64,000 bases of DNA from Paenibacillus sp. sptzw28 (GTDB taxonomy: Bacteria; Bacillota; Bacilli; Paenibacillales; Paenibacillaceae). The DNA is taken from assembly GCF_019550795.1 (NCBI RefSeq), contig NZ_CP080545.1, positions 4,808,001 through 4,872,000 of the forward strand. Direction: 5' to 3'. The translations under genes were made by a program, and so were the position numbers. The stretch's first letter is position 1, and each line of letters opens with the position of its first letter. A model generated the notes under the pieces. The model ran no database searches and was not told where the DNA came from. It worked only from the letters and a program-made list of their open reading frames with translations. Shown here piece after piece: positions 1-64,000 of this stretch.

Positions 1-405
1 GGCTAGGTTTGGAATCCGGTTGAATTTATCCGCTTCCGAAGAGGCTGCAATTGCTGCTTCTCCAATCAGCTGCGCTTCTTTGATCGCCTTCTCCGCCCAG
101 CTTCCCGTCATTATGAATGATGCCGCTTTGCCCGCTGTGAGCAAATTCATCGGGATCATTGCGAACTGCGTACTTGCCCCGCCTTGCAGGAACAGTACCT
201 TGTAATTGTCAGGAATTCCGAACAATTCCCGCAGCAATGCTTGTGCCTCGTTATGGACCTGCTCGTAAATGGCGCTCCGGTGCGACATTTCCATTATGGA
301 CATGCCTGCGCCCGCAAAATTCACAAACTCCTCTTGCCCCTGCTGCAGCACTTCAAGCGGCAGCGCGGCCGGACCAGCATTGAAATTATATGCGCGTTTC
401 GTCAC
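1..405 (-). CDS. serC: Phosphoserine aminotransferase SerC (C-terminus beyond the window)
   Basis: SerC is a PLP enzyme that converts 3-phosphohydroxypyruvate and glutamate to phosphoserine in serine synthesis. About 135 N-terminal residues are visible. They open with the family signature YNFNAGPAALP and continue with MSIMEMSHRS and FLQGGASTQF, where the GGAST segment contacts the PLP phosphate. I place the start at a GTG (403-405) preceded by GGAGAG nine bases upstream. The gene runs off the left edge, so the catalytic lysine is not seen. It has its own sigma-A promoter and is separated from glnA by a terminator. Confidence 0.9.
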   Translation of the reverse strand, partial: MTKRAYNFNAGPAALPLEVLQQGQEEFVNFAGAGMSIMEMSHRSAIYEQVHNEAQALLRELFGIPDNYKVLFLQGGASTQFAMIPMNLLTAGKAASFIMTGSWAEKAIKEAQLIGEAAIAASSEADKFNRIPNLA

Positions 406-440
406 CGTAATCCTCTCCAGTCTTCTGTTTGCATATGGCT

Positions 441-469
441 ATGATAGCAAGTTTAAAGGTTTGCTTCAA
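441..469 (-). promoter_or_regulatory. Sigma-A promoter of serC
   Basis: On the minus strand TTGAAG is followed after 17 bases by TATCAT, about 36 bases before the serC GTG. Spacing is ideal and both boxes are one or two bases off consensus. Confidence 0.6.
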
Positions 470-528
470 GTAGAAAAGTCGAACGTATGCAACTTTAAAC
501 AAACCAAACATTCGGGTTTTGACAAAAT

Positions 529-563
529 TAAAAAGCGAACTCCCACAAAAAGGAGAGTTCGCT
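529..563 (-). terminator. Rho-independent terminator of glnA
   Basis: Reading the minus strand, AGCGAACTC pairs with GAGTTCGCT around a short loop and is followed by a T run (TTTTTAATTTT). It lies 26 bases past the glnA stop. Confidence 0.85.
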
Positions 564-588
564 GGTTTTAGTAATTGATGATTGCAAA

Positions 589-2013
589 TTAGCAATCGAA
601 GTAAAGGCTGTACTCGTGCGGATGTACGCGAATCGAAACAGCTTTTGCTTCCTGGCGTTTGAATGCCACGTAGTTCTCGATGAAGTCTTTGGAGAATACG
701 CCGCCTTCCGTCAAGAATTCGAAGTCTGCTTCCAAAGCGTCAAGCGCTTCGTCAAGCGTACCCGGTACCGAGCGGATTTCTTTCTTCTCTTCATCGGACA
801 GCTCATAGATGTTTTTGTCGAAAGGTCCGTAGCCAAGAGCAACCGGATCGATTTTGCGTTTGATACCGTCAAGACCCGCAAGCAGCATAGCCGCGAAAGC
901 GAGGTATGGGTTTGCCGTGGAGTCAGGCGTACGGAACTCGATACGGCAGCCTTTCGGCGTAACAGCTGCGACAGGAATACGGATTGCAGCAGAACGGTTA
1001 CCTTTGGAGAATACCAGGTTAACCGGTGCTTCGTAACCAGGAACGAGTCGTTTGAACGAGTTCGTCGATGGGTTCGTAAGAGCGATCAATGCCGGTGCAT
1101 GGTGCAGAATACCGCCGATGTAGTGCATAGCCATCGGGCTAAGGTTTGCATAAGCACCCTTTTCATAAAACAGCGGGGAATCGCCGTTGAAGATGGATTG
1201 GTGAACGTGCATACCGCTACCGTTGTCGCCAAAAAGCGGTTTCGGCATGAACGTAGCTACTTTACCGCTAAGGCGGGCTACATTTTGCACGATGTATTTA
1301 TATTTGAGAAGGTTGTCGGCGGTTTTCGTCAGCGTATCGAAGCGGAAGTTGATTTCAGCTTGTCCAGCCGTTGCAACTTCGTGGTGATGACGCTCGACGC
1401 GAAGGCCTGTTTCCTGCATCAGACGTACCATCTCACTGCGGATGTCCTGCTGCGAGTCGATAGGTGCAACCGGAACATAACCGCCTTTAACGCCTACTTT
1501 AAAGCCAAGGTTTCCGCCTTCTTCTTTGCGGTTTGTATTCCAAGCCGCTTCTTCGGAATCTACCGAATAGGAAGAAGAGTTCATTGTGCTTTCATAGCGA
1601 ACGTCGTCAAAGATAAAGAATTCGGATTCAGGAGCAAAGAATGCAGCTGTACCGACACCGGACTTTTGCAGAAATTCTTCTGCTTTATGAGCGATGCTGC
1701 GCGGATCGCGATCATAACGCTCGCCGTCCGGCGTATGGATGTTACACATAATGTTGAGTGTCGGATGTTCCGTGAAGGGATCCACATAAGCGGTTTCAGT
1801 ATCCGGCATCATAACCATGTCGGATTCTTCGATACCGCGGAAACCCGGGATAGACGAACCGTCGAAAGCTACGCCGTTTACGAACGTTTCAGCTTCAACT
1901 TCTGTCGAAGGAAGGGTAATGTGGTGCGCGCGACCCGAAAGGTCTACAAAACGGAAATCGACAAACTGGATATTATTTTCTTTGATGGTGTTTAGTACAT
2001 TTTGTGCTGACAT
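589..2013 (-). CDS. glnA: Glutamine synthetase, type I, beta-like (474 aa)
   Basis: Makes glutamine from glutamate, ammonia and ATP as a cytosolic dodecamer. Family marks: DGSSIPGF near residue 51, the metal-binding APESEFF near 127, HHHEVATAGQ near 209, FGDNGSGMHVH near 261 and RLVPGYEAPVN near 322. It is about 30 residues longer than the GlnR-linked Bacillus enzyme. The extra length lies around residues 140-170 (YESTMNSSSYSVDSEEAAW...), as in proteobacterial GSI-beta. Tyr403 sits in DKNIYELS, which aligns with the adenylylated DKNLYDLP of E. coli. No glnR gene is adjacent; a GlnR/TnrA box lies upstream. SD GGAGG precedes the ATG by 9 bases. Confidence 0.96.
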   Translation of the reverse strand: MSAQNVLNTIKENNIQFVDFRFVDLSGRAHHITLPSTEVEAETFVNGVAFDGSSIPGFRGIEESDMVMMPDTETAYVDPFTEHPTLNIMCNIHTPDGERYDRDPRSIAHKAEEFLQKSGVGTAAFFAPESEFFIFDDVRYESTMNSSSYSVDSEEAAWNTNRKEEGGNLGFKVGVKGGYVPVAPIDSQQDIRSEMVRLMQETGLRVERHHHEVATAGQAEINFRFDTLTKTADNLLKYKYIVQNVARLSGKVATFMPKPLFGDNGSGMHVHQSIFNGDSPLFYEKGAYANLSPMAMHYIGGILHHAPALIALTNPSTNSFKRLVPGYEAPVNLVFSKGNRSAAIRIPVAAVTPKGCRIEFRTPDSTANPYLAFAAMLLAGLDGIKRKIDPVALGYGPFDKNIYELSDEEKKEIRSVPGTLDEALDALEADFEFLTEGGVFSKDFIENYVAFKRQEAKAVSIRVHPHEYSLYFDC

Positions 2014-2050
2014 TTAAAAATTTCCTCCATTTCCGAACGTTTGCTTAGTA

Positions 2051-2069
2051 TTGAACTGTAAATGTTCAA
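2051..2069. repeat. Inverted repeat in the glnA leader
   Basis: TTGAAC-N7-GTTCAA dyad lying 24-42 bases downstream of the glnA -10 box, so inside the 5' leader. It could be a regulator site or a short RNA hairpin. It does not match the GlnR/TnrA consensus. Confidence 0.4.
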
Positions 2070-2092
2070 TTTTTGCGCGAAACTATGAGGCT

Positions 2093-2122
2093 ATTATAAA
2101 ATTTAGGCTGGGCGGCAGTCAA
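2093..2122 (-). promoter_or_regulatory. Sigma-A promoter of glnA
   Basis: Minus strand TTGACT, 18-base spacer, perfect TATAAT. Predicted start is about 75 bases before the ATG. Confidence 0.75.
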
Positions 2123-2150
2123 TAGTTATGTAAGGTATTTTTTAAGTGAG

Positions 2151-2167
2151 TGTCAGGTATCATCACA
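2151..2167. promoter_or_regulatory. GlnR/TnrA-type nitrogen operator upstream of glnA
   Basis: TGTCAGGTATCATCACA fits the GlnR/TnrA consensus TGTNA-N7-TNACA at every fixed base. It lies 28 bases upstream of the glnA -35 box, centred near -70. This is far enough upstream that activation or long-range repression are both possible. Confidence 0.65.
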
Positions 2168-2195
2168 CATTTGTCGAAATATTTTCATTTACAAC

Positions 2196-2239
2196 CTAAA
2201 AGAAGCCGCAGGCCTTGTTAACAAGGCGGCAGCGGCTTC
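2196..2239 (-). terminator. Terminator of aroF
   Basis: Minus strand hairpin with GAAGCCGC paired to GCGGCTTC and an inner GCCTTGTTAACAAGGC dyad, then TTTTAGG. It lies 33 bases past the aroF stop. Confidence 0.8.
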
Positions 2240-2272
2240 CAGTGTTATCCTATGGGATCATTTAAAATGGCA

Positions 2273-3334
2273 CTAAATCTTCCATGTCTGGAAAAATTCA
2301 GCCGGCTCCTTCGGAGTATCGAAACGTTTCCCTACGAGGTTCCCGAGCTGCTCAAGTTCTTTAAGTAATTTGGCGAATTGATCGGGGAACAACGACTGCA
2401 CTCCATCACCCGTCATGGAGTTGTCAGGATCGGTATGCATCTCGATTATGAGACCGTTAGCGCCTGCAGCGACGGAAGCCTTAGACATTGGTTCAACAAG
2501 CTCACGCCGGCCTGTACCGTGGCTCGGATCCGATATGACCGGCAGATGGCTAAGCTGCTGCAGTACAGGGATGGCCGCCAGATCCAGCGTATTGCGCGTG
2601 TACGATTCAAATGTGCGGATGCCCCTCTCGCAAAGCATAACGTTCGGATTTCCACCGGCCAAAATGTATTCGGCGGCATTGAGAAATTCGTCGTATGTTG
2701 CGCTGAAACCACGCTTAAGCAGTACTGGAGTCTTAATAGTGCCCAGCTTGCGGAGAAGGTCGAAATTCTGCATATTGCGCGTTCCCACCTGCAGGATATC
2801 GGCATATTCGGCGCATACATCGACATATTCCGGCGTCATGACTTCCGTAATGGTCAGCAGGCCGTGCTTCTTGCCCGCCTCTGCCATCATCACAAGTCCT
2901 TCGACACCGACGCCCTGGAAGCTGTAAGGGCCGGTGCGCGGCTTAAACGCACCGCCGCGAAGCACCTGTCCGCCGGCCGCTTTTACAAGACGGGCGATTT
3001 CGTCGATTTGCTCCGGGGACTCTACTGCGCACGGACCGCCCATAACAGCAAGGTGCTCTCCGCCGATTTTCACGCCTTTTATCTCAATTATCGTATCGTC
3101 CGGATGGAAATCGCGGCTCGCCAGTTTGTATGACTTCGATATCTTGATCACGTTCTCGACACCCTTCATTTGGCGCAAATGCTCTGCCAGCATGGGTTCA
3201 GCCTTTCCGATAATGCCGATCACCGTCCGGTCCGTACCGCGCGATACGTGCGCCTGCACGCCGGCCTTCTCAATGTGCTGCACGATTTCACCTATTCGTT
3301 CTTCCGTTACGTTACTGTTTGTAATAACGATCAT
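2273..3334 (-). CDS. aroF: 3-deoxy-7-phosphoheptulonate synthase (DAHP synthase, AroF type I-beta)
   Basis: Condenses phosphoenolpyruvate with erythrose 4-phosphate, the first step of the shikimate pathway. An N-terminal ferredoxin-like regulatory domain of about 70 residues (MIVITNSNVTEERI...) precedes the TIM-barrel. The barrel shows GPCAVES, LRGGAFKPRTGPYSFQG, LLKRGFS and ISDPSHGTGRR. The start chosen is the ATG at 3334, because AAGGGAG stands 8 bases before it. An upstream in-frame TTG has no SD. The N-terminal domain suggests allosteric control (in relatives by prephenate/chorismate or tyrosine); the ligand here is not predictable. Transcribed alone between its own promoter and terminator. 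Confidence 0.93.
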   Translation of the reverse strand: MIVITNSNVTEERIGEIVQHIEKAGVQAHVSRGTDRTVIGIIGKAEPMLAEHLRQMKGVENVIKISKSYKLASRDFHPDDTIIEIKGVKIGGEHLAVMGGPCAVESPEQIDEIARLVKAAGGQVLRGGAFKPRTGPYSFQGVGVEGLVMMAEAGKKHGLLTITEVMTPEYVDVCAEYADILQVGTRNMQNFDLLRKLGTIKTPVLLKRGFSATYDEFLNAAEYILAGGNPNVMLCERGIRTFESYTRNTLDLAAIPVLQQLSHLPVISDPSHGTGRRELVEPMSKASVAAGANGLIIEMHTDPDNSMTGDGVQSLFPDQFAKLLKELEQLGNLVGKRFDTPKEPAEFFQTWKI

Positions 3335-3405
3335 ATGGACAACTCCCTTTTCTCGCTTCAACGCGTGTTCGCTTTTATGCTTTTATGCTTTTAATCGCTA
3401 AAGTA

Positions 3406-3434
3406 AATATATATTAAAAATCCGATCTCGTCAA
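3406..3434 (-). promoter_or_regulatory. Sigma-A promoter of aroF
   Basis: TTGACG, 17 bases, TATATT on the minus strand, about 70 bases before the ATG. The -35 lies in the loop of the upstream gene's terminator. Confidence 0.65.
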
Positions 3435-3444
3435 GAGACCGGAT
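3412..3444 (-). terminator. Terminator of the DUF2062-ispH unit
   Basis: Minus strand ATCCGGTCTC and GAGATCGGAT pair (one G-T wobble) around a TTGAC loop, followed by TTTTTA. It overlaps the aroF promoter. Confidence 0.65.
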
Positions 3445-3450
3445 GAATAA

Positions 3451-3960
3451 TTAATCGGGGATCGGACTCGCTTCCACACCGATACGGCGCAGCTTGCGTT
3501 TCTCACGGCGCTTCTCGGCGACATATTGAATGCTAAGCTTGACCGGAAAATAGAAAAGCGCGCCAAGCAACACGCCGTCAATTATGCCGCCGATAACGAG
3601 TTTCAGGTTCATGAACAAAATACGATTAAGCCAGTGGGGCAAAAAGTGAAAGTGAATCCTCAGATGGTCCGGAAGTACCCATCCTCCTACCATGCTGTTA
3701 ATGAAAGCGACAGGAATAAAAATGATTTTCCCGACTACAAAACCGACCAACGCTCCGGCAATACTGGCACGAAGCCAATAGATCAGAGGGAAAATCAGGA
3801 AAAAAGCAAGGCCGTAAGTCGGCAATGTAAACATTTCAACCGCCATGCCGATTGAAAAACCTAATGCCACAAACGAAGGGCCTCCGGGCGCCCTCATCAG
3901 CTGGGTATATTTGAGCTTCAGCCAACGTTTAATCGAGCGCGGTTTACGAGCAGTACTCAT
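3451..3960 (-). CDS. DUF2062 family membrane protein
   Basis: Small integral membrane protein of unknown function. The core matches DUF2062: a basic N-terminus (RKPRSIKRWLKLKYTQLMR), then APGGPSFVALGFSIGMAVEMFTLP, and two or three hydrophobic stretches near residues 35-90 and 120-145 with a basic tail. I chose the second ATG (3960), which has AAAGGAG ten bases upstream. The first ATG (3984) overlaps the ispH stop as ATGA and lacks an SD, so translational coupling from it is possible. Cotranscribed with ispH. Confidence 0.7.
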   Translation of the reverse strand: MSTARKPRSIKRWLKLKYTQLMRAPGGPSFVALGFSIGMAVEMFTLPTYGLAFFLIFPLIYWLRASIAGALVGFVVGKIIFIPVAFINSMVGGWVLPDHLRIHFHFLPHWLNRILFMNLKLVIGGIIDGVLLGALFYFPVKLSIQYVAEKRREKRKLRRIGVEASPIPD

Positions 3961-3980
3961 TGGATGTGCGCTCCTTTCAC

Positions 3981-4931
3981 TCATACAGACGATTTCGTTC
4001 GGACAGTAGGCAGAAGCTTATTCATATTCACTGTCCTGCGGGCTTCCCATGTTTCCGGCTTCAAGTCATCGTATTGTTCCAGATAAGCGATTACCTCTTT
4101 GGTTATCGGCGTTGGCGTTGAAGCGCCTGAAGTTACGGCTACCCGTTTCTTGCCTGCCAGCCAGCTGCGGTCGATTTCCGTTACGTCTGCCACACGGAAG
4201 GCTTTAACACCGGCTATTTCCTCGGATACCTGGGCGAGCCTGTTTGAATTATTGCTTCGCGGATCGCCGACGACGATGCACAAATCGGCTTCCTTCGCCT
4301 GCTCGGCCACCGCTTCCTGGCGCACCTGCGTGGCCAGGCATATCTCGTTGTGAATTTCCGCCGTCGGAAATTTCGATAACAGTCTGCTAATCAGATGCTT
4401 GATATCCCACTGCGACATAGTCGTCTGATTAGTAATGATAATCCGATCCGTCTGCACGGTCAGGCGATCGATCTCTTCTTCCTTCTCAATGAGGTGAACA
4501 TGGTCCGGTGCGATGCCAATCGCGCCTTCCGGCTCGGGATGCCCCTTCTTGCCGATATATATGATTTCGTACCCTTCCGAAACCTTCTCCCGGATCAAAT
4601 CATGAGTCTTGGTCACATCGGGACATGTTGCATCAACCACAGTCAGCCCCCGGTCGCGAGCCCGCTTGCGGACTTCCGGCGATACGCCGTGAGCGGTGAA
4701 GATAACGGTCCCGCTATCGATCTTCTCCAGTATCTCCAACCGGTTCTCGCCGTCAAGCGTAATTACGCCTTCCTGCTTGAACGCTTCTGTGACATGGCTG
4801 TTGTGGACGATCATGCCCAGTATATATATGGGGCGCGGAAGCTCCAAATTTTTTGCCGTTTGCAGCGCCAAAACCATGGCGTCAACAACTCCATAGCAAT
4901 ATCCGCGCGGTGATATCCTTACAATTTCCAT
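3981..4931 (-). CDS. ispH: 4-hydroxy-3-methylbut-2-enyl diphosphate reductase
   Basis: Last enzyme of the MEP isoprenoid pathway: reduces HMBPP to IPP and DMAPP using a 4Fe-4S cluster. The three cluster cysteines are visible at about residues 12 (GYCYGV), 103 (DATCPDV) and 198 (NEICLATQ), along with the conserved HGVSPEV and [11 protein letters not shown] segments. Length (316 aa) is normal. The start is the ATG at 4931 with a weak AGGTG upstream; an in-frame GTG at 4940 is the alternative. A TATAAT box overlaps the stop codon of the upstream kinase gene and may be its -10, though the matching -35 is poor. Confidence 0.94.
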
Positions 4932-4997
4932 TGCTTGCACCTGCTTTCAAAAGGCCGAAACTTTTCCGGAAAGCTGCTTTAATCCCGGTTCTTTATA

Positions 4998-6494
4998 TTA
5001 TACCCGATTCGACTTGTCGATGAAAGCAACCGGGAGCCATACGATAAAAGTCGAACCTTCTCCTTCACGAGTCGACACCTCAACAGACCCGCCATGTTCG
5101 TCGATTATCCATTTTGCAATGGACAAACCGAGACCGGTACCGCTCGTCTGACCGCGCGATTCGTCAGCCCGGTAGAAACGTTCGAATATATGCGGAATTT
5201 CGGCGCTGTTCATTCCGATACCTGAATCCTTTATGACAACGCCGGCTTGATCGGCAGACTGCATCGCCCGAAGCTCGACATAGCCGCTTGGAGTATATTT
5301 AAACGCGTTTTCAACAAAGATGAAGAAAAGCTGCCGTAAGAAATCCGCATGCGCGGCAACTTCCACGCCTTCAAGCGCCTTTAAGTCGCCGATCCGCCAT
5401 TCTGCCGTCCGCGGAAGGAGCTGCGCCCTGCGGGCAACGTCCTCGACTATCGGAAGGAGCGGCTGAACCGTTTTCTCCATCGCATAGCCGGCATCTGCCC
5501 GCGCCAGCGCGAGCAGATCGTTGACGAGACTGGACATGCGCTTTGCCTCGCCCGCTATATCCTGCATCGCTTCCCGGGTTAATACGACCCGCTGTAAATC
5601 CCCCTCAGCCTTCTCGAGCTCGCTGCGCTCATCGGATCCTCCTGCCGCTTCCGCAGTTTCAAGCGCAGGCAGCCACATACGCTCAAGCAGCTCGATATTG
5701 CCGCGGATGGTCGTAAGCGGCGTGCGGAGCTCGTGCGAAGCGTCGGATACGAACCGCCGCTGCGCTTTGTAGGCATCATCCAGTACGTTATACGTGTTCT
5801 CCAGCCGCCCAAGCATGTTGTTGAGCGTATCGGTCAGCTGCCCCATTTCATCATTGGGCCCATACTTCGGGATCCGTACGCTGAGGTCCGAGCCGTGCTG
5901 AATCTGGTTACTGGCCCTTATCACATTCTCAATCGGCCGCAGCGCCTGCCGCGCAAGGAATAGTCCGATCGTGAATGCAATCAGTACGGCGATAATCGAC
6001 GAGAATACAAGTATGGTGCGAAGATCGCTGAGCAGCTTCTCTTCCCGCCCCGAATAGGCCGCCACCTGAAGAAGGCCGACAAGCTGCTGCTTGTCGCTCC
6101 ATAAAGGCTGCTCGTAGACGAGAAAAGGAGACTTTCCGACCTTAACATGCTCGAAGTATCCGCCGGTAACCGTTATTTTATTACTTTCCGGGTATGGCAG
6201 TGTGATACCGTATCGGACTAAATTTTGCGAGCGGGCGCTTACTTCTTTTTTATTGTAATTCACCAATTGAACATACATTTCACTATCGATAAACGTATAA
6301 GGCGATACATTCAAATTCATCCCATCGTAGCCCAGGTTGCCCTTGGTGATATCATCCGCCTGCGCTTTTATCATCGCCTTCATGTCGCTGAATTGGTTAT
6401 AATTAACGATAAAATAAATCGCCACTCCGAACGCAACCAGCGTTGCCGCCAGTACGACGGAATACCATAATGTCAACCTCAGCCGAATGGACAT
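4998..6494 (-). CDS. Sensor histidine kinase (HAMP-HisKA-HATPase)
   Basis: Membrane sensor of a two-component pair. Order: TM1 about 9-30; an extracytoplasmic sensor domain about 31-158; TM2 about 160-182; HAMP about 183-237; HisKA with DASHELRTPL (phospho-acceptor His254); then a HATPase domain with FVENAFKYT, GIGM and GTGLGLSI. The layout resembles MprB/BaeS/CssS-type kinases. The SD for this gene lies inside the end of the upstream regulator gene (6-base gap), so the two are coupled. The neighbouring htrA suggests that it senses envelope or secretion stress. That is inference from context. Confidence 0.88.
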   Translation of the reverse strand: MSIRLRLTLWYSVVLAATLVAFGVAIYFIVNYNQFSDMKAMIKAQADDITKGNLGYDGMNLNVSPYTFIDSEMYVQLVNYNKKEVSARSQNLVRYGITLPYPESNKITVTGGYFEHVKVGKSPFLVYEQPLWSDKQQLVGLLQVAAYSGREEKLLSDLRTILVFSSIIAVLIAFTIGLFLARQALRPIENVIRASNQIQHGSDLSVRIPKYGPNDEMGQLTDTLNNMLGRLENTYNVLDDAYKAQRRFVSDASHELRTPLTTIRGNIELLERMWLPALETAEAAGGSDERSELEKAEGDLQRVVLTREAMQDIAGEAKRMSSLVNDLLALARADAGYAMEKTVQPLLPIVEDVARRAQLLPRTAEWRIGDLKALEGVEVAAHADFLRQLFFIFVENAFKYTPSGYVELRAMQSADQAGVVIKDSGIGMNSAEIPHIFERFYRADESRGQTSGTGLGLSIAKWIIDEHGGSVEVSTREGEGSTFIVWLPVAFIDKSNRV

Positions 6495-6500
6495 CCAGGT

Positions 6501-7193
6501 CTAGCCTCCTTCCCCTCTCAGCACATACCCTGTGCCCCGGACGGTCTGTATAAGCCGCTTACCCGTACCATCCTCCGTTTTTTGCCGCAGCATGGCGATG
6601 TAGACCTCAAGAACATTGGACTCACCGCTGTAGTCGTAACCCCAAATTTTATCCATGATCGCGTCCCTGGTCAGCACCCGGCGCGGATTTTGCATAAATA
6701 AGTGCAGCAAATCAAATTCCTTTGCGGTTAAATCTATCCGGCGGCCGGAACGGATCGCTTCGCGGGAATCAAGGTCAAGCGTCAGATCTTCAAATTGAAG
6801 ACGGCTTGACGACTCTTCAAGCTTGTCGGATTTACGGCGAAGCAGAGCCCTGACGCGGGCAAGAAGCTCCTCGAGCGCAAAAGGCTTGACCAAGTAATCA
6901 TCGGCGCCAGTATCCAGACCCTTAACGCGGTCCTGGATATCGTCTTTGGCCGTCAGCATCAGAATCGGCACGCCGCTCCCGCCTTCGCGCACGCGCCGGC
7001 ATACCTCCCAGCCGTCGACATGCGGCATCATGACGTCGAGAATGAGCAGGTCCGGATCGTTGGTAATCATCAGCTTTAATCCTTCAAGTCCATTATTCGC
7101 CGTCATCACTTCATAGCCTTCGAACGCAAGGCTTCGCCTAAGGAGCGATATTATTTTTTCGTCATCATCCACTACGATTATATTCGGTCTCAT
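6501..7193 (-). CDS. OmpR-family response regulator
   Basis: DNA-binding partner of the downstream kinase. The receiver domain has the acidic pair DDD near 9-11, phospho-acceptor Asp53 in LILDVMMP and Lys in YLVKPF. The winged helix (about 135-230) shows LTAKEFDLLHLF and VRGTGYVLR. The SD is GGGGGA, seven bases upstream. It lies between htrA and the kinase. Eleven-base direct repeats occur both in its own upstream region and in the htrA promoter, as expected for OmpR-type binding. MprA- or CssR-like function is inferred only. Confidence 0.9.
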   Translation of the reverse strand: MRPNIIVVDDDEKIISLLRRSLAFEGYEVMTANNGLEGLKLMITNDPDLLILDVMMPHVDGWEVCRRVREGGSGVPILMLTAKDDIQDRVKGLDTGADDYLVKPFALEELLARVRALLRRKSDKLEESSSRLQFEDLTLDLDSREAIRSGRRIDLTAKEFDLLHLFMQNPRRVLTRDAIMDKIWGYDYSGESNVLEVYIAMLRQKTEDGTGKRLIQTVRGTGYVLRGEGG

Positions 7194-7240
7194 CGTTATC
7201 CCCCAGTATATGTTGTAAGCATATTTTATAAATTATCTTT

Positions 7241-7269
7241 ATTATAGCGTAATTGCTTGTCCAAACGAA
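7241..7269 (-). promoter_or_regulatory. Probable promoter of the response regulator gene
   Basis: TTCGTT, 17 bases, perfect TATAAT on the minus strand. The poor -35 box is compatible with dependence on an activator bound just upstream. Confidence 0.5.
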
Positions 7270-7291
7270 TAGCTGCGCGTTATGTCAAATA

Positions 7292-7310
7292 ACAGAAATC
7301 CGACAGAAAT
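7292..7310. promoter_or_regulatory. 11-bp-phased direct repeat upstream of the response regulator
   Basis: ACAGAAAT occurs at 7292 and again at 7303, exactly one helical turn apart, 23-41 bases upstream of the regulator's -35. This geometry is typical for OmpR-family dimers. It is a candidate autoregulatory site. Confidence 0.4.
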
Positions 7311-7320
7311 AACCGGCATT

Positions 7321-7355
7321 AAAAAAAGCGCAAGCAGCTTGTTCACTGCCTGCGC
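7321..7355 (-). terminator. Terminator of htrA
   Basis: Minus strand GCGCAGGCAG pairs with CTGCTTGCGC and is followed by seven T. Confidence 0.85.
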
Positions 7356-7373
7356 CTGTTTCGATTCTAAACG

Positions 7374-8972
7374 TCATTGATTCGTGAAATCGAATTTGTT
7401 TTTGTCGCCTATCACGACATTCAGATTCATCGCTTTGCCGTCCCGGATAATGTTCAGTGTAGCGGAATCGCCAACCTTTTTCTTCTGGATTGCTGTAACC
7501 AGCTCATCGCTTGTTTTGTATTTGGTTCCATCGAGTCCGGTAATGACGTCATATTGTCTGAGATCGGCCATATAAGCCGGGGATTTATAGTACACGTTCG
7601 ATACGATAGACCCGTCTGTGCTGCTAAGTCCAAGCTGCTTCGCAATCTGGTCCGTAATTGGAGCCAGATCAGCCCCGATGAAAGGAACCGGCGTTTTCGG
7701 AATCTCTTTATTCGATTTCAGATTTGCCAGATTCTCAAGAATCGTGCTTGAAGGTATCGCAAAACCGATACCTTGGGCCTGCGAGCTGACGGCCGTGTTA
7801 ATGCCGACCACTTGCCCTTCAAGGTTAAGCAGCGGGCCGCCGGAGTTGCCCGGGTTGATCGAAGCATCCGTCTGCAGCAGATGCTGATAGTTGCGGGTGC
7901 CGTTGGTGTCCGGTATGCTGATCGGGCGTTCTTTGGCGCTGAGCACGCCAACGGTAACCGTGTGATCGAAGCCGTACGGGTTGCCGATCGCGACGACCCA
8001 ATCGCCGATATCGATTTTGTCGGAGCTGCCGATCGGAAGCGTCGGGAAGTTCGTTCCTTCCACTTTTAACACTGCCAGATCCAGGTTGTAGTCCGAGCCG
8101 AGTTTTTTGGCGATGAACGGTTTCTTGTAACCTTGAACTGTAACTTGAATTTGATCTGCGCCATCCACAACGTGCTCGTTCGTCAATATATAGCCGTTGG
8201 AGTCGAAGAAGAAGCCGGTCCCCATTCCTTCAGGCGTCAGTTGACCTGTTCCGCTGCTGCCATTGTCCTGACCTTGACCATTGTCCTGGCCGCCGTTTTG
8301 GTCGCCGAAGAACTGCCGGAAGAACGGATCGTTCATAATGCCGTCGCCTTGGTATGAGTTGGCCTGCTGGTTAACGAACGTTTCGATTTTCACGACGGCA
8401 GGACTCGCTTTTTGGAAAATTTGCGCTATATTGTTTGGACGAACGACGTCCGCAGCCGTCGATACGGTCCCGTTATCTCCCGACGATCCCGCAGTTGTTG
8501 TCGCTTGACTGGACGGCTGAGGGGATAACACTTGATTCGCTGTGAACCAATTTTGCGTATCTGCCGCGAACATAAGCGCGCCGACCACGAGCACTCCTAC
8601 CATAAACGAAGCAAACATCGCCTTGAAGGAGGTGCGCCGCGGTTCCTTCACCTGCCAACCGTTTCTTGCCGGCTGTGTGGGAGCGAAAGAGCGCTGCTGC
8701 TGCGGAGGCGTCATTTCCACCTGGTTGTCTCCCCCGGAAGACATCAACTCGTTACCTTGATCGTTGTTCTGGTTAGGCTGCTCTTCAATCCCATTCGGTT
8801 TAAAAGGCCCATAGGAATAATAGTAGGATGTTTTGGATTGAGAGGACCCGGCAGGTTCCCCAGTATGCGTTGAATCTAAATCATCCTGCCCCTCTTCATG
8901 CCGCTCGCTGCTTTTGTCATTCTTGTTCGATTGAAAGAAATCGTCGAAAGGATTTTTTTTGTTATCGTCCAT
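7374..8972 (-). CDS. htrA: HtrA/DegP-type trypsin-like serine protease with PDZ domain
   Basis: Membrane-anchored quality-control protease acting outside the cytoplasmic membrane. A long charged, Gln/Asn-rich cytosolic tail (1-115) precedes one TM segment (about 116-136). The protease domain carries the triad His267 (TNEHVV), Asp298 (NLDLAVL) and Ser377 (GNSGGPLL); a PDZ domain covers about 425-525. A Gly/Gln/Asp/Asn-rich insert (about 224-242) sits in the LA loop. The ATG at 8972 has GAGGAGGAG seven bases upstream; an upstream TTG is part of that SD. It lies next to a two-component system, as in CssRS-htrA and MprAB-pepD arrangements. Confidence 0.93.
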   Translation of the reverse strand: MDDNKKNPFDDFFQSNKNDKSSERHEEGQDDLDSTHTGEPAGSSQSKTSYYYSYGPFKPNGIEEQPNQNNDQGNELMSSGGDNQVEMTPPQQQRSFAPTQPARNGWQVKEPRRTSFKAMFASFMVGVLVVGALMFAADTQNWFTANQVLSPQPSSQATTTAGSSGDNGTVSTAADVVRPNNIAQIFQKASPAVVKIETFVNQQANSYQGDGIMNDPFFRQFFGDQNGGQDNGQGQDNGSSGTGQLTPEGMGTGFFFDSNGYILTNEHVVDGADQIQVTVQGYKKPFIAKKLGSDYNLDLAVLKVEGTNFPTLPIGSSDKIDIGDWVVAIGNPYGFDHTVTVGVLSAKERPISIPDTNGTRNYQHLLQTDASINPGNSGGPLLNLEGQVVGINTAVSSQAQGIGFAIPSSTILENLANLKSNKEIPKTPVPFIGADLAPITDQIAKQLGLSSTDGSIVSNVYYKSPAYMADLRQYDVITGLDGTKYKTSDELVTAIQKKKVGDSATLNIIRDGKAMNLNVVIGDKNKFDFTNQ

Positions 8973-9037
8973 CGGTATTCTCCTCCTCAAATTTATTCAC
9001 CATGTTATCATTGCATTTCTATCAGCTGCTCTTGTTA

Positions 9038-9086
9038 ATACTATTTTGCACAATCTACCTTAAATCAAACTTAAAAACAATTTAAA
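9038..9086 (-). promoter_or_regulatory. htrA promoter with three 11-bp-phased TTTAA repeats
   Basis: On the minus strand TTTAA occurs three times at exact 11-base steps (plus-strand TTAAA at 9060, 9071 and 9082). The last copy lies 16 bases before a TAGTAT -10 box (9038-9043), so it occupies the -35 position. No normal -35 is present. This fits an OmpR-type activator binding three tandem half-sites. Confidence 0.5.
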
Positions 9087-9096
9087 CAGACATAAA

Positions 9097-9145
9097 AAAA
9101 ATCCGAAATCGTCTGCTTTTGGCAGCCGAAACGGACTTTTTTTGC
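9097..9145 (-). terminator. Terminator downstream of yugN (possibly bidirectional)
   Basis: An imperfect hairpin around CTGCCAAAAGCAG with T runs on both sides. It stands 12 bases past the yugN stop. Confidence 0.55.
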
Positions 9146-9156
9146 TTTTAATCTTT

Positions 9157-9570
9157 TTAAACGGGAAATAGCCGTTCGACCTGGTTCAGCACGTTGTTTG
9201 CTTTCTCGACCCATTCGGGCTCAATCTCAGCATCCGGATCAAGCGGATCCTGGAATTGATCGACCAATCCGCCGAAGGTACGGGGCACCGTATTGGCGGA
9301 AGTCCCTTCGTTATAGACATGCCTCAGTACAAAAGGCTGGCCGATGCGGATTTTCGCGTCGTTCTCCACTGTCTCGCTGTCCGTGTTGCCATTAATCACT
9401 TCAAAAGGGATTCTGAGCCATACTTTGTGCGCTTCATCCAGATAGCGGTCGAATGAACCATGGTCATATTCCCAGCCGCCTCCGAGCGCAAATTCATGCT
9501 CCTCCAGCAAATTCTTGATTTCGACAAACTCCTGCTCGCGGGATTCCAGCTTGGAAGATAGCGGGATCAT
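9157..9570 (-). CDS. YugN-like family protein
   Basis: A 137-residue soluble protein that I recognise as YugN-like by overall sequence: an N-terminal EIKNLLEEHEFALGGGWEYDHGSFDRYLD, a middle WLRIPFEVINGN and C-terminal DPDAEIEPEWVEKANNVLNQVERLFP. No catalytic motif or membrane segment is visible and its function is unknown. AAGGAG stands about 11 bases before the ATG. It has its own terminator and shows no functional link to the flanking htrA or lia genes. Confidence 0.65.
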   Translation of the reverse strand: MIPLSSKLESREQEFVEIKNLLEEHEFALGGGWEYDHGSFDRYLDEAHKVWLRIPFEVINGNTDSETVENDAKIRIGQPFVLRHVYNEGTSANTVPRTFGGLVDQFQDPLDPDAEIEPEWVEKANNVLNQVERLFPV

Positions 9571-9630
9571 AACTGGGCATTCTCCTTATTGTCGGATCTA
9601 TGCCTTTACATTGCCCTTTTCTTCTGACTG

Positions 9631-10296
9631 TTATCCCGTTTTCACCCAGCCTTTGCGGTGTGCGTATACGGCAAGCTGCGTCCGGTCCTCCAGCTCGCAT
9701 TTCATCAGCAAATTGCTGACATGCGTTTTTACCGTTTTTATGCTGATGTGGAGCTCATCCGCTATTTCCTTGTTTGCCCGCCCCTCCGCGATCAGCAGAA
9801 GCACCTCCCTCTCGCGCTCGGTCAGCCCTTCATCGGCGCCCTGAGCCGTCCTTTGGCGCAAGCCCCGCGTCAGCGCCTGGGAAACATCGGACGTCATGAC
9901 CGGCATTCCCTTCACTGCCCCGCTCAGCGCATAGATCAATTCTTCAGCCGAAACGGTCTTCAGCACATAGCTGACGGCGCCCGCTTCAACCGCGGCAACA
10001 ACCTTCTCATCCTCCAGAAAGCTGGTCAGCATCACGATTTTCAAATCCGGAAACTCCTTCATGATAACCCGCGTAGCTTCGACTCCATCCATGCGCGGCA
10101 TCATCAAGTCCATTAATACGAGGTGCGGCTGACCGCCGGGTATACCGGCTTGCAGCATGCGGAGAGCTTCTTCGCCGTCTGACGCTTCGGCGACAACATC
10201 GAATTTCGGCTCCAGCATTAAGTACGTGCGAAGTCCTGCACGTACCATGTCATGATCGTCTACGATCATAATTCTCCATTGATTAATCCCGCTCAT
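9631..10296 (-). CDS. liaR: LuxR/NarL-family response regulator LiaR
   Basis: Output regulator of the envelope-stress system LiaFSR. The receiver domain (about 8-125) has phospho-acceptor Asp63 in VLMDLMMP and Lys in YVLKTVS. The C-terminal LuxR helix-turn-helix (about 155-215) reads LTEREREVLLLIAEG and ELHISIKTVKTHVSN. The start ATG overlaps the liaS stop by four bases (ATGA), so the two are translationally coupled. Assignment to Lia rests on the gene order liaF-liaS-liaR. Confidence 0.9.
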   Translation of the reverse strand: MSGINQWRIMIVDDHDMVRAGLRTYLMLEPKFDVVAEASDGEEALRMLQAGIPGGQPHLVLMDLMMPRMDGVEATRVIMKEFPDLKIVMLTSFLEDEKVVAAVEAGAVSYVLKTVSAEELIYALSGAVKGMPVMTSDVSQALTRGLRQRTAQGADEGLTEREREVLLLIAEGRANKEIADELHISIKTVKTHVSNLLMKCELEDRTQLAVYAHRKGWVKTG

Positions 10297-11333
10297 CCGC
10301 TCGTTTCGACTCCTTTATTCGTATAATTCGGCAGCGTCACACGTACGCGAGTGCCGCTCCCCGGCTTGCTTATAATCGAAGCGTCTCCTCCAAGCTTGTT
10401 TGCACGTTCCCGCATTATCGAAAGCCCGTATGAGCCGCTCTTAACCTGATCGGCCCGAAAGCCGGCACCGTCATCCTGCAGCGTCATTACAATTTGCCGC
10501 TCCGTTTCGGCCACTGTAAGCAAAGCCGTTTGCGCGACGGCATGCTTCACAATATTCGCCATCGCCTCTTGAATTATCAGAAACAATTGATGCTCTTTCG
10601 CTTCAGACAGCTTTTCTTTGACACGCCACTCGAGAACTCCCTGCAGGCCGTTCTGCCGGCAATAATCGGGAAACCATTTGTCCAGCGCTTCCTGCAGCGA
10701 CCGGCCTTCAAGCTCAAGCGGCCGAAGTTGGGCGATGAAGCCGCGCATCTGCTTCTGGGCCATGGAAGACATCGAGATAAGCTGTTCCATCACAGAGGCT
10801 GCCCGTTCCCCGTCCATGAGCAGCAGCTTCGGAAGCGAAGAGGCGGACATGTGAATGGCAAACAATTGCTGACTCACGGTATCGTGCAGATCACGTGCAA
10901 GCCTCTTCCTTTCTTCAAGCACAGCCGCTTCGTTCGAGGCGGCCTCGCGCATCACCTGCTCTTCGCCGGATTTCTGTAACCACTGCATGCGCCCATCCAA
11001 TGATTCCAGCATATCATTAAATTCCCGGAATACGGCGGTGAATATTTGCGCGCTCTCTTCGGGGAGCCGTACCGAATAATTTCCATGTGACACCTGTTTA
11101 AGACCAAGATGAAGGACATCTACCCGCCGCTGGATACGCTGTGCGGCCCAATAACCGAATCCGGCGCTAATAATAAGGAAAACGGCTGCAACGCCGATCC
11201 AAAGGTCGCTGTTCCCAACCTTCGGACCGACGATTCTGTCGGCGCTGTTCCAGATAAGAACAGATACGGCCGAGGAAGCCGCAAACATAAGAATCATGCC
11301 CCACTTGCCGCTCCGGAACAATCTCACCATCAT
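10293..11333 (-). CDS. liaS: LiaS-type sensor histidine kinase
   Basis: Intramembrane-sensing kinase of the HisKA_3 family. Two TM helices (about 12-32 and 44-64) with a very short outside loop, HAMP about 65-120, then ERKRLARDLHDTVSQQ with phospho-acceptor His150, and a compact HATPase (EAMANIVKHA, DDGAGF, GLSIMRERA). A short extracytoplasmic loop is typical for kinases that respond to cell-wall antibiotics through a partner such as LiaF. Its ATG follows the liaF stop by a few bases, with SD GGTAGGATG. Confidence 0.88.
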   Translation of the reverse strand: MMVRLFRSGKWGMILMFAASSAVSVLIWNSADRIVGPKVGNSDLWIGVAAVFLIISAGFGYWAAQRIQRRVDVLHLGLKQVSHGNYSVRLPEESAQIFTAVFREFNDMLESLDGRMQWLQKSGEEQVMREAASNEAAVLEERKRLARDLHDTVSQQLFAIHMSASSLPKLLLMDGERAASVMEQLISMSSMAQKQMRGFIAQLRPLELEGRSLQEALDKWFPDYCRQNGLQGVLEWRVKEKLSEAKEHQLFLIIQEAMANIVKHAVAQTALLTVAETERQIVMTLQDDGAGFRADQVKSGSYGLSIMRERANKLGGDASIISKPGSGTRVRVTLPNYTNKGVETSG

Positions 11334-11340
11334 GTACGCA

Positions 11341-12441
11341 TCATCCTACCTTCGTGACCCGCACATCGCCGATGAAAGTACTGACGACAAGCTTGATTTT
11401 TTTGTCCGTCTCCTGGAAGTAGGACGTCTCGACGTTCATGTTTTTAAACATACCGCCTTCCTTCCGGTCCAATACGGATACATCTCCGATAAATGCACTC
11501 GATATCACATTGACGCCGACCTCAAAATCATTAGGCAGAAACACCTTCACATCGCCGATGAAGGACGAAATGTGAATCCGGGTTTCACCCAGCGGTATTT
11601 GCGCTTTCGTCAGGTCGAGCACCGTATCGCCGATAAAATGGGAAATGTTCATCGGCTTCAGCTCCCAATAATCGTGCCCGACATAAATATCGCCGATAAA
11701 CCCGGACCGGGTCTGGGCGCCGGGATCGTGATTCCACCATTCGACTCTGTCGTGCCGTTCATGGCTCCGCCTGTGATACCTCTCGGCCCGCTGCTCCATT
11801 CTCTCCCGGACCCTTTCAGCACGTCTGGTCCACCGGTCCATCTTCGGATCATCCGGATTCCCAAATTGGTCAACCGGTTTCTCATAAGCGGGTGCCGAAT
11901 GACTCGGGTTATGGCGCCCTTGAGAACTTGGACGCGGTTCCGCTTCCGGGTGGGGTCTCAGTTCGTGATCGACAGAATCCAGATCAATTGGAGCTGTCGG
12001 ATCGGGATGAAGCGGCGGGGCGGGTGGCACCGGTTGGTCCGAAGGCGTATAGTTGTACGCCTGCCAATCGTCTGCCGGCGTTGTGCTTCTTATCTTCCGC
12101 TTCGGCTTGAATATCATGGAAATTCCAAACACGACAAGCAGGAACGGGAGGGTAAACTGAATCATATCTCCAATCGACCATCTAAACCAATCCAGGTTGC
12201 GCCCCAGAAAAATAAAGCCGAGAATGACCAATACGGATGACCCCAAGAAGGAACCGCTGCCATCGGCCAGCTTCTTCACAAATCCCTGGAATCCCAAAAA
12301 CAACAGTAGTACCGGCCAAAATATCGATATAAGTTGATGCATATCAAAATCCAGCACGCCGCTCTGCCGAAGTATTAATGCAACACCGGCCAGGATGATG
12401 AGCAGCCCCCACATCAGCCGACTTACAAAATGTCCATTCAT
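11341..12441 (-). CDS. liaF: LiaF-like membrane regulator of the Lia system
   Basis: LiaF keeps LiaS inactive when the envelope is intact. Four hydrophobic segments fill residues 5-105. A proline/charged linker (about 115-220) follows, then a C-terminal cell-wall-active-antibiotics-response domain (about 225-366). That domain carries five evenly spaced FIGD motifs, each probably one turn of a beta-helix. The ATG at 12441 has GGGAG nine bases upstream; the longer upstream frame lacks an SD. First gene of liaF-liaS-liaR. The long linker, about 100 residues of Pro/His/Arg-rich sequence, is larger than in B. subtilis LiaF. Confidence 0.85.
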   Translation of the reverse strand: MNGHFVSRLMWGLLIILAGVALILRQSGVLDFDMHQLISIFWPVLLLFLGFQGFVKKLADGSGSFLGSSVLVILGFIFLGRNLDWFRWSIGDMIQFTLPFLLVVFGISMIFKPKRKIRSTTPADDWQAYNYTPSDQPVPPAPPLHPDPTAPIDLDSVDHELRPHPEAEPRPSSQGRHNPSHSAPAYEKPVDQFGNPDDPKMDRWTRRAERVRERMEQRAERYHRRSHERHDRVEWWNHDPGAQTRSGFIGDIYVGHDYWELKPMNISHFIGDTVLDLTKAQIPLGETRIHISSFIGDVKVFLPNDFEVGVNVISSAFIGDVSVLDRKEGGMFKNMNVETSYFQETDKKIKLVVSTFIGDVRVTKVG

Positions 12442-12495
12442 GAACACACCAGCTCCCAATCGAATTCCAAGGTTAGTACACAAAGTATACCTCAC

Positions 12496-12608
12496 GCCGC
12501 TACAGCCGGTAAGGGTCTGACGATTGAAACCGTCCTACGTCCGAAGACCGAGAGATATGGGCGAAAATTGGAACGTTTGCACCTTTGCTGCATCGGCTAT
12601 TTCCTTCG
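12496..12608. other. Intergenic region with a switchable dyad, no gene
   Basis: About 170 bases separate liaF from the amt remnant. At 12508-12543 GGTCT-GACG can pair with CGTC-CGA-AGACC, while the same GACG can pair instead with an inner CGTC in GACGATTGAAACCGTC. On the minus strand a TATACT box (12482-12487) may be the liaF -10, with a poor -35. I recognise no riboswitch here. Confidence 0.3.
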
Positions 12609-12638
12609 TAGACATCCCTGACGAGACGCTTATATAAT
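12609..12638 (+). promoter_or_regulatory. Promoter of the amt remnant
   Basis: TAGACA, 18 bases, TATAAT. It is intact although the gene behind it is broken. Confidence 0.6.
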
Positions 12639-12705
12639 GATGGACGGACTGGGAGACAGGGAGAACCGTAACAAGAATCGGATGACGGGGGTTGAAGGAA
12701 TAGAT

Positions 12706-13250
12706 TTGGCCACACTGTCCAAAGGACTTGACACTATCTGGGTAATGTTGACGGCAGCTATGATTTTGCTTATGGAAGGCGGCTTTGCTTTGCTCGAGGC
12801 AGGCTTTGTCAGGCAAAAAAAATGCAGTAAGCATTATTATGAAGGTTTTTGTCGATATCACTTTCTGCGTTTTATTTTCTCGGCTTTGCGCTTATGTAAG
12901 GTGAGGATGCCGGAGGCTTGATCGGAACTACGGGCTTCATGCTCGCCGGGGATCTGTCCCCTCATTAACCATAACATTCGCACGGTTACTTACTGGCTGT
13001 TCCAATGCGCTTTCGTTATTGCCGTCATTTCAATCGTCTCGGGTGCTGTGGCGGAACGGATTTATTTCCGGGCCTACATCTTATATACGATTGCTATGAC
13101 GGGGCTTATCTATCCTCTTGCGGGCCATTGGGTATGGCGTATCAAGGATGATGAGCTGATCGGCCCTTGATGTCAGAAATTCGCGGAGTACCGGCCTATA
13201 ATCAAGAGCATGATTTCCTTGACCTTGAACAGTTGAAGGCAGGTAGTTAA
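12706..13250 (+). pseudogene. Ammonium transporter (Amt) remnant: frameshifted and internally deleted
   Basis: The original protein can be followed across frames: LDTIWVMLTAAMILLMEGG (Amt N-terminus), then NAVSIIMKVFVDITFC, GEDAGGLIGTTGFML, NHNIRTVTYWLFQCAF and IYPLAGHWVW, and finally KDDELIG..DV..EIRGVPAYN, which is the normal Amt C-terminus. At least four frameshifts occur: an extra A in an 8-A run near 12820, a lost stretch near 12885, an extra C near 12960, and shifts near 13167-13180. The transporter's middle, about 250 residues, is missing at about 13140. The likely original start is a TTG (12706) with GAAGGA upstream. No functional transporter can be made. Confidence 0.88.
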
Positions 13251-13252
13251 AG

Positions 13253-13284
13253 ACAGGCAGTCCCTCTTCTACGGGGCTGCCTGT
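13253..13284 (+). terminator. Terminator of the amt remnant
   Basis: ACAGGCAG-TCCC pairs with GGGG-CTGCCTGT; the T run is weak (TCTTGT). Confidence 0.5.
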
Positions 13285-13295
13285 TCTTGTACCAA

Positions 13296-13318
13296 CAAAA
13301 AACCGCCCTATGGGCGGT
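13296..13318 (-). terminator. Terminator of the following minus-strand gene
   Basis: ACCGCCC-ATA-GGGCGGT followed by TTTTTTG on the minus strand, directly after the stop of the 125-aa gene. Confidence 0.85.
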
Positions 13319-13319
13319 A

Positions 13320-13697
13320 TCAGTTCATTTCATCAGCCAGTTCGTTTGTAACGGCAATTGTATCCGACGAACCGGAATTGCGTAAAATCGCGCGTGCGTT
13401 TTCAACTTCCAAACGAAGCGCACGAACCTTCTCCATTGGTTTCTTCACATAATGGATGTATTCCACCGCCAAATGAAGGTCCGGTTTCTTGCCGGACAGC
13501 AGCCGCCGCAATGTGGACATCGATTGGTAAGCTCGCTCTTCCATCATCCGGCGCTTCTCATAACGGTCAACCATCTGTTCCATTTCGGCGATCTCTTGTT
13601 CTTTCTTCGAAATGTAAGTTTCCAGAAATGGGATCACGTCAGCTGCTTTTCGCGGCTTCATACGCGATGGTACGGCGTTAACAATCGGATCCATCAT
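13320..13697 (-). CDS. Small coiled-coil protein of unknown function
   Basis: A 125-residue soluble, highly charged protein. Residues about 25-60 (FLETYISKKEQEIAEMEQMV and following) and about 85-110 are predicted helical, with heptad-like spacing. No Cys and no membrane segment. I do not recognise the family. AGGAG stands seven bases before tandem ATG codons (13697/13694). It has a terminator of its own and an AT-rich upstream region with a duplicated 14-mer. Confidence 0.65.
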   Translation of the reverse strand: MMDPIVNAVPSRMKPRKAADVIPFLETYISKKEQEIAEMEQMVDRYEKRRMMEERAYQSMSTLRRLLSGKKPDLHLAVEYIHYVKKPMEKVRALRLEVENARAILRNSGSSDTIAVTNELADEMN

Positions 13698-13721
13698 GAG
13701 AATTCTCCTATCCTTAGATGT

Positions 13722-13749
13722 TATCTAATATTACATAACTAATATTACA
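13722..13749. repeat. Tandem 14-bp repeat upstream of the coiled-coil gene
   Basis: TATCTAATATTACA is followed directly by TAACTAATATTACA (13 of 14 identical). On the minus strand each copy offers a TAATAT -10-like box just before the SD. Confidence 0.5.
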
Positions 13750-13893
13750 CGAATGAACTGGATTTGAAAATACCCATTTCCTCAAAAGAATTCTCCATTG
13801 ATTGACTCGTATGTAAGCTCCGATAACAGATGATGACACGATTCAGACATTGCGAACAGCAGGACCGTCCCCTCTGCTGAAGTCGACAAAAAT

Positions 13894-13917
13894 AAAGAGG
13901 AACCTCATCGGTTCCTC
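13894..13917 (-). terminator. Terminator of the ECF sigma gene
   Basis: Minus strand GAGGAACC-GATGA-GGTTCCTC followed by TTTATTTTT, about 58 bases past the sigma gene stop. The stretch 13750-13893 shows nothing else. Confidence 0.85.
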
Positions 13918-13975
13918 CGTTACGCCTGGCGTATGTTGCCGGCTCATTGCAAGACTTAGGCAAGCGTGTGTGCTT

Positions 13976-14521
13976 CTACATCGGACGAGCGTCGGAGTGG
14001 CCGTCCAACTTCTTAAGCTGCAGCTTGCTGCGGTGGATCCGGGCTTTGACCGTCCCAAGCGGGACCTTCATGGCATCGGCGATTTCCTGGTCTTTGAAGC
14101 CGTAATAAAATTTGTACAATAGCATCGTTCGGGAACGGGGGTCAAGCAATCCAAGCAGCTCGGATATTTCAAACTGGATGCCGGACTCAACATGGCATGC
14201 TTGTTCCGCAAATTCTCCATTCGAATCAAGTCGGCTGCTTCCTTGCTCCCGCATGGTTTGCTTGTTTAGGTTAAGAGCCACATTAGCGGTGATCGTCTTT
14301 GCCCACGAATTCAGCTTGCTCCGCTCCTTCAACGTTTCATGCTTCGTCAAAATTCTGACCCATGCCTCCTGGACCGCATCCTGAGCATCGGTCTTATTAA
14401 TGACCTTCGAATATGCCACACGGATCATTTCGCTGTATAATTGCCGCAGCTTCTCCTCAATTTGTTCCAAGTCCGGAGGATTCCGGTCATCGTTTGACAA
14501 AAAAGGATATTCACTAACCAT
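13976..14521 (-). CDS. ECF-type RNA polymerase sigma factor
   Basis: A 181-residue group IV sigma factor. Region 2 (about 25-95) contains LYSEMIRVAYSKV and DAQDAVQEAWVRIL. Region 4 (about 120-172) contains LLDPRSRTMLLYKFYYGFKDQEIADAM and VPLGTVKARIHRSKLQLKKL. No anti-sigma gene is adjacent, which is unusual: the downstream neighbour is a terminator and the upstream one a 3D-domain protein. Control must lie elsewhere or be transcriptional. SD GGTGGGG is found upstream of the ATG. Confidence 0.88.
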   Translation of the reverse strand: MVSEYPFLSNDDRNPPDLEQIEEKLRQLYSEMIRVAYSKVINKTDAQDAVQEAWVRILTKHETLKERSKLNSWAKTITANVALNLNKQTMREQGSSRLDSNGEFAEQACHVESGIQFEISELLGLLDPRSRTMLLYKFYYGFKDQEIADAMKVPLGTVKARIHRSKLQLKKLDGHSDARPM

Positions 14522-14598
14522 AGACTACCGCCCCACCTAGATAAGGATAGCGTTTAGACTCATTTTAGCATACCGTTTCTTTAAAAAAAAGAAGATTA

Positions 14599-14623
14599 TA
14601 CAACAAATTACAAGGTTGTTGTA
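14599..14623. repeat. Palindrome between the 3D gene and the sigma gene
   Basis: TACAACAA-N9-TTGTTGTA, perfect 8-base arms. On the minus strand a TATAAT overlaps its 3' arm and an eight-T run follows. It could be an operator at the sigma promoter or a weak AT-rich terminator of the 3D gene. Confidence 0.45.
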
Positions 14624-14643
14624 CAATCCTCAACAATATCACA

Positions 14644-15216
14644 TTATGATTTTAGCAGAGAATCGGGGATAGTCTTCTCCGCAGTCACCGCATCATTCAG
14701 CGCGTTCAGCCAAGCTTCGGTCAGCTTTCCGCGGCCTTGTTTAAGAATGAATACATCTACTTTACGCTTGCCCCATTGTTTGAACACTTGTTTTTTCGTT
14801 TCGAAATACAAGTCGATTTTATTGCCTTTGATCGCCGAACCGGTGTCTGCGACAACTCCGTATCCGTAGCCGGGAATGTATAGAAGAGTCCCAATCGGAA
14901 ACACTTTAGGGTCGGCCGCTATTGTGGAAACGAAATCGCGTCTGACCTTTACGCCCGAGTAGGTGATTCCGTACTGCGGATGCCCCGGTTTTTTCCCGGT
15001 CGATTCGACGCCGGCCGTATAGCCGGTCGCAATAACATGAAGATGCTTCCGATCTTTAAGAAGTCTGTTTGATTGGTGAGCGGACCGCCCGTGGCGATGA
15101 TCGGTTTTACCGAGATCCATTACGGTGAAATCCGCAGATATGCTTGTAATAACGACTGCTCCCGTGACCATTATGACCGTCAGGACCCGCCGGAACGACA
15201 TAAAGCTTGTCATCAT
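14644..15216 (-). CDS. Secreted 3D-domain protein (MltA-like fold)
   Basis: A 190-residue exported protein. An N-terminal hydrophobic segment (about 8-30) serves as signal or anchor. The C-terminal 3D domain (about 60-165) has [44 protein letters not shown], which carry the conserved aspartates of this peptidoglycan-hydrolase-related fold (as in YuiC and YocH). Its role is probably muramidase-like wall processing. SD GAGGGGG lies about 10 bases before the ATG. It follows thrS without a clear terminator, so read-through is possible. Confidence 0.82.
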
Positions 15217-15303
15217 TTGGATGTTGCCCCCTCAATATGGAGGTTGCCCTAATGCGACAAGCTTTATTCAGCATTCTATGAAATTGATTGATAGAGTAAT
15301 AGA

Positions 15304-17241
15304 TTAAACCTGCTTGGAGTTGATCTCTTCCCGAAGAAGTTCAATAGCTTCGACAATCGGCTTAGCTCCAATGTCCCCTTCTCCACGCTTGCGGATCGAC
15401 ACCGTGCCGGATTGCGCCTCATTATCGCCTACGACCAGCATATACGGCGCTTTCTCAAGCTGCGCTTCACGGATCTTGTAGCCGAGCTTCTCGTTGCGGA
15501 GGTCGGCTTCCACGCGAATTCCGGCCAGCTGCAGCTTCTCTTCGACCTCGTGGGCATACGCTTCATAAGCGGTTGATACCGGGATGATCTTCGCTTGAAC
15601 CGGTGACAGCCACAACGGCAGCGCGCCGGCGAAATTCTCAAGCAGGAAGGCCGTCATCCGCTCCATCGTACTAATAATGCCGCGGTGGATAACTACAGGT
15701 CTGTGCTTCTTGCCGTCGTCTCCCACATATTCAAGCTCAAAGCGTTCCGGCAGCAGAAAATCAAGCTGTGCGGTGGACAGCGTCTCTTCCTTGCCAAGCG
15801 CCGTCTTAATCTGAACGTCAAGCTTCGGCCCGTAGAATGCGGCTTCGCCCTCTGCTTCAAAGAACGGCAATCCAAGCTCTTCCACGACCTCACGCAGCAT
15901 GCGCTGAGACATCTCCCACATCTCGTCATTCGGGAAATACTTCTCGGTATCGTGAGGATCCCGGTAGGAAAGGCGGAACCGGTACTCTTTAATGCCGAAG
16001 TCCTCGTAAACCTGGCGGATCAAGTTGATAACACGGGCGAATTCATCCTTAATCTGGTCGGGACGGCAAAAAATATGCGCATCGTTAAGAGTCATTGCGC
16101 GGACGCGGTGAAGCCCGGTGAGGGCGCCGGACATTTCGTATCTATGCATAGTGCCAAGCTCAGCCACCCGTACCGGAAGATCACGGTAGGACCGCATCTC
16201 GCTCTTGAATATCATCATATGGTGCGGGCAGTTCATCGGACGCAGGACGAGCTCCTCATTGTCCATTATCATTTTCGGGAACATGTCTTCACTGTAATGC
16301 TCCCAGTGTCCGCTCGTTTTGTACAGCTCGACATTCGCCAGCACCGGTGTGTATACGTGCTGATAACCAAGCCGCTCCTCGAGATCGACGATATACCGCT
16401 CCATCGTACGGCGCAGCTTCGCGCCGTTCGGCAGCCACAATGGCAAACCTTGTCCGACCTCACGGGAGAACGTGAACATTTTCAGCTCTCGGCCGAGCTT
16501 CCTGTGATCGCGTTTCTTGGCTTCTTCCAGAAAATGAAGGTGCTCGTCAAGCTGCGATTTTTTTGGGAAAGCCGTACCATATATACGCTGCAGCATTTTA
16601 TTTTTCGAATCGCCCCGCCAGTAAGCACCGGCAACGCTGAGCAGCTTGAACGCTTTAATTCGGCCTGTGGACGGCAGATGAGGTCCGCGGCACAGATCAA
16701 AAAACTCCCCCTGATCGTAGATGGTAAGCTCAGCTTCCGCCGGAAGGTCGCGGATAAGCTCCAGCTTCAGCGGATCGCCAAGATCCGTAAAGATTGCGAT
16801 CGCTTCCTCACGGCTGACGACCCGCCTCCGGATCGGCAGATTCTCCTGCACGATGCGCTCCATCTCTTTCTCGATTTTCGTCAGATCCTCCGGGGTAAGC
16901 GATTGCTCCATATCGATGTCGTAATAAAAGCCATCCTCGATGACGGGGCCGATCCCGAGCTTTACTTCCGTTTTTCCGTAAAGCCGTTTGATAGCCTGAG
17001 CCATTAAATGCGCTGTGCTGTGGCGGTATACTTCAAGGCCGTCCGGTGTGTCCACGGTCACGAGCTCAACGGCAGAATCACCTTCGAGCGGTGTATAAAC
17101 GTCCACCACCTTGCCGTCTACCTTACCGGCTATCGCATTTTTCTTCAGACCGGGGCTTATTGAGCCCGCGACATCTTCAACAGTCGTACCCTGTTCATAC
17201 TCCCTGACTGCGCCGTCCGGCAGCTTCACTTGAATTGCCAT
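15304..17241 (-). CDS. thrS: Threonyl-tRNA synthetase
   Basis: Charges tRNA-Thr. Full-length (645 aa): TGS domain 1-60, editing domain with [11 protein letters not shown] (about 73) and [12 protein letters not shown], class II catalytic core with motif 2 [11 protein letters not shown], and an anticodon-binding domain from about 535 ([16 protein letters not shown]). SD AGGAGG stands seven bases before the ATG. Control is by a Thr-specific T-box leader. Between the T-box terminator and the SD lie four hairpin repeats, giving an unusually long attenuator-to-start distance of about 200 bases. Confidence 0.97.
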
Positions 17242-17255
17242 GATTTATCCTCCTA

Positions 17256-17438
17256 AAAGTTTTTGTGACGAAGGAGCAAAAACTCACTTCGTAAGCATCC
17301 GCCTGGTTTTTGTGACGAAGGAGCAAAAACTCGCTTCGTAAGCATCCGCCTTGTTTTTGTGACGAAGGAGCAAAAACTCGCTTCGTAAGCATCCGCCTGG
17401 TTTTTGTGACGAAGGAGCAAAACTCGCTTCGAAGCGAG
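17256..17438. repeat. Hairpin-repeat array A (4 copies, 47-bp period) in the thrS leader
   Basis: Four copies start at 17260, 17307, 17354 and 17401. On the minus (thrS) strand each is a hairpin GTTTTTG-CTCCTTCGTCA-CAAAAAC, joined by a linker ending ATGCTTACGAAGCGA. The copy next to thrS runs CAAAAACTTTTAGGAGG straight into the thrS SD. The outer end is a perfect palindrome, CTCGCTTC-GAAGCGAG (17423-17438). 47 is not a multiple of three, so the array is not protein-coding. It shares its core with array B upstream of ytxC. Confidence 0.9.
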
Positions 17439-17444
17439 GTGCGC

Positions 17445-17740
17445 AGACAACAAAAAAAGCACGCATCCCGCGAAGGGACGAGTGCTTGTCAGACCCGTGG
17501 TTCCACCCTAATTCAACCGGCGCAGCTGCTTGAAACGGAAAACATAGCGCCAATCCTTGAGAATGTTCTGTAACGGGAACGCCCCGGCGCAGCTTACTAC
17601 CCGATTTATCTCAACCCGGATTCAACTGCACAGCTTCAAAGGGGTATATCCGCCGCTAACGTAAGGAAATTTCAGCCAAGTTCCCTCTCTCTGAGACGCG
17701 TGGATCAGCAGATACATGTCTTTGTCAATGCTTTTATATG
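17445..17740 (-). promoter_or_regulatory. Threonine T-box leader of thrS
   Basis: The minus strand carries the T-box core GGGTGGAACCACGGG (about 17494-17508), the terminator GCACTCGTCCC...GGGATGCGTGC followed by seven T (17449-17486), and an AGTAAG-containing stem III area. The specifier loop GATATACCCC presents ACC, a Thr codon (17643-17645). Uncharged tRNA-Thr would stabilise the antiterminator and allow thrS expression. Confidence 0.93.
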
Positions 17741-17746
17741 CACATA

Positions 17747-17775
17747 ATTATAATCCGATGCCACTTAACGGTCAA
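17747..17775 (-). promoter_or_regulatory. Sigma-A promoter of the thrS leader
   Basis: TTGACC, 17 bases, TATAAT on the minus strand. The -35 contains the ytxC stop codon, so the promoter overlaps the end of the preceding gene. Confidence 0.75.
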
Positions 17776-18764
17776 GTCCTTATTCGCTTCGCATTAATTT
17801 GCTTTGGCAGAACAGCGGGAGCAGGCTGATTGGCCTCATTGAAGAAAAACGAGCAGCGGCTGCATTCGACGCACAGCTGTACGCGTTGCTCGAAAATCGT
17901 TTCGAGCGTCCGCATCACCTGTAGTTCCGGGTGACGGGTGTGAATGACGATTTGGTGAGGAGCAACGGTAATAAGCGTACTGACGATCATGTCCTCCATA
18001 TTCATTTCCGACTCAAGCATCTCGGCTACGATCCGGTCTGCAGGGGCCGCTTCCAACAGTTGGAATTGCTCGTCATAAAGCGCAAATTCACTCCCGCCCC
18101 TATGCAGAACATGCACAATCGGCAGCTTTACCTCCTGTATCCTGACAAAATATTTCAACAACGAAATGAATTCCTGGTACTGCTTATCCATCATGTATTC
18201 ATCGACAGCGAATGCGGCAACCTCACGCAGCTCTTCCCAATATGAAGCAAGACGAAACGTAACGAACCCATCCAGATGAATACGTGTATTGACTGCTAAG
18301 AACGCCTCAATCTCAGCTGCCACTTTGTTCTGCCGGCGTTCCCTGTCGATTTGGAGCATATCGGAATCAGCGCCTTCCCCGTCGAGGGAAGAAGGAATAC
18401 CGCTAAACAACAGGTTCCGGCAGTATTGCTCCACCATTTCCACTTCTTTGGGGTCGTCATAGTGGAATTGCTTGCGAATAATCGCCCGAAGCAGCAGCGG
18501 CTCGATTTCCGTCAAAATATATCTTGCGAAGGCGGTAGCGGCTTTCCGGTATACAAGGGGGCCGTGAACAGGAAGTTTAAATTCGGGAAGCCCCGCGTTG
18601 CATTGAATCTCCTTGCTTTCGTAATTAGGAGTAAAAGCAACGGAAACATCGCCGATCGTGTCCTGAACATTATGTAAATCGACGAATTCATCGTTCAAAC
18701 TCCTGTGCAGCCGATCAACCGCATCGGTTGAAGCCGATATCAAGGAAACAGTGAACAGTTCCAT
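17772..18764 (-). CDS. ytxC: YtxC-like putative sporulation protein
   Basis: A 330-residue protein assigned to the YtxC family from sequence and from its place directly upstream of thrS, as in B. subtilis. Features: an N-terminal ferredoxin-like stretch (MELFTVSLISASTD), a central helical part (AFARYILTEIEPLLLRAIIRKQ; FVTFRLASYWEELREVAAFAVDEY), and a C-terminal CVECSRCSFFF that could bind metal. Its biochemical role is unknown. The ATG at 18764 has AGGGGTG five bases upstream. This SD is fused to the last unit of repeat array B. Confidence 0.8.
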   Translation of the reverse strand: MELFTVSLISASTDAVDRLHRSLNDEFVDLHNVQDTIGDVSVAFTPNYESKEIQCNAGLPEFKLPVHGPLVYRKAATAFARYILTEIEPLLLRAIIRKQFHYDDPKEVEMVEQYCRNLLFSGIPSSLDGEGADSDMLQIDRERRQNKVAAEIEAFLAVNTRIHLDGFVTFRLASYWEELREVAAFAVDEYMMDKQYQEFISLLKYFVRIQEVKLPIVHVLHRGGSEFALYDEQFQLLEAAPADRIVAEMLESEMNMEDMIVSTLITVAPHQIVIHTRHPELQVMRTLETIFEQRVQLCVECSRCSFFFNEANQPAPAVLPKQINAKRIRT

Positions 18765-18776
18765 ACGCTCACCCCT

Positions 18777-19212
18777 AAAAGTTTTTGCGTGGCTCTGCCT
18801 GACCGAGCCGCTATCGGGCGAGGTCAAGCAAAAACTCACTTCGGAAGCATAAGCTAAAAGTTTTTGCGTGGCTCTGCCTGACCGAGCCGCTATCGGGCGA
18901 GGTCAAGCAAAAACTCACTTCGGAAGCATAAGCTAAAAGTTTTTGCGTGGCTCTGCCTGACCGAGCCGCTATCGGGCGAGGTCAAGCAAAAACTCACTTC
19001 GGAAGCATAAGCTAAAAGTTTTTGCGTGGCTCTGCCTGACCGAGCCGCTATTGGGCGAGATCAAGCAAAAACTCACTTCGGAAGCATAAGCTAAATGTTT
19101 TTGCGTGGCTCTGCCTGACCGAGCCGCTATCGGGCGAGATCAAGCAAAAACTCACTTCGGAAGCATAAGCTGCTTTTGCGTGGCTCTGCCTGACCGAGCC
19201 GCTATCCAGCGA
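18777..19212. repeat. Hairpin-repeat array B (5 full copies plus 1 partial, 79-bp period) upstream of ytxC
   Basis: Copies begin at 18777, 18856, 18935, 19014 and 19093, with a truncated sixth from 19172. On the minus strand each has arms GTTTTTGC and GCAAAAAC around an insert holding further dyads (TGACC/GGTCA; GGCTC/GAGCC). The linker TTTTAGCTTATGCTTCCGAAGTGA has the same core as array A. Copies 1-3 are identical; 4 and 5 differ by a few bases, so expansion is recent. The end nearest ytxC reads AAAAACTTTTAGGGGTG, merging with the ytxC SD. Confidence 0.92.
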
Positions 19213-19317
19213 GGTAAACTCGGATGACGTCGTACGTTATTTGTTTTTTCTTGTATTAAGTATATGGTCCGGATGGGGCATATATACGATGCATACTATG
19301 GTGGCACTGGCAGGGGA

Positions 19318-19346
19318 TTGGAATGAAAGTGTATTCGTGGTATATT
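19318..19346 (+). promoter_or_regulatory. Promoter of the diguanylate cyclase gene
   Basis: TTGGAA, 17 bases, TATATT, 38 bases before the ATG. The remaining stretch 19213-19317 shows no gene. Confidence 0.6.
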
Positions 19347-19383
19347 GAATTTCGTACGAAGTTGGCCTTTGGAGTGAAACTTT

Positions 19384-20493
19384 ATGGACTACGAATCACT
19401 TGATTATAACCGTTATCGTTGGAATCGGATGCTGCTGACAGGCTTTTGGGCTATTTTGATTATCTCCCTGTTTTTGGAAGGTTTGTATTTAACGATAACG
19501 GAAATGCCTGCAGGTTCGTTTATTCCGAAATTTATCGTCAAACCGACCATTCTGCAGCTGACCGCGCTATTGTTTGCCGAGACCGCACTGAAGGTGCTTA
19601 AAGGCAAATATCAGGATTATATTCTCATACTTACATCTGCTTTGTTAGCCTATATACTCGTCTATATCCACGATTCGGTTAATTTTTTGCTTCTGGCCTT
19701 GTTCATGCCCGTCATTGTTTCCATCTTTTATTTTCAACCGCGGAAATTAGTTTTTGCCTTAGGAAACACGCTTCTGTCGGTCTATGTTATGTATCTGGCC
19801 AACGAATTTATGCACCGGGAAATCTCACTTGTGGGCTTGACGACGATAACCGTCATGTTTTCCGCTTTTTCACTCGTTGCATGGGGAATTATCATGCGCG
19901 GCAGGGAGCTCATGAGTAACCTTAAATCATATTACGAATCCAATCAGCAGCTGCTTGTCAAAACCATATGGATGGACAAGATGGTAAAGACCGATGCTTT
20001 GACGGATCTATATAATCATATGACCTTTCACGAATATTTTGAAAAGCTTATTGAACAGCACGAACAACACAACCTTCCGCTTCAACTCGCCCTTATCGAT
20101 ATCGATAACTTCAAACAGATCAATGATACGTATGGCCATCGTGCAGGGGATTCCGTTCTCCGCGAAGTGGCGGAAATGATTCGCAGCAAAGCGAATTCGA
20201 ACGACTTTGTGGCCCGCTACGGAGGTGAAGAGTTCGCGATGCTCTTTACGGATAAATCAAAGGCTGACGCGCTTTCAGTTGTTGAACAAATCAGGCAGAA
20301 GATATCGGAAAAACCGCATGATGCTCTTGGCGGAAAGCCTGTGACGGTTAGCATCGGTTTTGGGGAATACACATTAGGGGACGGTAAAGAACGTTTTTTC
20401 ACTCAGGTGGATACTGCGCTGTATAAAGCGAAGAGCTCGGGTAAGAACAAAACTGTAGTCGCTATTGAATCGTTAGAAAGCCAGCTGGCATAA
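19384..20493 (+). CDS. Membrane-bound diguanylate cyclase (GGDEF)
   Basis: Makes c-di-GMP from two GTP. Six hydrophobic segments fill residues about 15-185, forming an integral sensor domain with no family I recognise. A GGDEF domain follows (about 200-365): DALTDLYNHMTF, DIDNFKQINDTYGH, active-site RYGGEEF near 279, and the C-terminal DTALYKAKSSGKN. The RxxD inhibitory I-site is absent upstream of GGEEF, so classic product inhibition is unlikely. SD GGAGTG is seven bases before the ATG. Monocistronic. Confidence 0.9.
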   Translation: MDYESLDYNRYRWNRMLLTGFWAILIISLFLEGLYLTITEMPAGSFIPKFIVKPTILQLTALLFAETALKVLKGKYQDYILILTSALLAYILVYIHDSVNFLLLALFMPVIVSIFYFQPRKLVFALGNTLLSVYVMYLANEFMHREISLVGLTTITVMFSAFSLVAWGIIMRGRELMSNLKSYYESNQQLLVKTIWMDKMVKTDALTDLYNHMTFHEYFEKLIEQHEQHNLPLQLALIDIDNFKQINDTYGHRAGDSVLREVAEMIRSKANSNDFVARYGGEEFAMLFTDKSKADALSVVEQIRQKISEKPHDALGGKPVTVSIGFGEYTLGDGKERFFTQVDTALYKAKSSGKNKTVVAIESLESQLA

Positions 20494-20497
20494 CCAA

Positions 20498-20546
20498 AAG
20501 AGCCCCTTAGCGCCGTCGACATTCCGATCGCGCAAGGGGCTCTTAT
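20498..20546. terminator. Bidirectional terminator between the cyclase and mqnC
   Basis: AAGAGCCCCTT pairs with AAGGGGCTCTT across about 24 bases; it serves two convergent genes. Confidence 0.75.
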
Positions 20547-20555
20547 CCATATCTA

Positions 20556-21692
20556 TCAATTTTGCATTACGAAGTCGTGCTCGACTCCGTCCGTTTCATT
20601 ATAAACTTTCAAAATTTGATATTTCGTATTGCGCTGAGCCGGTATCTTCCCCGTTTCGCGAATTAATTGCAGTATGAGTTCGATATTCACTTTATGCGTC
20701 GTCCCGGCGGCAGAGACAACATTCTCCTCGATCATCGTGCTGCCGAAATCATTACAGCCGTAAGAGAGCGAGAGCTTGCCGATCTCCGGCCCCATCGTAA
20801 CCCAGGAGGACTGAAAGTTATCAATATTATCAAGCGCGATTCTGCTGATGGCGAGCGTCTTCAAGTATTCCTCCGGCGTCGCTTTCTCCCGCTTCATATT
20901 CGTATTCTCCGGCTGGAACGTCCACGGAATAAAGGCAAGGAATCCGGGTGTGTTATAACCGTTCGCTATACATTCGTCCTGCGCCTCGCGGACGCGAAGC
21001 AAATGAAGGGCGCGCTCCTCCATCTCCTCGCCGAAGCCTATTACCATCGTAGCAGTGGTATTCATATTCAGGCGATGCGCGGCCTTCATTACGTCCATCC
21101 AGTCCGTCCAGGAACCTTTGAGCCGGCTGATCTTCCTTCTTGTCCGATCATCGAGAATCTCTCCGCCGCCCCCTGGCAGCGAATCGAGTCCCGCCTCATG
21201 CAGCTGGCGAACGACCTCGTCGAGCGACAGACCTTCCGAAACATCGCGCATTTTATGAATTTCAGCCGGGGAGAACGAGTGCATTGTAATTCCCGGGAAG
21301 TGAGATTTAATTTTACGGAGCAAATCGATGTAATACGTGAACGGCAGATTCGGATTGGTGCCTCCCTGCATTAATATTTCCGTGCCGCCGACGTTTATCG
21401 TTTCTTGAATCTTTTGCAGGATGACCTCATCGGGAAGCACATAACCTTCCGGAGACCCGGGCGCCCGGTAAAACGCGCAGAAACGGCAGTAAACGTCGCA
21501 TACGTTCGTGTAATTGATATTACGTCCGACTACGAAAGTCGTGATTGGTTCAGGGTGGCGCCGCTCCATAAGGATGTTGGCGGCATGGCCCATTTTCTCA
21601 ATTTCATCGGACTCAAACAGCGTAACGACCTGTTCAAGCCCAAGCCGATTTCCATCCAGCGCGTCTTTCAGTATCCGATCCACTTGACTCAT
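20556..21692 (-). CDS. mqnC: Dehypoxanthine futalosine cyclase MqnC (radical SAM)
   Basis: Cyclises dehypoxanthine futalosine in the alternative (futalosine) route to menaquinone. The radical-SAM cluster cysteines are C65, C69 and C72 in CDVYCRFC; GGTEILMQGGTNP and FIPWTFQPENT are MqnC-typical. The start is the ATG at 21692, with GGAGGG 11 bases upstream; the longer frame has no SD. 378 residues, normal. No other mqn genes lie in the window. It implies that this organism uses the futalosine pathway instead of menFDHCEB. No convincing promoter in 21693-21850. Confidence 0.9.
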   Translation of the reverse strand: MSQVDRILKDALDGNRLGLEQVVTLFESDEIEKMGHAANILMERRHPEPITTFVVGRNINYTNVCDVYCRFCAFYRAPGSPEGYVLPDEVILQKIQETINVGGTEILMQGGTNPNLPFTYYIDLLRKIKSHFPGITMHSFSPAEIHKMRDVSEGLSLDEVVRQLHEAGLDSLPGGGGEILDDRTRRKISRLKGSWTDWMDVMKAAHRLNMNTTATMVIGFGEEMEERALHLLRVREAQDECIANGYNTPGFLAFIPWTFQPENTNMKREKATPEEYLKTLAISRIALDNIDNFQSSWVTMGPEIGKLSLSYGCNDFGSTMIEENVVSAAGTTHKVNIELILQLIRETGKIPAQRNTKYQILKVYNETDGVEHDFVMQN

Positions 21693-21856
21693 ATCGATTA
21701 AGTCCCTCCTATTCCGTTCCTGGCTCCTAATTGTCTTCCTCATCGTAACATAAAAAGACTGCCGCAGTCATCAGACAGGCAAGACCGGCGGACCTTTTTA
21801 TACCGTTTGTTCAGCAATTATTCACAGGAATTCGGCTCTGCGGAACAGAATAAAGA

Positions 21857-21890
21857 AACCGTAAGCGAACTGTCACGTCCGCTTACGGTT
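21857..21890 (-). terminator. Terminator of the metA-metI-patB operon
   Basis: AACCGTAAGCG and CGCTTACGGTT arms, then TTCTTTATT on the minus strand. Confidence 0.7.
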
Positions 21891-21916
21891 ATCCAGCCTG
21901 TCAATTCGCAATCCCC

Positions 21917-23110
21917 CTAGTCTGCTGCAGCGGCCTGACGAACCGATGCTGCAAAACGTTCGAGTGCGGCCTCTAATATTGAGCGCGGACACGCGAGATT
22001 AACCCGCAGAAACCCGGCGCCCTGTTTGCCGAATACCGAGCCTTCGCTGAACGCAACTCCCGCTTGTTCGAACATAAGCTTCTTTAACTGCCGGGGGTCC
22101 GCTGAAATAGCGCTGCAGTCCATCCAAACCATATAGGTTCCTTCGGGCTTTATGACCTTTATTTGCGGGAGCTCGGATTGGATAAAGCGAATGAGCGTAT
22201 TCAGATTGCCCTCCAGATAGTCCATAAGCTGCTCCAGCCATTCCTCGCCATAATTATAGCTGCTCTCGACGGCGGTCAAGCCGAAATAGCTTTCCATGTG
22301 CAGGGATAGTGTCTTCAGCAAGTAGTTGTATTTCGTCCGCAGCTCGTCGTTCGGAATAATAACCGATGCAGTCTGCAGACCCGCGAGATTAAACGTTTTG
22401 CTCGGCGCGATGCAAGTAAAGGATATTTGCGCGAAGGCGTCCGAAATCGACGCGAACGGCGTATGGTGATGCCCCCGGAAAACAAGGTCGTGATGGATCT
22501 CGTCTGCAACGACCAGCACGCCGTGCTTCAGGCAAATATCACCGATCCGCTCCAGTTCTGCGCGCGTCCACACACGTCCGCCCGGATTGTGCGGCGAGCA
22601 TAAGAGCAGCAGCTTCGCCCCCTCCTGCGCCTGGCGCTCAAGCAGGTCGAAATCGATCGAATACCGGCCATCCTCCAGAATAAGCGGGTTATCTTCTACG
22701 ACACGCCCGTTCATCTTGATCACATCGTAGAAAGGATAATATACCGGCGATTGCAGGATGACACGATCCCCGGGCTCGGTATTTGCGAGCACAATCATGC
22801 TTAGCGCAGGCACGACGCCCGGGCTCGATGTGATCCATTCGTGGCGCACGTTCCAGCCATGGCGGCGGGAAAGCCAGCCGCTCACCGCTTCAAAGTAAGA
22901 GTCCGGCCGGAATGTGTAACCGTAAATTCCCAGCTCAGCCCGCTTCTTAATCGCCTCCACTACTTCCTGCGGCGGCTCGAAGTCCATATCCGCAACCCAT
23001 AGCGGCAGTATGTCCTCACGGCCGAACAGCTTCTCGGACTGATCCCATTTATAAGAGGCTGTACCTCTGCGGTCAATCAGCCGATCAAAATCATACTTGA
23101 TTCCTGCCAT
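21917..23110 (-). CDS. patB: Cystathionine beta-lyase, MalY/PatB type
   Basis: PLP enzyme cleaving cystathionine to homocysteine, pyruvate and ammonia. Fold type I aminotransferase-like: PLWVADMDFEPP near 35, CSPHNPGGR, VADEIHHDL, and the PLP lysine in APSKTFNLAG. 397 residues. Third gene of the methionine operon; the stop of metI and this ATG are separated by a few bases, with GGGGAGG overlapping the end of metI. In B. subtilis the corresponding step is done by MetC; here the MalY/PatB type takes its position. Confidence 0.88.
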   Translation of the reverse strand: MAGIKYDFDRLIDRRGTASYKWDQSEKLFGREDILPLWVADMDFEPPQEVVEAIKKRAELGIYGYTFRPDSYFEAVSGWLSRRHGWNVRHEWITSSPGVVPALSMIVLANTEPGDRVILQSPVYYPFYDVIKMNGRVVEDNPLILEDGRYSIDFDLLERQAQEGAKLLLLCSPHNPGGRVWTRAELERIGDICLKHGVLVVADEIHHDLVFRGHHHTPFASISDAFAQISFTCIAPSKTFNLAGLQTASVIIPNDELRTKYNYLLKTLSLHMESYFGLTAVESSYNYGEEWLEQLMDYLEGNLNTLIRFIQSELPQIKVIKPEGTYMVWMDCSAISADPRQLKKLMFEQAGVAFSEGSVFGKQGAGFLRVNLACPRSILEAALERFAASVRQAAAAD

Positions 23111-23116
23111 TGCCCT

Positions 23117-24277
23117 TTACGCCTCCCCGATTTCGCGTTTCGCCGCTTCAAGCGCCTGCGCCAAATCGGCGATAAGGTCATCTGCATGCTCGATACCGAC
23201 GGAGAATCGGAGAAGCCGGTCGTCCACTCCGATTTGACGGCGGATTTCTTCCGGAATATCGGCGTGCGTTTGCACCGCCGGATAGGTCATAAGTGATTCG
23301 ACACCGCCGAGGCTTTCCGCAAAGGCGATTAGTTGAATGTGCCGGAGGATCGGCTCCACATAGCGGGCATCCTTCAGCCGGAACGAGAAAATTCCGGTAT
23401 TGCCGGAGGATTGGCGGTTCTGAATATCGTGGCCCGGATGATGAGGCAGCGCCGGATAATACACTTCCTCGACAGCTTCGTGCGCGAGCAGCCAGCCGGC
23501 AAGGCGCGTCGCATTCTGCTGATGGCGCTCCATGCGCAGAGCGAGCGTCTTCATCCCCCTCATGAGAAGCCAGGAATCCTGCGCGCCGAGCACCGCTCCG
23601 ATGGAATTATGAAGGAAGCCCATTTGCTCGGACAGCTCTTTGCCTTTTGTGACGATAATTCCCGCCAGAACATCATTATGGCCGCCAAGGTATTTAGTAG
23701 CGCTATGAATGATGATATCCGCCCCAAGCTCAAGCGGACGCTGGAAGAACGGCGTCAGCAGCGTATTGTCGACAATGGTGAGCATACCCCTCGACTTCGC
23801 CCAGGCGCAGACCCGTTCGATGTCGGTAATCATCATAAGCGGATTGGTAGGCGTCTCGATCAGAACCGCTTTCGTATTCGGTGTGCAGAGTGAAGTCATC
23901 GCATCGATATCGTTCGTGTCGACATAAGACGCCGTTACGCCAAAACGGCTCATAATACGTTCGAGCAGTCGGTATGTGCCGCCGTACAAATCAAGGGAGA
24001 CCAGCAGGTGGTCGCCTTGGCTCAACATCGCGAAGATCGTTTGCAAGGCCGCCATCCCGGTGCTGCAGGCAAATCCGGCATCGCCGGATTCCAGCTCGGC
24101 TGCGGCATCCTCAAGCACTTTACGCGTCGGGCTCTTCGTCCGGGCATAATCGAAGCCCGTGCTCTCGCCAAGCTTCGGATGGCGGAAGGCGGTCGACTGA
24201 TAAATCGGGAAGCTGACTGCGCCGGTCACCGGCTCTTTCTGAGATCCAATCTGCGCCAAACGGCTTTCAATTTTCAT
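23117..24277 (-). CDS. metI: Cystathionine gamma-synthase / O-acetylhomoserine thiolyase
   Basis: PLP trans-sulfuration enzyme joining O-acetylhomoserine with cysteine to give cystathionine. Diagnostic parts: STGFDYARTKSPTR, CSTGMAALQTI, SLDLYGGTYRL, ETPTNPLM and the PLP lysine in IIHSATKYLGGHND. It matches B. subtilis MetI along its length. The ATG at 24277 has AAAAGGAG ten bases upstream. It lies between metA, which supplies the acylated homoserine, and patB, which cleaves the product. Confidence 0.9.
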   Translation of the reverse strand: MKIESRLAQIGSQKEPVTGAVSFPIYQSTAFRHPKLGESTGFDYARTKSPTRKVLEDAAAELESGDAGFACSTGMAALQTIFAMLSQGDHLLVSLDLYGGTYRLLERIMSRFGVTASYVDTNDIDAMTSLCTPNTKAVLIETPTNPLMMITDIERVCAWAKSRGMLTIVDNTLLTPFFQRPLELGADIIIHSATKYLGGHNDVLAGIIVTKGKELSEQMGFLHNSIGAVLGAQDSWLLMRGMKTLALRMERHQQNATRLAGWLLAHEAVEEVYYPALPHHPGHDIQNRQSSGNTGIFSFRLKDARYVEPILRHIQLIAFAESLGGVESLMTYPAVQTHADIPEEIRRQIGVDDRLLRFSVGIEHADDLIADLAQALEAAKREIGEA

Positions 24278-24320
24278 TGTGTGAAGGCTCCTTTTCAGTT
24301 CGTATAGAGGTTGTGAAGCT

Positions 24321-25238
24321 TTATATGCCTGCACCTAAATCATAAGGGGTTTGCTGGTATACATAATAGTTTAGCCAGTTCGAGAACAGCAGGTTTGCAT
24401 GAGCCCGCCAGCTTGCGAGCGGCTGGAGCGAAGGATCGTTGTTCGGAAAGTAATTTTTCGGCACGTCGATCCGCAGCCCTTTCGCTTTATCACGGTCATA
24501 CTCCCATTTAAGCGATAACGGGTCGTACTCGGAGTGGCCGGAGACGAAAATTTGCTTCCCGTCCCTGGAAGCTGCGATATAGACGCCCGCTTCCGGCGAC
24601 ATCGACAGCACCTCAAGCTCCGGGACCTTATCGATATCCTCCCGGCGCACTTCGGTGTGCCGCGATTGAGGCACATAGAAAAGCTCGTCAAAGCCGCGCA
24701 GCAGAGAGACGTTTCGTTTCTCTACCGTATGAGGAAACACTCCGAACACCTTCGAGGGCAAATCATATTTCGGCACACCGTAGTGGTGATAAAGCCCCGC
24801 CTGCGAGCCCCAGCATATATGAAATGTCGATGTAACCCGGCGGACGCTCCAGTCCATGATGTCCTTGAGCTCCTCCCAATAGGATACCTCTTCGAACGCC
24901 AGGTGCTCCACCGGCGCGCCGGTAATAATCATGCCGTCATAATATTCGTGCTTAATGTCCTCGAAAGTTTTATAGAACGACTCCAAGTGCTCCGGAGAGG
25001 TGTTCTTCGACGTATGCGTCTTCGGATGAAGCAGCACCGCCTCCACCTGCAGGGGGGTGTTGCCGATAAGCCGAAGCAGCTGCGTCTCGGTCGTCTCCTT
25101 GGTGGGCATCAGGTTCAGGATTGCGATCCGAAGCGGCCTGATGTCCTGATGAAACGCGACGCTTTCATCCATTACGAAAATGTTCTCCGAGGATAAAATG
25201 TCCTTGGCCGGTAAATTGTCCGGTACTTTGATTGGCAT
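24321..25238 (-). CDS. metAA: Homoserine O-acetyltransferase (MetA family)
   Basis: Activates homoserine for methionine synthesis. MetA fold with catalytic Cys142 (HICWGSQA), HSEYD near 235, and [18 protein letters not shown] near 40. Position 111 is Glu (GAPVEHL). Gly here favours succinyl-CoA in E. coli, while Glu was shown to favour acetyl-CoA in Bacillus MetA, so I call it an acetyltransferase. The ATG at 25238 has GAGGAGTG six bases upstream. First gene of the SAM-riboswitch operon. Confidence 0.92.
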
Positions 25239-25298
25239 GTCAATCACTCCTCATGGTGCGGGTTACTTCATCGTTACTGCTCGGACGCGCGCGCAATG

Positions 25299-25456
25299 AA
25301 AAACCCCCCTCTCCGTTGTCAGAGAGGGGGCATAATTGTATCGTTCATGCGCCTCTCATCTCTCAGAAACGAATCGTTTCCGCAAGAATTAGCACCGTGC
25401 TTTACGCCGGTTGCCGGGCTTCATCGGGCTAGTCCCTCCGCCTGCTCTTGATAAGA
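25299..25456 (-). promoter_or_regulatory. SAM-I (S-box) riboswitch upstream of metA
   Basis: The minus strand shows the class-defining CTTATCAAGAG start, GGAGGGACTAGCCCGATGAAGCCCGGCAACC, GGTGCTAATTC and CTGAGAGATGAGAGG. A strong terminator follows (CCCCCTCTC/GAGAGGGGG and T run, 25299-25331). With SAM bound, transcription should stop before metA. Confidence 0.96.
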
Positions 25457-25493
25457 AAGCTTGCTATTTGATTAAATAAGGTTGCTTAGTTTT

Positions 25494-25522
25494 ACTTTAA
25501 ATCATTCCGTTATTCACGTCAA
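25494..25522 (-). promoter_or_regulatory. Promoter of the met operon
   Basis: TTGACG, 17 bases, TAAAGT, about 40 bases before the riboswitch. Confidence 0.5.
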
Positions 25523-25613
25523 GACATTATGGACACAAAGAAGGCGAAGAAGGTTCACCATGCGCGTCTTGGAGGCATAAAGTACTTTATAACTCCCACA
25601 TCCTAGTTTCTTC

Positions 25614-25643
25614 TTGAATGGAAAGACTTTGTCGGAGTATACT
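25614..25643 (+). promoter_or_regulatory. Promoter upstream of the small ORF and corA
   Basis: TTGAAT, 18 bases, TATACT. Predicted start is about 50 bases before the small ORF and about 265 bases before corA. Confidence 0.6.
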
Positions 25644-25701
25644 AGGGCGAGGACTTGCGTATCCGCATTTCACTTGACGACTTAAAGGGGTGTTTACGAA
25701 T

Positions 25702-25809
25702 ATGGAAGGCGACCCGAGGCCTGCGGGCGACCGCATCGATTACCGGTACCGGAAATTAGCGAGGCTGTTTGCTGTTCAAGCGTCCATATTCGTACAGCGC
25801 CGTTTGTAA
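25702..25809 (+). CDS. Candidate 35-aa basic peptide upstream of corA
   Basis: ATG with AAAGGGGTG nine bases upstream, behind a good promoter; 35 codons ending in TAA. The peptide (MEGDPRPAGDRIDYRYRKLA..., ending VQRRL) is very basic, with 8 Arg. The transcript continues about 105 bases to corA. It may be a real small protein, a regulatory leader peptide for corA (as MgtL is for mgtA), or chance. I know no homologue. Confidence 0.35.
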   Translation: MEGDPRPAGDRIDYRYRKLARLFAVQASIFVQRRL

Positions 25810-25915
25810 TAATACACGGGCTTGCGCAGCATGGTTGCCTGACGGCGGCCTCCGCTCTCTTCCGCTGTGCCGGCATCCGGGAAATTTGCATCAAGGATGA
25901 GAGGAGAGGGCGCGG

Positions 25916-26851
25916 ATGAAAATCCGTCTGGTGAACCAAGGCGTATTTACTGTAATAGAGGATATCAAGTCAACGCTGATTCCGCCGGCGGAAGGCTTCT
26001 ATTGGATCGACGCCGATATTGACGATCTGGGTGTCCTTCAAGCGATCTTCGGGCTTCATGACCTGGAGGTCGAGGATTGCCTGAACGAGGAAGAACAGCG
26101 GCCGAAAATCGAAGTGCACGAAGGCCATTATTTTATCGTTATCAACAGTATCCGTTTCGACGATGAGGAAATTTTTCTGCGGGCTTTGAACATTTTTCTC
26201 GGACGTCATTTCATAATTACGGTGACGAAACAGAAAATCAATGAGCTGCGCGCGTTAAAGCCGATTTTATGGGAAGAGGAAGTAAATCGTCCGGACCGGT
26301 TTTTATATTATCTCGTCGATATTGTCGTGGATAATTATTTCCTTGTCGGCGACCGCATCGAAACGCGCATCGAAAGACTTGAAGAAGATATTTTGATGCA
26401 TACGAAGAAATCGCATCTCAACGAAATCATCGGTCTGCGAAGCGAGATATTGTGGCTGAAGAAGGTGCTCGGCCCGCAGCGAGACGTTATTTTCACGCTA
26501 AACAGGAAAGATTTGAAGCTGATTGATGCGCAATTGCAGAAATATTTCAGCGATATTTATGAGAATGCGGTCAAAATCGCTGAGACTTTCGAAACATACC
26601 GCGATTTGATGGGCAACTTGCGCGAGGCGTATCAGTCCAGTCTTGCGAGCCGCGCGAATGATATCATGCGTGTGTTCACTGCGCTGACGACGATATTCAT
26701 GCCTCTTACGTTTCTTACCGGCGTTTACGGAATGAATTTCGAGGACATTCCCGGGCTGCATATGCGATTCGGCGCCCATATTCTACTGATAATTATGCTT
26801 CTGCTTGGAGCAGGCATGCTCTACATTTTCCGCAAAAAAGAATGGTTATAG
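25916..26851 (+). CDS. corA: CorA-family magnesium/cobalt transporter
   Basis: Pentameric divalent-cation channel. A large cytosolic N-terminal domain (about 1-250) with helical stalk is followed by two C-terminal TM helices flanking the selectivity motif YGMNFED near residue 270; the C-terminus is basic (FRKKEWL). 311 residues, normal. SD GGAGAGG is six bases before the ATG. The long leader could hold a control element, but I see no M-box riboswitch. Confidence 0.93.
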   Translation: MKIRLVNQGVFTVIEDIKSTLIPPAEGFYWIDADIDDLGVLQAIFGLHDLEVEDCLNEEEQRPKIEVHEGHYFIVINSIRFDDEEIFLRALNIFLGRHFIITVTKQKINELRALKPILWEEEVNRPDRFLYYLVDIVVDNYFLVGDRIETRIERLEEDILMHTKKSHLNEIIGLRSEILWLKKVLGPQRDVIFTLNRKDLKLIDAQLQKYFSDIYENAVKIAETFETYRDLMGNLREAYQSSLASRANDIMRVFTALTTIFMPLTFLTGVYGMNFEDIPGLHMRFGAHILLIIMLLLGAGMLYIFRKKEWL

Positions 26852-26877
26852 CCTATTGCGTCAATCGAGCTTGTACC

Positions 26878-26918
26878 AAGCTCTTCTCGTCCTTAGCGGA
26901 TGAGAAGAGCTTTTTTGC
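26878..26918 (+). terminator. Terminator of corA
   Basis: AAGCTCTTCTC and GAGAAGAGCTT arms followed by a run of six T. Confidence 0.88.
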
Positions 26919-26943
26919 GCTGGTTACTGCGAGTAAGGCCGGT

Positions 26944-28209
26944 TCATTCTCCGGCTAACGCTTCCCGGCGGCCCTTTTCCAGATTTACGGCGGCAAGCAG
27001 AGCGATTCCAATAATGAAGAACGCAACCAGGGACAAGATCGCAAGCCGGCTGGAACCGGTAATGGTGCCGACGACGGAAAACACGAGCGGCCCGGCGATG
27101 GAGGAAAATTTGCTCGACAAACTCAGGAATCCAAAAAATTCAGCCGTCCGGGATGGAGGCACCAAATTGGCATACGTCGATCTTGCGAGCGCCTGGCTGC
27201 CTCCCTGCACGAGCCCGACCATAAATGCCAGGGCATAGAAATGCACTGCGCTTGTCATAAAGTAGCCTAGCACCACTATGAGGACATAAATAATCAATGA
27301 ACCGCTCAGCGATCTCTTGGTACCGAACCGCGATGCGAATTTAATAAAAAGGAGCGTACTGGGGTAACCGATGAACTGGGTTATGAGCAGCGCCACGATC
27401 AAAGAATTCGTATCGATACCGATACCGCTTCCGTAGATAGTGGCCATTACGATTACCGTATTAATTCCATCGTTGAAGAACCAGAACGCGGCCATATATT
27501 TGAGCAGCTCCGGGTAACGTGCAGCGGTCTTCATTGTATGACCGATTCGAGTCAGGCCGCTCCTGACAGCTTCACCAAAGCTTGACGATACGCCCTTCGC
27601 TTTCTCTTTCACGTTCCTCATGAGAGGAATGGCGAAAATAAGCCACCAGATGCCGACGGTTGCGAAAACCGTTTGCGTAGCCGCAGTTTTGTCCGGGAAA
27701 CCAAGCGTTTTCCAGCCCAGAATCATGATAATATTAATGAGAAGCAGTACTCCTCCTCCAAGGTATCCGGCAGCGTAGCCCTTTGAGCTGATTCTGTCCC
27801 TTTGTTCCGGCGGCGCTATATCAATCAACAGCCCGTCATAAAACGTATTTCCGGCAGAGAAACCGACTGTGCCGATAATGACCAGGACGGATGCTAGCAG
27901 CCAGTCCCCCTCCCCGATAAAGGCCATAACTCCGCAGGATAAAGCACCCATTACCGCAAAGTATGTGAGGAACCGGACTTTAACGCCGGAATAATCAGCG
28001 ATGGCCCCCATTATCGGAGACAAGAGCGCTACAAACAGCATCGCTATCGTCTGTGTAAAGCCCCAGTAATTTTCTGCCGTATTGCCGGGCAAATCTCCCC
28101 CTGCCACTTCCTTGTAGAATATCGGCATGACAGCGGCCATAATCGTTGTAGCGAATGCGGAATTCGCCCAATCGTACATCAACCACCCGCGAACAGCCTT
28201 ACGATCCAT
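26944..28209 (-). CDS. MFS transporter, Atg22/UMF1-like
   Basis: A 421-residue protein with about 12 TM helices. The N-terminal WLMYDWANSAFATTIMAAVMPIFYKEVA and GGVLLLINII are typical of the vacuole-effluxer Atg22-like branch of the major facilitator superfamily. Bacterial members are widespread; the substrate is unknown, with amino acid efflux suggested only by the yeast relative. SD AAGGGGG. Transcribed alone, divergent from a LysR gene across a 225-base gap. Confidence 0.85.
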   Translation of the reverse strand: MDRKAVRGWLMYDWANSAFATTIMAAVMPIFYKEVAGGDLPGNTAENYWGFTQTIAMLFVALLSPIMGAIADYSGVKVRFLTYFAVMGALSCGVMAFIGEGDWLLASVLVIIGTVGFSAGNTFYDGLLIDIAPPEQRDRISSKGYAAGYLGGGVLLLINIIMILGWKTLGFPDKTAATQTVFATVGIWWLIFAIPLMRNVKEKAKGVSSSFGEAVRSGLTRIGHTMKTAARYPELLKYMAAFWFFNDGINTVIVMATIYGSGIGIDTNSLIVALLITQFIGYPSTLLFIKFASRFGTKRSLSGSLIIYVLIVVLGYFMTSAVHFYALAFMVGLVQGGSQALARSTYANLVPPSRTAEFFGFLSLSSKFSSIAGPLVFSVVGTITGSSRLAILSLVAFFIIGIALLAAVNLEKGRREALAGE

Positions 28210-28434
28210 TCTCTTCGCCCCCTTATCGTCCTGCTCTAGCCCCTTGATTGCCTATCGCTATCTACCCGGAAATCCTTCGACAAAGTTTACCCTATTCCTT
28301 CTTAAAGTTTTACAAAGTAATTTCTGCGGTCAAATCGCTCGCGGCAGTTAGCCCTGTTTCTTTACTGTCGCTGTGCTTTTCCTTTATAATAAGAGGAACA
28401 GGTGATAAAAAACTTTAATCAAGGGAGGGTTTCC

Positions 28435-29337
28435 GTGAACATCAGTCAGCTTGAAACGTTATTGACAATCTCCAAGACGATGAGCTTCCGCAAAGCGGGC
28501 GAACTACTTAATTTGACGCAGCCGGCCGTTTCAGCGCAAATCAAAAGCTTGGAGGACGAGTTCAAGACCGTGCTGATCGACCGAAATCAGCCCGTTACGT
28601 TGACCGATCGGGGACAAGTTTTTTTGGACCATGCCGAGCGAATACTAGCCATAGTCGAAGAATTGAAGCAGAAGCTCTCCGATCTCAGCCTGACGCCGCA
28701 AGGCCACATCGTGCTCGGTACAACAGCTTCGATCGCGATTCAAATATTGCCCCGCGTTCTATCGTATTTTCAAGACCAGTTTCCGATGATTAAAACAACG
28801 ATTCATTCGATGCCTTCCACTCAGGTGATGACAAGCGTCGAGAACGGAACGGTCGATCTGGGCATTACTTATTTGTCTGAGCGGAATCCAAACGTGGAAA
28901 CTTCTGTCTTGTATTACGATACGTACGAACTTGTCGTCGCCCCGGAGCATCCGATGAGCGCACTCAAGCATACTACTGTCGAATCGCTTAAGGATATCCC
29001 GATGATCATGCTGTCGCCCGATACGCTCGGAAGACGTTTCCTCGACCGGATATTCCGTAAATTCAATATCTCACCGAACATTGTAATGGAGCTATCAAGC
29101 AGTGAAGAAGTGAAGCGAATGGTCGAGATCAACCTCGGCGCCGCGGTCGTTTCGAAGCTCTCGATTGCGAATGAAGTGAGACTCGGGACGCTTAAGCGGA
29201 TCAAGGTCAATGAACTCGACATGAGTCATCCCGTAGGGGTTGTCTACAAATCGGGGCGTTATTTGAACTCCGCAATGCAGCAATTTCTAAGTGACTTGAA
29301 GGGTATGCCCGAAGATCAATTCATAAGCAGCGAATAG
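28435..29337 (+). CDS. LysR-family transcriptional regulator
   Basis: Winged helix-turn-helix at the N-terminus (NISQLETLLTISKTMSFRKA; LNLTQPAVSAQIKSLE), then a periplasmic-binding-like effector domain (about 90-300). Target and ligand are unknown. The GTG at 28435 has GGGAGGG five bases upstream; an earlier in-frame GTG (28402) has a weaker SD. The hisJ-like gene starts 13 bases after the stop and may be cotranscribed. Confidence 0.87.
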   Translation: MNISQLETLLTISKTMSFRKAGELLNLTQPAVSAQIKSLEDEFKTVLIDRNQPVTLTDRGQVFLDHAERILAIVEELKQKLSDLSLTPQGHIVLGTTASIAIQILPRVLSYFQDQFPMIKTTIHSMPSTQVMTSVENGTVDLGITYLSERNPNVETSVLYYDTYELVVAPEHPMSALKHTTVESLKDIPMIMLSPDTLGRRFLDRIFRKFNISPNIVMELSSSEEVKRMVEINLGAAVVSKLSIANEVRLGTLKRIKVNELDMSHPVGVVYKSGRYLNSAMQQFLSDLKGMPEDQFISSE

Positions 29338-29350
29338 GAGGATGTTTCCG

Positions 29351-30160
29351 ATGAAGTTTGATTTGCATACACATCATTTTCGGTGCGGTCATGCTGACGG
29401 CGATATTGAATCATATATTCAGGCGGGTATAAAGGAAGGGCTTCAGGTCATCGGCATTTCCGATCATTCCCCTTATTTTGGCAGCGAGCTGGATCAGCCC
29501 CAGCCCGGCATTGCGATGGCCAAGAGCGATTTTACCAACTACGTGGATGAAGTGCTGCGGCTGAAAGCGAAATATGAAGGCAAGATCGACGTACTTCTTG
29601 GCATGGAATCGGACTTTTATCCGGAATACATAGAGCTGTATAGAAGCATGTATGAAATGTATCCATTCGATTATATTATCGGCTCCGTTCATCAAACACG
29701 GGGAGTGAGTATTTTCAATAGAAATCGGTGGAAGAAGCTATCAGAGAGCACAAAAATCGACGAAAAACGTCATTATTACGAATTAATCGGGCACTCGGCT
29801 CGCACCGGCGTTTTTCAAGTGCTGGGGCATATCGATGCGATGAAGGGCTATTACCCGGCTTTCTCCGATATCGTGGCGGATGATGCCATCGACTCGGCAC
29901 TTGAGCTGATAGCCGGCAGCTCGGTTGCCATTGAGATCAATACATCCGGTAAAACAAAGGACGTCGGCGGTTGGTATCCGTCGGACTCGATTCTGGAGCG
30001 TGCCCTCCACTATGGGGTTCAGGTAACCTTCGGTTCGGATGCCCATATACCAAGCCGCGTCGGCGACGAATGGGAGCTTGTGCGGGCACGTCTTCGGGAA
30101 ATCGGCTTCGAGCAATGGGTGTATTACAAGCAAAAGAAGCCGATTGCCGTACCTTTATAA
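29351..30160 (+). CDS. hisJ: PHP-domain histidinol-phosphatase (HisJ family)
   Basis: Would dephosphorylate histidinol phosphate, the penultimate step of histidine synthesis. PHP metal ligands: DLHTHHFRCGHADG at the N-terminus, ISDHSPYF, GMESDFYPEY, IGSVHQ, LGHIDAMKGYYP and FGSDAH. 269 residues. The ATG at 29351 has GGAGG nine bases upstream; an ATG three codons earlier lies within the SD. No other his genes are nearby, which is common for this dispersed gene in Bacilli. Confidence 0.85.
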   Translation: MKFDLHTHHFRCGHADGDIESYIQAGIKEGLQVIGISDHSPYFGSELDQPQPGIAMAKSDFTNYVDEVLRLKAKYEGKIDVLLGMESDFYPEYIELYRSMYEMYPFDYIIGSVHQTRGVSIFNRNRWKKLSESTKIDEKRHYYELIGHSARTGVFQVLGHIDAMKGYYPAFSDIVADDAIDSALELIAGSSVAIEINTSGKTKDVGGWYPSDSILERALHYGVQVTFGSDAHIPSRVGDEWELVRARLREIGFEQWVYYKQKKPIAVPL

Positions 30161-30177
30161 AAGTCTTTGCAAAAAAA

Positions 30178-30203
30178 GTGGACCTGCCCGTCGGCAGGTC
30201 CCA
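30178..30203. repeat. Hairpin after hisJ
   Basis: GACCTGCC-CGTC-GGCAGGTC, perfect 8-base arms. The T run is only on the minus side, so it is not a standard terminator for hisJ. It may block reverse transcription or structure the czcD leader. Confidence 0.45.
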
Positions 30204-30315
30204 AAACATATATAGTAAAAAGGGGGTCTTGTTTATTATAATAGCCCGGCAATGTGAAAGGACGATAACAAAAGCATTTCATTTGTGTAACAAATGAATT
30301 AGGAGGTGAATGCGG

Positions 30316-31266
30316 GTGGACGATTATCATCACCTAAAGCATGTCAAAGAACAGGAAACATCGAAGCGGACGCTTTGGATAACGTTGTTCCTGACGCTTT
30401 TCTTTACAATCGTCGAAATTGTCGGCGGCATTCTCAGTCACTCGCTGGCGCTTCTGTCCGATTCGGCTCATATGATATCGGACGTCATTGCGCTTGGACT
30501 AAGCATGATCGCCATTTATTTGTCGAGGCGGCCGCCCAATTCGCGTTTCACATTCGGTTATTTAAGATTCGAAATTATTGCTTCTTTTTTAAACGGACTT
30601 GCTCTTTGCGTTATTTCGATCGGAATCTTCATTGAAGGGGTGCGCCGGTTTATCAATCCGGTATCGATCGACTTCAAGCTTATGCTGACCATAGCTACGA
30701 TCGGTTTCATCGTCAACCTTACGCTTACCATCGTGCTAAGCCGAAGCATGAAGAAAGAAGACAATTTGAACGTTCAGAGTGCGCTGTGGCATTTTTTCGG
30801 CGACTTGCTTAGCTCCTTCGGAGTCATAGTCTCGGGTATTATTATTTATTACACGAACTGGCTGGCTGCTGATCCGCTTATCAGTATCGTCATCGGCGGC
30901 ATCATATTCACAGGCGGTTATCGAATCATCCGCGAATCGTATTTCATCCTTATGGAATCGGTGCCTTTGAAGTATGATCTTGACGAAATGCGCCGCAGCC
31001 TGCTTGAGGTTGAAGGCGTCGAAGACGTTCATGAAATGCATTTGTGGGCGATCTCGACGGATCATTATTCGTTGACCGCTCACGTGTTTATTCCAGAAAA
31101 TATGCAGCCGTTCTGCGTTATTCTGGCGATCAATGAACTGCTTCGCGACAAATACGGCATTGCGCATTCTACGATTCAGACAGAACATGCCACTATTCAC
31201 GCTCACGGCGAATACGGCAGACAATTTCTGAAGCAGCGAGAGGAACGGGCAGCCGAGGCCCATTAG
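30316..31266 (+). CDS. czcD: Cation diffusion facilitator (CzcD-type metal/H+ antiporter)
   Basis: Exports Zn2+, Co2+ or similar ions. Six TM helices; the two transport-site motifs are HSLALLSDSAHMISDV (TM2) and WHFFGDLLSS (TM5). A C-terminal ferredoxin-like domain follows (from about 215), and a His-containing tail. Start chosen: GTG at 30316, with GGAGGTG seven bases upstream; the ATG at 30310 is only three bases from the SD. No metal-responsive regulator is adjacent. Confidence 0.9.
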   Translation: MDDYHHLKHVKEQETSKRTLWITLFLTLFFTIVEIVGGILSHSLALLSDSAHMISDVIALGLSMIAIYLSRRPPNSRFTFGYLRFEIIASFLNGLALCVISIGIFIEGVRRFINPVSIDFKLMLTIATIGFIVNLTLTIVLSRSMKKEDNLNVQSALWHFFGDLLSSFGVIVSGIIIYYTNWLAADPLISIVIGGIIFTGGYRIIRESYFILMESVPLKYDLDEMRRSLLEVEGVEDVHEMHLWAISTDHYSLTAHVFIPENMQPFCVILAINELLRDKYGIAHSTIQTEHATIHAHGEYGRQFLKQREERAAEAH

Positions 31267-31321
31267 ACCCAAAGCATGCGAATCGGTTTCGTCATGTAAC
31301 TGAAGGAAGGTCGTCGTTATT

Positions 31322-32233
31322 ATGTGGTTTGCAGCTGCGCTAGGCAGTGCGCTATTGTTCGGCCTCGCAGGCTGGTGGATGAAAGTGTCCCAGATGCAGA
31401 ACGGCTCTTCCGCCTTTCTGCTTCTTGGCCTGTATATTTCCGGGACACTCGGGTTCGGCGTTCATGCAGCTGCTGAGCATACACTCGCCTCTTCACTAGC
31501 GGATTCAAGAGTTTGGGCAGCCGGGCTGCTGATCGGCGCAGGCTCGGCCCTCGGCAATGCACTGTTTATGAAGGCGCTCGCATGCGGGCCGGCCAGCTTG
31601 ACTTCTCCGCTTACCAATATGAATATCGTGCTTGTAATTGCGCTCGGCACATTCGCTTATGACGAACCGTTCACAGGCTCCGAGCTGGCCGGTGTTACAC
31701 TGCTGCTCATGGCCGTTGTCTTTGTATCCATACGCGGGAAAGAGAAACTGACGATTAGCCGGAAGAATTGGTATTTCTATGTGGGCGTTAGTATCGTACT
31801 GTTTGCGGTGCGTAACGGAGGTCTCAAGGTAACGGGAGAAATGGGGCTTGAAGGTGCCCCGGTCCTGTTTGTCGCCTATTTATTATCAATTGTGTGGTTT
31901 ACCGGGACCGTGCTTCGGGAACAAAATGCGCTCCAGCCGCTCGGCGCGTTCTATACTGCCGAAGCTGCTGGCAGGATGATGCGTCAATCCGCAGCTTCGG
32001 CGCGTATCGGCATGCGCTGGGGGATTATCGCCGGGTTGTTTTCCTACGGCGGTTTGCAGCTTTATGCGGTATCCCTGCAGACCGGACAAGCAAATATAGC
32101 CGGTCCTATATTTGCTTCCAACAGTCTCGTGGTTGCTGTGGGATCGATTGTGTTATACAAAGAGAAATTGACTACTTTGCAATGGATTGCTTTCATCCTC
32201 ATGTTTGCCGGACTAATCCTCATACGCTTATAA
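31322..32233 (+). CDS. EamA/DMT-family transporter
   Basis: A 303-residue drug/metabolite superfamily protein with about ten TM helices in two EamA repeats. The first repeat ends near residue 140 (FVSIRGKEKL); the second ends with GPIFASNSLVVAVGSIVLYKEKLTTLQWI. Substrate unknown. GGAAGG lies about 11 bases before the ATG. Convergent with the next gene, 10 bases apart. Confidence 0.83.
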   Translation: MWFAAALGSALLFGLAGWWMKVSQMQNGSSAFLLLGLYISGTLGFGVHAAAEHTLASSLADSRVWAAGLLIGAGSALGNALFMKALACGPASLTSPLTNMNIVLVIALGTFAYDEPFTGSELAGVTLLLMAVVFVSIRGKEKLTISRKNWYFYVGVSIVLFAVRNGGLKVTGEMGLEGAPVLFVAYLLSIVWFTGTVLREQNALQPLGAFYTAEAAGRMMRQSAASARIGMRWGIIAGLFSYGGLQLYAVSLQTGQANIAGPIFASNSLVVAVGSIVLYKEKLTTLQWIAFILMFAGLILIRL

Positions 32234-32243
32234 TGTCAGCCGC

Positions 32244-33080
32244 TTACGATCGACGGGATTGACATGTTTTGCGTATTACTTCCTCGACCGAGTCGATGAG
32301 CCTGCGAAAGTTCGATCGCAAGCGGTTCGTCGAGGTAAGCTTCATTACCGAGCCCCATCCATCGTAGCGCCCTCCGTTACCCGACATCAGCCGATGAAGC
32401 TCTCTCACCCGCTCATTCACCGTATCCAGGCAAACATTGTCGAACCTGCTGATCACGAGCGGAAACGGGTATACGCTATCGGGATCTCCTTCCTTCTCCT
32501 TCTCGATACGGTAACCGAGCTCCTCAAGCATCGACTCCATTTCACGTCTGTTCTCGTCTTCACGAAACAGCAGCCAATGATAAACATTTCGGGGCTGTTT
32601 GATATCATCCCCTTTATGGATGAGCGCGTATATCATTTGCGCATTGTGTACGAATAGTTCCTCTAATTGATCCGGAAGCATGTACAAATAAAAAGTCCAC
32701 TCCGGGTCCGGCTTAATATAATGCTGCACTCGATATTGCCAGTGTTCATCCATCCATTGCCTAATCATTGTGTCGCTGATCCGGCCTGATTTCGCATAGT
32801 AATAGAACTCGACCCTGGTGGCTGAATTTATTCTTCCGATATAGATGGCTTCTGCAGCGCTATTCAGCCAGTTCTCCAGCTTTCCTTCGAACTGCTCCAG
32901 CTGCCTTATAAATTCGCTTTTCGAACGGTTATGTTCTCTGACCGGATACAAATTCACGGTAATGGATAATAAATCGCCATACTCAGTTAACGGTGCTGTG
33001 TTCTTGTAGCCAATATTGACCAAGACACGCATCTGCTCCGATACCGATCGGCGCTCATAAAATCCCCAGTTGTCTGCCAT
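32244..33080 (-). CDS. DUF695 / RraB-like two-domain protein
   Basis: A 278-residue soluble protein. The N-terminal half (MADNWGFYERRS... to about 135) resembles DUF695. The C-terminal part, with EDENRREMESMLEELGYRIEKE and YPFPLVISRFDNV, resembles the ribonuclease E inhibitor B (RraB) domain. The function is unknown; an RNA-degradation link is only suggested by the RraB similarity. Start: ATG at 33080 with GAGGTG four bases upstream; a longer frame has no SD. Monocistronic. The 270 bases upstream are AT-rich and I see no gene there. Confidence 0.6.
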   Translation of the reverse strand: MADNWGFYERRSVSEQMRVLVNIGYKNTAPLTEYGDLLSITVNLYPVREHNRSKSEFIRQLEQFEGKLENWLNSAAEAIYIGRINSATRVEFYYYAKSGRISDTMIRQWMDEHWQYRVQHYIKPDPEWTFYLYMLPDQLEELFVHNAQMIYALIHKGDDIKQPRNVYHWLLFREDENRREMESMLEELGYRIEKEKEGDPDSVYPFPLVISRFDNVCLDTVNERVRELHRLMSGNGGRYDGWGSVMKLTSTNRLRSNFRRLIDSVEEVIRKTCQSRRS

Positions 33081-33354
33081 AGAGCACCTCGGTAAATAAT
33101 AGTGTAGTGAAGTAGGAAATATAATCATACTGTCCTACCCATTATAACTTTTTAGTTCTTGAATTAACCATATTTTTATACGCAGTGGTAACAATTTTGT
33201 TTCGATGGTTTTAGGTCATGTTTTGTGTTACAATTAGACTAACTAAATTATAGTATATATTCATTATATAGCATATTGCAATTCCTGTCGAAACATACTC
33301 CTTTTTTCAAACACCATATGCTACAATAGAATGAGAGAAAGAGGGGTGATAACG

Positions 33355-33663
33355 GTGGATTATTCCAAAATGTGCCCGAAATACGAATGTGCTACAGAGC
33401 TGCTCGGCAAAAAGTGGACCGGATTAATCGTACGCGTCCTGCTTGGCGGACCTAAACGTTTTAAGGAAATGAAGGAGCAAATTCCGGAAATGAGCGATAA
33501 AATGCTGACAGACCGGATGAAAGAGCTTGAACATTTTCAAATCATTAAACGCAACGTTTACCCGGAAATGCCTGTCCGGATTGAATATGAGTTAACCGAG
33601 AAGGGTAGAGGTTTAGAACCCGTTATTCAATCGATTCAAGAATGGAGCGAGGATTGGTGCTAA
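33355..33663 (+). CDS. HxlR-family winged-helix regulator
   Basis: A 102-residue DNA-binding protein. The conserved Cys of the family is in MCPKYECATELLGKKW (second Cys nearby), followed by FKEMKEQIPEMSDKMLTDRMKELE (recognition helix) and the wing RIEYELTEKG. Relatives such as YodB, CatR and HypR sense electrophiles or oxidants through this Cys. GTG start with AGAGGGGTG six bases upstream. No target gene is adjacent. Confidence 0.87.
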   Translation: MDYSKMCPKYECATELLGKKWTGLIVRVLLGGPKRFKEMKEQIPEMSDKMLTDRMKELEHFQIIKRNVYPEMPVRIEYELTEKGRGLEPVIQSIQEWSEDWC

Positions 33664-33759
33664 GCTGCCGGAGAAAAGTCGGCAGCTTTGTGCTGCCAAG
33701 CCGCGGTTAACTTCGGAGTTTTCGGCTTTCGCGCTTTGCTTGAGGAGTGTAAGGAAAAC

Positions 33760-33801
33760 AAAAAAGGCGTTGGACGGATATTTTCGTCCAGCGCCTTTTT
33801 T
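33760..33801. terminator. Bidirectional terminator between hxlR and citrate synthase
   Basis: AAAAAAGGCG-TTGGACG pairs with CGTCCA-GCGCCTTTTTT; serves convergent genes. Confidence 0.85.
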
Positions 33802-33887
33802 GTTTTTCAGTGAGAGGAGCATCGTGTTCCAGGTGCACCTCGTTTATAACTTTCGATTACTTTAATAAGCTCCAGCGCTTCTGTTTT

Positions 33888-34994
33888 TTAATCGGAAGGC
33901 ATCGGACCGATGTAGGTGGATTGGGGGCGAAATATTCGGTTATTTTGCGATTGCTCGAGTACATGAGCTGTCCAGCCGACTACTCTTGCGGCTGTGAACG
34001 TTGGGGTGAAGAGAACAGGAGGCATTTGCACGGCGCGCATAACCGCTGCAGCGTAAAATTCAACGTTTGTGAACAGCCTGCGGCCCGGCTTATACTCGGC
34101 TAACAGCCTGGTTGCCGTTTGCTCTACGTACTGCGCCAAATCCAGCCATGGATCGTCCCCTGCCAAAGCTCCAGTTACTTCACGCAATGCCTCCGCCCTC
34201 GGATCCTGCGTTTTATAAACCCGGTGGCCAAATCCCATTAGCCGTTCACCACGATCCAGTATTCTTCTCATCACCGCTTCCGCCTGTTCTTTCGATCCGA
34301 TATCTTCCAGCAGCTTGATAACGCCTGACGGCGCACCGCCGTGAAGAGGCCCTTTCATGGCACCTATTGCGGCGGCCACTGCAGAATATAGATCGGACTC
34401 TGTTGAGGAGACAACGCGGGCAGCAAAAGTAGATGCATTCAGTCCATGTTCCATGGCCAGAATCATATAAGCATTCATCGCCCTGATATGCGCCGGCGAT
34501 GCCTCTCGTCCAAACAGCGAATACAGATAATAGGCTGCATGGCCAGTTTCATTATTCTGAGCCGGCCATTCCGATCCTTTTGTTTGATGATATCGATAGG
34601 AAATAATGATTGGCAGGAGTGCAGTAACCTGTATTGCCTGCTCAATTGAAGGAGGCCATGCGAGCACGCTCTCTACACCCGAATATGCGGCAACTGCCGA
34701 CATCGCGACACTCATCAGCGGTGTCTGACTCGGCATCGAATCCAGCAGACGTTTCAGATCCGGGGTCAGCCGCCTCTGTTCGGCCAGCGAGTTTGTAAAT
34801 TCCGTCAATTGCTTTTCATCGGGTAAATACCCCCGCCAAAGCAAATATGCCGCTTCTTCAAATGAATAGTTGACGGCCAATTCTCTGGCTCGAAAACCGC
34901 GATATACTAAGTCTCCGTCGATGCCGTTTACATATCCCAGCTCAGTCTCGGCTGCTACGACACCCTCCAGGCCGGTAACGCTTGCCTTTCTCAT
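33888..34994 (-). CDS. Citrate synthase, CitA-like
   Basis: Condenses acetyl-CoA with oxaloacetate. Catalytic His in MEHGLNAST and GPLHGGAPS are present, with GFGHRVYKTQDPRA and the C-terminal RIFRPQSTYIGP. The third catalytic position is Glu (FTNVEFYAA) where most citrate synthases have Asp (NVDFY). 368 residues. The ATG at 34994 has GGGGGA six bases upstream. It stands alone, away from icd and mdh, as expected for a minor CitA-type enzyme. A methylcitrate synthase role cannot be excluded. Confidence 0.82.
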   Translation of the reverse strand: MRKASVTGLEGVVAAETELGYVNGIDGDLVYRGFRARELAVNYSFEEAAYLLWRGYLPDEKQLTEFTNSLAEQRRLTPDLKRLLDSMPSQTPLMSVAMSAVAAYSGVESVLAWPPSIEQAIQVTALLPIIISYRYHQTKGSEWPAQNNETGHAAYYLYSLFGREASPAHIRAMNAYMILAMEHGLNASTFAARVVSSTESDLYSAVAAAIGAMKGPLHGGAPSGVIKLLEDIGSKEQAEAVMRRILDRGERLMGFGHRVYKTQDPRAEALREVTGALAGDDPWLDLAQYVEQTATRLLAEYKPGRRLFTNVEFYAAAVMRAVQMPPVLFTPTFTAARVVGWTAHVLEQSQNNRIFRPQSTYIGPMPSD

Positions 34995-35067
34995 ACCAAA
35001 TCCCCCATTCTGCCGTGATTTTCTTTCCATCAGCATATCAGTGATTTTTGATAAATAAAAGATTATT

Positions 35068-35088
35068 ATTTATATTGACTATATAAAT
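35068..35088. promoter_or_regulatory. Dyad upstream of citrate synthase
   Basis: ATTTATAT-TGACT-ATATAAAT, perfect 8-base arms, about 75 bases before the ATG. AT-rich dyads of this kind are bound by LysR proteins such as CcpC/CitR; which protein binds here is unknown. Confidence 0.45.
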
Positions 35089-35213
35089 TAATTTTATCGA
35101 AAACCCACTGCAGCAACATCTTTTCAAATAATGTGACAAAAGGACAATCCCCCATCGACGGTAAAAATTACATCCTTTGTTCGTCTGAGAAGAATAGCAA
35201 ATCGGCAAATACG

Positions 35214-35250
35214 AAAAAACACGCGCAGGCCGAAGCCGTCGCGTGTTTTT
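35214..35250 (-). terminator. Terminator of sdhCAB
   Basis: AAAAAACACGCG and CGCGTGTTTTT arms, just after the sdhB stop. Confidence 0.85.
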
Positions 35251-35268
35251 CCAGGTAAAGACCGGCAG

Positions 35269-36033
35269 TTACATGCCGAGCCATTTCTTGAACAATTGTT
35301 TGGTTGTATCCTTGTTGATCGCTGCAATGGAGGTCGTAAGAGGGATCCCTTTCGGACAAGAGCGAACACAGTTCTGCGAGTTGCCGCAGCCCTCGATGCC
35401 GCCGTCGTCCATTAATGTCTCCAGACGTTCTTCCTTGTTCATCTCGCCCGTCGGGTGAGCATTGAACAGACGGACTTGCGAGATCGCCGCGGGACCGATA
35501 AAGCTGGTACGGTCGTTTACATTCGGACAAGCTTCCAGACAGACGCCGCAGGTCATGCACTTGGACAGCTCGTATGCCCATTGGCGCTTTGTTTCGGCCA
35601 TCCTTGGCCCAGGACCCAAATCATACGTTCCGTCGATCGGTATCCAGGCTTTGACACGCTTAAGCGCGTGGAACATACGCTCGCGGTCAATGACCAGATC
35701 ACGCACAACCGGGAAGGTGCTCATCGGCGCCAGCCGGATCGGCTGTTCCAGCTTGTCGATGAGAGCGCTGCATGCCTGACGCGGCTTGCCGTTAATGACC
35801 ATCGAACAAGCGCCGCACACCTCTTCAAGGCAGTTGGATTCCCAACATACCGGAGCCGTTCCCTGACCGTCCTGCTTCTTCGGGTTACGCTGAATTTCCA
35901 TCAGCGCGCCGATTACGTTCATGTTCGGCCGATACGGGATTTCGAACTCTTCCGTGTATGGACGCGTTTCGGGCGAGTCTTGACGCGTAATGATCAGTTT
36001 TACCGTTTTTGCTGCCACTGCCGTTTCCGCCAT
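35269..36033 (-). CDS. sdhB: Succinate dehydrogenase iron-sulfur subunit
   Basis: Carries electrons from FAD to the membrane heme. Clusters are visible in order: 2Fe-2S (CWESNCLEEVCGACSM...C), 4Fe-4S (CMTCGVCLEACP) and 3Fe-4S (CGNSQNCVRSCPKG). 254 residues. Last gene of sdhC-sdhA-sdhB, 14 bases after sdhA, with a terminator directly behind. Confidence 0.96.
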   Translation of the reverse strand: MAETAVAAKTVKLIITRQDSPETRPYTEEFEIPYRPNMNVIGALMEIQRNPKKQDGQGTAPVCWESNCLEEVCGACSMVINGKPRQACSALIDKLEQPIRLAPMSTFPVVRDLVIDRERMFHALKRVKAWIPIDGTYDLGPGPRMAETKRQWAYELSKCMTCGVCLEACPNVNDRTSFIGPAAISQVRLFNAHPTGEMNKEERLETLMDDGGIEGCGNSQNCVRSCPKGIPLTTSIAAINKDTTKQLFKKWLGM

Positions 36034-36047
36034 CGTTAATCTCCTTT

Positions 36048-37793
36048 CTATTTTTCCTTCGAGTAGTCGCGTTTACGCGGTTTAATCAGAGATACATCAA
36101 CAGCCTCGTACGAAATCTGAGGGCCTTCCGGGGTCCATGCAGCCTTCGTCGTCTTGAGGAAAGCGTCATCGTTACGTTCCGGAAATTCCGGCTTATAATG
36201 TGCGCCGCGGCTTTCGTTGCGCAGAAGCGCCCCCAGCGTCATCGCTTCGGACAGTTCAAGCATGTTCCACAGCTGGCGGGTAAACGCAACGCCCGCATTG
36301 TTCCAGCGTGCCGTATCGTTAATATTAATGCTGCGGTAACGCTGCTTCAGTTCCTTTATCTTCGCGATCGTCTCTTCCAGCTTCTTATTGAAGCGTACGA
36401 CCGTCATGTTATTGGTCATCCACTCGCCAAGCTCTTTATGAAGCACATAAGCATTCTCGGTACCATTCATCTTGAGGATGCTTTCGTATTTGTCGGTTTG
36501 GCGTTTCTGCTCCCGTTCGAAAACGGACGAGGAAATGTCTTCGGCCGATTTCTTCAAGCCCTTGATATATTCGACCGCTTTCGGCCCTGTAATCATGCCG
36601 CCGTAAATAGCGGACAGCAGGGAATTCGCTCCCAAACGGTTCGCGCCGTGATATTGATATTCGCACTCCCCGCAAGCGAACAAGCCGGGAATATTGGTCA
36701 TTTGGTTGAAATCGACCCACATGCCGCCCATCGAATAGTGCACGGCAGGGAAGATTTTCATCGGAATTTTACGCGGATCGTCGCCCATGAATTTCTCGTA
36801 AATCTCGATGATTCCGCCCAGCTTGACGTCGAGCTCCTTCGGATCTTTATGCGACAGGTCGAGATAGACCATATTCTCGCCGTTGATTCCGAGCTTCTCA
36901 TCTACGCAGACATGGAAAATCTCACGGGTCGCAATGTCACGAGGAACCAGGTTTCCGTATGCCGGATATTTCTCTTCAAGGAAATACCAAGGCTTACCAT
37001 CCTTGTAGGTCCAGATTCGACCGCCTTCTCCGCGCGCCGATTCCGACATGAGGCGAAGCTTGTCGTCGCCTGGAATCGCCGTCGGATGGATTTGGATAAA
37101 CTCGCCGTTGGCATAATGAACGCCTTGTTGATAAACCGCGCTTGCAGCCGTACCTGTATTAATGACGGAGTTCGTCGTTTTGCCGAAAATAATTCCCGGA
37201 CCGCCGGACGCCAGAATTACCGCGTCTGCCGAGACGGTATGAACTTCCATCGTGCGAAGGTCCTGAGCGGAAACACCGCGGCACGCGCCGTCGTCGTCAA
37301 GTACCGCTCCAAGAAACTCCCAATGCTCATACTTCGTGACAAGGCCCGCCGTCTCCCAGCGCCGTACCTGCTCGTCCAGGGCGTACAGCAGCTGCTGCCC
37401 CGTCGTTGCACCCGCGAAAGCGGTACGGTGATACTGTGTACCCCCGAAACGCCGGAAATCAAGCAGACCTTCCGGAGTTCTGTTAAACATAACACCCATC
37501 CGGTCCATCAAGTGAATGATTCCCGGCGCGGCATCGCACATCGCCTTAACCGGCGGTTGGTTCGCGAGGAAGTCGCCGCCGTATACCGTATCGTCAAAGT
37601 GCTCCCAAGTGGAGTCCCCTTCGCCCTTCGTATTTACAGCTCCGTTGATGCCGCCCTGGGCGCACACGGAGTGGGACCGTTTGACCGGCACAAGCGAGAA
37701 CAGATCGACGTGAACGCCCGCTTCCGCCGCTTTAATTGTAGCCATCAGCCCGGCAAGGCCGCCGCCGACAACAATTACTTTATTTTTAGCCAT
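36048..37793 (-). CDS. sdhA: Succinate dehydrogenase flavoprotein subunit
   Basis: Oxidises succinate to fumarate at a covalently bound FAD. N-terminal dinucleotide fold KVIVVGGGLAGLMATIKAAEAG, the FAD-linking histidine in HSVCAQGGINGA, and active-site residues in the HPTAIPG and RGEGGR areas. 581 residues, typical for the Bacillus-type (three-subunit, menaquinone-linked) enzyme. Middle gene of the sdh operon. Confidence 0.97.
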   Translation of the reverse strand: MAKNKVIVVGGGLAGLMATIKAAEAGVHVDLFSLVPVKRSHSVCAQGGINGAVNTKGEGDSTWEHFDDTVYGGDFLANQPPVKAMCDAAPGIIHLMDRMGVMFNRTPEGLLDFRRFGGTQYHRTAFAGATTGQQLLYALDEQVRRWETAGLVTKYEHWEFLGAVLDDDGACRGVSAQDLRTMEVHTVSADAVILASGGPGIIFGKTTNSVINTGTAASAVYQQGVHYANGEFIQIHPTAIPGDDKLRLMSESARGEGGRIWTYKDGKPWYFLEEKYPAYGNLVPRDIATREIFHVCVDEKLGINGENMVYLDLSHKDPKELDVKLGGIIEIYEKFMGDDPRKIPMKIFPAVHYSMGGMWVDFNQMTNIPGLFACGECEYQYHGANRLGANSLLSAIYGGMITGPKAVEYIKGLKKSAEDISSSVFEREQKRQTDKYESILKMNGTENAYVLHKELGEWMTNNMTVVRFNKKLEETIAKIKELKQRYRSININDTARWNNAGVAFTRQLWNMLELSEAMTLGALLRNESRGAHYKPEFPERNDDAFLKTTKAAWTPEGPQISYEAVDVSLIKPRKRDYSKEK

Positions 37794-37819
37794 TATCGAT
37801 TCGCTCCTTGTCCTAAAGC

Positions 37820-38491
37820 TTATACGAGATTTGCCGCTTGCACTGCAGCCGATGCCGCTTCTCTAAACTCATCGCCGCGGAACGCCACAAGCGACATCAG
37901 GAACAGCGCCGTTACGATCACGAATACTACCATCCAAATATAGGAGGAGATACGCTGCGCACGCGGGCCGACTGTAATGCCCCAGCTGACAAGAAACGAC
38001 CACATGCCGTTGCTGAAGTGGAACACCGCTGCAATAACACCGATTACATAAAGAACGAAGAATAACCCGTTGTTGGCGATCCCGTTCATTACCCCGCCAA
38101 GCTCTTCATGCGTTACGTGTCCGATCATAACCTGAAAGCGAGTCTGGTATAGATGCCAGAAGACGAAGATAAAGGTAATGACACCCGAAATCCGCTGAAG
38201 TGTGAACGCCCAGTTGCGGCCGTATTGGAATCGCCCTGTATTCGAGTTGGATTGGTACGCGATATAAAGGCCGTATACGCCATGAAACAGCAGCGGCAGC
38301 CAAATGCCGAACAGCTCCAGGAAAAAGACGAGCGGAAGACTGTTCAAAAATTGGACGCTATCCTTGAACCCCTGAGGACCACCCTCGTATGCTGAGTAGT
38401 TTGTGAGACCATGCTCAACGATGAACAAGCTGAGCGGAATCACTCCGAGCAGGGAGTGGATCTTACGCGATAAATAGGAATTTCCTTTCAT
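37820..38491 (-). CDS. sdhC: Succinate dehydrogenase cytochrome b558 subunit
   Basis: Membrane anchor with two b hemes and the menaquinone site. 223 residues and five TM helices; candidate heme-ligand histidines in SLFIVEHGLTNY, LLFHGVYGLY, FVFWHLYQTR and AVFHFSNGMWSF. First gene of the operon. AAAGGAG upstream of the ATG, with a strong sigma-A promoter about 65 bases back. Confidence 0.94.
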   Translation of the reverse strand: MKGNSYLSRKIHSLLGVIPLSLFIVEHGLTNYSAYEGGPQGFKDSVQFLNSLPLVFFLELFGIWLPLLFHGVYGLYIAYQSNSNTGRFQYGRNWAFTLQRISGVITFIFVFWHLYQTRFQVMIGHVTHEELGGVMNGIANNGLFFVLYVIGVIAAVFHFSNGMWSFLVSWGITVGPRAQRISSYIWMVVFVIVTALFLMSLVAFRGDEFREAASAAVQAANLV

Positions 38492-38556
38492 AACTTGTGC
38501 GTTCTCCTTTCAAAACTGTGGGATTGCTTCGTCAAATTTCGCCAAAATCATTCTCC

Positions 38557-38585
38557 ATTGTAACGCTGGCCCTATCACGCGTCAA
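38557..38585 (-). promoter_or_regulatory. Sigma-A promoter of sdhCAB
   Basis: TTGACG, 17 bases, TACAAT on the minus strand. Confidence 0.8.
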
Positions 38586-38637
38586 CATAAGCATGACACA
38601 CTTTGGCCACACTTCACATGATACTCCTTTTCCGCTT

Positions 38638-38674
38638 ATAATGGAATTGCTTATTATTCATTAATAGTTATAAC
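38638..38674 (+). promoter_or_regulatory. Promoter and dyad of the divergent LysR gene
   Basis: TTGCTT (38647-38652), 16 bases, TATAAC (38669-38674). A dyad ATAA-N9-TTAT (38638-38654) overlaps the -35. Its position suggests autoregulation of the LysR gene; the same intergenic region holds the sdh promoter about 55 bases away. Confidence 0.45.
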
Positions 38675-38708
38675 AAATTTGCATATGTAATCGGAGGTTA
38701 AACAAAAA

Positions 38709-39602
38709 ATGCTCGAAGAGTTGAACGTATTCGCCATTGTTGTAGAGCAGTCAAGCATGAATAAGGCCTCCGTCGCTTTAAATTTGTCACAGCCGGCTTT
38801 ATCGCGAAAAATAGCGAAACTTGAGCAGGATCTGGGAGTGGAGCTGTTCCGCCGCATCGGAAAACGTCTGGAATTGACGCGAATCGGCCAGCTTACCTAC
38901 GATTACGCCGTCGAGGTGAGACAGCAGCATTTGCGATATTTGAAGATGGTAGCCGAATACAAGACGGCCGGCCGGTCCACGCTTACGATCGGAGCGAGTC
39001 TGACCACTCTGCAGACGACGCTTCCGGATCTGATTCAAGCGCTGACGGAACGCAGTCCGGATTTGGATATTAAAGCGATAACCGGCAAAACTCATGAGAT
39101 CGTAACGCTCGTACGGGAACGTAAGGCCGATCTCGGCATCGTCGCTTCTCTTATCGACGACCCTTCGCTGCACTGCGTGCCGTTGTTTGGCGATCATCTC
39201 GTCCTCGTATTGCCCCGGAACCATTTTGTTATGGATAAAGGAGCCCCTGTCATCGGCGATTTGAACGGTCTGCCGATGATCTTGTTCTCCAAAGGAACCT
39301 GGTACCGGATACTGACTGACGAGCTGTTTGAAAAATACCGCCTTCTTCCCGATGTACGAATGGAAATCGATTCGTTCGAAGCGATTTTACGGCTGCTCCA
39401 TACGTGCCGGGCCGGTACGTTACTGCCAAAATCGTACCTGCGCCCGCAGCTGCTCGACGACAATGATCTCATCGTGGTTCCCATTCGCGAGCTTGACGAG
39501 ACGAAGCGGACGACATCGCTTATTCATGCCGAAGCGGAGAGTCTGAGCCCGGCCGTCCGTCTTTGGATCGACGAAATCGCCGCCCTGTACAAGCGGGTAT
39601 AA
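38709..39602 (+). CDS. LysR-family regulator divergent from sdhCAB
   Basis: N-terminal helix-turn-helix (MNKASVALNLSQPALSRKIAKLEQDLGVELF) and a C-terminal effector-binding domain (about 90-297). 297 residues. SD GGAGG upstream of the ATG. LysR proteins often control the divergently transcribed operon, so sdhCAB is the natural candidate target and a TCA-cycle metabolite the candidate ligand; this is inference from layout, and it is not clearly CcpC by sequence. Confidence 0.87.
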   Translation: MLEELNVFAIVVEQSSMNKASVALNLSQPALSRKIAKLEQDLGVELFRRIGKRLELTRIGQLTYDYAVEVRQQHLRYLKMVAEYKTAGRSTLTIGASLTTLQTTLPDLIQALTERSPDLDIKAITGKTHEIVTLVRERKADLGIVASLIDDPSLHCVPLFGDHLVLVLPRNHFVMDKGAPVIGDLNGLPMILFSKGTWYRILTDELFEKYRLLPDVRMEIDSFEAILRLLHTCRAGTLLPKSYLRPQLLDDNDLIVVPIRELDETKRTTSLIHAEAESLSPAVRLWIDEIAALYKRV

Positions 39603-39646
39603 ATTTGGTGTGAACTGCTTTTACTGAAGCCCTTTCAAACGAGCAC

Positions 39647-39676
39647 AGGACAGCCGCCTTAATGTGCGCCTGTCCT
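39647..39676. terminator. Weak bidirectional hairpin between LysR and antiporter genes
   Basis: AGGACAG and CTGTCCT arms around 16 bases, followed by TTATTGTTTG on the plus strand. It overlaps the antiporter stop codon. Confidence 0.45.
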
Positions 39677-40920
39677 TATTGTTTGCCATTATCCGCTTCT
39701 AAATCCATCCCGAGTTTGCGGGCCATCCAGGCCGTGGTGCTTGCTTGCAGGAGAATCGTCAGCATTATCGCCATAAACGTTACCGAAGCAATGATGTCGG
39801 CATGCTTCACTCCCATTCCGGCCAGCATCCCCGACAATGCCGCCGGAATGACGCCGGTTTCGCGGACCCAGATCATAAATGTCATCTCCTTGAGCGACCA
39901 CCGGGATTTAAGGTCCGGCAGCGCGGAAGCAAATACCGTCGCGGGCCGGGCAATCGCCATCAGTACGATAACCGCGATCAAGCTCTGCCACCAATAGTCG
40001 GCCAGAAGCACGAAGTTGACCTGACTCCCGAGGAGTATGAAGATAAGCATACGCATAATGACGGTTATATTATCGGAGAAATGCGTCATTTCATCATTTT
40101 TGCCAACCATATGAAGGCCGAAATTTTGCGAATTCCCCCAAATCAAGCCGGCTACGAACGTGGCCATAAATCCGCTGACATGCAGCATATCGCCGACCAG
40201 GTAAGCACCCAAGGCAGTGCCGATCATGGCGATGGTCGTATAGTCGCGAAGCACACCGATCCGGGTGTGCGCAACCAGATAAACGACGGCAAATCCAACG
40301 ATAAGGCCGACCCCGATTCCCCCAAATGCCGTTATCAAAAAGTCCAGCGTAACCGCGCCCGCATCAATCGACGATTTGCCTGTCGCTGCTGCAAGGAGCG
40401 CGAACGTTATTATTGAGCCCGTGGCATCATTAAAAGCCGATTCGCTCTCGACGGTCTCCCGCACACGCTCGCGTATGGTGACCTGCCTGAATACCGGAAT
40501 AATGGACGCCGGATCCGTCGAAGCGATGACCGCCGCCGCAAGGAGCGCATACAACAAACCTATCCCGAACAACCAGTGGACTGCAGCGCCTACAATACCG
40601 ACCGTAATCAGAACCCCCGGGACGCTCAGCAGCCCAACCGTCCATCCGACCTGCTTCAGTCCGCGGAGCCGGATGTTGCGCCCTCCGTCAAACAGAATGA
40701 TCGAAGATCCCGCCACCAGTATCAACTGGTTCGTCAGCGAACTGCTGGCCACATTAATCCAGTGAAGTCCCTGGCCGATAACCATACCGGCAATAATAAA
40801 CAGCGCCACATCCGGCAGCTTCAGCCGCGAGGCGATCATCCCCGCGACCATTCCGGCCGCGACGATTACCAGCAGCAATAAAAACAAATGCTGTATCAGC
40901 TCTGTGGTAGGTGTTTCCAT
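39676..40920 (-). CDS. CPA1-type cation/proton antiporter
   Basis: A 414-residue membrane protein with about 12-13 TM helices. Family marks: LILFDGGRNI near 75, the ion-binding AAAVIASTDPASIIPVF near 128-145 and ESAFNDATGSI near 160. Exchanges Na+ or K+ for H+. The SD is weak. It ends an operon with ktrB and ktrA, so K+/Na+ and pH homeostasis are presumably controlled together by the upstream c-di-AMP riboswitch. It lacks a fused RCK domain; the adjacent KtrA could act on it, but that is speculation. Confidence 0.85.
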   Translation of the reverse strand: METPTTELIQHLFLLLLVIVAAGMVAGMIASRLKLPDVALFIIAGMVIGQGLHWINVASSSLTNQLILVAGSSIILFDGGRNIRLRGLKQVGWTVGLLSVPGVLITVGIVGAAVHWLFGIGLLYALLAAAVIASTDPASIIPVFRQVTIRERVRETVESESAFNDATGSIITFALLAAATGKSSIDAGAVTLDFLITAFGGIGVGLIVGFAVVYLVAHTRIGVLRDYTTIAMIGTALGAYLVGDMLHVSGFMATFVAGLIWGNSQNFGLHMVGKNDEMTHFSDNITVIMRMLIFILLGSQVNFVLLADYWWQSLIAVIVLMAIARPATVFASALPDLKSRWSLKEMTFMIWVRETGVIPAALSGMLAGMGVKHADIIASVTFMAIMLTILLQASTTAWMARKLGMDLEADNGKQ

Positions 40921-40965
40921 CCGCTAGTCACGCCCGTTTCCCAGAAAAAGCCGGTCTCCGCGAAC

Positions 40966-41628
40966 TTAGCGGGTGACCGACTCCTCGAATTGTTCGATTT
41001 GATTATTCGTCCCGATGACGACCATAACGTCCTTCTCAGCCAGCACGTCGGTTGCCGAAGGAGCGATTATGATTCCTTTGGGCTTATTGATCGCCACGAT
41101 GCTGCAGCCGAACCGGGCACGCGGATTCAAATCCTGCAGCGAGACGCCGTTCAGGCATTTCGGCACCGCCAGCTCCGCGATCGTATACTCCTTCGACAGC
41201 TCGATATAATCGAGAAGGTTCGGCGAAACGAGCTGATGCGCCACCCGGATACCCATATCCCGTTCCGGGTAGACGACACGATCGACTCCGATTTTCTCCA
41301 GCACGCGCCCGTGAAGCTCGCTCATCGCTTTGGCCACGACCTTCTTCACGCCGAGATCCTTCAAAATAATCGCAGTCAATATGCTCGCTTGAATATCGTC
41401 GCCAATAGCAACGACACCGCAATCGAAATTGCGGACTCCGAGCGAACGAAGCACTTCCTCGTCTGTTGATTCCGCAACGACGGCGTGAGTCAGCACCTGG
41501 CTCATATCTTGAACGGCTTCCTCGTCTTTATCGATGCCGAGCACCTCGTAATCAAGCTGAATTAACTCTCTTGCCAAGCTCGAACCGAATCGTCCAAGCC
41601 CGATAATGACGAATTGACTCCTCTTCAT
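40966..41628 (-). CDS. ktrA: KtrA-type potassium uptake regulatory subunit
   Basis: Cytosolic gating ring subunit. RCK_N domain (1-135) with nucleotide motif VIIGLGRFGSSLARELIQ and acidic end-of-strand GIDKDEEAV; RCK_C domain (about 140-220), which binds c-di-AMP in relatives. 220 residues. Sits 16 bases after ktrB, the pore-forming partner. Confidence 0.92.
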   Translation of the reverse strand: MKRSQFVIIGLGRFGSSLARELIQLDYEVLGIDKDEEAVQDMSQVLTHAVVAESTDEEVLRSLGVRNFDCGVVAIGDDIQASILTAIILKDLGVKKVVAKAMSELHGRVLEKIGVDRVVYPERDMGIRVAHQLVSPNLLDYIELSKEYTIAELAVPKCLNGVSLQDLNPRARFGCSIVAINKPKGIIIAPSATDVLAEKDVMVVIGTNNQIEQFEESVTR

Positions 41629-41644
41629 CCTGCTTCACTTTCCC

Positions 41645-42997
41645 CTATCCGATAATTATTTTGCCTTCCGGGTGCCTGTACAATTCTTTCTCCGCGCGCG
41701 GTCCAAGCGCATACGCAAGCGTCAGCGGTCCAAGCCGTCCGCAGAACATCGTAAGACTGATAATGATTTTGCCGATTGCCGACAGCTCCGGCGTAATGCC
41801 GAGCGTTAGTCCGACGGTGCCGAAAGCTGAGGTGGTTTCGAACAAAATTTTGATAAATGCTTTATCTTCGGTCGTTGACAGGACCATGGTAACGAGAACG
41901 ACAAGCGCAAGTGAAAGCAGCGTAATCGTCAGCGCTTTGAAAATGCGTTCCCGCGCCAGCCGGAAATTGAACAGGACGATATCCTCTTTTCCTCTTATCA
42001 TGGCTATAACCGCCCCGATAAGCGTTGTAAACGTCGTTGTTTTAATTCCGCCTCCTGTCGATCCGGGGGATGCGCCGATGAACATGAGGATAATAGTGAA
42101 AAATTGGGTTGCTTGTCTCAGCGATGGAATGTCAAGCGTATTGGCGCCGGCCGTGCGCGGCGTGACGGATTGGAAGAAAGCAGCGAGCACCTTACCGCCA
42201 AGATTCAACTGACCAAGCGTATCCTTGTTGGAAAATTCAAATATGAAAATCACGATGGTGCCGACCGCAATGAGAGCCGCAGTCATGGAAAGCACCACTT
42301 TGGAATGCAGCGATAACCGTTTATTTTTACGGAATTCCATTAAATCCGACATGACGATGAACCCGAGTCCGCCCAGGATGATTAGCAGCATAGCTGTAAT
42401 ATTGATGACGGGATCGCTGACGTATCCCGTGAGACTGACAAACGGAACACCGAATCGACCGAACAAATCGAAGCCGGCGTTGTTGAATAATGACACGGCG
42501 TGAAAAACGCCGAAATAAATCGCCTGGCCGAGCGGCATATCAAAAGACCACCTGATCGAGAATAGCGTCGCGCCGATCAATTCGATGGCGAGAGAATAGA
42601 AAATAACCTTTCGAATCAGCCGGACTATACCTTCCATGCTTGTCTGATTCATAGCTTCCTGAAGAATGAGTCTTTCCCGCAGCGAGATCCGCTTGCGGAT
42701 CACAATCGCAAATAATGTCGCCATGGTCATGAACCCGAGTCCGCCGATTTGAATAAGTGTCATAATAATCAGTTGGCCGGCGATCGAAAAGTAGCTTCCC
42801 GTATCTACAACGACCAGCCCTGTGACACAGGTTGCCGATGTCGCCGTAAACAACGCATCGACAAATCGAAGCCTCGTTCCTGTTTGCGACGCGAACGGCA
42901 TCGAGAGCAGCAAAGCGCCGGTCAGGATGATAAGCGCAAAGCCGGTGACGAGAATGCGGGGCGGCGACCATTTGGAAATGTTAAACAGCGATTTCAT
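41645..42997 (-). CDS. ktrB: KtrB-type potassium transporter (pore subunit)
   Basis: TrkH/KtrB superfamily channel-like K+ uptake protein of 450 residues with four pore repeats. The selectivity-loop sequences are visible: TSATCVTGLVVVDTGSYF, FHAVSLFNNAGFDLF, SVTPRTAGANT and TSAFGTVGLTLG. First gene of ktrB-ktrA-antiporter. The start ATG follows GGAGGGGTGG with a rather long spacer. Expression is expected to fall when c-di-AMP is high. Confidence 0.93.
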   Translation of the reverse strand: MKSLFNISKWSPPRILVTGFALIILTGALLLSMPFASQTGTRLRFVDALFTATSATCVTGLVVVDTGSYFSIAGQLIIMTLIQIGGLGFMTMATLFAIVIRKRISLRERLILQEAMNQTSMEGIVRLIRKVIFYSLAIELIGATLFSIRWSFDMPLGQAIYFGVFHAVSLFNNAGFDLFGRFGVPFVSLTGYVSDPVINITAMLLIILGGLGFIVMSDLMEFRKNKRLSLHSKVVLSMTAALIAVGTIVIFIFEFSNKDTLGQLNLGGKVLAAFFQSVTPRTAGANTLDIPSLRQATQFFTIILMFIGASPGSTGGGIKTTTFTTLIGAVIAMIRGKEDIVLFNFRLARERIFKALTITLLSLALVVLVTMVLSTTEDKAFIKILFETTSAFGTVGLTLGITPELSAIGKIIISLTMFCGRLGPLTLAYALGPRAEKELYRHPEGKIIIG

Positions 42998-43033
42998 GTA
43001 AACCTAATCCACCCCTCCATGCAGTCTCAGCGC

Positions 43034-43240
43034 ACAAAAAAAAGCACTGGATCCCCAATGCTATTGCGATGAGTCCTGTTCCACTAAGCCTACGAGGTTA
43101 GCTGACGGATTCGGGCCCGGACAGGCGGCCCTATTCTTAGGGCAGCGGCACCAAAGCGCGCGTTGCCCGTTGAAATTCACCCCGTGCTGCCGGGTTTACG
43201 AAACTGCAAAATGCCAGTCGCTCCGACAACGATATGGTTC
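43034..43240 (-). promoter_or_regulatory. c-di-AMP riboswitch (ydaO/yuaA type) upstream of ktrB
   Basis: The minus strand holds the conserved ACGGGGTGAAT and, further on, GGGCCCGAATCCGTCAGC followed by TAACCTCGTAGGC, diagnostic of the ydaO aptamer. A terminator follows: AGCATTGG-GGAT-CCAGTGCT and eight T (43034-43062). Known targets of this class include K+ transporters, as here. Confidence 0.93.
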
Positions 43241-43285
43241 CCCCGTTTTCTTTTAGAAATTCGGCTTTTTATTCAATTGATTCAC

Positions 43286-43314
43286 ATTATAAAACTAAAG
43301 CAGGGAAACACCAA
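43286..43314 (-). promoter_or_regulatory. Promoter of the ktr operon
   Basis: TTGGTG, 17 bases, perfect TATAAT, about 45 bases before the aptamer. Confidence 0.65.
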
Positions 43315-43516
43315 ACGACGGTTTTGCAGAAAACAAACCGAATTCCGGCAAAAATAACGCCAGTTCCGTTGAAATCGGCCGGTTACTGGCTTTCTTGTCC
43401 CATTACCTCGTCCGTAAAACGAAAATGAACGGAATCGCATGGATAATTTCGGGAGAACTATGATATGGTAGATGTATGCGGTTTATTTGCTCAATACCAT
43501 TTGCAGAGGTGCACCG

Positions 43517-45136
43517 ATGAACCAATATCAGATACAGCCCAATTGGAAAATTTTTTCGTGGCTAGCACTTGCAGGAATTATTTTATATTTACTTGTTCAG
43601 GTTCTCCCGTCCACCTCCGAGGCATTCTTCGGAACCGGCAGCGAGAAAGTAATCGCGAAAAGCGAAGCCGAGCGCGCGGCAGCGGATTTTGCAGAGCGCC
43701 AGTTCAAGCAAAAGCCGGTCGAAGCGCATGCGGTCCATCAATCTGACAGCCTGCTTTACGGTTATTTGTCCAAAGAAAAGCTTCTTAACGAATATGATAA
43801 AGAGTGGGACGCCGCTTTCCCCACCGACACCTTTCAGGTGAATACGAAAATGCCCGACGGAAGTCTGATTTTCATTTATGTTCATATGCAGAAGGGTACG
43901 GTCGTCGGCTGGAATCGGTATAATGCGTCAGATTCGTCTGTTCCGGGTCCAACGGAGCAGGATGATGCAGCGTTAAAATTCGCGGTGTCGCAGGGATTTC
44001 AAGCCCGCTCTCTGAAAATCTCGAACACAAACCCGAGTACCGGTGAGGTCCGCCTCGATGTAGCGGATCATATGATCGCAGACGCGCGGCTTGTTCTGGA
44101 GGTGCGGAGCGAGAAGCTTCCGGGCGGAGGCCTAATAATTGCCAAATATGAACCGAAATTTATCGTCCCTTCAGGCTACTCCACTTATGTGGAGCAGCAA
44201 ACAAAGCTGGCATCATTTCTCTCGCTGCTCGGAAGCTTGCTCTTGTCGTTCGTTCTCTTCGTGCTCGCCATCATTTATGCATCGTTGTACAGGAAGCACT
44301 CGTCATTCAAACGCGGAATCGTGCTGAGTTTGGTTTTTCTGTTCGTATACCTCGCCAACAACATTAGCATGACGGACGGAATTCTGGCTGCAGCGGGTGA
44401 GAATCCGAACGCTGTTTCTTATGCTGTAGTAACTGTAGCCATTACCAGCATCGTAACGGTAGTAATGGCAGCTGCGGCATACTTCTCCCTTGTCGGCGGA
44501 GACGCATTGTGGAATTCGATGGGCCGCCGTTTATGGCCGCGATTTGGCGAAGCCGGCTACGGGGAATATGTATGGCGCAGCATGTGGCTCGGTTACTTAT
44601 TCGCCTTAATATTGCTTGGCCTGCAAACGGTAATTTTCATCGTTCTGCTCAATGTAACAGGCGCCTGGTCGACGACGGATGTCACCCAGTCCCCCTATAA
44701 TCTGGCCGCACCCTGGATATTTCCGATGATGGCCTGGTGTGCCGCGATTTCGGAAGAAGCCGTATACCGGTTGTTCGGAATCGGACTGCTTAAGAAGTGG
44801 TTTAAAAATACGTTCGTCGCAGCGCTCATTCCGACGATCATATGGGCACTCGGCCACGTCACTTACCCGATCTTCCCGTCTACGACCCGCTTATTCGAAC
44901 TGACGATTATCGGTCTTGCCTTCAGTTTCATGTTCGTCCGTTACGGTTTTATAACAGTCCTGTTCGCCCATGCGGTCTTCGACAGCATCATGATGGCGAT
45001 CTCGCTTATGTTCATGGGCACCGCCGTCAATATACTGACAGGAATTATATATATCATTCTTCCCATTCCGATCGCATGGTCGATTCGGTGGTTTGATAAG
45101 AGAACCCCCAAACGGGCACTAACTCTGCGAAGCTGA
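43517..45136 (+). CDS. CPBP-family intramembrane metalloprotease with large N-terminal domain
   Basis: A 539-residue membrane protein. One N-terminal TM (about 12-30), an outside domain of about 190 residues, then eight or more TM helices. The CPBP/Abi motifs are EEAVYRLFGIG (glutamates plus Arg), WALGHVTYP and FAHAVFDS. Such proteins cleave membrane substrates; the target is unknown. ATG at 43517 with AGAGGTG five bases upstream. The preceding stretch 43315-43516 has no other gene and no convincing promoter. Confidence 0.85.
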   Translation: MNQYQIQPNWKIFSWLALAGIILYLLVQVLPSTSEAFFGTGSEKVIAKSEAERAAADFAERQFKQKPVEAHAVHQSDSLLYGYLSKEKLLNEYDKEWDAAFPTDTFQVNTKMPDGSLIFIYVHMQKGTVVGWNRYNASDSSVPGPTEQDDAALKFAVSQGFQARSLKISNTNPSTGEVRLDVADHMIADARLVLEVRSEKLPGGGLIIAKYEPKFIVPSGYSTYVEQQTKLASFLSLLGSLLLSFVLFVLAIIYASLYRKHSSFKRGIVLSLVFLFVYLANNISMTDGILAAAGENPNAVSYAVVTVAITSIVTVVMAAAAYFSLVGGDALWNSMGRRLWPRFGEAGYGEYVWRSMWLGYLFALILLGLQTVIFIVLLNVTGAWSTTDVTQSPYNLAAPWIFPMMAWCAAISEEAVYRLFGIGLLKKWFKNTFVAALIPTIIWALGHVTYPIFPSTTRLFELTIIGLAFSFMFVRYGFITVLFAHAVFDSIMMAISLMFMGTAVNILTGIIYIILPIPIAWSIRWFDKRTPKRALTLRS

Positions 45137-45208
45137 GTGGTACTGTGAAGCATTGCGGAGCAAAGCGCTTCGCACAATATCAACTCGGCCAAACATCTAA
45201 AATACAAA

Positions 45209-45238
45209 AGGGAGAAACCGCTTCTCACGGTTCCTCCC
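45209..45238 (-). terminator. Terminator of uvrC
   Basis: Minus strand GGGAGGAACCG and CGGTTTCTCCC arms, then TTTTG; the stem begins inside the last uvrC codons. Confidence 0.75.
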
Positions 45239-47123
45239 TCAACGCTTCGATAATTTGCGAGGCGAGCTTCTCGCCGATCGACAGGGGCCGGAAATCTTCA
45301 ATTCCGGCCTCTTTGATTTTCTTAATGGAGCCAAAATGCTTCAGAAGCAGCTTTCGGCGTTTCTCCCCTATGCCCGGAATGGCATCCAGCCGCGAGGCAA
45401 CCATGGATTTGCCGCGCTGTTCGCGGTGGAAAGAAATAGCAAATCGGTGAACTTCATCCTGGATCCGCTGCAGCAGATAAAATTCCTGGCTGTCCCGTGT
45501 TAACGGTACGATTTCAGGGGGATCCCCAATCATTAACTGCGCTGTCTTATGCTTGGCATCCTTCACCAGGCCGCATACCGGTACGAATAAGCCGAGCTCA
45601 TTCTCCAATACGTCGAGCGCTGCGGATATTTGACCTTTACCCCCGTCGACCACAATCAGATCCGGCAGCTGCAGCCCTTCCTTAAGCACTCTTTCGTAAC
45701 GGCGCCGGACGACCTCCCGCATCGTTTCGTAATCATCCGGCCCCTTCACAGTCCGAACCTTGTATTTCCGGTACTCTTTCTTATCCGGCTTGCCGTCAGT
45801 AAAAACAATCATCGCCGAGACAGGGTCGGTGCCTTGAATGTTCGAGTTATCAAACGCCTCTATGCGGCGGATCTCCGGCAGACCAAGCGCCTCGGCGAGA
45901 CCTTCCGACGCTTTGACGGTCCGGACCTCATCGCGCTCAATGAGCTGGAATTTCTCACTTAGCGTGACCTTGGCGTTGTTAACGGCCATAGCGACCACGT
46001 CGCGCTTGCGGCCGCGCTGCGGCATGAACACTTTCACCTTCAGCCACTTCTGCAATGACACCCGAACCTCATCGGCGGCAGAGCCGGCTGCGACTTCATC
46101 CGTATGCGGCACGCCGTCGGCTGCAGCGGCGTCCGATTCCTCTTGCACCGGCGCGGGCAGCAGTATTTCCTTCGGGAGCGCCGGGTTATCACTGTAATAT
46201 TGCGTAACAAAGGTCATGAAATCGTCATACTCGTCTCCATAGAACGGAAAGGTGGTAGCGTGCCGTTCGATTAATTTGCCTTGGCGCATGTACATAATTT
46301 GTACGCACATCCAGCCTTTGTCCGTCGCAAATCCGAATACGTCACGGTCCATCTCGTCGGAGAGCGTAATTTTCTGCTTCTCCATAATGGCGTCTATGGC
46401 CATGATCTGATCGCGGAATTCTTTAGCGCGCTCAAACTCCAGTCCTTCCGCCGCTGCGGCCATTTTTCCCTGCAGCGTCTTTTTCACCTCATCGTGGCCG
46501 CCGTTCAGGAATCGGGTTATTTCCTGTACCATCGCCTCGTATGTCCCCGGGGCTATCTCATATTCGCAGGGTGCCACGCATTGACCGAGGTGGTAATACA
46601 GGCATACTTTATCCGGCAGCGTGTTGCATTTGCGCAGCGGGTACAAACGGTCGAGCAGTTTCTTTGTTTGCTGGGCGGCATATGCGTTCGGATAAGGACC
46701 GAAATATTTCCCTTTATCCTTCACGATACGGCGGGTTACCTCCAGCTTCGGGTGCTTCTCGTTTGTAATTTTAATATAAGGAAATGATTTATCGTCCTTC
46801 AACAGCACATTATAACGCGGATGATGCTGCTTGATGAGATTGCATTCCAGAATAAGAGCTTCCATATTGCTGGAAGTGACGATATATTCAAAATCGCGTA
46901 TTTCCGAGACGAGCTTCTGGGTCTTGCCGTCGTGGCTGCCGTTAAAATAGGAGCGGACGCGGTTTTTCAACACCTTCGCTTTGCCGACGTAAATAATCGT
47001 GCCGTCGCCGTTTTTCATTAAATAGCAGCCCGACTGGTCCGGCAAAAGCGCCAATTTGCTGCGGATTCTCTCCGCCGCCAGACGCTGCTCAGCCCCTTCA
47101 ACGACTCTTGGTTCCTCTTCCAT
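45225..47123 (-). CDS. uvrC: Excinuclease ABC subunit C
   Basis: Makes both incisions in nucleotide excision repair. GIY-YIG domain (about 15-100: [19 protein letters not shown]), UVR domain (about 205-240), RNase H-like endonuclease with [21 protein letters not shown] and [14 protein letters not shown], and C-terminal helix-hairpin-helix ([18 protein letters not shown]). 632 residues; an Ala/Asp-rich insert (about 335-365) is a little longer than usual. The ATG at 47123 has GGGAGGAG five bases upstream. Confidence 0.96.
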
Positions 47124-47247
47124 CGGTACTCCTCCCGGCCATTTGTTCAACTTCTATTGTAGCATAGCCGCACAGCCGAGCGTCAGTATTCCTTTCATAT
47201 CGGCAGCGCTTCAGTGAAGCCGCCTCACAATTGTCACGAACGACAGC

Positions 47248-47277
47248 TTTACAATTATTCTGGAATTTGGGTATACT
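47248..47277 (+). promoter_or_regulatory. Promoter of yqzM
   Basis: TTTACA, 18 bases, TATACT, about 38 bases before the ATG. Confidence 0.6.
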
Positions 47278-47315
47278 AGGAGGAGCATTCGTCGTTTCGA
47301 GGAGGAAGTTAAACT

Positions 47316-47462
47316 ATGGAAAATGTTAGAGATCCGCGGGAGCATATTAACGAGGAACCGCGTGACGACTTCGGGGATGTCGCAATGGGCTTTGCCGGTT
47401 TCTTCGGCTTTATGACCGTCATTTTTGCCGTTGCGGTAATTATTAAATTTATCATTTCGTAA
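47316..47462 (+). CDS. yqzM: YqzM-like small membrane protein (48 aa)
   Basis: Acidic N-terminus (DPREHINEEPRDDFGDV) then one hydrophobic helix (GFFGFMTVIFAVAVIIKFIIS). Size and pattern match Bacillus YqzM. GGAGG stands ten bases before the ATG, with promoter before and terminator after, so it is an independent unit. Function unknown. Confidence 0.75.
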   Translation: MENVRDPREHINEEPRDDFGDVAMGFAGFFGFMTVIFAVAVIIKFIIS

Positions 47463-47467
47463 CAAAC

Positions 47468-47508
47468 AGGCTTCATGCAGGCGAAATTAGCCGCATGAAG
47501 CTTTTTTC
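47468..47508 (+). terminator. Terminator of yqzM
   Basis: GCTTCATGC and GCATGAAGC arms followed by six T. Confidence 0.9.
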
Positions 47509-47527
47509 TAATACGCTTTGGAAATGC

Positions 47528-47556
47528 TTGACAGAACACCATTACAGGCATACAAT
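47528..47556 (+). promoter_or_regulatory. Strong sigma-A promoter of an orphan small transcription unit
   Basis: Perfect TTGACA, 17 bases, TACAAT. It drives a unit of about 210 bases that ends at the terminator near 47770. Confidence 0.8.
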
Positions 47557-47587
47557 GACAATTACAGATTTATTGAAGGAGGCTGAT

Positions 47588-47692
47588 GTGATATGTACAC
47601 CGTACAGACGAGTTACCCAACCCACAATAGCATATGCGCAGTCTCAGTGGACCGGCCCCATTAAGGTTTCGCTATTCAAGCACCTGGATTAG
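47588..47692 (+). CDS. Candidate 34-aa peptide (or small RNA) of the orphan unit
   Basis: A textbook SD, AAGGAGG (47576-47582), is followed after five bases by GTG (47588), opening a 34-codon frame (MICTPYRRVTQPTIAYAQSQ and on, ending SLFKHLD). An overlapping ATG (47593), ten bases after the SD, opens a 23-codon frame in another phase (47593-47664). Only one is likely used. I know no homologue of either. The unit has its own promoter and terminator, so a small protein, toxin-like peptide, or sRNA are all possible. Confidence 0.4.
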   Translation: MICTPYRRVTQPTIAYAQSQWTGPIKVSLFKHLD

Positions 47693-47735
47693 CTTCCAAG
47701 CGTTTGTAATGCGATGCCAGTAACATTACCAGTCT

Positions 47736-47772
47736 AGCCGTAGGAGACCGCGCAGGTTTCTTGCGGCTTTTT
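47736..47772 (+). terminator. Terminator of the orphan unit
   Basis: AGCCGTAGGAGACC can pair over 14 positions (three G-T) with GGTTTCTTGCGGCT, then five T. Confidence 0.8.
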
Positions 47773-47824
47773 CATGTCTTTTTCGCCGGATCTCTAGTTC
47801 GAGGTGAACCGGGCGATTGACAAT

Positions 47825-47852
47825 CCGCAGAAATCATTTCTGCGGTTTTTTT
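47825..47852 (+). terminator. Second terminator upstream of the rsgA-like gene
   Basis: CCGCAGAAAT-C-ATTTCTGCGG followed by seven T. It lies only 53 bases after the previous terminator and 35 before the rsgA-like start, so it is either a back-up or an attenuator. TTGACA at 47817 could be a -35 within it. Confidence 0.8.
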
Positions 47853-47886
47853 GTGTTCCATTATAAAACAAAGGGAGATACCAACC

Positions 47887-48999
47887 TTGAATGTAAATGC
47901 AAATGTAGGTCTAAATGTAAATGATAATGAATTAGCCAAATTCGGCTGGAATGAACGCTGGCGGAATCTAATGAAGGAAGAACGTTTCAATGGCCTGATG
48001 CCTGCGCGCGTTATAGCCCAATTTGCGAATCAATACCGGATCGTGTCGGAGCAGGGAGAGCTGTCTGCAGAAGTAAGCGGCAAATTTCAATTCGAAGCGT
48101 CGGCGCGAAGCGACTTTCCGGGAGTCGGCGATTGGGTTGCAGTGCAGCCGCTGCCGGGAGAACATCGTGCTATTATCCATGCGGTGCTGCCAAGGAACTC
48201 GGTCATGGTACGTAAAGCGGCGGGCAGCGTCCCCGTAGAGCAGGTGATCGGCGCGAATATTGACACACTGCTTATCGTTAACGCGCTTAACGACGATTTC
48301 AATGTCCGCAAAATCGAACGCTATTTGATCGCCGCTTGGGAGAGCGGTGCGACTCCCGTCGTCCTCTTGACCAAAGCGGACTTATGCGAGAATACGCCTG
48401 GCCGAATTGCAGAGGTCGAGGCGATTGCTCCCGGCGTATCCGTCCATGCGGTGAGCGCCGTTCTGGACATAGGAAAGGAAGCGCTGGCACCTTACCTGCT
48501 TCCGGGCAGCACCGCCGCATTGACCGGCTCGTCCGGTGTTGGAAAGTCGACGCTGCTTAACTGGCTGGCAGGCGGGGAGCTGCAGCGCGTGCAGGACATC
48601 AGAGAGAGCGATGCGAGAGGCCGTCACACCACGACTCACCGCGAGCTGTTCCCGCTTCCATGCGGCGCAGTCATGTTGGATACGCCGGGCATGCGGGAGC
48701 TGCAGCTGTGGGACGCCGATGAGGGCTGGCAGGAAGCATTCGCTGATATTGAATTATTGGCGGAAGGCTGCAGGTTCAGAGATTGCCGCCATCAATCGGA
48801 GAACGGCTGCGCCGTGAGGATGGCGCTGGACAACGGTACGCTTGACCCGCGGCGGTTCGCAAGCTATAAGAAAACGGGCCGCGAGCTCGCTCATATGGCC
48901 CGGAAGGAGCAAACCGTAAGCCAGCGTCTGAAGAAAAACGCGGATAAACGGATGGCTTTTCAGTCCGGCCGCAACAAACGGGGCAATCTCGAGGATTAA
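47887..48999 (+). CDS. rsgA: RsgA-type circularly permuted GTPase (paralog type)
   Basis: Ribosome small-subunit-dependent GTPase involved in 30S maturation. OB domain (about 35-105), then permuted G motifs: NALN and LLTKADL (G4) before GSSGVGKSTLLN (G1) and DTPGMREL (G3). A zinc module follows: CRFRDCRHQSENGC. 370 residues. Start: TTG at 47887 with GGGAG nine bases upstream; nearby ATGs are out of frame. The N-terminus (NVNANVGLNVNDNE) is low-complexity, encoded by AATGTAAATG repeats, and precedes the FGWNERW opening typical of the second RsgA copy. The housekeeping copy is probably elsewhere. Confidence 0.85.
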   Translation: MNVNANVGLNVNDNELAKFGWNERWRNLMKEERFNGLMPARVIAQFANQYRIVSEQGELSAEVSGKFQFEASARSDFPGVGDWVAVQPLPGEHRAIIHAVLPRNSVMVRKAAGSVPVEQVIGANIDTLLIVNALNDDFNVRKIERYLIAAWESGATPVVLLTKADLCENTPGRIAEVEAIAPGVSVHAVSAVLDIGKEALAPYLLPGSTAALTGSSGVGKSTLLNWLAGGELQRVQDIRESDARGRHTTTHRELFPLPCGAVMLDTPGMRELQLWDADEGWQEAFADIELLAEGCRFRDCRHQSENGCAVRMALDNGTLDPRRFASYKKTGRELAHMARKEQTVSQRLKKNADKRMAFQSGRNKRGNLED

Positions 49000-49018
49000 A
49001 GTATTCAAACGCTGCTCA

Positions 49019-49066
49019 TAAAGCGCCCTGCCACCCGCCTTCCCCGGCGGTATACAGGGCGCTTAT
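49019..49066. terminator. Hairpin between the rsgA-like gene and yezD
   Basis: AAGCGCCCTG and CAGGGCGCTT arms with an inner GCC/GGC dyad; T runs are weak on both sides. Confidence 0.55.
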
Positions 49067-49106
49067 GCGTTTGCTTTCTCCGGAAGCCGAAATCCGGCTG
49101 CCGGAG

Positions 49107-49340
49107 CTAACCGTTAGCAGCTTTCAGGCTTTCGGTGCCGTTCCGGGTATGTGTTTGTCCCTGTTCCGCTTGCTGTTTACCGCTGCTGTTGGCGGCGTCA
49201 AACCGTTTGCGTTCGGTCCGGTCGATCTGCACGACGCGGCCGTCATGGACCGTAATAAGTACCGAACCGTATTCCAGACCGTTGACCTGCGCCCCAATGC
49301 GTTCAAGCCACTCCTCATCAAGCACGATAGGCTTTGCCAT
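49107..49340 (-). CDS. yezD: YezD-family small protein (DUF2292)
   Basis: 77 residues. The first half (MAKPIVLDEEWLERIGAQVNG... GSVLITVHDGRVVQIDRTERKRF) is the YezD core; the second half is polar and Gln/Gly-rich. YezD proteins are found in sulfur-assimilation operons, and here it closes the sulfate-uptake operon. Biochemical function unknown. GGAGGG stands six bases before the second of two tandem ATG codons. Confidence 0.8.
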   Translation of the reverse strand: MAKPIVLDEEWLERIGAQVNGLEYGSVLITVHDGRVVQIDRTERKRFDAANSSGKQQAEQGQTHTRNGTESLKAANG

Positions 49341-49363
49341 CATTATCCCTCCAGTAGCTTATA

Positions 49364-50428
49364 TTAAATATAGAACGTCATCGGATCGCCTTTAAGCGAG
49401 TTTTCCACCATTACGGCGGATTTCTCGGACACGACATACAAACGATGAATAAGTACGAATATTTCCTCCCCCGGCCGCAGCGGCTCTTGGTCCAGTGAAC
49501 GATGCGCCGAGAATCGGTTGTCGCCAACCTGTATGTCAAGCTCGAGATGAGCGCCCCGGAACGATATGTGTCGAATCCTGCCCATCACGGCAGCGGATGG
49601 AAAGACGATATCCCGCTCTCGGCCGGCCTCAACGAATTCGGGCCTGATAAGAGCCCTTGCGCCATCCATAATCGGCGTCCGTTCGAAGCCGCGCAGCAGG
49701 TTGGGCTGCTCAACAACGCTTGAATGCCCGATAAATCCTGCCACAAAAGCCGTTTGCGGCTCCGTATATATGGACATCGGCGTACCCTGCTGCTCCAATC
49801 GTCCCTGCTGAAAAATCAACATCTCATCCGCCACCTCTACTGCTTCATCCTGATCGTGCGTGACGAAGATGGAAGTAATGTCTAAAGTGCCGATCAGCCG
49901 TTTTAACCAGGTGCGAAGCTCTTTTCGCACTTTTGCGTCAATTGCGGCGAACGGTTCGTCAAGCAGAAGCAGTTCCGGACGCGGAGCAAGCGCCCTTGCA
50001 AAGGCGACGCGCTGCTTCTGTCCGCCCGAGAGCTGATGGGGATAACGATGCTCAAAGCCCCGCAAGCCCGTCAAATCAAGAAGCTCGTTAACTCTCTTCT
50101 GTATCTCGGATTTTTTGGCCTTCTTGATCTTCAGACCAAATGCGATATTTTCGAACACATTCATATGCTTGAATAATGCATAGTTCTGGAAGACAAATCC
50201 GATACCGCGATGCTGTGGGGCCAAATCATTCATCCGTATCCCATTTATGAGAACATCGCCGGAATCCGGTGTTTCAAGACCAGCCAGAACACGCAGGAGT
50301 GTTGACTTTCCTCCCCCGCTCGGACCGAGCAGCCCGATCAGCCGCCCCCGGTTAATGGAGAAGCTGACATCCGATACAGCCTTGTTTCCGCCGAACGATT
50401 TGGATACATTTCGTACCTCAATGTGCAT
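49364..50428 (-). CDS. cysA: Sulfate ABC transporter ATP-binding subunit
   Basis: Powers sulfate/thiosulfate import. Walker [10 protein letters not shown] near 37, Q-loop FQNYALF, signature LSGGQKQR, Walker [13 protein letters not shown], switch His in [10 protein letters not shown]-terminal regulatory domain (about 240-354). The start overlaps the 3' end of cysW; an in-frame GTG two codons upstream is an alternative. Member of sbp-cysT-cysW-cysA-yezD. Confidence 0.93.
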
Positions 50429-51311
50429 CTTCACCGCCCCCCTCCGGGTTCATTTGAGCCGTCTTCCACTCGATGAAGCTCTTAACGATAAGCGTAGCCA
50501 GCGCAAGCAGAACGAGCAGCGATGCTACTGCGAAGGAAGCAGAAAATGAATACTCGTTGTACAATATCTCTATATGCAGCGGCAGCGTGTTTGTCTCTCC
50601 GCGAATGTGGCCCGAGACGACCGAGACGGCGCCGAACTCGCCCATCGCTCTCGCATTACAGAGAATAATGCCATACAGGAGCCCCCATTTGATGTTGGGA
50701 AGCGTGACTCGCCAGAGGATCTGCCATCCGCTCGCGCCGAGACTCGCCGCCGCTTCTTCCTCCTGCACTCCCTGCGCCTGCATAAGCGGTACCAGTTCTC
50801 TTGCCACGAAGGGAAATGTGACGAAGGTGGTAGCCAGTACGATTCCCGGCAGCGCGAAAATAATTTGAATGTCATGGTTCTGCAGCCACGGACCGAACCA
50901 GCCCTGCGCCCCGAATAGAAGCACGAAGACCATACCCGAAATCACCGGCGATATCGCGAACGGCAGGTCGATAAGTGTAATCAGAATATTTTTGCCGCGA
51001 AACCGGAACTTGCTGATCGCCCAGGCTGCAGCGACTCCGAATACGGTGTTGAGCGGGACGGCGATAGCAGCCGTAAGCAGCGTCAGCTTAAGTGCTGATA
51101 ACGCATCAGGATCGGTAATTGAGGCGAAGTATACCTCAGCGCCTTTCTTAAACGCTTCTATAAAGACCGATATCATCGGCAGCAAAACGATCAGCGCCAG
51201 AAACAACAGCACGATACCGATCAGCATCCGGCGGACGGCGGCAGATTCGGTAATATGCTTCGGACGGCGTGCAGCCTTGTCGGACAAGTGTGCGGTAATG
51301 ACTCCTGCCAT
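50418..51311 (-). CDS. cysW: Sulfate ABC transporter permease CysW
   Basis: One of two membrane subunits. Six TM helices over 297 residues; the coupling loop facing the ATPase reads [24 protein letters not shown]. Located between cysT and cysA, 13 bases after cysT. Confidence 0.93.
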
Positions 51312-51324
51312 ATTCCATTGCCTC

Positions 51325-52182
51325 CTATTCCGATATAAGCCGGCGGTTGCTCCGCCATTGCAGGTAGTTAATGAGCAGCAGCATCAGGAACGAGGCGACC
51401 AGCATGACGACCGCGATTGCGGTAGCTCCCTGGTAGTCGAACTGTTCAAGCTTCGTCATGATGAGCAGCGGTGCGATTTCCGTCTTCATCGGCATATTGC
51501 CGGAGATGAATACGACCGAACCGTACTCCCCGATTCCTCTGGCAAATGCCAGCGCAAATCCGGTCAGCAACGGCGGCAGCAGCTCAGGCAGTATAATCCT
51601 GCGAAACGTGCTCCATCGGTAAGCGCCCAGCATGACTGCCGCTTCCTCCGTCTCGTTGTCAAGATCCTGCAGTACAGGCTGCACGGTACGGACCACAAAT
51701 GGCAGCCCGATAAAAATGAGCGCTACAGTAATACCGAGCGGCGTGAAAGCGACCTTGATGCCAAGCGGCTCGAGCAGCGAGCCGATCCATCCGTTCGGCG
51801 CATATATCGTTGTCAGCGCGATACCGGCTACTGCCGTCGGAAGCGCAAAGGGAAGATCCACCAGACTGTCGACCAGCTTCTTACCCGGAAATTGATATCT
51901 CACAAGTACCCAGGCAACAAGAAGTCCGAATACCAGATTCACAAGGGCTGCAAAGAACGAGGTGAGGAAGCTGACCCGATACGACGCAACAACCCGCGCG
52001 TTAGTTACCGTGTGCCAAAATTGGTCCCAGCCGAGGCCGGAAGCCTTCATAAACACGCTGGCCAATGGAATCAGCACAATGATGCTCAAATAAAAGACCG
52101 TGAATCCGAGCGACAGCCTGAATCCGGGCAGAACGCTCCTCTGCTTGTTTTTGGCTGTGGATGCAGATTTGGAACCTTTCAT
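51325..52182 (-). CDS. cysT: Sulfate ABC transporter permease CysT
   Basis: Second membrane subunit, 285 residues, six TM helices. [21 protein letters not shown] and the coupling loop [25 protein letters not shown] are typical of CysT. Follows sbp by 25 bases. Confidence 0.93.
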
Positions 52183-52207
52183 GTGAAGTCAGCTCCTGTC
52201 CGGCGGT

Positions 52208-53329
52208 TTATGACCCCGGCGCATAAATTTGATCGAATACGCCGCCGTCTGCAAAATGTTTCTTTTGTACTTCGGCCCAACCACCGAAGTCGCCAATTGT
52301 GATCATTTTCAGCGGTGGAAATTGTGCTTTAAACTGTTCGGCCACGGAAGCGAGCTGCGGGCGGTAATAGTTCTCCGCAATCAGCTTCTGCGCCGGCTCC
52401 GAATACAGGTATTTTAAATAGGCCTCCGACACATTCCTGTTTCCGTCTTTATCGACAACTTTATCGACAACGGCTACCGGCGGCTCCGCCAATATGCTTA
52501 TAGATGGGTAAACAATTTGGAATTTGTCCTTGCCGAGCTCGTTCACGGATAGCAGCGCCTCGTTCTCCCAAGCAATAAGGACATCCCCGATGCCTTTCTC
52601 TACGAAGGTTGTCGTCGAGCCGCGGGCGCCAGTGTCGAGAACGGGAACGTTTTTATACAGCTTGGTGACAAACGCTTTCGCTTTCTCCTCGTTCCCGCCG
52701 TTTTGCCTCAGCGCATAGCCCCAGGCAGCAAGGTAATTCCAACGGGCTCCGCCGCTTGTCTTCGGGTTTGGCGTAATAACTTGAACACCGGGTTTAATAA
52801 GATCGTTCCAATCTGTAATCCCTTTCGGGTTTCCCTTACGAACGAGAAATACGATTGTAGAGGTGTACGGAGAGCTGCTGTCAGCCAACTTATTCTGCCA
52901 ATCGGGGGCAATCAGCCCTTTAGCCGCAATGGCATCTATGTCGTAGCCAAGCGCAAGCGTAACGACATCCGCCTTCAGACCTTCGACGACGGCACGCGAT
53001 TGCGCGCCTGAACCGCCATGGGACTGCTTAACGGTTACATCCTGGTTGTTCTCTTTCTTCCAATAGGCCGCAAACAGCTTATTGTAGCTTTCGTACAGCT
53101 CCCGGGTCGGATCATAAGATACGTTAAGCAGTTCCACCGGCTTCTTGGGCTCCGCCGAGGTATTGACAGAGCCGGATGATGTACCGGACCCGCTCGCAGC
53201 ATTCTTCTGTCCGTCTGAGCTGCCTGTATTGTTCGGACCGCTTCCGCACCCTGCCAGCGCGACTCCCGCAACTATGAAAACAATCAAAGCCTGCAGCGGA
53301 AAACGATTTTTCTTTTTCATGATTGTCAT
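52208..53329 (-). CDS. sbp: Sulfate-binding lipoprotein
   Basis: Extracellular substrate-binding component. Lipobox ALAGCGS (Cys about 28) after a hydrophobic signal, then a Ser/Gly/Asn-rich linker to about 60. The mature domain has [44 protein letters not shown], and [21 protein letters not shown], the sulfate-binding family signatures. The start is the ATG at 53329 with GAGGAGTG seven bases upstream. First gene of the operon. Confidence 0.94.
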
Positions 53330-53408
53330 GTAAAAGCACTCCTCATCATCTTGTGACAGATAAATGAAAAAAATCGTTTACTCCGGTTGGTCCGGTCAGA
53401 AACTGATT

Positions 53409-53431
53409 ATTCCTACCTGTTTAGTTGGTTA
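53409..53431. promoter_or_regulatory. CymR-like operator candidate at the sulfate operon
   Basis: On the minus strand TAACC-N12-AGGAAT resembles the TA(A/T)NCC...GGAAT pattern recalled for CymR, the cysteine-metabolism repressor of Bacilli. It lies directly after the -10, where a repressor would block transcription. The match is by memory of the motif. Confidence 0.35.
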
Positions 53432-53439
53432 TGGAATGA

Positions 53440-53469
53440 ATAATAGCAATGGATAACCTTTCTTGTCAA
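53440..53469 (-). promoter_or_regulatory. Sigma-A promoter of the sulfate operon
   Basis: Perfect TTGACA, 18 bases, TATTAT. The leader to sbp is about 105 bases with no T-box or S-box features. Confidence 0.75.
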
Positions 53470-53565
53470 TCGATATTTTTATTTTTTTATGTATGTAATA
53501 AGAAATGCTTATATTAATATACCCACTCGCCATCAGTAAATATGGACAATTATGCTTTCCACAAT

Positions 53566-53596
53566 CAAAAAAGCCGGAAGCTTTATGCTCCCGACT
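53566..53596 (-). terminator. Terminator of dnaB-dnaI
   Basis: AGTCGGGAGC and GCTTCCGGCT arms (two wobble pairs), then six T on the minus strand. Confidence 0.75.
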
Positions 53597-53630
53597 TTAA
53601 ACGCTATTGAATAAATGATGGCCTGCCGTC

Positions 53631-54590
53631 TTACTTTCCCCGTTTGTTATGACCGGTTACATGAACAATTTCTACGTATGGCCGAATACGGTCCATGATA
53701 CGCTGCCCCTTATGGAGCTCATCTCCGTCCTTGTTCGTGAAGCTGAAATGCTGCTCGAGCGCGTCCAGATTGTAATTGGAGGTATAGAAGGTCGGCTTCC
53801 GGTTCATCCGGTAGTTTAGAATGGAGCCCATCACATGATCACGGACCCAAGGATTCAAGTTTTCCGCACCGATGTCGTCAAAGATGAGCAAATCCGTCTC
53901 CTTCATCATATCGACGGTTTCCTTGAGCTTGCCCGGCTCAAGCATAAGCGATTTCAAATCCTCGACGAATTCCGGCATATAGACGATCGCTCCGGTGAAG
54001 CCCGCCTTCGCCAGCTCATGAAGCATGTAGCACATAAGAAATGTTTTTCCCGTGCCGAACATACCCGCCAGATACAGCCCTTCCTTCTGCAGTCCCTGTT
54101 CCTTCGTTCTGTCGATATACTTCAGCAGCTGCCCGACGGCTTTCATCCGCTCCAGATCGTTTGTCAGTATTTCATCGGCCGAATAGCCCCGGGACAAAGC
54201 CGTTTCATCCACGTAAAAGCTGCGGACCCGGCTCCGGATTTGCTCTTCGCTTTGTCTGGTCAGCAGCTTCTTGCATGTCACCTTGCGGTCGGTCAACTGG
54301 ACCAGATCTCCGATCGTTTCACATGAGAGCAGCGTATAATGGCCTTCGAAATCGTTGGGACAGCGGTCCAAGCCGGGACAATTGGAACAGTTGCGGTATT
54401 CCTTGACATATTGATACAGCCGGTTCAAATGGAGCCGAAGCGTCTCTTGGCTTAGCTCCGGATGTTTGCTGCGCAGCCGTTCAATAAGCGGGTCTTCAAG
54501 CAGCTCGGCCATTATCCGGTCAGCCTGCTGAAGGGCGGCATTGCCGCTCGGCCATTGTTTAAGCAGCTCGCCTAGCGATTCCATCGCCAT
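53631..54590 (-). CDS. dnaI: Primosomal protein DnaI (helicase loader)
   Basis: AAA+ ATPase that loads the replicative helicase. N-terminal helicase-interaction domain with a zinc-binding Cys cluster (NCSNCPGLDRCPNDF about 63-77), then Walker A GMFGTGKTFL near 170, Walker B LLIFDDIGAENL and the sensor region FYTSNYNL. 319 residues. GAGGTG eight bases before the ATG. Cotranscribed with dnaB. Confidence 0.94.
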   Translation of the reverse strand: MAMESLGELLKQWPSGNAALQQADRIMAELLEDPLIERLRSKHPELSQETLRLHLNRLYQYVKEYRNCSNCPGLDRCPNDFEGHYTLLSCETIGDLVQLTDRKVTCKKLLTRQSEEQIRSRVRSFYVDETALSRGYSADEILTNDLERMKAVGQLLKYIDRTKEQGLQKEGLYLAGMFGTGKTFLMCYMLHELAKAGFTGAIVYMPEFVEDLKSLMLEPGKLKETVDMMKETDLLIFDDIGAENLNPWVRDHVMGSILNYRMNRKPTFYTSNYNLDALEQHFSFTNKDGDELHKGQRIMDRIRPYVEIVHVTGHNKRGK

Positions 54591-54608
54591 CTGTCATTCA
54601 CCTCTTAC

Positions 54609-56153
54609 TCACGTTTTTCCGTCCAATTTACGGGCTAACCGCCGCATTTCCTCCAGTTCCTCAGGTGTGAGCGCGGCTCCGCCCGGGGTGTTCTGCATAA
54701 TTGAGATCGCCGGCTTGCGACGTCCGCGGCCTCCGCCTGAAGTTGCGCCCCCCCTGGAAGGGGAAGCCGCTGCGCCCCCGCCCGCTTCGCGCCGCCGCTC
54801 CTTATCGGATTCCAGCCGAATCTGTTCTCTTACATAGCGGACCGCTTTCTCGAACGAATCGACTCTCTTGACAAGCATGTTGGACGCAACGGCGTCTATG
54901 TACGTCTTCGTCACCCGCTGAGCGTCGTTCATCCCTAATACATAGTGTATGAGCACATTAATAACGGAACCGTGAAGCTTATAATTGAGATCGATCACTT
55001 CAAACACACGGATTATCCACTCAGGCACTGCGCCTGGGAAAAATCTCGCAATAAACCTCGTATGCGGCTCATTACGCATCAGCATATTATATTGATGAAT
55101 ATCGCAGCGCCCTTCAAGCTGTGCGGGCACTTCCATATAGAATTCGGCCTGTACTCCCACTTCGTCAGGCATGTCGCCGCTATCGGAGTCAGAGTGATCG
55201 CCTTCTTCTGCCGCAGTATCCGCACCTGCTGCATTCGTGCGGCCGAATATACGCTGCCTTTCGTCAATGCGTTTGCGGTCCTGCCTGTACATCTGACTGG
55301 CCCGAAGCTGCAGCTCGTCGATCTTAAGCTCCCCTCTGACGCCGAATACATCGTCCTCATCGAGCAGCCTGCACAGATCGACTACGGTTAAACCGTACTT
55401 ATAGGCGATATAGTTAAGCTGCGCCATTTTCTCCTCATCACCGCGGAGCCGTTCCACGAAGCTCCGGTTCGATGAATTACGCGGAAACCGCATTATGATT
55501 TCACCGTACTGAATACCCGCTGTCTCCAGTTGGGGCCTTGACTGCGCTTGTCTGGCAGGCGCGACCTCGGTGAGCGCCTGTTCCAGCTCCAGATCGATTC
55601 CCTGCGTATTTAAACGAAAGATTTCATAGAACGGCACCGTAATATTTTCCTTCAGAAGCTCGGCGCCTGCCAGCTCGTCCGCTTCCTTGGCATAGAACGA
55701 TTCCCTAAGCTCGATAACCGAATGCTTGCCGACCTTATCGCGCAGCAGCATCGTTAAATGCGGGCTGCCGAAGAATTCATCCGGCGTCAGCGGCTTGATC
55801 AGTTCATATTCATAAACGACGTCGTCATTATCCGGAACGCCCAGACGAGACGTCTGAAGCAGCCCAACCGCCTCCAGACGCGATGAGTGAACGACCAGGT
55901 CCTGGCGGCCCCGCTCATTCATTTCGAGTCCCAGCCCAAGAAAGAGCTTTCTCTGCGGCTCGAGAGTGGAATAGCCCACCCGGTCATCCGCCACCTGCTG
56001 GTACAGCTGCGCGTATAGGCCTGCTGCAAACGCGCCGATCATCGGCTGATAGATAAGGCCGATCATTTTGCGGTCTACCGCGCTCAGCGAGAAATCGCGA
56101 AAGATGTAATAACGATGATGCTCCGTAAATTGATGCAAGTTGCCTATCCGCAT
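54609..56153 (-). CDS. dnaB: Replication initiation/membrane attachment protein DnaB
   Basis: Bacillus-type DnaB, which works with DnaD and DnaI to load helicase at oriC and in restart. 514 residues with two DnaD-like regions (about 15-110 and 390-465: DLNYKLHGSVINVLIHYVLGM), and a C-terminal Gly/Arg-rich disordered stretch before MRRLARKLDGK. The ATG at 56153 has GGAG ten bases upstream; the ATG nine codons earlier has no SD. Followed by dnaI after 18 bases. Confidence 0.9.
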   Translation of the reverse strand: MRIGNLHQFTEHHRYYIFRDFSLSAVDRKMIGLIYQPMIGAFAAGLYAQLYQQVADDRVGYSTLEPQRKLFLGLGLEMNERGRQDLVVHSSRLEAVGLLQTSRLGVPDNDDVVYEYELIKPLTPDEFFGSPHLTMLLRDKVGKHSVIELRESFYAKEADELAGAELLKENITVPFYEIFRLNTQGIDLELEQALTEVAPARQAQSRPQLETAGIQYGEIIMRFPRNSSNRSFVERLRGDEEKMAQLNYIAYKYGLTVVDLCRLLDEDDVFGVRGELKIDELQLRASQMYRQDRKRIDERQRIFGRTNAAGADTAAEEGDHSDSDSGDMPDEVGVQAEFYMEVPAQLEGRCDIHQYNMLMRNEPHTRFIARFFPGAVPEWIIRVFEVIDLNYKLHGSVINVLIHYVLGMNDAQRVTKTYIDAVASNMLVKRVDSFEKAVRYVREQIRLESDKERRREAGGGAAASPSRGGATSGGGRGRRKPAISIMQNTPGGAALTPEELEEMRRLARKLDGKT

Positions 56154-56221
56154 CTGCTTTCGACTCCATCCGACTTTCATAGTTTCTATTATTTTATCAT
56201 AAAAGAAGACGCCTTTTGACG

Positions 56222-56262
56222 TGCGAAAAAAGAAAATCCCCCTGTCAGAGGGAATTTTCTTT
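56222..56262 (-). terminator. Terminator of the alpha/beta hydrolase gene
   Basis: AAAGAAAATTCCC and GGGGGATTTTCTTT arms, then TTTTC, on the minus strand. Confidence 0.8.
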
Positions 56263-56276
56263 GGTTCATACGATGT

Positions 56277-57155
56277 TTAAACTCTCGATCCGGCTTCTCC
56301 CTCGTTTCTGCCTTCCACGCCGTGTTCCGCAAGTACTTGCAGCAGCTCGCTCCGCTCCTCCAGCGTGTCCGCAATCGAGGGCTCCTCATGCCTCTCTATC
56401 CACTGGCCGATAACGAGCCCGGCTTTTACCGGCTCTTTCATCAGCAGCTGATGCTTGGCTTTGAGAACTCCGTACAGCTCGCTATCGGGAAGCAGGTGGT
56501 GCATCGCCTCCGCATTTACCCTGCCCGCGCGATCCGCAGTACCATAAACCAGCAGCATGGGCAGGCTAATACGCGGAAGCTGCCGCTCGAACGTCTCATC
56601 CAGGCAGGCGCCGACATAATCTCTCCATTTTGCCGGGTCCCCCTGCTTCGCATCCGAGTTTAGCGCTTGAAATGCCGTTCTGTTGTCCGCCTCCCGTAAA
56701 GCGGAACTGAAAGCGATTATATCCTTCGCCTTAAGCGCACTCGTCATATAAGCGGCCTGCAGCTTGGAGCGGCTTATTATATCGGTATAAGCTGCGGCAC
56801 CGGAAATAATAATTCCGCCGCAGAAGCGGTCCGGATAGGCCAGCAGTGCAGTAAGCAGCGGGAACGAGCCTGCGCCGTATGAGCACAAATATGATTTCTT
56901 CACGCCGCAAGCGTCAAGCAACCGCCTCAAATCTTCGGCAACGAGCGGAAGGGTGAGCTTGGCCGCACCTGGCTCGCTGTATCCGTGACCGCGGATATCG
57001 CAAGTAATAATACGATGCTTGTCCACAAGCTCCGTCCGCAGGTACGTGAACAATCTGCTGCTGAGACAGGGCGGATGTATGCAAACGATCGGTACACCGC
57101 GATCCCCCTGCTCATGAAAATGAATCGCTACATCTCCATTATGAAAAAACGGCAC
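56277..57155 (-). CDS. Alpha/beta-hydrolase fold protein
   Basis: A 292-residue soluble protein. Oxyanion region CIHPPCLSS near 27, then CDIRGHGYS, nucleophile elbow LCSYGAGSFP (Ser flanked by Cys, where most members have Gly), acid in YGTADRAG and His in KAKHQLL. Substrate unknown; the gene carries no operon context beyond its own terminator. GTG start with GAGGTG eight bases upstream. The altered elbow (C-S-Y-G instead of G-x-S-x-G) is unusual but the triad is complete. Confidence 0.83.
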   Translation of the reverse strand: MPFFHNGDVAIHFHEQGDRGVPIVCIHPPCLSSRLFTYLRTELVDKHRIITCDIRGHGYSEPGAAKLTLPLVAEDLRRLLDACGVKKSYLCSYGAGSFPLLTALLAYPDRFCGGIIISGAAAYTDIISRSKLQAAYMTSALKAKDIIAFSSALREADNRTAFQALNSDAKQGDPAKWRDYVGACLDETFERQLPRISLPMLLVYGTADRAGRVNAEAMHHLLPDSELYGVLKAKHQLLMKEPVKAGLVIGQWIERHEEPSIADTLEERSELLQVLAEHGVEGRNEGEAGSRV

Positions 57156-57250
57156 AGCCTGATCACCTCGGATTCCTCTGCAAATGCGCCCCTTGGGCGG
57201 CAGTCGCAGGGTTTGACCTTAGTATGGCCGAACCGTTTCACTTTTCATGT

Positions 57251-57556
57251 TTAGAACATTTTGTAACCGCCGCGCCGCAGCGCCCTTATGGTCGCCCCGC
57301 TCACATAAGCGCCAATCAATGCCCCGATAGCAGGCATAATATCGACAAAGGTAAATGCAGTAAAATTACCCGCAAATGTCTTCGTATTATCCCAAGTCTG
57401 CCAGATAAAGAGCGGCAGAAGTACAATAATGAACAGGTAAATCGGAAACCATGTCGTTTTGAGCAGCATATTTAAAATGAAGCCGATTCCGAACATCATC
57501 ACGAAAAACAATACCGTCGCAATGATGAGCTGCAGAATATCAACATCCGTATTCAT
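57251..57556 (-). CDS. yuiB: YuiB-like membrane protein
   Basis: 101 residues, three hydrophobic segments (about 7-32, 36-53, 66-90) and a basic end IRALRRGGYKMF. The pattern LQLIIATVLFFVMMFGIGFILNMLL matches B. subtilis YuiB, which is also near yumB/yumC. Function unknown. The start is the ATG at 57556 with GGGGAAG ten bases upstream; the longer frame has no SD. Confidence 0.75.
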   Translation of the reverse strand: MNTDVDILQLIIATVLFFVMMFGIGFILNMLLKTTWFPIYLFIIVLLPLFIWQTWDNTKTFAGNFTAFTFVDIMPAIGALIGAYVSGATIRALRRGGYKMF

Positions 57557-57759
57557 AACGATTCGTCTTCCCCTTTCGCTACGAATAGTGTAGTAGATGG
57601 CAGTTAGGAAGTCAATTTCATTTGCCATCTTGTCACAAGTCCGCCATTTGCGCTCCTTTATTCCATTACGATACAATGTAAGCGACTATTAACGACTACT
57701 TGCAGCTGTGAAGGACAAGAAAGCGCCCGCGGCTGCAGTAACTAGGGAGCTGGGTACTT

Positions 57760-58506
57760 ATGAGTGAAGCGGCACAAACACTGGAAGGCTGGTATGCACT
57801 GCACGATTTTCGTACGATCGATTGGCAAGCCTGGAAGCAGGCTGACGCAAGCCTGCGGAATGCCGCGCTGGGTGAGCTTCAGTCATTTCTTAGCGAATGG
57901 CAGGCTGTCGAGGACGCTAAGGCAGGCAGCACCGCTTTTTACTCTATTGTTGGCCAGAAAGCCGATTTTGTCCTTATGCATTTACGTGAAACGCTCGAGG
58001 AGCTGAACGCCCTTGAAACGGCATTCAACAAATCCGCCTTCGCGCAGTTTACCTCGCCGGCGCATTCTTATGTCAGCGTTGTTGAGCTGAGCAACTATAT
58101 GGCGCCGCCCGGCTCCGATCCGATGCAAAACCCCGATATCATTGCACGGCTCAAGCCGGCTCTGCCGAAGTGGAATCATATCTGCTTCTACCCGATGAAC
58201 AAACGCAGACAGGGCAGCGACAACTGGTACATGCTGAGCATGGACGAGCGCAGGGCAATGATGCGCAGTCATGGGATGATCGGCAGGCAATACGCGGGAA
58301 AAGTGAAACAAATCATAACGGGCTCCGTCGGTTTCGACAATTGGGAGTGGGGCGTGACGCTGTTCGCGGAAGATGCGCTGCAGTTCAAGAAGCTTGTCTA
58401 TGAAATGCGCTTTGACGAGGTGAGCGCACGCTTCGGGGACTTTGGTGATTTCTACGTCGGCAACCGGTTGCCCGAAGAAAAGCTCCAACAGTTCCTGAGC
58501 CTGTAA
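57760..58506 (+). CDS. hemQ: Coproheme decarboxylase HemQ (ChdC)
   Basis: Final step of the coproporphyrin-dependent heme pathway of Gram-positives: oxidative decarboxylation of coproheme III to heme b. Chlorite-dismutase fold; the heme-ligand His171 is in [11 protein letters not shown] and the radical Tyr144 in [11 protein letters not shown], both needed for activity in relatives. 248 residues. GGGAG ten bases before the ATG. Monocistronic. The gene for ferrochelatase and others of the pathway are not in the window. Confidence 0.95.
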
Positions 58507-58517
58507 CAGGAGAAAAC

Positions 58518-58552
58518 GGCCGATGTGCATAAGCACATCGGCCATTATTTTT
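58518..58552 (+). terminator. Terminator of hemQ
   Basis: GGCCGATGTGC-ATAA-GCACATCGGCC, then ATTATTTTT. Confidence 0.9.
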
Positions 58553-58594
58553 AGAACATAAGAAGATTTTCCGCTGTACTTACTCAAACTTTAT

Positions 58595-58852
58595 TTAATC
58601 CTCGTCGTCATCTTCTTCCATTAAACGCTTCGCCTCGAGATAAGCCTCGGTCTGGCGGTCGCGTTCCCGCCCCTTCTCCTTCAGCCTCTCTATCGCCGGA
58701 AGAATAAGGATGTCCACTTCCTTCTGCACCGTATAAGCCAGGTCATGGCGGGTCTGCGACTCCAGATACGAGCCGACTTCCATCAAAGCGTTGTACCGGT
58801 CAAGCTCTTCCCTCGTTAAAAGACCCCGGACTTGCACGCTGCAGTGGCGCAT
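58595..58852 (-). CDS. Small acidic-tailed helical protein of unknown function
   Basis: 85 residues, mostly helical and charged, ending EEDDDED. The start overlaps the ndh stop (TAATG), so it is translated by coupling with ndh, and a role with NDH-2 is possible. No motif recognised. Confidence 0.6.
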   Translation of the reverse strand: MRHCSVQVRGLLTREELDRYNALMEVGSYLESQTRHDLAYTVQKEVDILILPAIERLKEKGRERDRQTEAYLEAKRLMEEDDDED

Positions 58853-60045
58853 TACAGGAATTTTCCTTTACGAAGGACGAGTGGAATCCCGCCAATGATG
58901 TATAAGTAGCGAATATCGATCGCTTTCTTGAGAAGTGCCGCAACAGCGCCTTTATATTTCTTGCCGAACGCAATACCGACCGCTTCGCCTTTACCGAGCG
59001 ATGCAACCGTACCTTTGTTCTTGAAATCGAATTGCTTAAGCGGTTGGTTCCGGATCGAGGCAACCAGGTTGTGCGCACACGTAACGCCCTGCTGCATCGC
59101 TATCTGCGCAGTCGGCGGGTACGGACGGCCTTCCGCATTGAACATCAGAGAGTTGTCTCCGACTACATATATATTCTCATGTCCGGGTACACGCAGGGTA
59201 TCATCCACTTTCACGCGTCCGCGCATCGTTTCGATGCCCGCTTCCTCGATTAACCGGTTCCCTCTTACGCCCGCCGCCCAAATAACCGTAGCCGCACGAA
59301 TCTCTTCGTTGTCGCCGACGATGACTCCGTCCGCCGTACATTCCTTGATGGCAGTTCCGATCCGGAACGTGACGCCTTTCTTTGTAAGTACCTGCATCGC
59401 ATATTCGACCAGCTCGGGATCGAATCCAGGCAGGGCGGTCGGTGCCGCTTCAATGTTATATAATTTAACGAGCGACGGATCGACGTCGAATTGTTTGCAA
59501 AGCTCCGGAATCCGGTCGGCAAGCTCCCCGACAAACTCGATCCCGGTAAAGCCCGCGCCGCCAACGACGAACGTCAGGTAGTCCGTGCGGTGAGGCTCCC
59601 TTTTGTAACGGGCGAATTGGTATTCGATATGTTCACGGATTAGACGAACCGAGTTAATGCTTCGAATGTTCATTGCGTGCTCCAGCATGCCCGGAATGCC
59701 GAACGTCTCCGGCTCGCCGCCGAGTCCAATGACAAGATAATCATAAGAAAGCGTCCCGTCTTCAAGAATAACCTTCTTGTCCTGTGTGCGGATCTGGACG
59801 ACGGTCGATTTAACGAAATCGATCTTGAACTCGTCTATAAGTTTGGAGATACTTACGCGGGCATTCTCCGTCTTGTCCGTGCCGGCTGCAGGCATATGCA
59901 GGTGCGTCGTAATGTAGTGATAGTCGTGCTTGTTGACCAGCGTAACGTCCGCTTCATTGTAGTTCAGTTCCTTCTGGAGACGGAGCGCGGTTAACACACC
60001 GCCGTATCCGGCCCCAAGGATTACAATCTTAGGTATGTTGCTCAT
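58852..60045 (-). CDS. ndh: Type II NADH dehydrogenase (NDH-2)
   Basis: Single-subunit, non-proton-pumping NADH:menaquinone oxidoreductase on the inner face of the membrane. FAD motif KIVILGAGYGGVLTALRL, NAD motif FVVGGAGFTGIEFVGELA, second FAD motif NIYVVGDNS, quinone-site AMQQGVTCAHN, and a hydrophobic/basic C-terminus (IGGIPLVLRKGKFL). 397 residues. The ATG at 60045 follows GGATGGGA. A Rex box lies 40 bases upstream, which ties expression to the NADH/NAD+ ratio. Confidence 0.94.
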   Translation of the reverse strand: MSNIPKIVILGAGYGGVLTALRLQKELNYNEADVTLVNKHDYHYITTHLHMPAAGTDKTENARVSISKLIDEFKIDFVKSTVVQIRTQDKKVILEDGTLSYDYLVIGLGGEPETFGIPGMLEHAMNIRSINSVRLIREHIEYQFARYKREPHRTDYLTFVVGGAGFTGIEFVGELADRIPELCKQFDVDPSLVKLYNIEAAPTALPGFDPELVEYAMQVLTKKGVTFRIGTAIKECTADGVIVGDNEEIRAATVIWAAGVRGNRLIEEAGIETMRGRVKVDDTLRVPGHENIYVVGDNSLMFNAEGRPYPPTAQIAMQQGVTCAHNLVASIRNQPLKQFDFKNKGTVASLGKGEAVGIAFGKKYKGAVAALLKKAIDIRYLYIIGGIPLVLRKGKFL

Positions 60046-60084
60046 CGCAGAATCCCATCCATTCCTATTTCTTTTTACTTTACT

Positions 60085-60102
60085 TTGTGAAAAATTACAC
60101 AA
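60085..60102. promoter_or_regulatory. Rex operator upstream of ndh
   Basis: TTGTGAAAAATTACACAA matches the Rex consensus TTGTGAA-N4-TTCACAA with one mismatch. It lies 40-57 bases before the ndh ATG, within its promoter area. In B. subtilis Rex also controls ndh. Confidence 0.7.
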
Positions 60103-60304
60103 TCCCAGTCAAAAATTAAAATTCTCTTGTCTCTAGTTTGTGAACCGATTAACGCTTTTATCACAAGCAGGTACGCCGATTCGACAACGGTTTATTAATA
60201 CCTCACATGATACAAACTTTTCAGCAAAAGTTCAAGGGAAAATTATACGAAAAACTTTAGAACAACATACAATATTTTTATTTCCCTCCCGCGCGCCGAA
60301 CGGA

Positions 60305-60310
60305 TATAAT
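60305..60310 (+). promoter_or_regulatory. -10 box of yumC
   Basis: Perfect TATAAT 34 bases before the GTG; the -35 position reads TTCCCT, poor. The rest of 60103-60300 shows no gene. Confidence 0.4.
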
Positions 60311-60343
60311 ATTCAAGTGATTGATCTTATGGAGGTGCCATCT

Positions 60344-61345
60344 GTGTCCAACTCAGCAGCTACAGAAAATATCGTCGATATTGCCATTATCGGCGGTGGC
60401 CCCGCAGGGATGTTTGCCGCTTTCTACGGCGGCATGCGTCAAGCTTCGGTAAAGATTGTCGAAAGCATGCCACAGCTCGGCGGCCAGCTCGCCGCGCTTT
60501 ACCCTGAAAAATATATATATGATGTGGCCGGATTTCCGAAGGTGACGGCGGGGGAGCTCGTGGAGCAGTTAAAAAGGCAAATGAGCCATTTTAACCCCGA
60601 CGTTCGTCTGGAGGAGAAAGTACGCCAGGTCATCAAACGAGATGAACGCTTGTTTGAAATCGTTACCGATAAAACGGTTCACTATGCCAAGGCGGTGATC
60701 GTCACGGCAGGAGTGGGCGCGTTCGAGCCGCGCCGGTTGGATCTACCGGAAGCGGCGCAATATGAGAAAACCAATCTGCATTACTTTATCAGCGATTTAA
60801 ACCAATTCAAAGGACATCACGTTCTCGTCAGCGGCGGCGGCGACTCCGCTGTCGACTGGTCGCTTATGCTTGAGCCTATTGCGGCGAGTGTGACGCTCAT
60901 TCACAGACGAGATAAATTCCGGGCGCATGAACACAGCGTAGAGAACCTGATGAACTCAAAGGTAAACGTACTTACGCCTTACGAAATCACTTCGCTCAGC
61001 GGCTCGGACCGTATCGAGAAGGTCATTCTGCAGGATGTCAAATCCAAAGAGATGAAAGAATTGAATGTCGATTCGGTTATCGTCAACTTTGGCTTTATAT
61101 CCTCGCTGGGACCGATTTCCGAGTGGGGTCTTCAAATTGACAACGGATCGATCGTTGTCGACTCACGGATGGAGACGAGTATTCCCGGGATATTCGCCGC
61201 CGGCGATATTACCACTTACCCGGGCAAACTGAAGCTAATCGCCGTAGGATTCGGCGAGGCGCCTACTGCCGTCAACAACGCGAAGGTTTACGTCGATCCG
61301 GACGCCAAGCTCTCCCCGGGCCACAGCAGCAATATGAAATTATAA
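60344..61345 (+). CDS. yumC: Ferredoxin/flavodoxin-NADP+ reductase (YumC type)
   Basis: Thioredoxin-reductase-like FNR that passes electrons between NADPH and ferredoxin or flavodoxin. FAD motif [26 protein letters not shown] motif [18 protein letters not shown]-terminal [30 protein letters not shown]. It lacks the CxxC of thioredoxin reductase, as expected. 333 residues. The start is the GTG at 60344 with GGAGGTG six bases upstream; the longer in-frame extension has no SD. Confidence 0.93.
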
Positions 61346-61373
61346 GACCTAAACCCATGTATTCAAAGAAAAT

Positions 61374-61441
61374 AAGGGTATCCTATTCTTTAACCGTCGG
61401 CGCTTCATGACTAAACGCCGACGGCAAAGGAGGATACCCTT
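61374..61441 (+). promoter_or_regulatory. Nested hairpin that sequesters the SD of the Cys-rich gene
   Basis: Outer arms AAGGGTATCCT (61374-61384) and AGGATACCCTT (61431-61441); inner arms CCGTCGGCG (61394-61402) and CGCCGACGG (61416-61424). The outer 3' arm includes part of the SD AAAGGAGGAT and ends just before the ATG. Folded RNA would hide the SD. It may also act as the yumC terminator, though no T run follows. Confidence 0.7.
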
Positions 61442-61442
61442 T

Positions 61443-61688
61443 ATGTTATGTCCCGTTTGCAATGGTCTGGAGCAGCTTGCAGCTCAATGCCCGGCGTGTT
61501 CAAGAAATGCGGACGACTGTGGACGGCTGTCCGATTTTGCCGGTCCTTATGCGCCTTATCAGCCCGATCCGGACACGGATTCCATATATAATGAGACGGT
61601 TAGCTTGGATTATGAGTTCAGCTGTTTGCATGTCATTTATTGTCCTGAGTGTGAGAAAACGTTCGAGGCGGCAATAACAAAATGGTGA
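61443..61688 (+). CDS. Small Cys-rich (zinc-ribbon-like) protein
   Basis: 81 residues with CPVC near 3, CPAC near 16, single Cys near 26 and 61, and CPEC near 68. Paired CxxC motifs suggest one or two zinc sites. The middle is acidic and Pro/Tyr-rich. I do not recognise the family. GGAGG stands nine bases before the ATG but inside a strong hairpin. No promoter is seen between yumC and this gene, so it is probably read from yumC. Confidence 0.6.
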   Translation: MLCPVCNGLEQLAAQCPACSRNADDCGRLSDFAGPYAPYQPDPDTDSIYNETVSLDYEFSCLHVIYCPECEKTFEAAITKW

Positions 61689-61715
61689 GCATCGGGGCAG
61701 GTTCGTCTTAGTTGA

Positions 61716-61859
61716 TCAAGCGGTGATACGATAGGTATCCGGGTTCAACTTTCTTCGTATCATCTCCGCGGCGAGCAGTTTGATGAATTCGGGCTCCAGA
61801 TCAAACTGGACCGCCGAATAATAAGCGTCTACAAGAAGATCATCAGACAGCATCTCCAT
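61716..61859 (-). CDS. sda: Sporulation inhibitor Sda (47 aa)
   Basis: Blocks the sporulation kinases (KinA type) when replication is disturbed or active. The 47-residue sequence opens MEMLSDDLLVDAYYSAVQFD and continues EPEFIKLLAAEMIRRKL, matching the helical-hairpin layout of B. subtilis Sda (LSDELL...FIELI..EI.RR). SD AAAGGAGTG stands eight bases before the ATG at 61859. A sigma-A promoter and a cluster of DnaA boxes lie upstream, the same control logic as in B. subtilis. Confidence 0.85.
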   Translation of the reverse strand: MEMLSDDLLVDAYYSAVQFDLEPEFIKLLAAEMIRRKLNPDTYRITA

Positions 61860-61892
61860 CTTCCACACTCCTTTCCTATTTCTTCCTTGTTC

Positions 61893-61921
61893 ATCTTAGC
61901 ATGTCCCTATATGCAGAACAA
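61893..61921 (-). promoter_or_regulatory. Promoter of sda
   Basis: TTGTTC, 17 bases, TAAGAT on the minus strand, about 35 bases before the ATG. Confidence 0.6.
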
Positions 61922-61930
61922 GCGTTCCGA

Positions 61931-62029
61931 TTATCCACAACCCTGTGTGGACAGCATGTGTGTAAGTTGTGGGTAATCGTCGAAAAAACAGGAATAGCAA
62001 CGAGGATAATGTGGATACGGTTATACACA
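61931..62029. promoter_or_regulatory. DnaA-box cluster upstream of sda
   Basis: Five boxes in 99 bases: TTATCCACA (61931, perfect), TGTGGACAG (61946, two mismatches, reverse), TGTGGGTAA (61968, one mismatch, reverse), TGTGGATAC (62010, one mismatch, reverse), TTATACACA (62021, one mismatch). The perfect box abuts the sda -35. Confidence 0.8.
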
Positions 62030-62136
62030 GCTGTGTTCTTTACAGTTTCAATAAAAAAGTTTGATGGCACTCTATAAACCTATCAAGCAAATATATTAAA
62101 TCACGTTAACAAACATATGATTGCTCTCTTAAAGCG

Positions 62137-62811
62137 CTATTGCGGCCGTGTATTCACTTCAAAAATCCACATCTTCCCATACTTGTCGATGCCGAAATCA
62201 TAGCCAAGCTGTCCGATTCCCGGAAACCGGCTTTCGAGCAGATGTGTGGATAACCGGGTTAAATTCCGCATCTCCCGCTTTTTTCGGGCAACGGCGCCTG
62301 CGGAAATCGATCGGCTTATGCCCTGCGAGCCGGTTAATTGCTGCCCGCCGCGGCACAGGTTGGTGACAAACAAACCCGGACGCGCAAGCCTGCCTACAAT
62401 AGCCGTGATAGCCCATGATCCATCCGCTTGCTTCACATGCTTCACCCGGTAATCAATCGGCCTTCCCCCGATTGTGGCCAGCCGTATTCCTTTCTGGATC
62501 AAATACCGGCGTCCTTTACGCAGCGCATTGAGAGATCGGTAGAGTCCGCCGAAGCCTGCAAAATGTCTTGCCTTCGCATAATAGGTATATTGGTAGCCTC
62601 CTCCTCCCTTCGACACTTTAATTACGCCGTGGCCGCCCGCTCCGCGAACAGGCTTAATGACGACCATACCGTGCACATTCAGCATACTCCGCAAGTTATC
62701 GGAGGAGAACATCCGCGTCGGCGGAATATGCGGCGCGATTTGCGGATGTGATAACAGCACAGCAGTCTTGGCCCATTTGCTGGCAAGTTGTCTTCCCTGG
62801 TGTTCACCCAT
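62137..62811 (-). CDS. YheC/YheD-type endospore coat-associated protein (ATP-grasp fold)
   Basis: 224 residues. The ATP-grasp-like core is visible: MVVIKPVRGAGGHGVIKVSK, YLIQKGIRL, PIDYRVKHVKQADGSW, and the C-terminal DFGIDKYGKMWIFEVNTRPQ. Similar proteins are annotated as spore coat-associated YheC/D; the reaction is unknown. It is shorter than the 360-450 residues of full YheC/D, lacking the N-terminal part. The ATG at 62811 has AAGGGGAAG upstream. Upstream 62812-63198 holds no gene I can support. Confidence 0.75.
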   Translation of the reverse strand: MGEHQGRQLASKWAKTAVLLSHPQIAPHIPPTRMFSSDNLRSMLNVHGMVVIKPVRGAGGHGVIKVSKGGGGYQYTYYAKARHFAGFGGLYRSLNALRKGRRYLIQKGIRLATIGGRPIDYRVKHVKQADGSWAITAIVGRLARPGLFVTNLCRGGQQLTGSQGISRSISAGAVARKKREMRNLTRLSTHLLESRFPGIGQLGYDFGIDKYGKMWIFEVNTRPQ

Positions 62812-63198
62812 CAAAGTCTTCCCCTTTCTGCAGCAATCTTCTAACAGAATATGCATCAAAGATATATATCTCTTGGATGTTTGAACGGGTCGACTAGCCT
62901 TATTTAATAGACCTGATAGAGGCGGGGGTGATTTAATCCCTTCCGGCCCGCTTGTCAGCGTCTCGTACCAGTCATTTTGACCGAGCTAGGCCTGCTCCAT
63001 TCGGTGCTTGTCCCCATCCTTCTTTTCCCGATTCATTGCACTTATCCTAATGGCCGCAATTGTCATATGACCAGTGATTGCCGTCATGAATGTTGTCATG
63101 CTATGGACCGAAAAATGATGACTGGCCGAACAGCGGCTTTTCAGTATAATAGAGGCACGAGCAGCAAAGAGACCGAAAAGACAGTTAAGAGCAAACCT

Positions 63199-63675
63199 AT
63201 GACGATCAAAATCATTATCGCGGACGACCAAACGTTAATGCGGGACGGACTGCAAACGATCGTCCAGCTGGAAGACGACATGACAGTTGCCGCAACGGCC
63301 GAGAACGGAGCGGAGGCATATGAGCTGGTCGGTGTCCATCAGCCGGACCTGGTGTTGATGGAGGAGATGGTTGGCCGCCGGACAACCGAGCTCCAGGAAG
63401 CTCATCTGCAGCTCACCGAGTCGCTGAGGGACTCGGCGGAAGCGATGACAGCGGCTTTAGTCATGGAAGAAAGGCAGAGAATCGCATATACGATTCACGA
63501 TACAGTAGGCCACACGCTTACGGCGACGATCGTCCAGATGGAAGCCGCTAAGCGGTTGATGAAAATAAAAAAATTTTTATTTCTTCACCTGACGTTTTGG
63601 TTTAACTATAATAAGGGTACCGGATTACATAGAGACCAACGTATCCGTGATCGGTTCCTTACCACTAAAAATTGA
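63199..63675 (+). pseudogene. Chimeric remnant: response-regulator N-terminus joined to a kinase fragment
   Basis: Begins as a NarL-type receiver (MTIKIIIADDQTLMRDGLQT ... HQPDLVLM), breaks exactly where the phospho-acceptor Asp should follow, and continues as the dimerisation part of a HisKA_3 kinase (EEMVGRRTTELQEAHLQLTE ... MEERQRIAYTIHDTVGHTLT). It stops soon after KRLM, without HATPase, in an unrelated tail to 63675. Most likely a deletion relic of a two-component operon. The SD is weak. A TATAAT at 63140 may be the old promoter. Confidence 0.7.
63584..63612 (+). promoter_or_regulatory. Promoter of the aldo/keto reductase gene
   Basis: TTCACC, 17 bases, TATAAT, about 78 bases before the GTG. 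It lies within the tail of the chimeric remnant. Confidence 0.5.
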
Positions 63676-63690
63676 AGGAGTGATCGCATC

Positions 63691-64000
63691 GTGAAGGTTC
63701 GCCACTTGGGCAAGAACGGCCCTGAAATTTCCGTCATCGGTTTCGGTTCATGGGCTATAGGCGGCGGAGGCTGGGCCAGTGCCTGGGGAAGCCAGGACGA
63801 CCAATTATCGATCGAGAGCATCCGCGCGGCGCTGGATGCTGGAATAACATTTTACGATACAGCCGCCATCTACGGCCTGGGACATTCTGAGGAAGTGCTT
63901 GGCAGAGCTTTGAAAGGCGATCGCCACAAAGTGGTTGTCGCGACAAAATGCGGATTGGTCTGGGATGAGAATCAGACGATCAGCCGAAGCGGTGCATATG
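63691..64000 (+). CDS. Aldo/keto reductase (C-terminus beyond the window)
   Basis: NAD(P)H-dependent oxidoreductase with TIM-barrel fold. 103 residues are visible: VRHLGKNGPEISVIGFGSWAIGG, then ITFYDTAAIYGLGHSEEVLGRAL with the catalytic Asp and Tyr, and VVVATKCGLVW with the catalytic Lys. GTG start with GGAGTG eight bases upstream. Substrate cannot be told. Confidence 0.9.
   Translation, partial: MKVRHLGKNGPEISVIGFGSWAIGGGGWASAWGSQDDQLSIESIRAALDAGITFYDTAAIYGLGHSEEVLGRALKGDRHKVVVATKCGLVWDENQTISRSGAY

Follow-up and report, generated by a model that had tools for sequence, protein, structure and literature searches.

A family of Shine–Dalgarno-docked hairpin repeats in Paenibacillales, MIRU-like in location, that retains its structure and probably tunes mRNA

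Introduction

REP/RAYT elements are dispersed hairpins, and we know of none docked at Shine–Dalgarno (SD) sequences. MIRU elements vary in tandem copy number. BOX, RUP and SPRITE repeats, which have been interpreted as parasites, share features with MITEs and are reported to be enriched between convergent genes (PMC3049150). MIRUs, in turn, are reported to insert at start codons and to have minimal impact on expression (PMC12548453).

Here we describe two tandem arrays in a window of 64,000 nucleotides from Paenibacillus sp. sptzw28, together with the repeat family to which they belong. Judged from sequence and its comparison across genomes, these are best read as RNA hairpin repeats docked at SD sequences, MIRU-like in location and retained in structure, which probably tune mRNA.

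Results

Two arrays with a common frame run into the SD sequences of thrS and ytxC

Both arrays are read on the minus strand, array A into thrS and array B into a ytxC-like gene, and both terminate in CAAAAACTTTTAGG, which runs into the SD. Tandem Repeats Finder and the sequence itself confirm an initial sequence-only reading, in which two hairpin-repeat arrays with a common frame were each said to be fused to an SD. Array A (17259-17435, minus strand; 3.8 copies of 47 bp by Tandem Repeats Finder) consists of four 47-bp units, the 5′-most of which is degenerate, and its outer stem GTTTTTG/CAAAAAC encloses the insert CTCCTTCGTCA. It is placed between a T-box leader upstream (17471-17737, minus strand; RF00230, 87.6 bits, E 3.9e-19, which falls under the gathering score of 93 bits) and the thrS SD, AGGAGG (17249-17254, minus strand), located 4 nt past the final AAAAC of the array. 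The gene itself encodes threonine–tRNA ligase (15304-17241, minus strand; TIGR00418, 758.8 bits). The genome has another threonyl-tRNA synthetase gene at G000:C1:1306326-1308236, which shares 58% identity with the thrS of the window.

Array B (18776-19218, minus strand; 5.6 copies of 79 bp at 18775-19215 by Tandem Repeats Finder) comprises five 79-bp units and a partial unit at 19174-19218, and its outer stem GTTTTTGC/GCAAAAAC encloses an insert longer than that of array A. The three identical copies noticed within it at the outset are indeed 100% identical, and two further copies are 97% identical. The ytxC SD, read from the sequence as AGGGG (18772-18776, minus strand), is followed by a ytxC-like sporulation gene (17772-18764, minus strand; TIGR02834, 194.3 bits, slightly below the cut-off of 206.95); for context, a divergent GGDEF-domain gene (19384-20493, plus strand) lies past the 5′ end of the array. 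Across the window, GAAGYGAGTTTTTG (≤2 mismatches) occurs 11 times vs 1.17 expected from shuffles, and CAAAAACTTTTAG occurs 7 times vs 1.72.

The family mostly stands before SD sequences

A search of the 6.10-Mb genome for the core ATGCTTMCGAAGYGAGTTTTTG (≤3 mismatches) gives 113 matches, and none for the reversed control. The GTTTTTG...CAAAAAC frame first taken as common to the arrays does hold in A and B, but it does not serve the family as an invariant core. At other sites of the genome the arms differ (TTTTGC/GCAAAA and TTTTTA/TAAAAA, among others), and what varies least is about ATGCTTNCGAAGYRAGTTTT.

Forty stretches of this genome were examined, 30 of which had been positioned on listed core matches, and they contain 47 core clusters (20-mer, ≤3 substitutions). 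An SD, a start codon and an ORF of ≥40 codons follow in 41 of the 47, whereas random positions from these stretches pass the same test in 1075 of 8000 cases (13%); random placement relative to genes, against which the sequence-only reading had set its regulatory idea, is not what is found. The six misses, read from the sequences, are three chance-like 20-mers, one cluster at a stretch end and two degenerate clusters. Copies per cluster range from 1 (23 clusters) up to 22 by the 20-mer criterion. In 24 of the 35 clusters whose arm end AAAC/AAGC could be located (6 had no detected arm end), exactly 4 nt separate it from the SD. Among the matches listed for other species (120 loci), 104 of 136 clusters lead to an SD, a start codon and an ORF, and the gap is exactly 4 nt in 76 of the 103 clusters with an arm end. 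The 32 misses there comprise stretches that end early, chance 20-mers, two arrays whose SD the test missed and, in a few species, SD-less dispersed repeats. We regard the anatomy and placement of the SD-docked repeats as secure.

A crude longest-ORF gene caller assigns the upstream gene to the same strand for 31 of 40 clusters of this genome (within 107 nt for 24 of the 31) and to the opposite strand for 9; one further cluster was unreadable. By position, the copies lie in the 5′ leader or the inter-cistronic mRNA of the gene that they front, as a TATAAT box at mutS also suggests. Profile scans covered the downstream proteins of 20 of the 41 clusters, plus thrS, ytxC and mutS. The named genes include rplO, pth, flgG, prsW, tatA, hslO, gyrA, atpD, proA and argS, as well as those for glucose-6-phosphate isomerase, ectoine synthase and fructose-bisphosphate aldolase; they are functionally mixed and have no function in common. 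The gyrA ORF (L046, minus strand, start at 9165) is about 2107 codons long. In its first 600 residues, the part scanned, matches to the general GyrA models extend as far as residue 388; a GyrA model that includes an intein matches as well, which suggests that this gyrA contains one or more inteins.

A platform that binds one dedicated RNA-binding protein or small RNA, with the marked genes as its regulon, would account for a conserved linker and arms around a free insert, for the near-constant distance to the SD and for multimerization. The functional mixture of the named genes and the variation of placement between species argue against such a regulon, which we consider improbable.

The outer stem covaries, and two alternative folds are possible

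Each repeat unit has two parts: a conserved linker (about AAGCNTATGCTTNCGAAGYRAG), in which a 4-bp hairpin GCUU-NCG-AAGY could form, and a larger hairpin whose U-rich and A-rich arms are constant around a free insert. SD-docked copies stand in sense orientation, and their last unit ends about 4 nt before the SD. Covariation was assessed in 143 distinct SD-proximal units, against shuffles that ignore relatedness. Stem position 5, which follows TTTT/AAAA, is Watson–Crick in 93% of units vs a shuffle mean of 40% and maximum of 50% (GC 78, TA 28, CG 16, AT 11), and position 6 in 75% vs a mean of 35% and maximum of 46%. Part of the constancy of TTTT/AAAA is built into the method, because an AAAACT anchor was used to find the 3′ arm. 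Since the outer stem covaries, it appears to be the hairpin that is retained and not its sequence. In the linker hairpin (368 cores, tandem copies counted singly), the base opposite the G of GCTT is C in 197, T in 167, A in 4 and G in 0, and this bias makes the pair nearly always G–C or G–U in the sense RNA.

At stem position 6, 18 of the 143 units place C opposite A, which is unpairable in RNA. The excess of such C–A mismatches over G–U at this position would suit an element that acts at the DNA level, as a single-stranded DNA hairpin or a recombination or replication signal, and tandem hairpins are prone to slippage. The sense orientation, the 4-nt gap to the SD and the predominance of C and T over A and G opposite the linker-hairpin G are all at odds with a DNA-level role, which we hold to be very unlikely. 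We favor action at the RNA level on four grounds: the sense orientation, the docking at the SD, the covariation and the persistence of the element while its inserts turn over.

The outer stem is part of the minimum free energy structure for 40 of 110 mid-length units and 15 of 26 short ones; for the unit of array B that structure is predicted without it. In the mid-length class, the mean duplex energy between linker and insert is −12.97 for a unit's own insert, −12.40 for the inserts of other arrays and −8.50 for shuffled letters, whereas the short class has no such complementarity (−0.02 vs 0.02 and 0.04). The complementarity of the mid-length class is real, well beyond composition and weakly array-specific. 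Several of the printed folds join linker to insert and do not form the outer stem; with both pairings predicted, two alternative folds are possible. RNAalifold, applied to a MAFFT alignment of 106 mid-length units, returns the outer stem alone, at −0.8. A classical H-type pseudoknot between linker and insert was set aside as sterically unlikely on inspection alone.

Predicted accessibility of the SD is not raised by the unit. It is higher with the unit than without it in 19 of 39 cases in this genome (p 0.39) and in 55 of 141 cases in other species, where it is on average lower (p 0.003); compared with a shuffled unit, it is higher in 21 of 39 and 75 of 141 cases. Mean predicted accessibility is 0.413 with the unit, 0.451 with the unit removed and 0.396 with the unit shuffled in this genome (39 units), and 0.368, 0.402 and 0.361, respectively, in other species (141 units). 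We rejected the idea that the unit keeps the SD open, or insulates it by folding, because removal or shuffling does not lower predicted accessibility.

Coupling of an upstream ORF to the gene, as in MIRUs, was also rejected, as the frames that begin at the core ATG show no systematic ORF. Of 174 such frames, 100 end more than 20 nt before the gene start, 40 end within −20 to +10 and 34 end beyond; 9 end in an ATGA-type overlap (+4), about our chance estimate. By raw count, a stop-free frame of some kind runs from core to SD in 159 of 180 arrays.

Arrays at ytxC differ in their inserts between species, and copy number differs between relatives

Leaders read by eye show the element at thrS in 4 of 18 genus members, including the genome studied here, and its absence from 14. 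At ytxC, the core (≤4 substitutions) is found in 9 of the 18 and SD-docked units, which we folded, in 8, the sole core in G007 being degenerate; G003, G004 and G014 keep AAAACTTTTAGGAGTGAGC there without a core. The ytxC inserts differ between species and are alike inside each array. The unit is more stable than its insert shuffles (≤3/200) in 5 of the 8 and fails this comparison in 3. Together with SD docking and covariation, these inserts bear out the proposal of a modular element whose frame is constant, whose insert can be swapped and whose place at the ribosome-binding site is fixed.

The ytxC insert (≤3 mismatches) is confined to ytxC in G006 and G009, and the 79-bp unit of array B has no full-length match above 76% elsewhere in its genome, the nearest being the pth array. 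The ytxC inserts thus look locus-specific in the three genomes checked, which would mean that persistence at this gene is not simple re-invasion. On a ThrS tree, ytxC arrays occur both in a resolved 12-member clade and in the unresolved remainder of the genus; this is consistent with, but not proof of, ancestral arrays with later losses. The element is dispensable, given the many genus members without it at the same gene (thrS, mutS).

A comparison of G010 and G011 showed that 10 of 21 sampled element genes in the former are orthologous to one of 21 sampled in the latter (blastp pairs below 35% identity were left out). Because thrS and ytxC had been sampled deliberately, the overlap minus both is 8 of 19. 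Sites common to G010 and G011 are more frequent than chance. Overlap with the 41 element genes of the genome studied here is 2 of 21 for G010 (thrS, ytxC) and 3 of 21 for G011 (thrS, ytxC and a flgG-like gene). Copy number (cores, ≤3 substitutions) differs in all 10 G010/G011 gene pairs, which supports the first reading in so far as copy number differs between species. The first unit in the ytxC array of G010 is of another type, longer and more degenerate than the short units that come after it, and two loci of this genome (L228, L237) hold mosaic arrays with two or three unit types in one array. A CRISPR array was rejected, since inserts are the same or nearly so in most arrays printed and mosaics are few.

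Copies of the 25-nt array A hairpin (≤3 mismatches) number 37 in the genome and are confined to two places, thrS with 4 and the mutS leader with 33. The mutS array has about 33 units over 1.6 kb (L032 9340-10940; G000:C1:3005340-3006940), with a TATAAT box, found by eye, 23 nt upstream of the first unit. We searched the mutS leaders of 17 relatives for the core (≤4 substitutions), over as much as 700 nt each and over 185 nt in G014: G008 was unreadable, G016 has two units, and the other 15 have no core and carry a similar TATAAT box. As these 15 leaders are otherwise similar, the array was gained in, or lost from, a similar leader. Small indels in the middle mutS units may be assembly errors and could, in our judgment, reflect poor polishing. 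An assembly artefact is refuted for the family by the same core with species-specific inserts in 91 of 198 genomes; it would apply to the exact mutS copy number alone, and as an explanation its probability is negligible.

Within arrays, the SD-proximal core is nearer the consensus than the distal one in 47 arrays vs 13, 50 vs 17 and 61 vs 18 at 2, 3 and 4 substitutions (133, 135 and 139 arrays in total, the remainder ties). This polarity could come from growth at the SD end and not from selection. Identical copies, species-specific inserts and copy-number differences suggest that units multiply and homogenize locally by slippage or unequal recombination. A single instance, in which thrS and mutS carry an identical hairpin, suggests that they occasionally move between loci.

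The core is found in two families of the order

Of 147 genomes sampled from the family, 60 contain the exact core. In a sample from the order it is 91 of 198, all of them in two families, with none among 22 genomes of the other families; the reversed control gave no match in the counts shown for either survey. Counts per genome range from 0 to 80 even inside the genus, some members having none. The 3′ end AAAACTYTTAGGAGG has 11-35 sites in seven genomes (exact-core counts are known for five, G013 and G016 apart) and 1-3 sites in five genus members without the exact core, with one reversed-control match, in the genome studied here; being frequent with the core and rare in genus members without it, this end tracks the core. 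A scan of GTDB genome DNA returned at least 120 stretches. Among the matches listed, 80 titles are all Paenibacillus or Paenibacillaceae (one Gordonibacillus) but one, an Elusimicrobia MAG with a lone match. A literature search by sequence strings and concepts, with subscription titles outside its scope, found no description of this repeat family.

Paenibacillus sp. MSJ-34 (L086, L133, L149) has a dispersed palindrome of ~110 bp with the ATGCTTNCGAAG core inverted at both ends, which is a MITE-like relative of the SD-docked family. By eye, no terminal inverted repeats or target-site duplications were noticed in the SD-docked units themselves; palindromic forms are those of MSJ-34. Other loci (L071, L099, L115, L121, L147 of Paenibacillus phyllosphaerae, L159, L171) carry a dispersed hairpin of the same frame that ends in AAAACTCTGAGGACACCC or similar and not in an SD.

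A selfish or neutral interspersed repeat, MIRU- or BOX-like, would be tolerated where it happens to end in an SD, and its hairpin would serve propagation and not gene control. This is a serious rival, even if we rate it somewhat unlikely. The range of exact-core counts within one genus fits it, as do the array A hairpin at thrS and mutS only, the mutS element in 2 of 17 genomes read with an otherwise similar leader, the SD-less dispersed copies of some species (L071, L086, L099, L107 and others) and the minimal expression impact reported for MIRUs at start codons (PMC12548453). It is opposed by the placement common to G010 and G011, by ytxC inserts that look locus-specific in three genomes and by a search for Y1 transposase (PF01797, the sole transposase family searched), which found none in 11 of 12 genomes, including the one studied here, and a match in G016. 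Parasitic BOX, RUP and SPRITE repeats are reported to prefer gaps between convergent genes (PMC3049150), whereas this family precedes SD sequences. The mobility first proposed for the arrays is thus upheld in part, by the thrS and mutS hairpin and the mutS distribution, and weakened by the missing Y1 transposase and by the sites that G010 and G011 have in common beyond chance.

Discussion

We propose that the arrays are members of a Paenibacillales family of small interspersed repeats that would act as RNA, a reading that we credit about as much as we doubt it. Most probably the SD-docked hairpin would influence what becomes of the mRNA, either by affecting its stability or processing 5′ of the SD or through a factor that binds the linker or the hairpin, and copy number would vary the strength of this effect. 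A bolder form of the proposal, which we advance tentatively and think rather unlikely, is a new kind of cis-acting leader element in Paenibacillales: SD-docked modules would be kept at particular genes while their inserts are wholly replaced, and array copy number would be an evolvable expression setting. If this were true, the mutS array could make the mutation rate itself adjustable.

The family is widespread at the translation starts of core genes, among them thrS, argS, gyrA, rplO, atpD and mutS. It offers a natural experiment in structure-preserving sequence turnover, with the same frame and a different insert per species at one gene, and another in whether the number of tandem repeats might set expression. 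The family bears, too, on annotation, leader prediction and the design of ribosome-binding sites in Paenibacillus.

Among described systems, the family is MIRU-like in location. REP/RAYT elements are likewise dispersed hairpins; mobility through a Y1 transposase was rejected here, as PF01797 was not found in the genome studied. Rfam cis-regulatory leaders such as the T-box resemble the arrays in their 5′ leader location, array A directly following a T-box; unlike them, the arrays match no Rfam family at E ≤ 1, the T-box beside array A being the sole match, and no match at gathering score was found in window positions 14000-22000 or at eight further loci. Pneumococcal BOX elements (boxA-boxB(n)-boxC) are modular like this family, with a tandem internal module and predicted RNA secondary structure (PMC3049150). 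Assignment to the BOX/RUP/SPRITE class was nonetheless rejected: our family stands in sense before SD sequences and no separate end modules were seen, in contrast with the enrichment between convergent genes reported for those repeats. MIRUs, likened here by description, are short dispersed repeats at the start of the downstream gene, as in this family, and the sense orientation at that position, a MIRU trait, holds for 41 of 47 clusters in this genome and, among the matches listed, 104 of 136 in other species. A MIRU is reported to carry an ORF coupled to the gene (PMC12548453), and the present family has no systematic ORF; what it has, unlike a MIRU, is a hairpin with a free insert, docked 4 nt before the SD.
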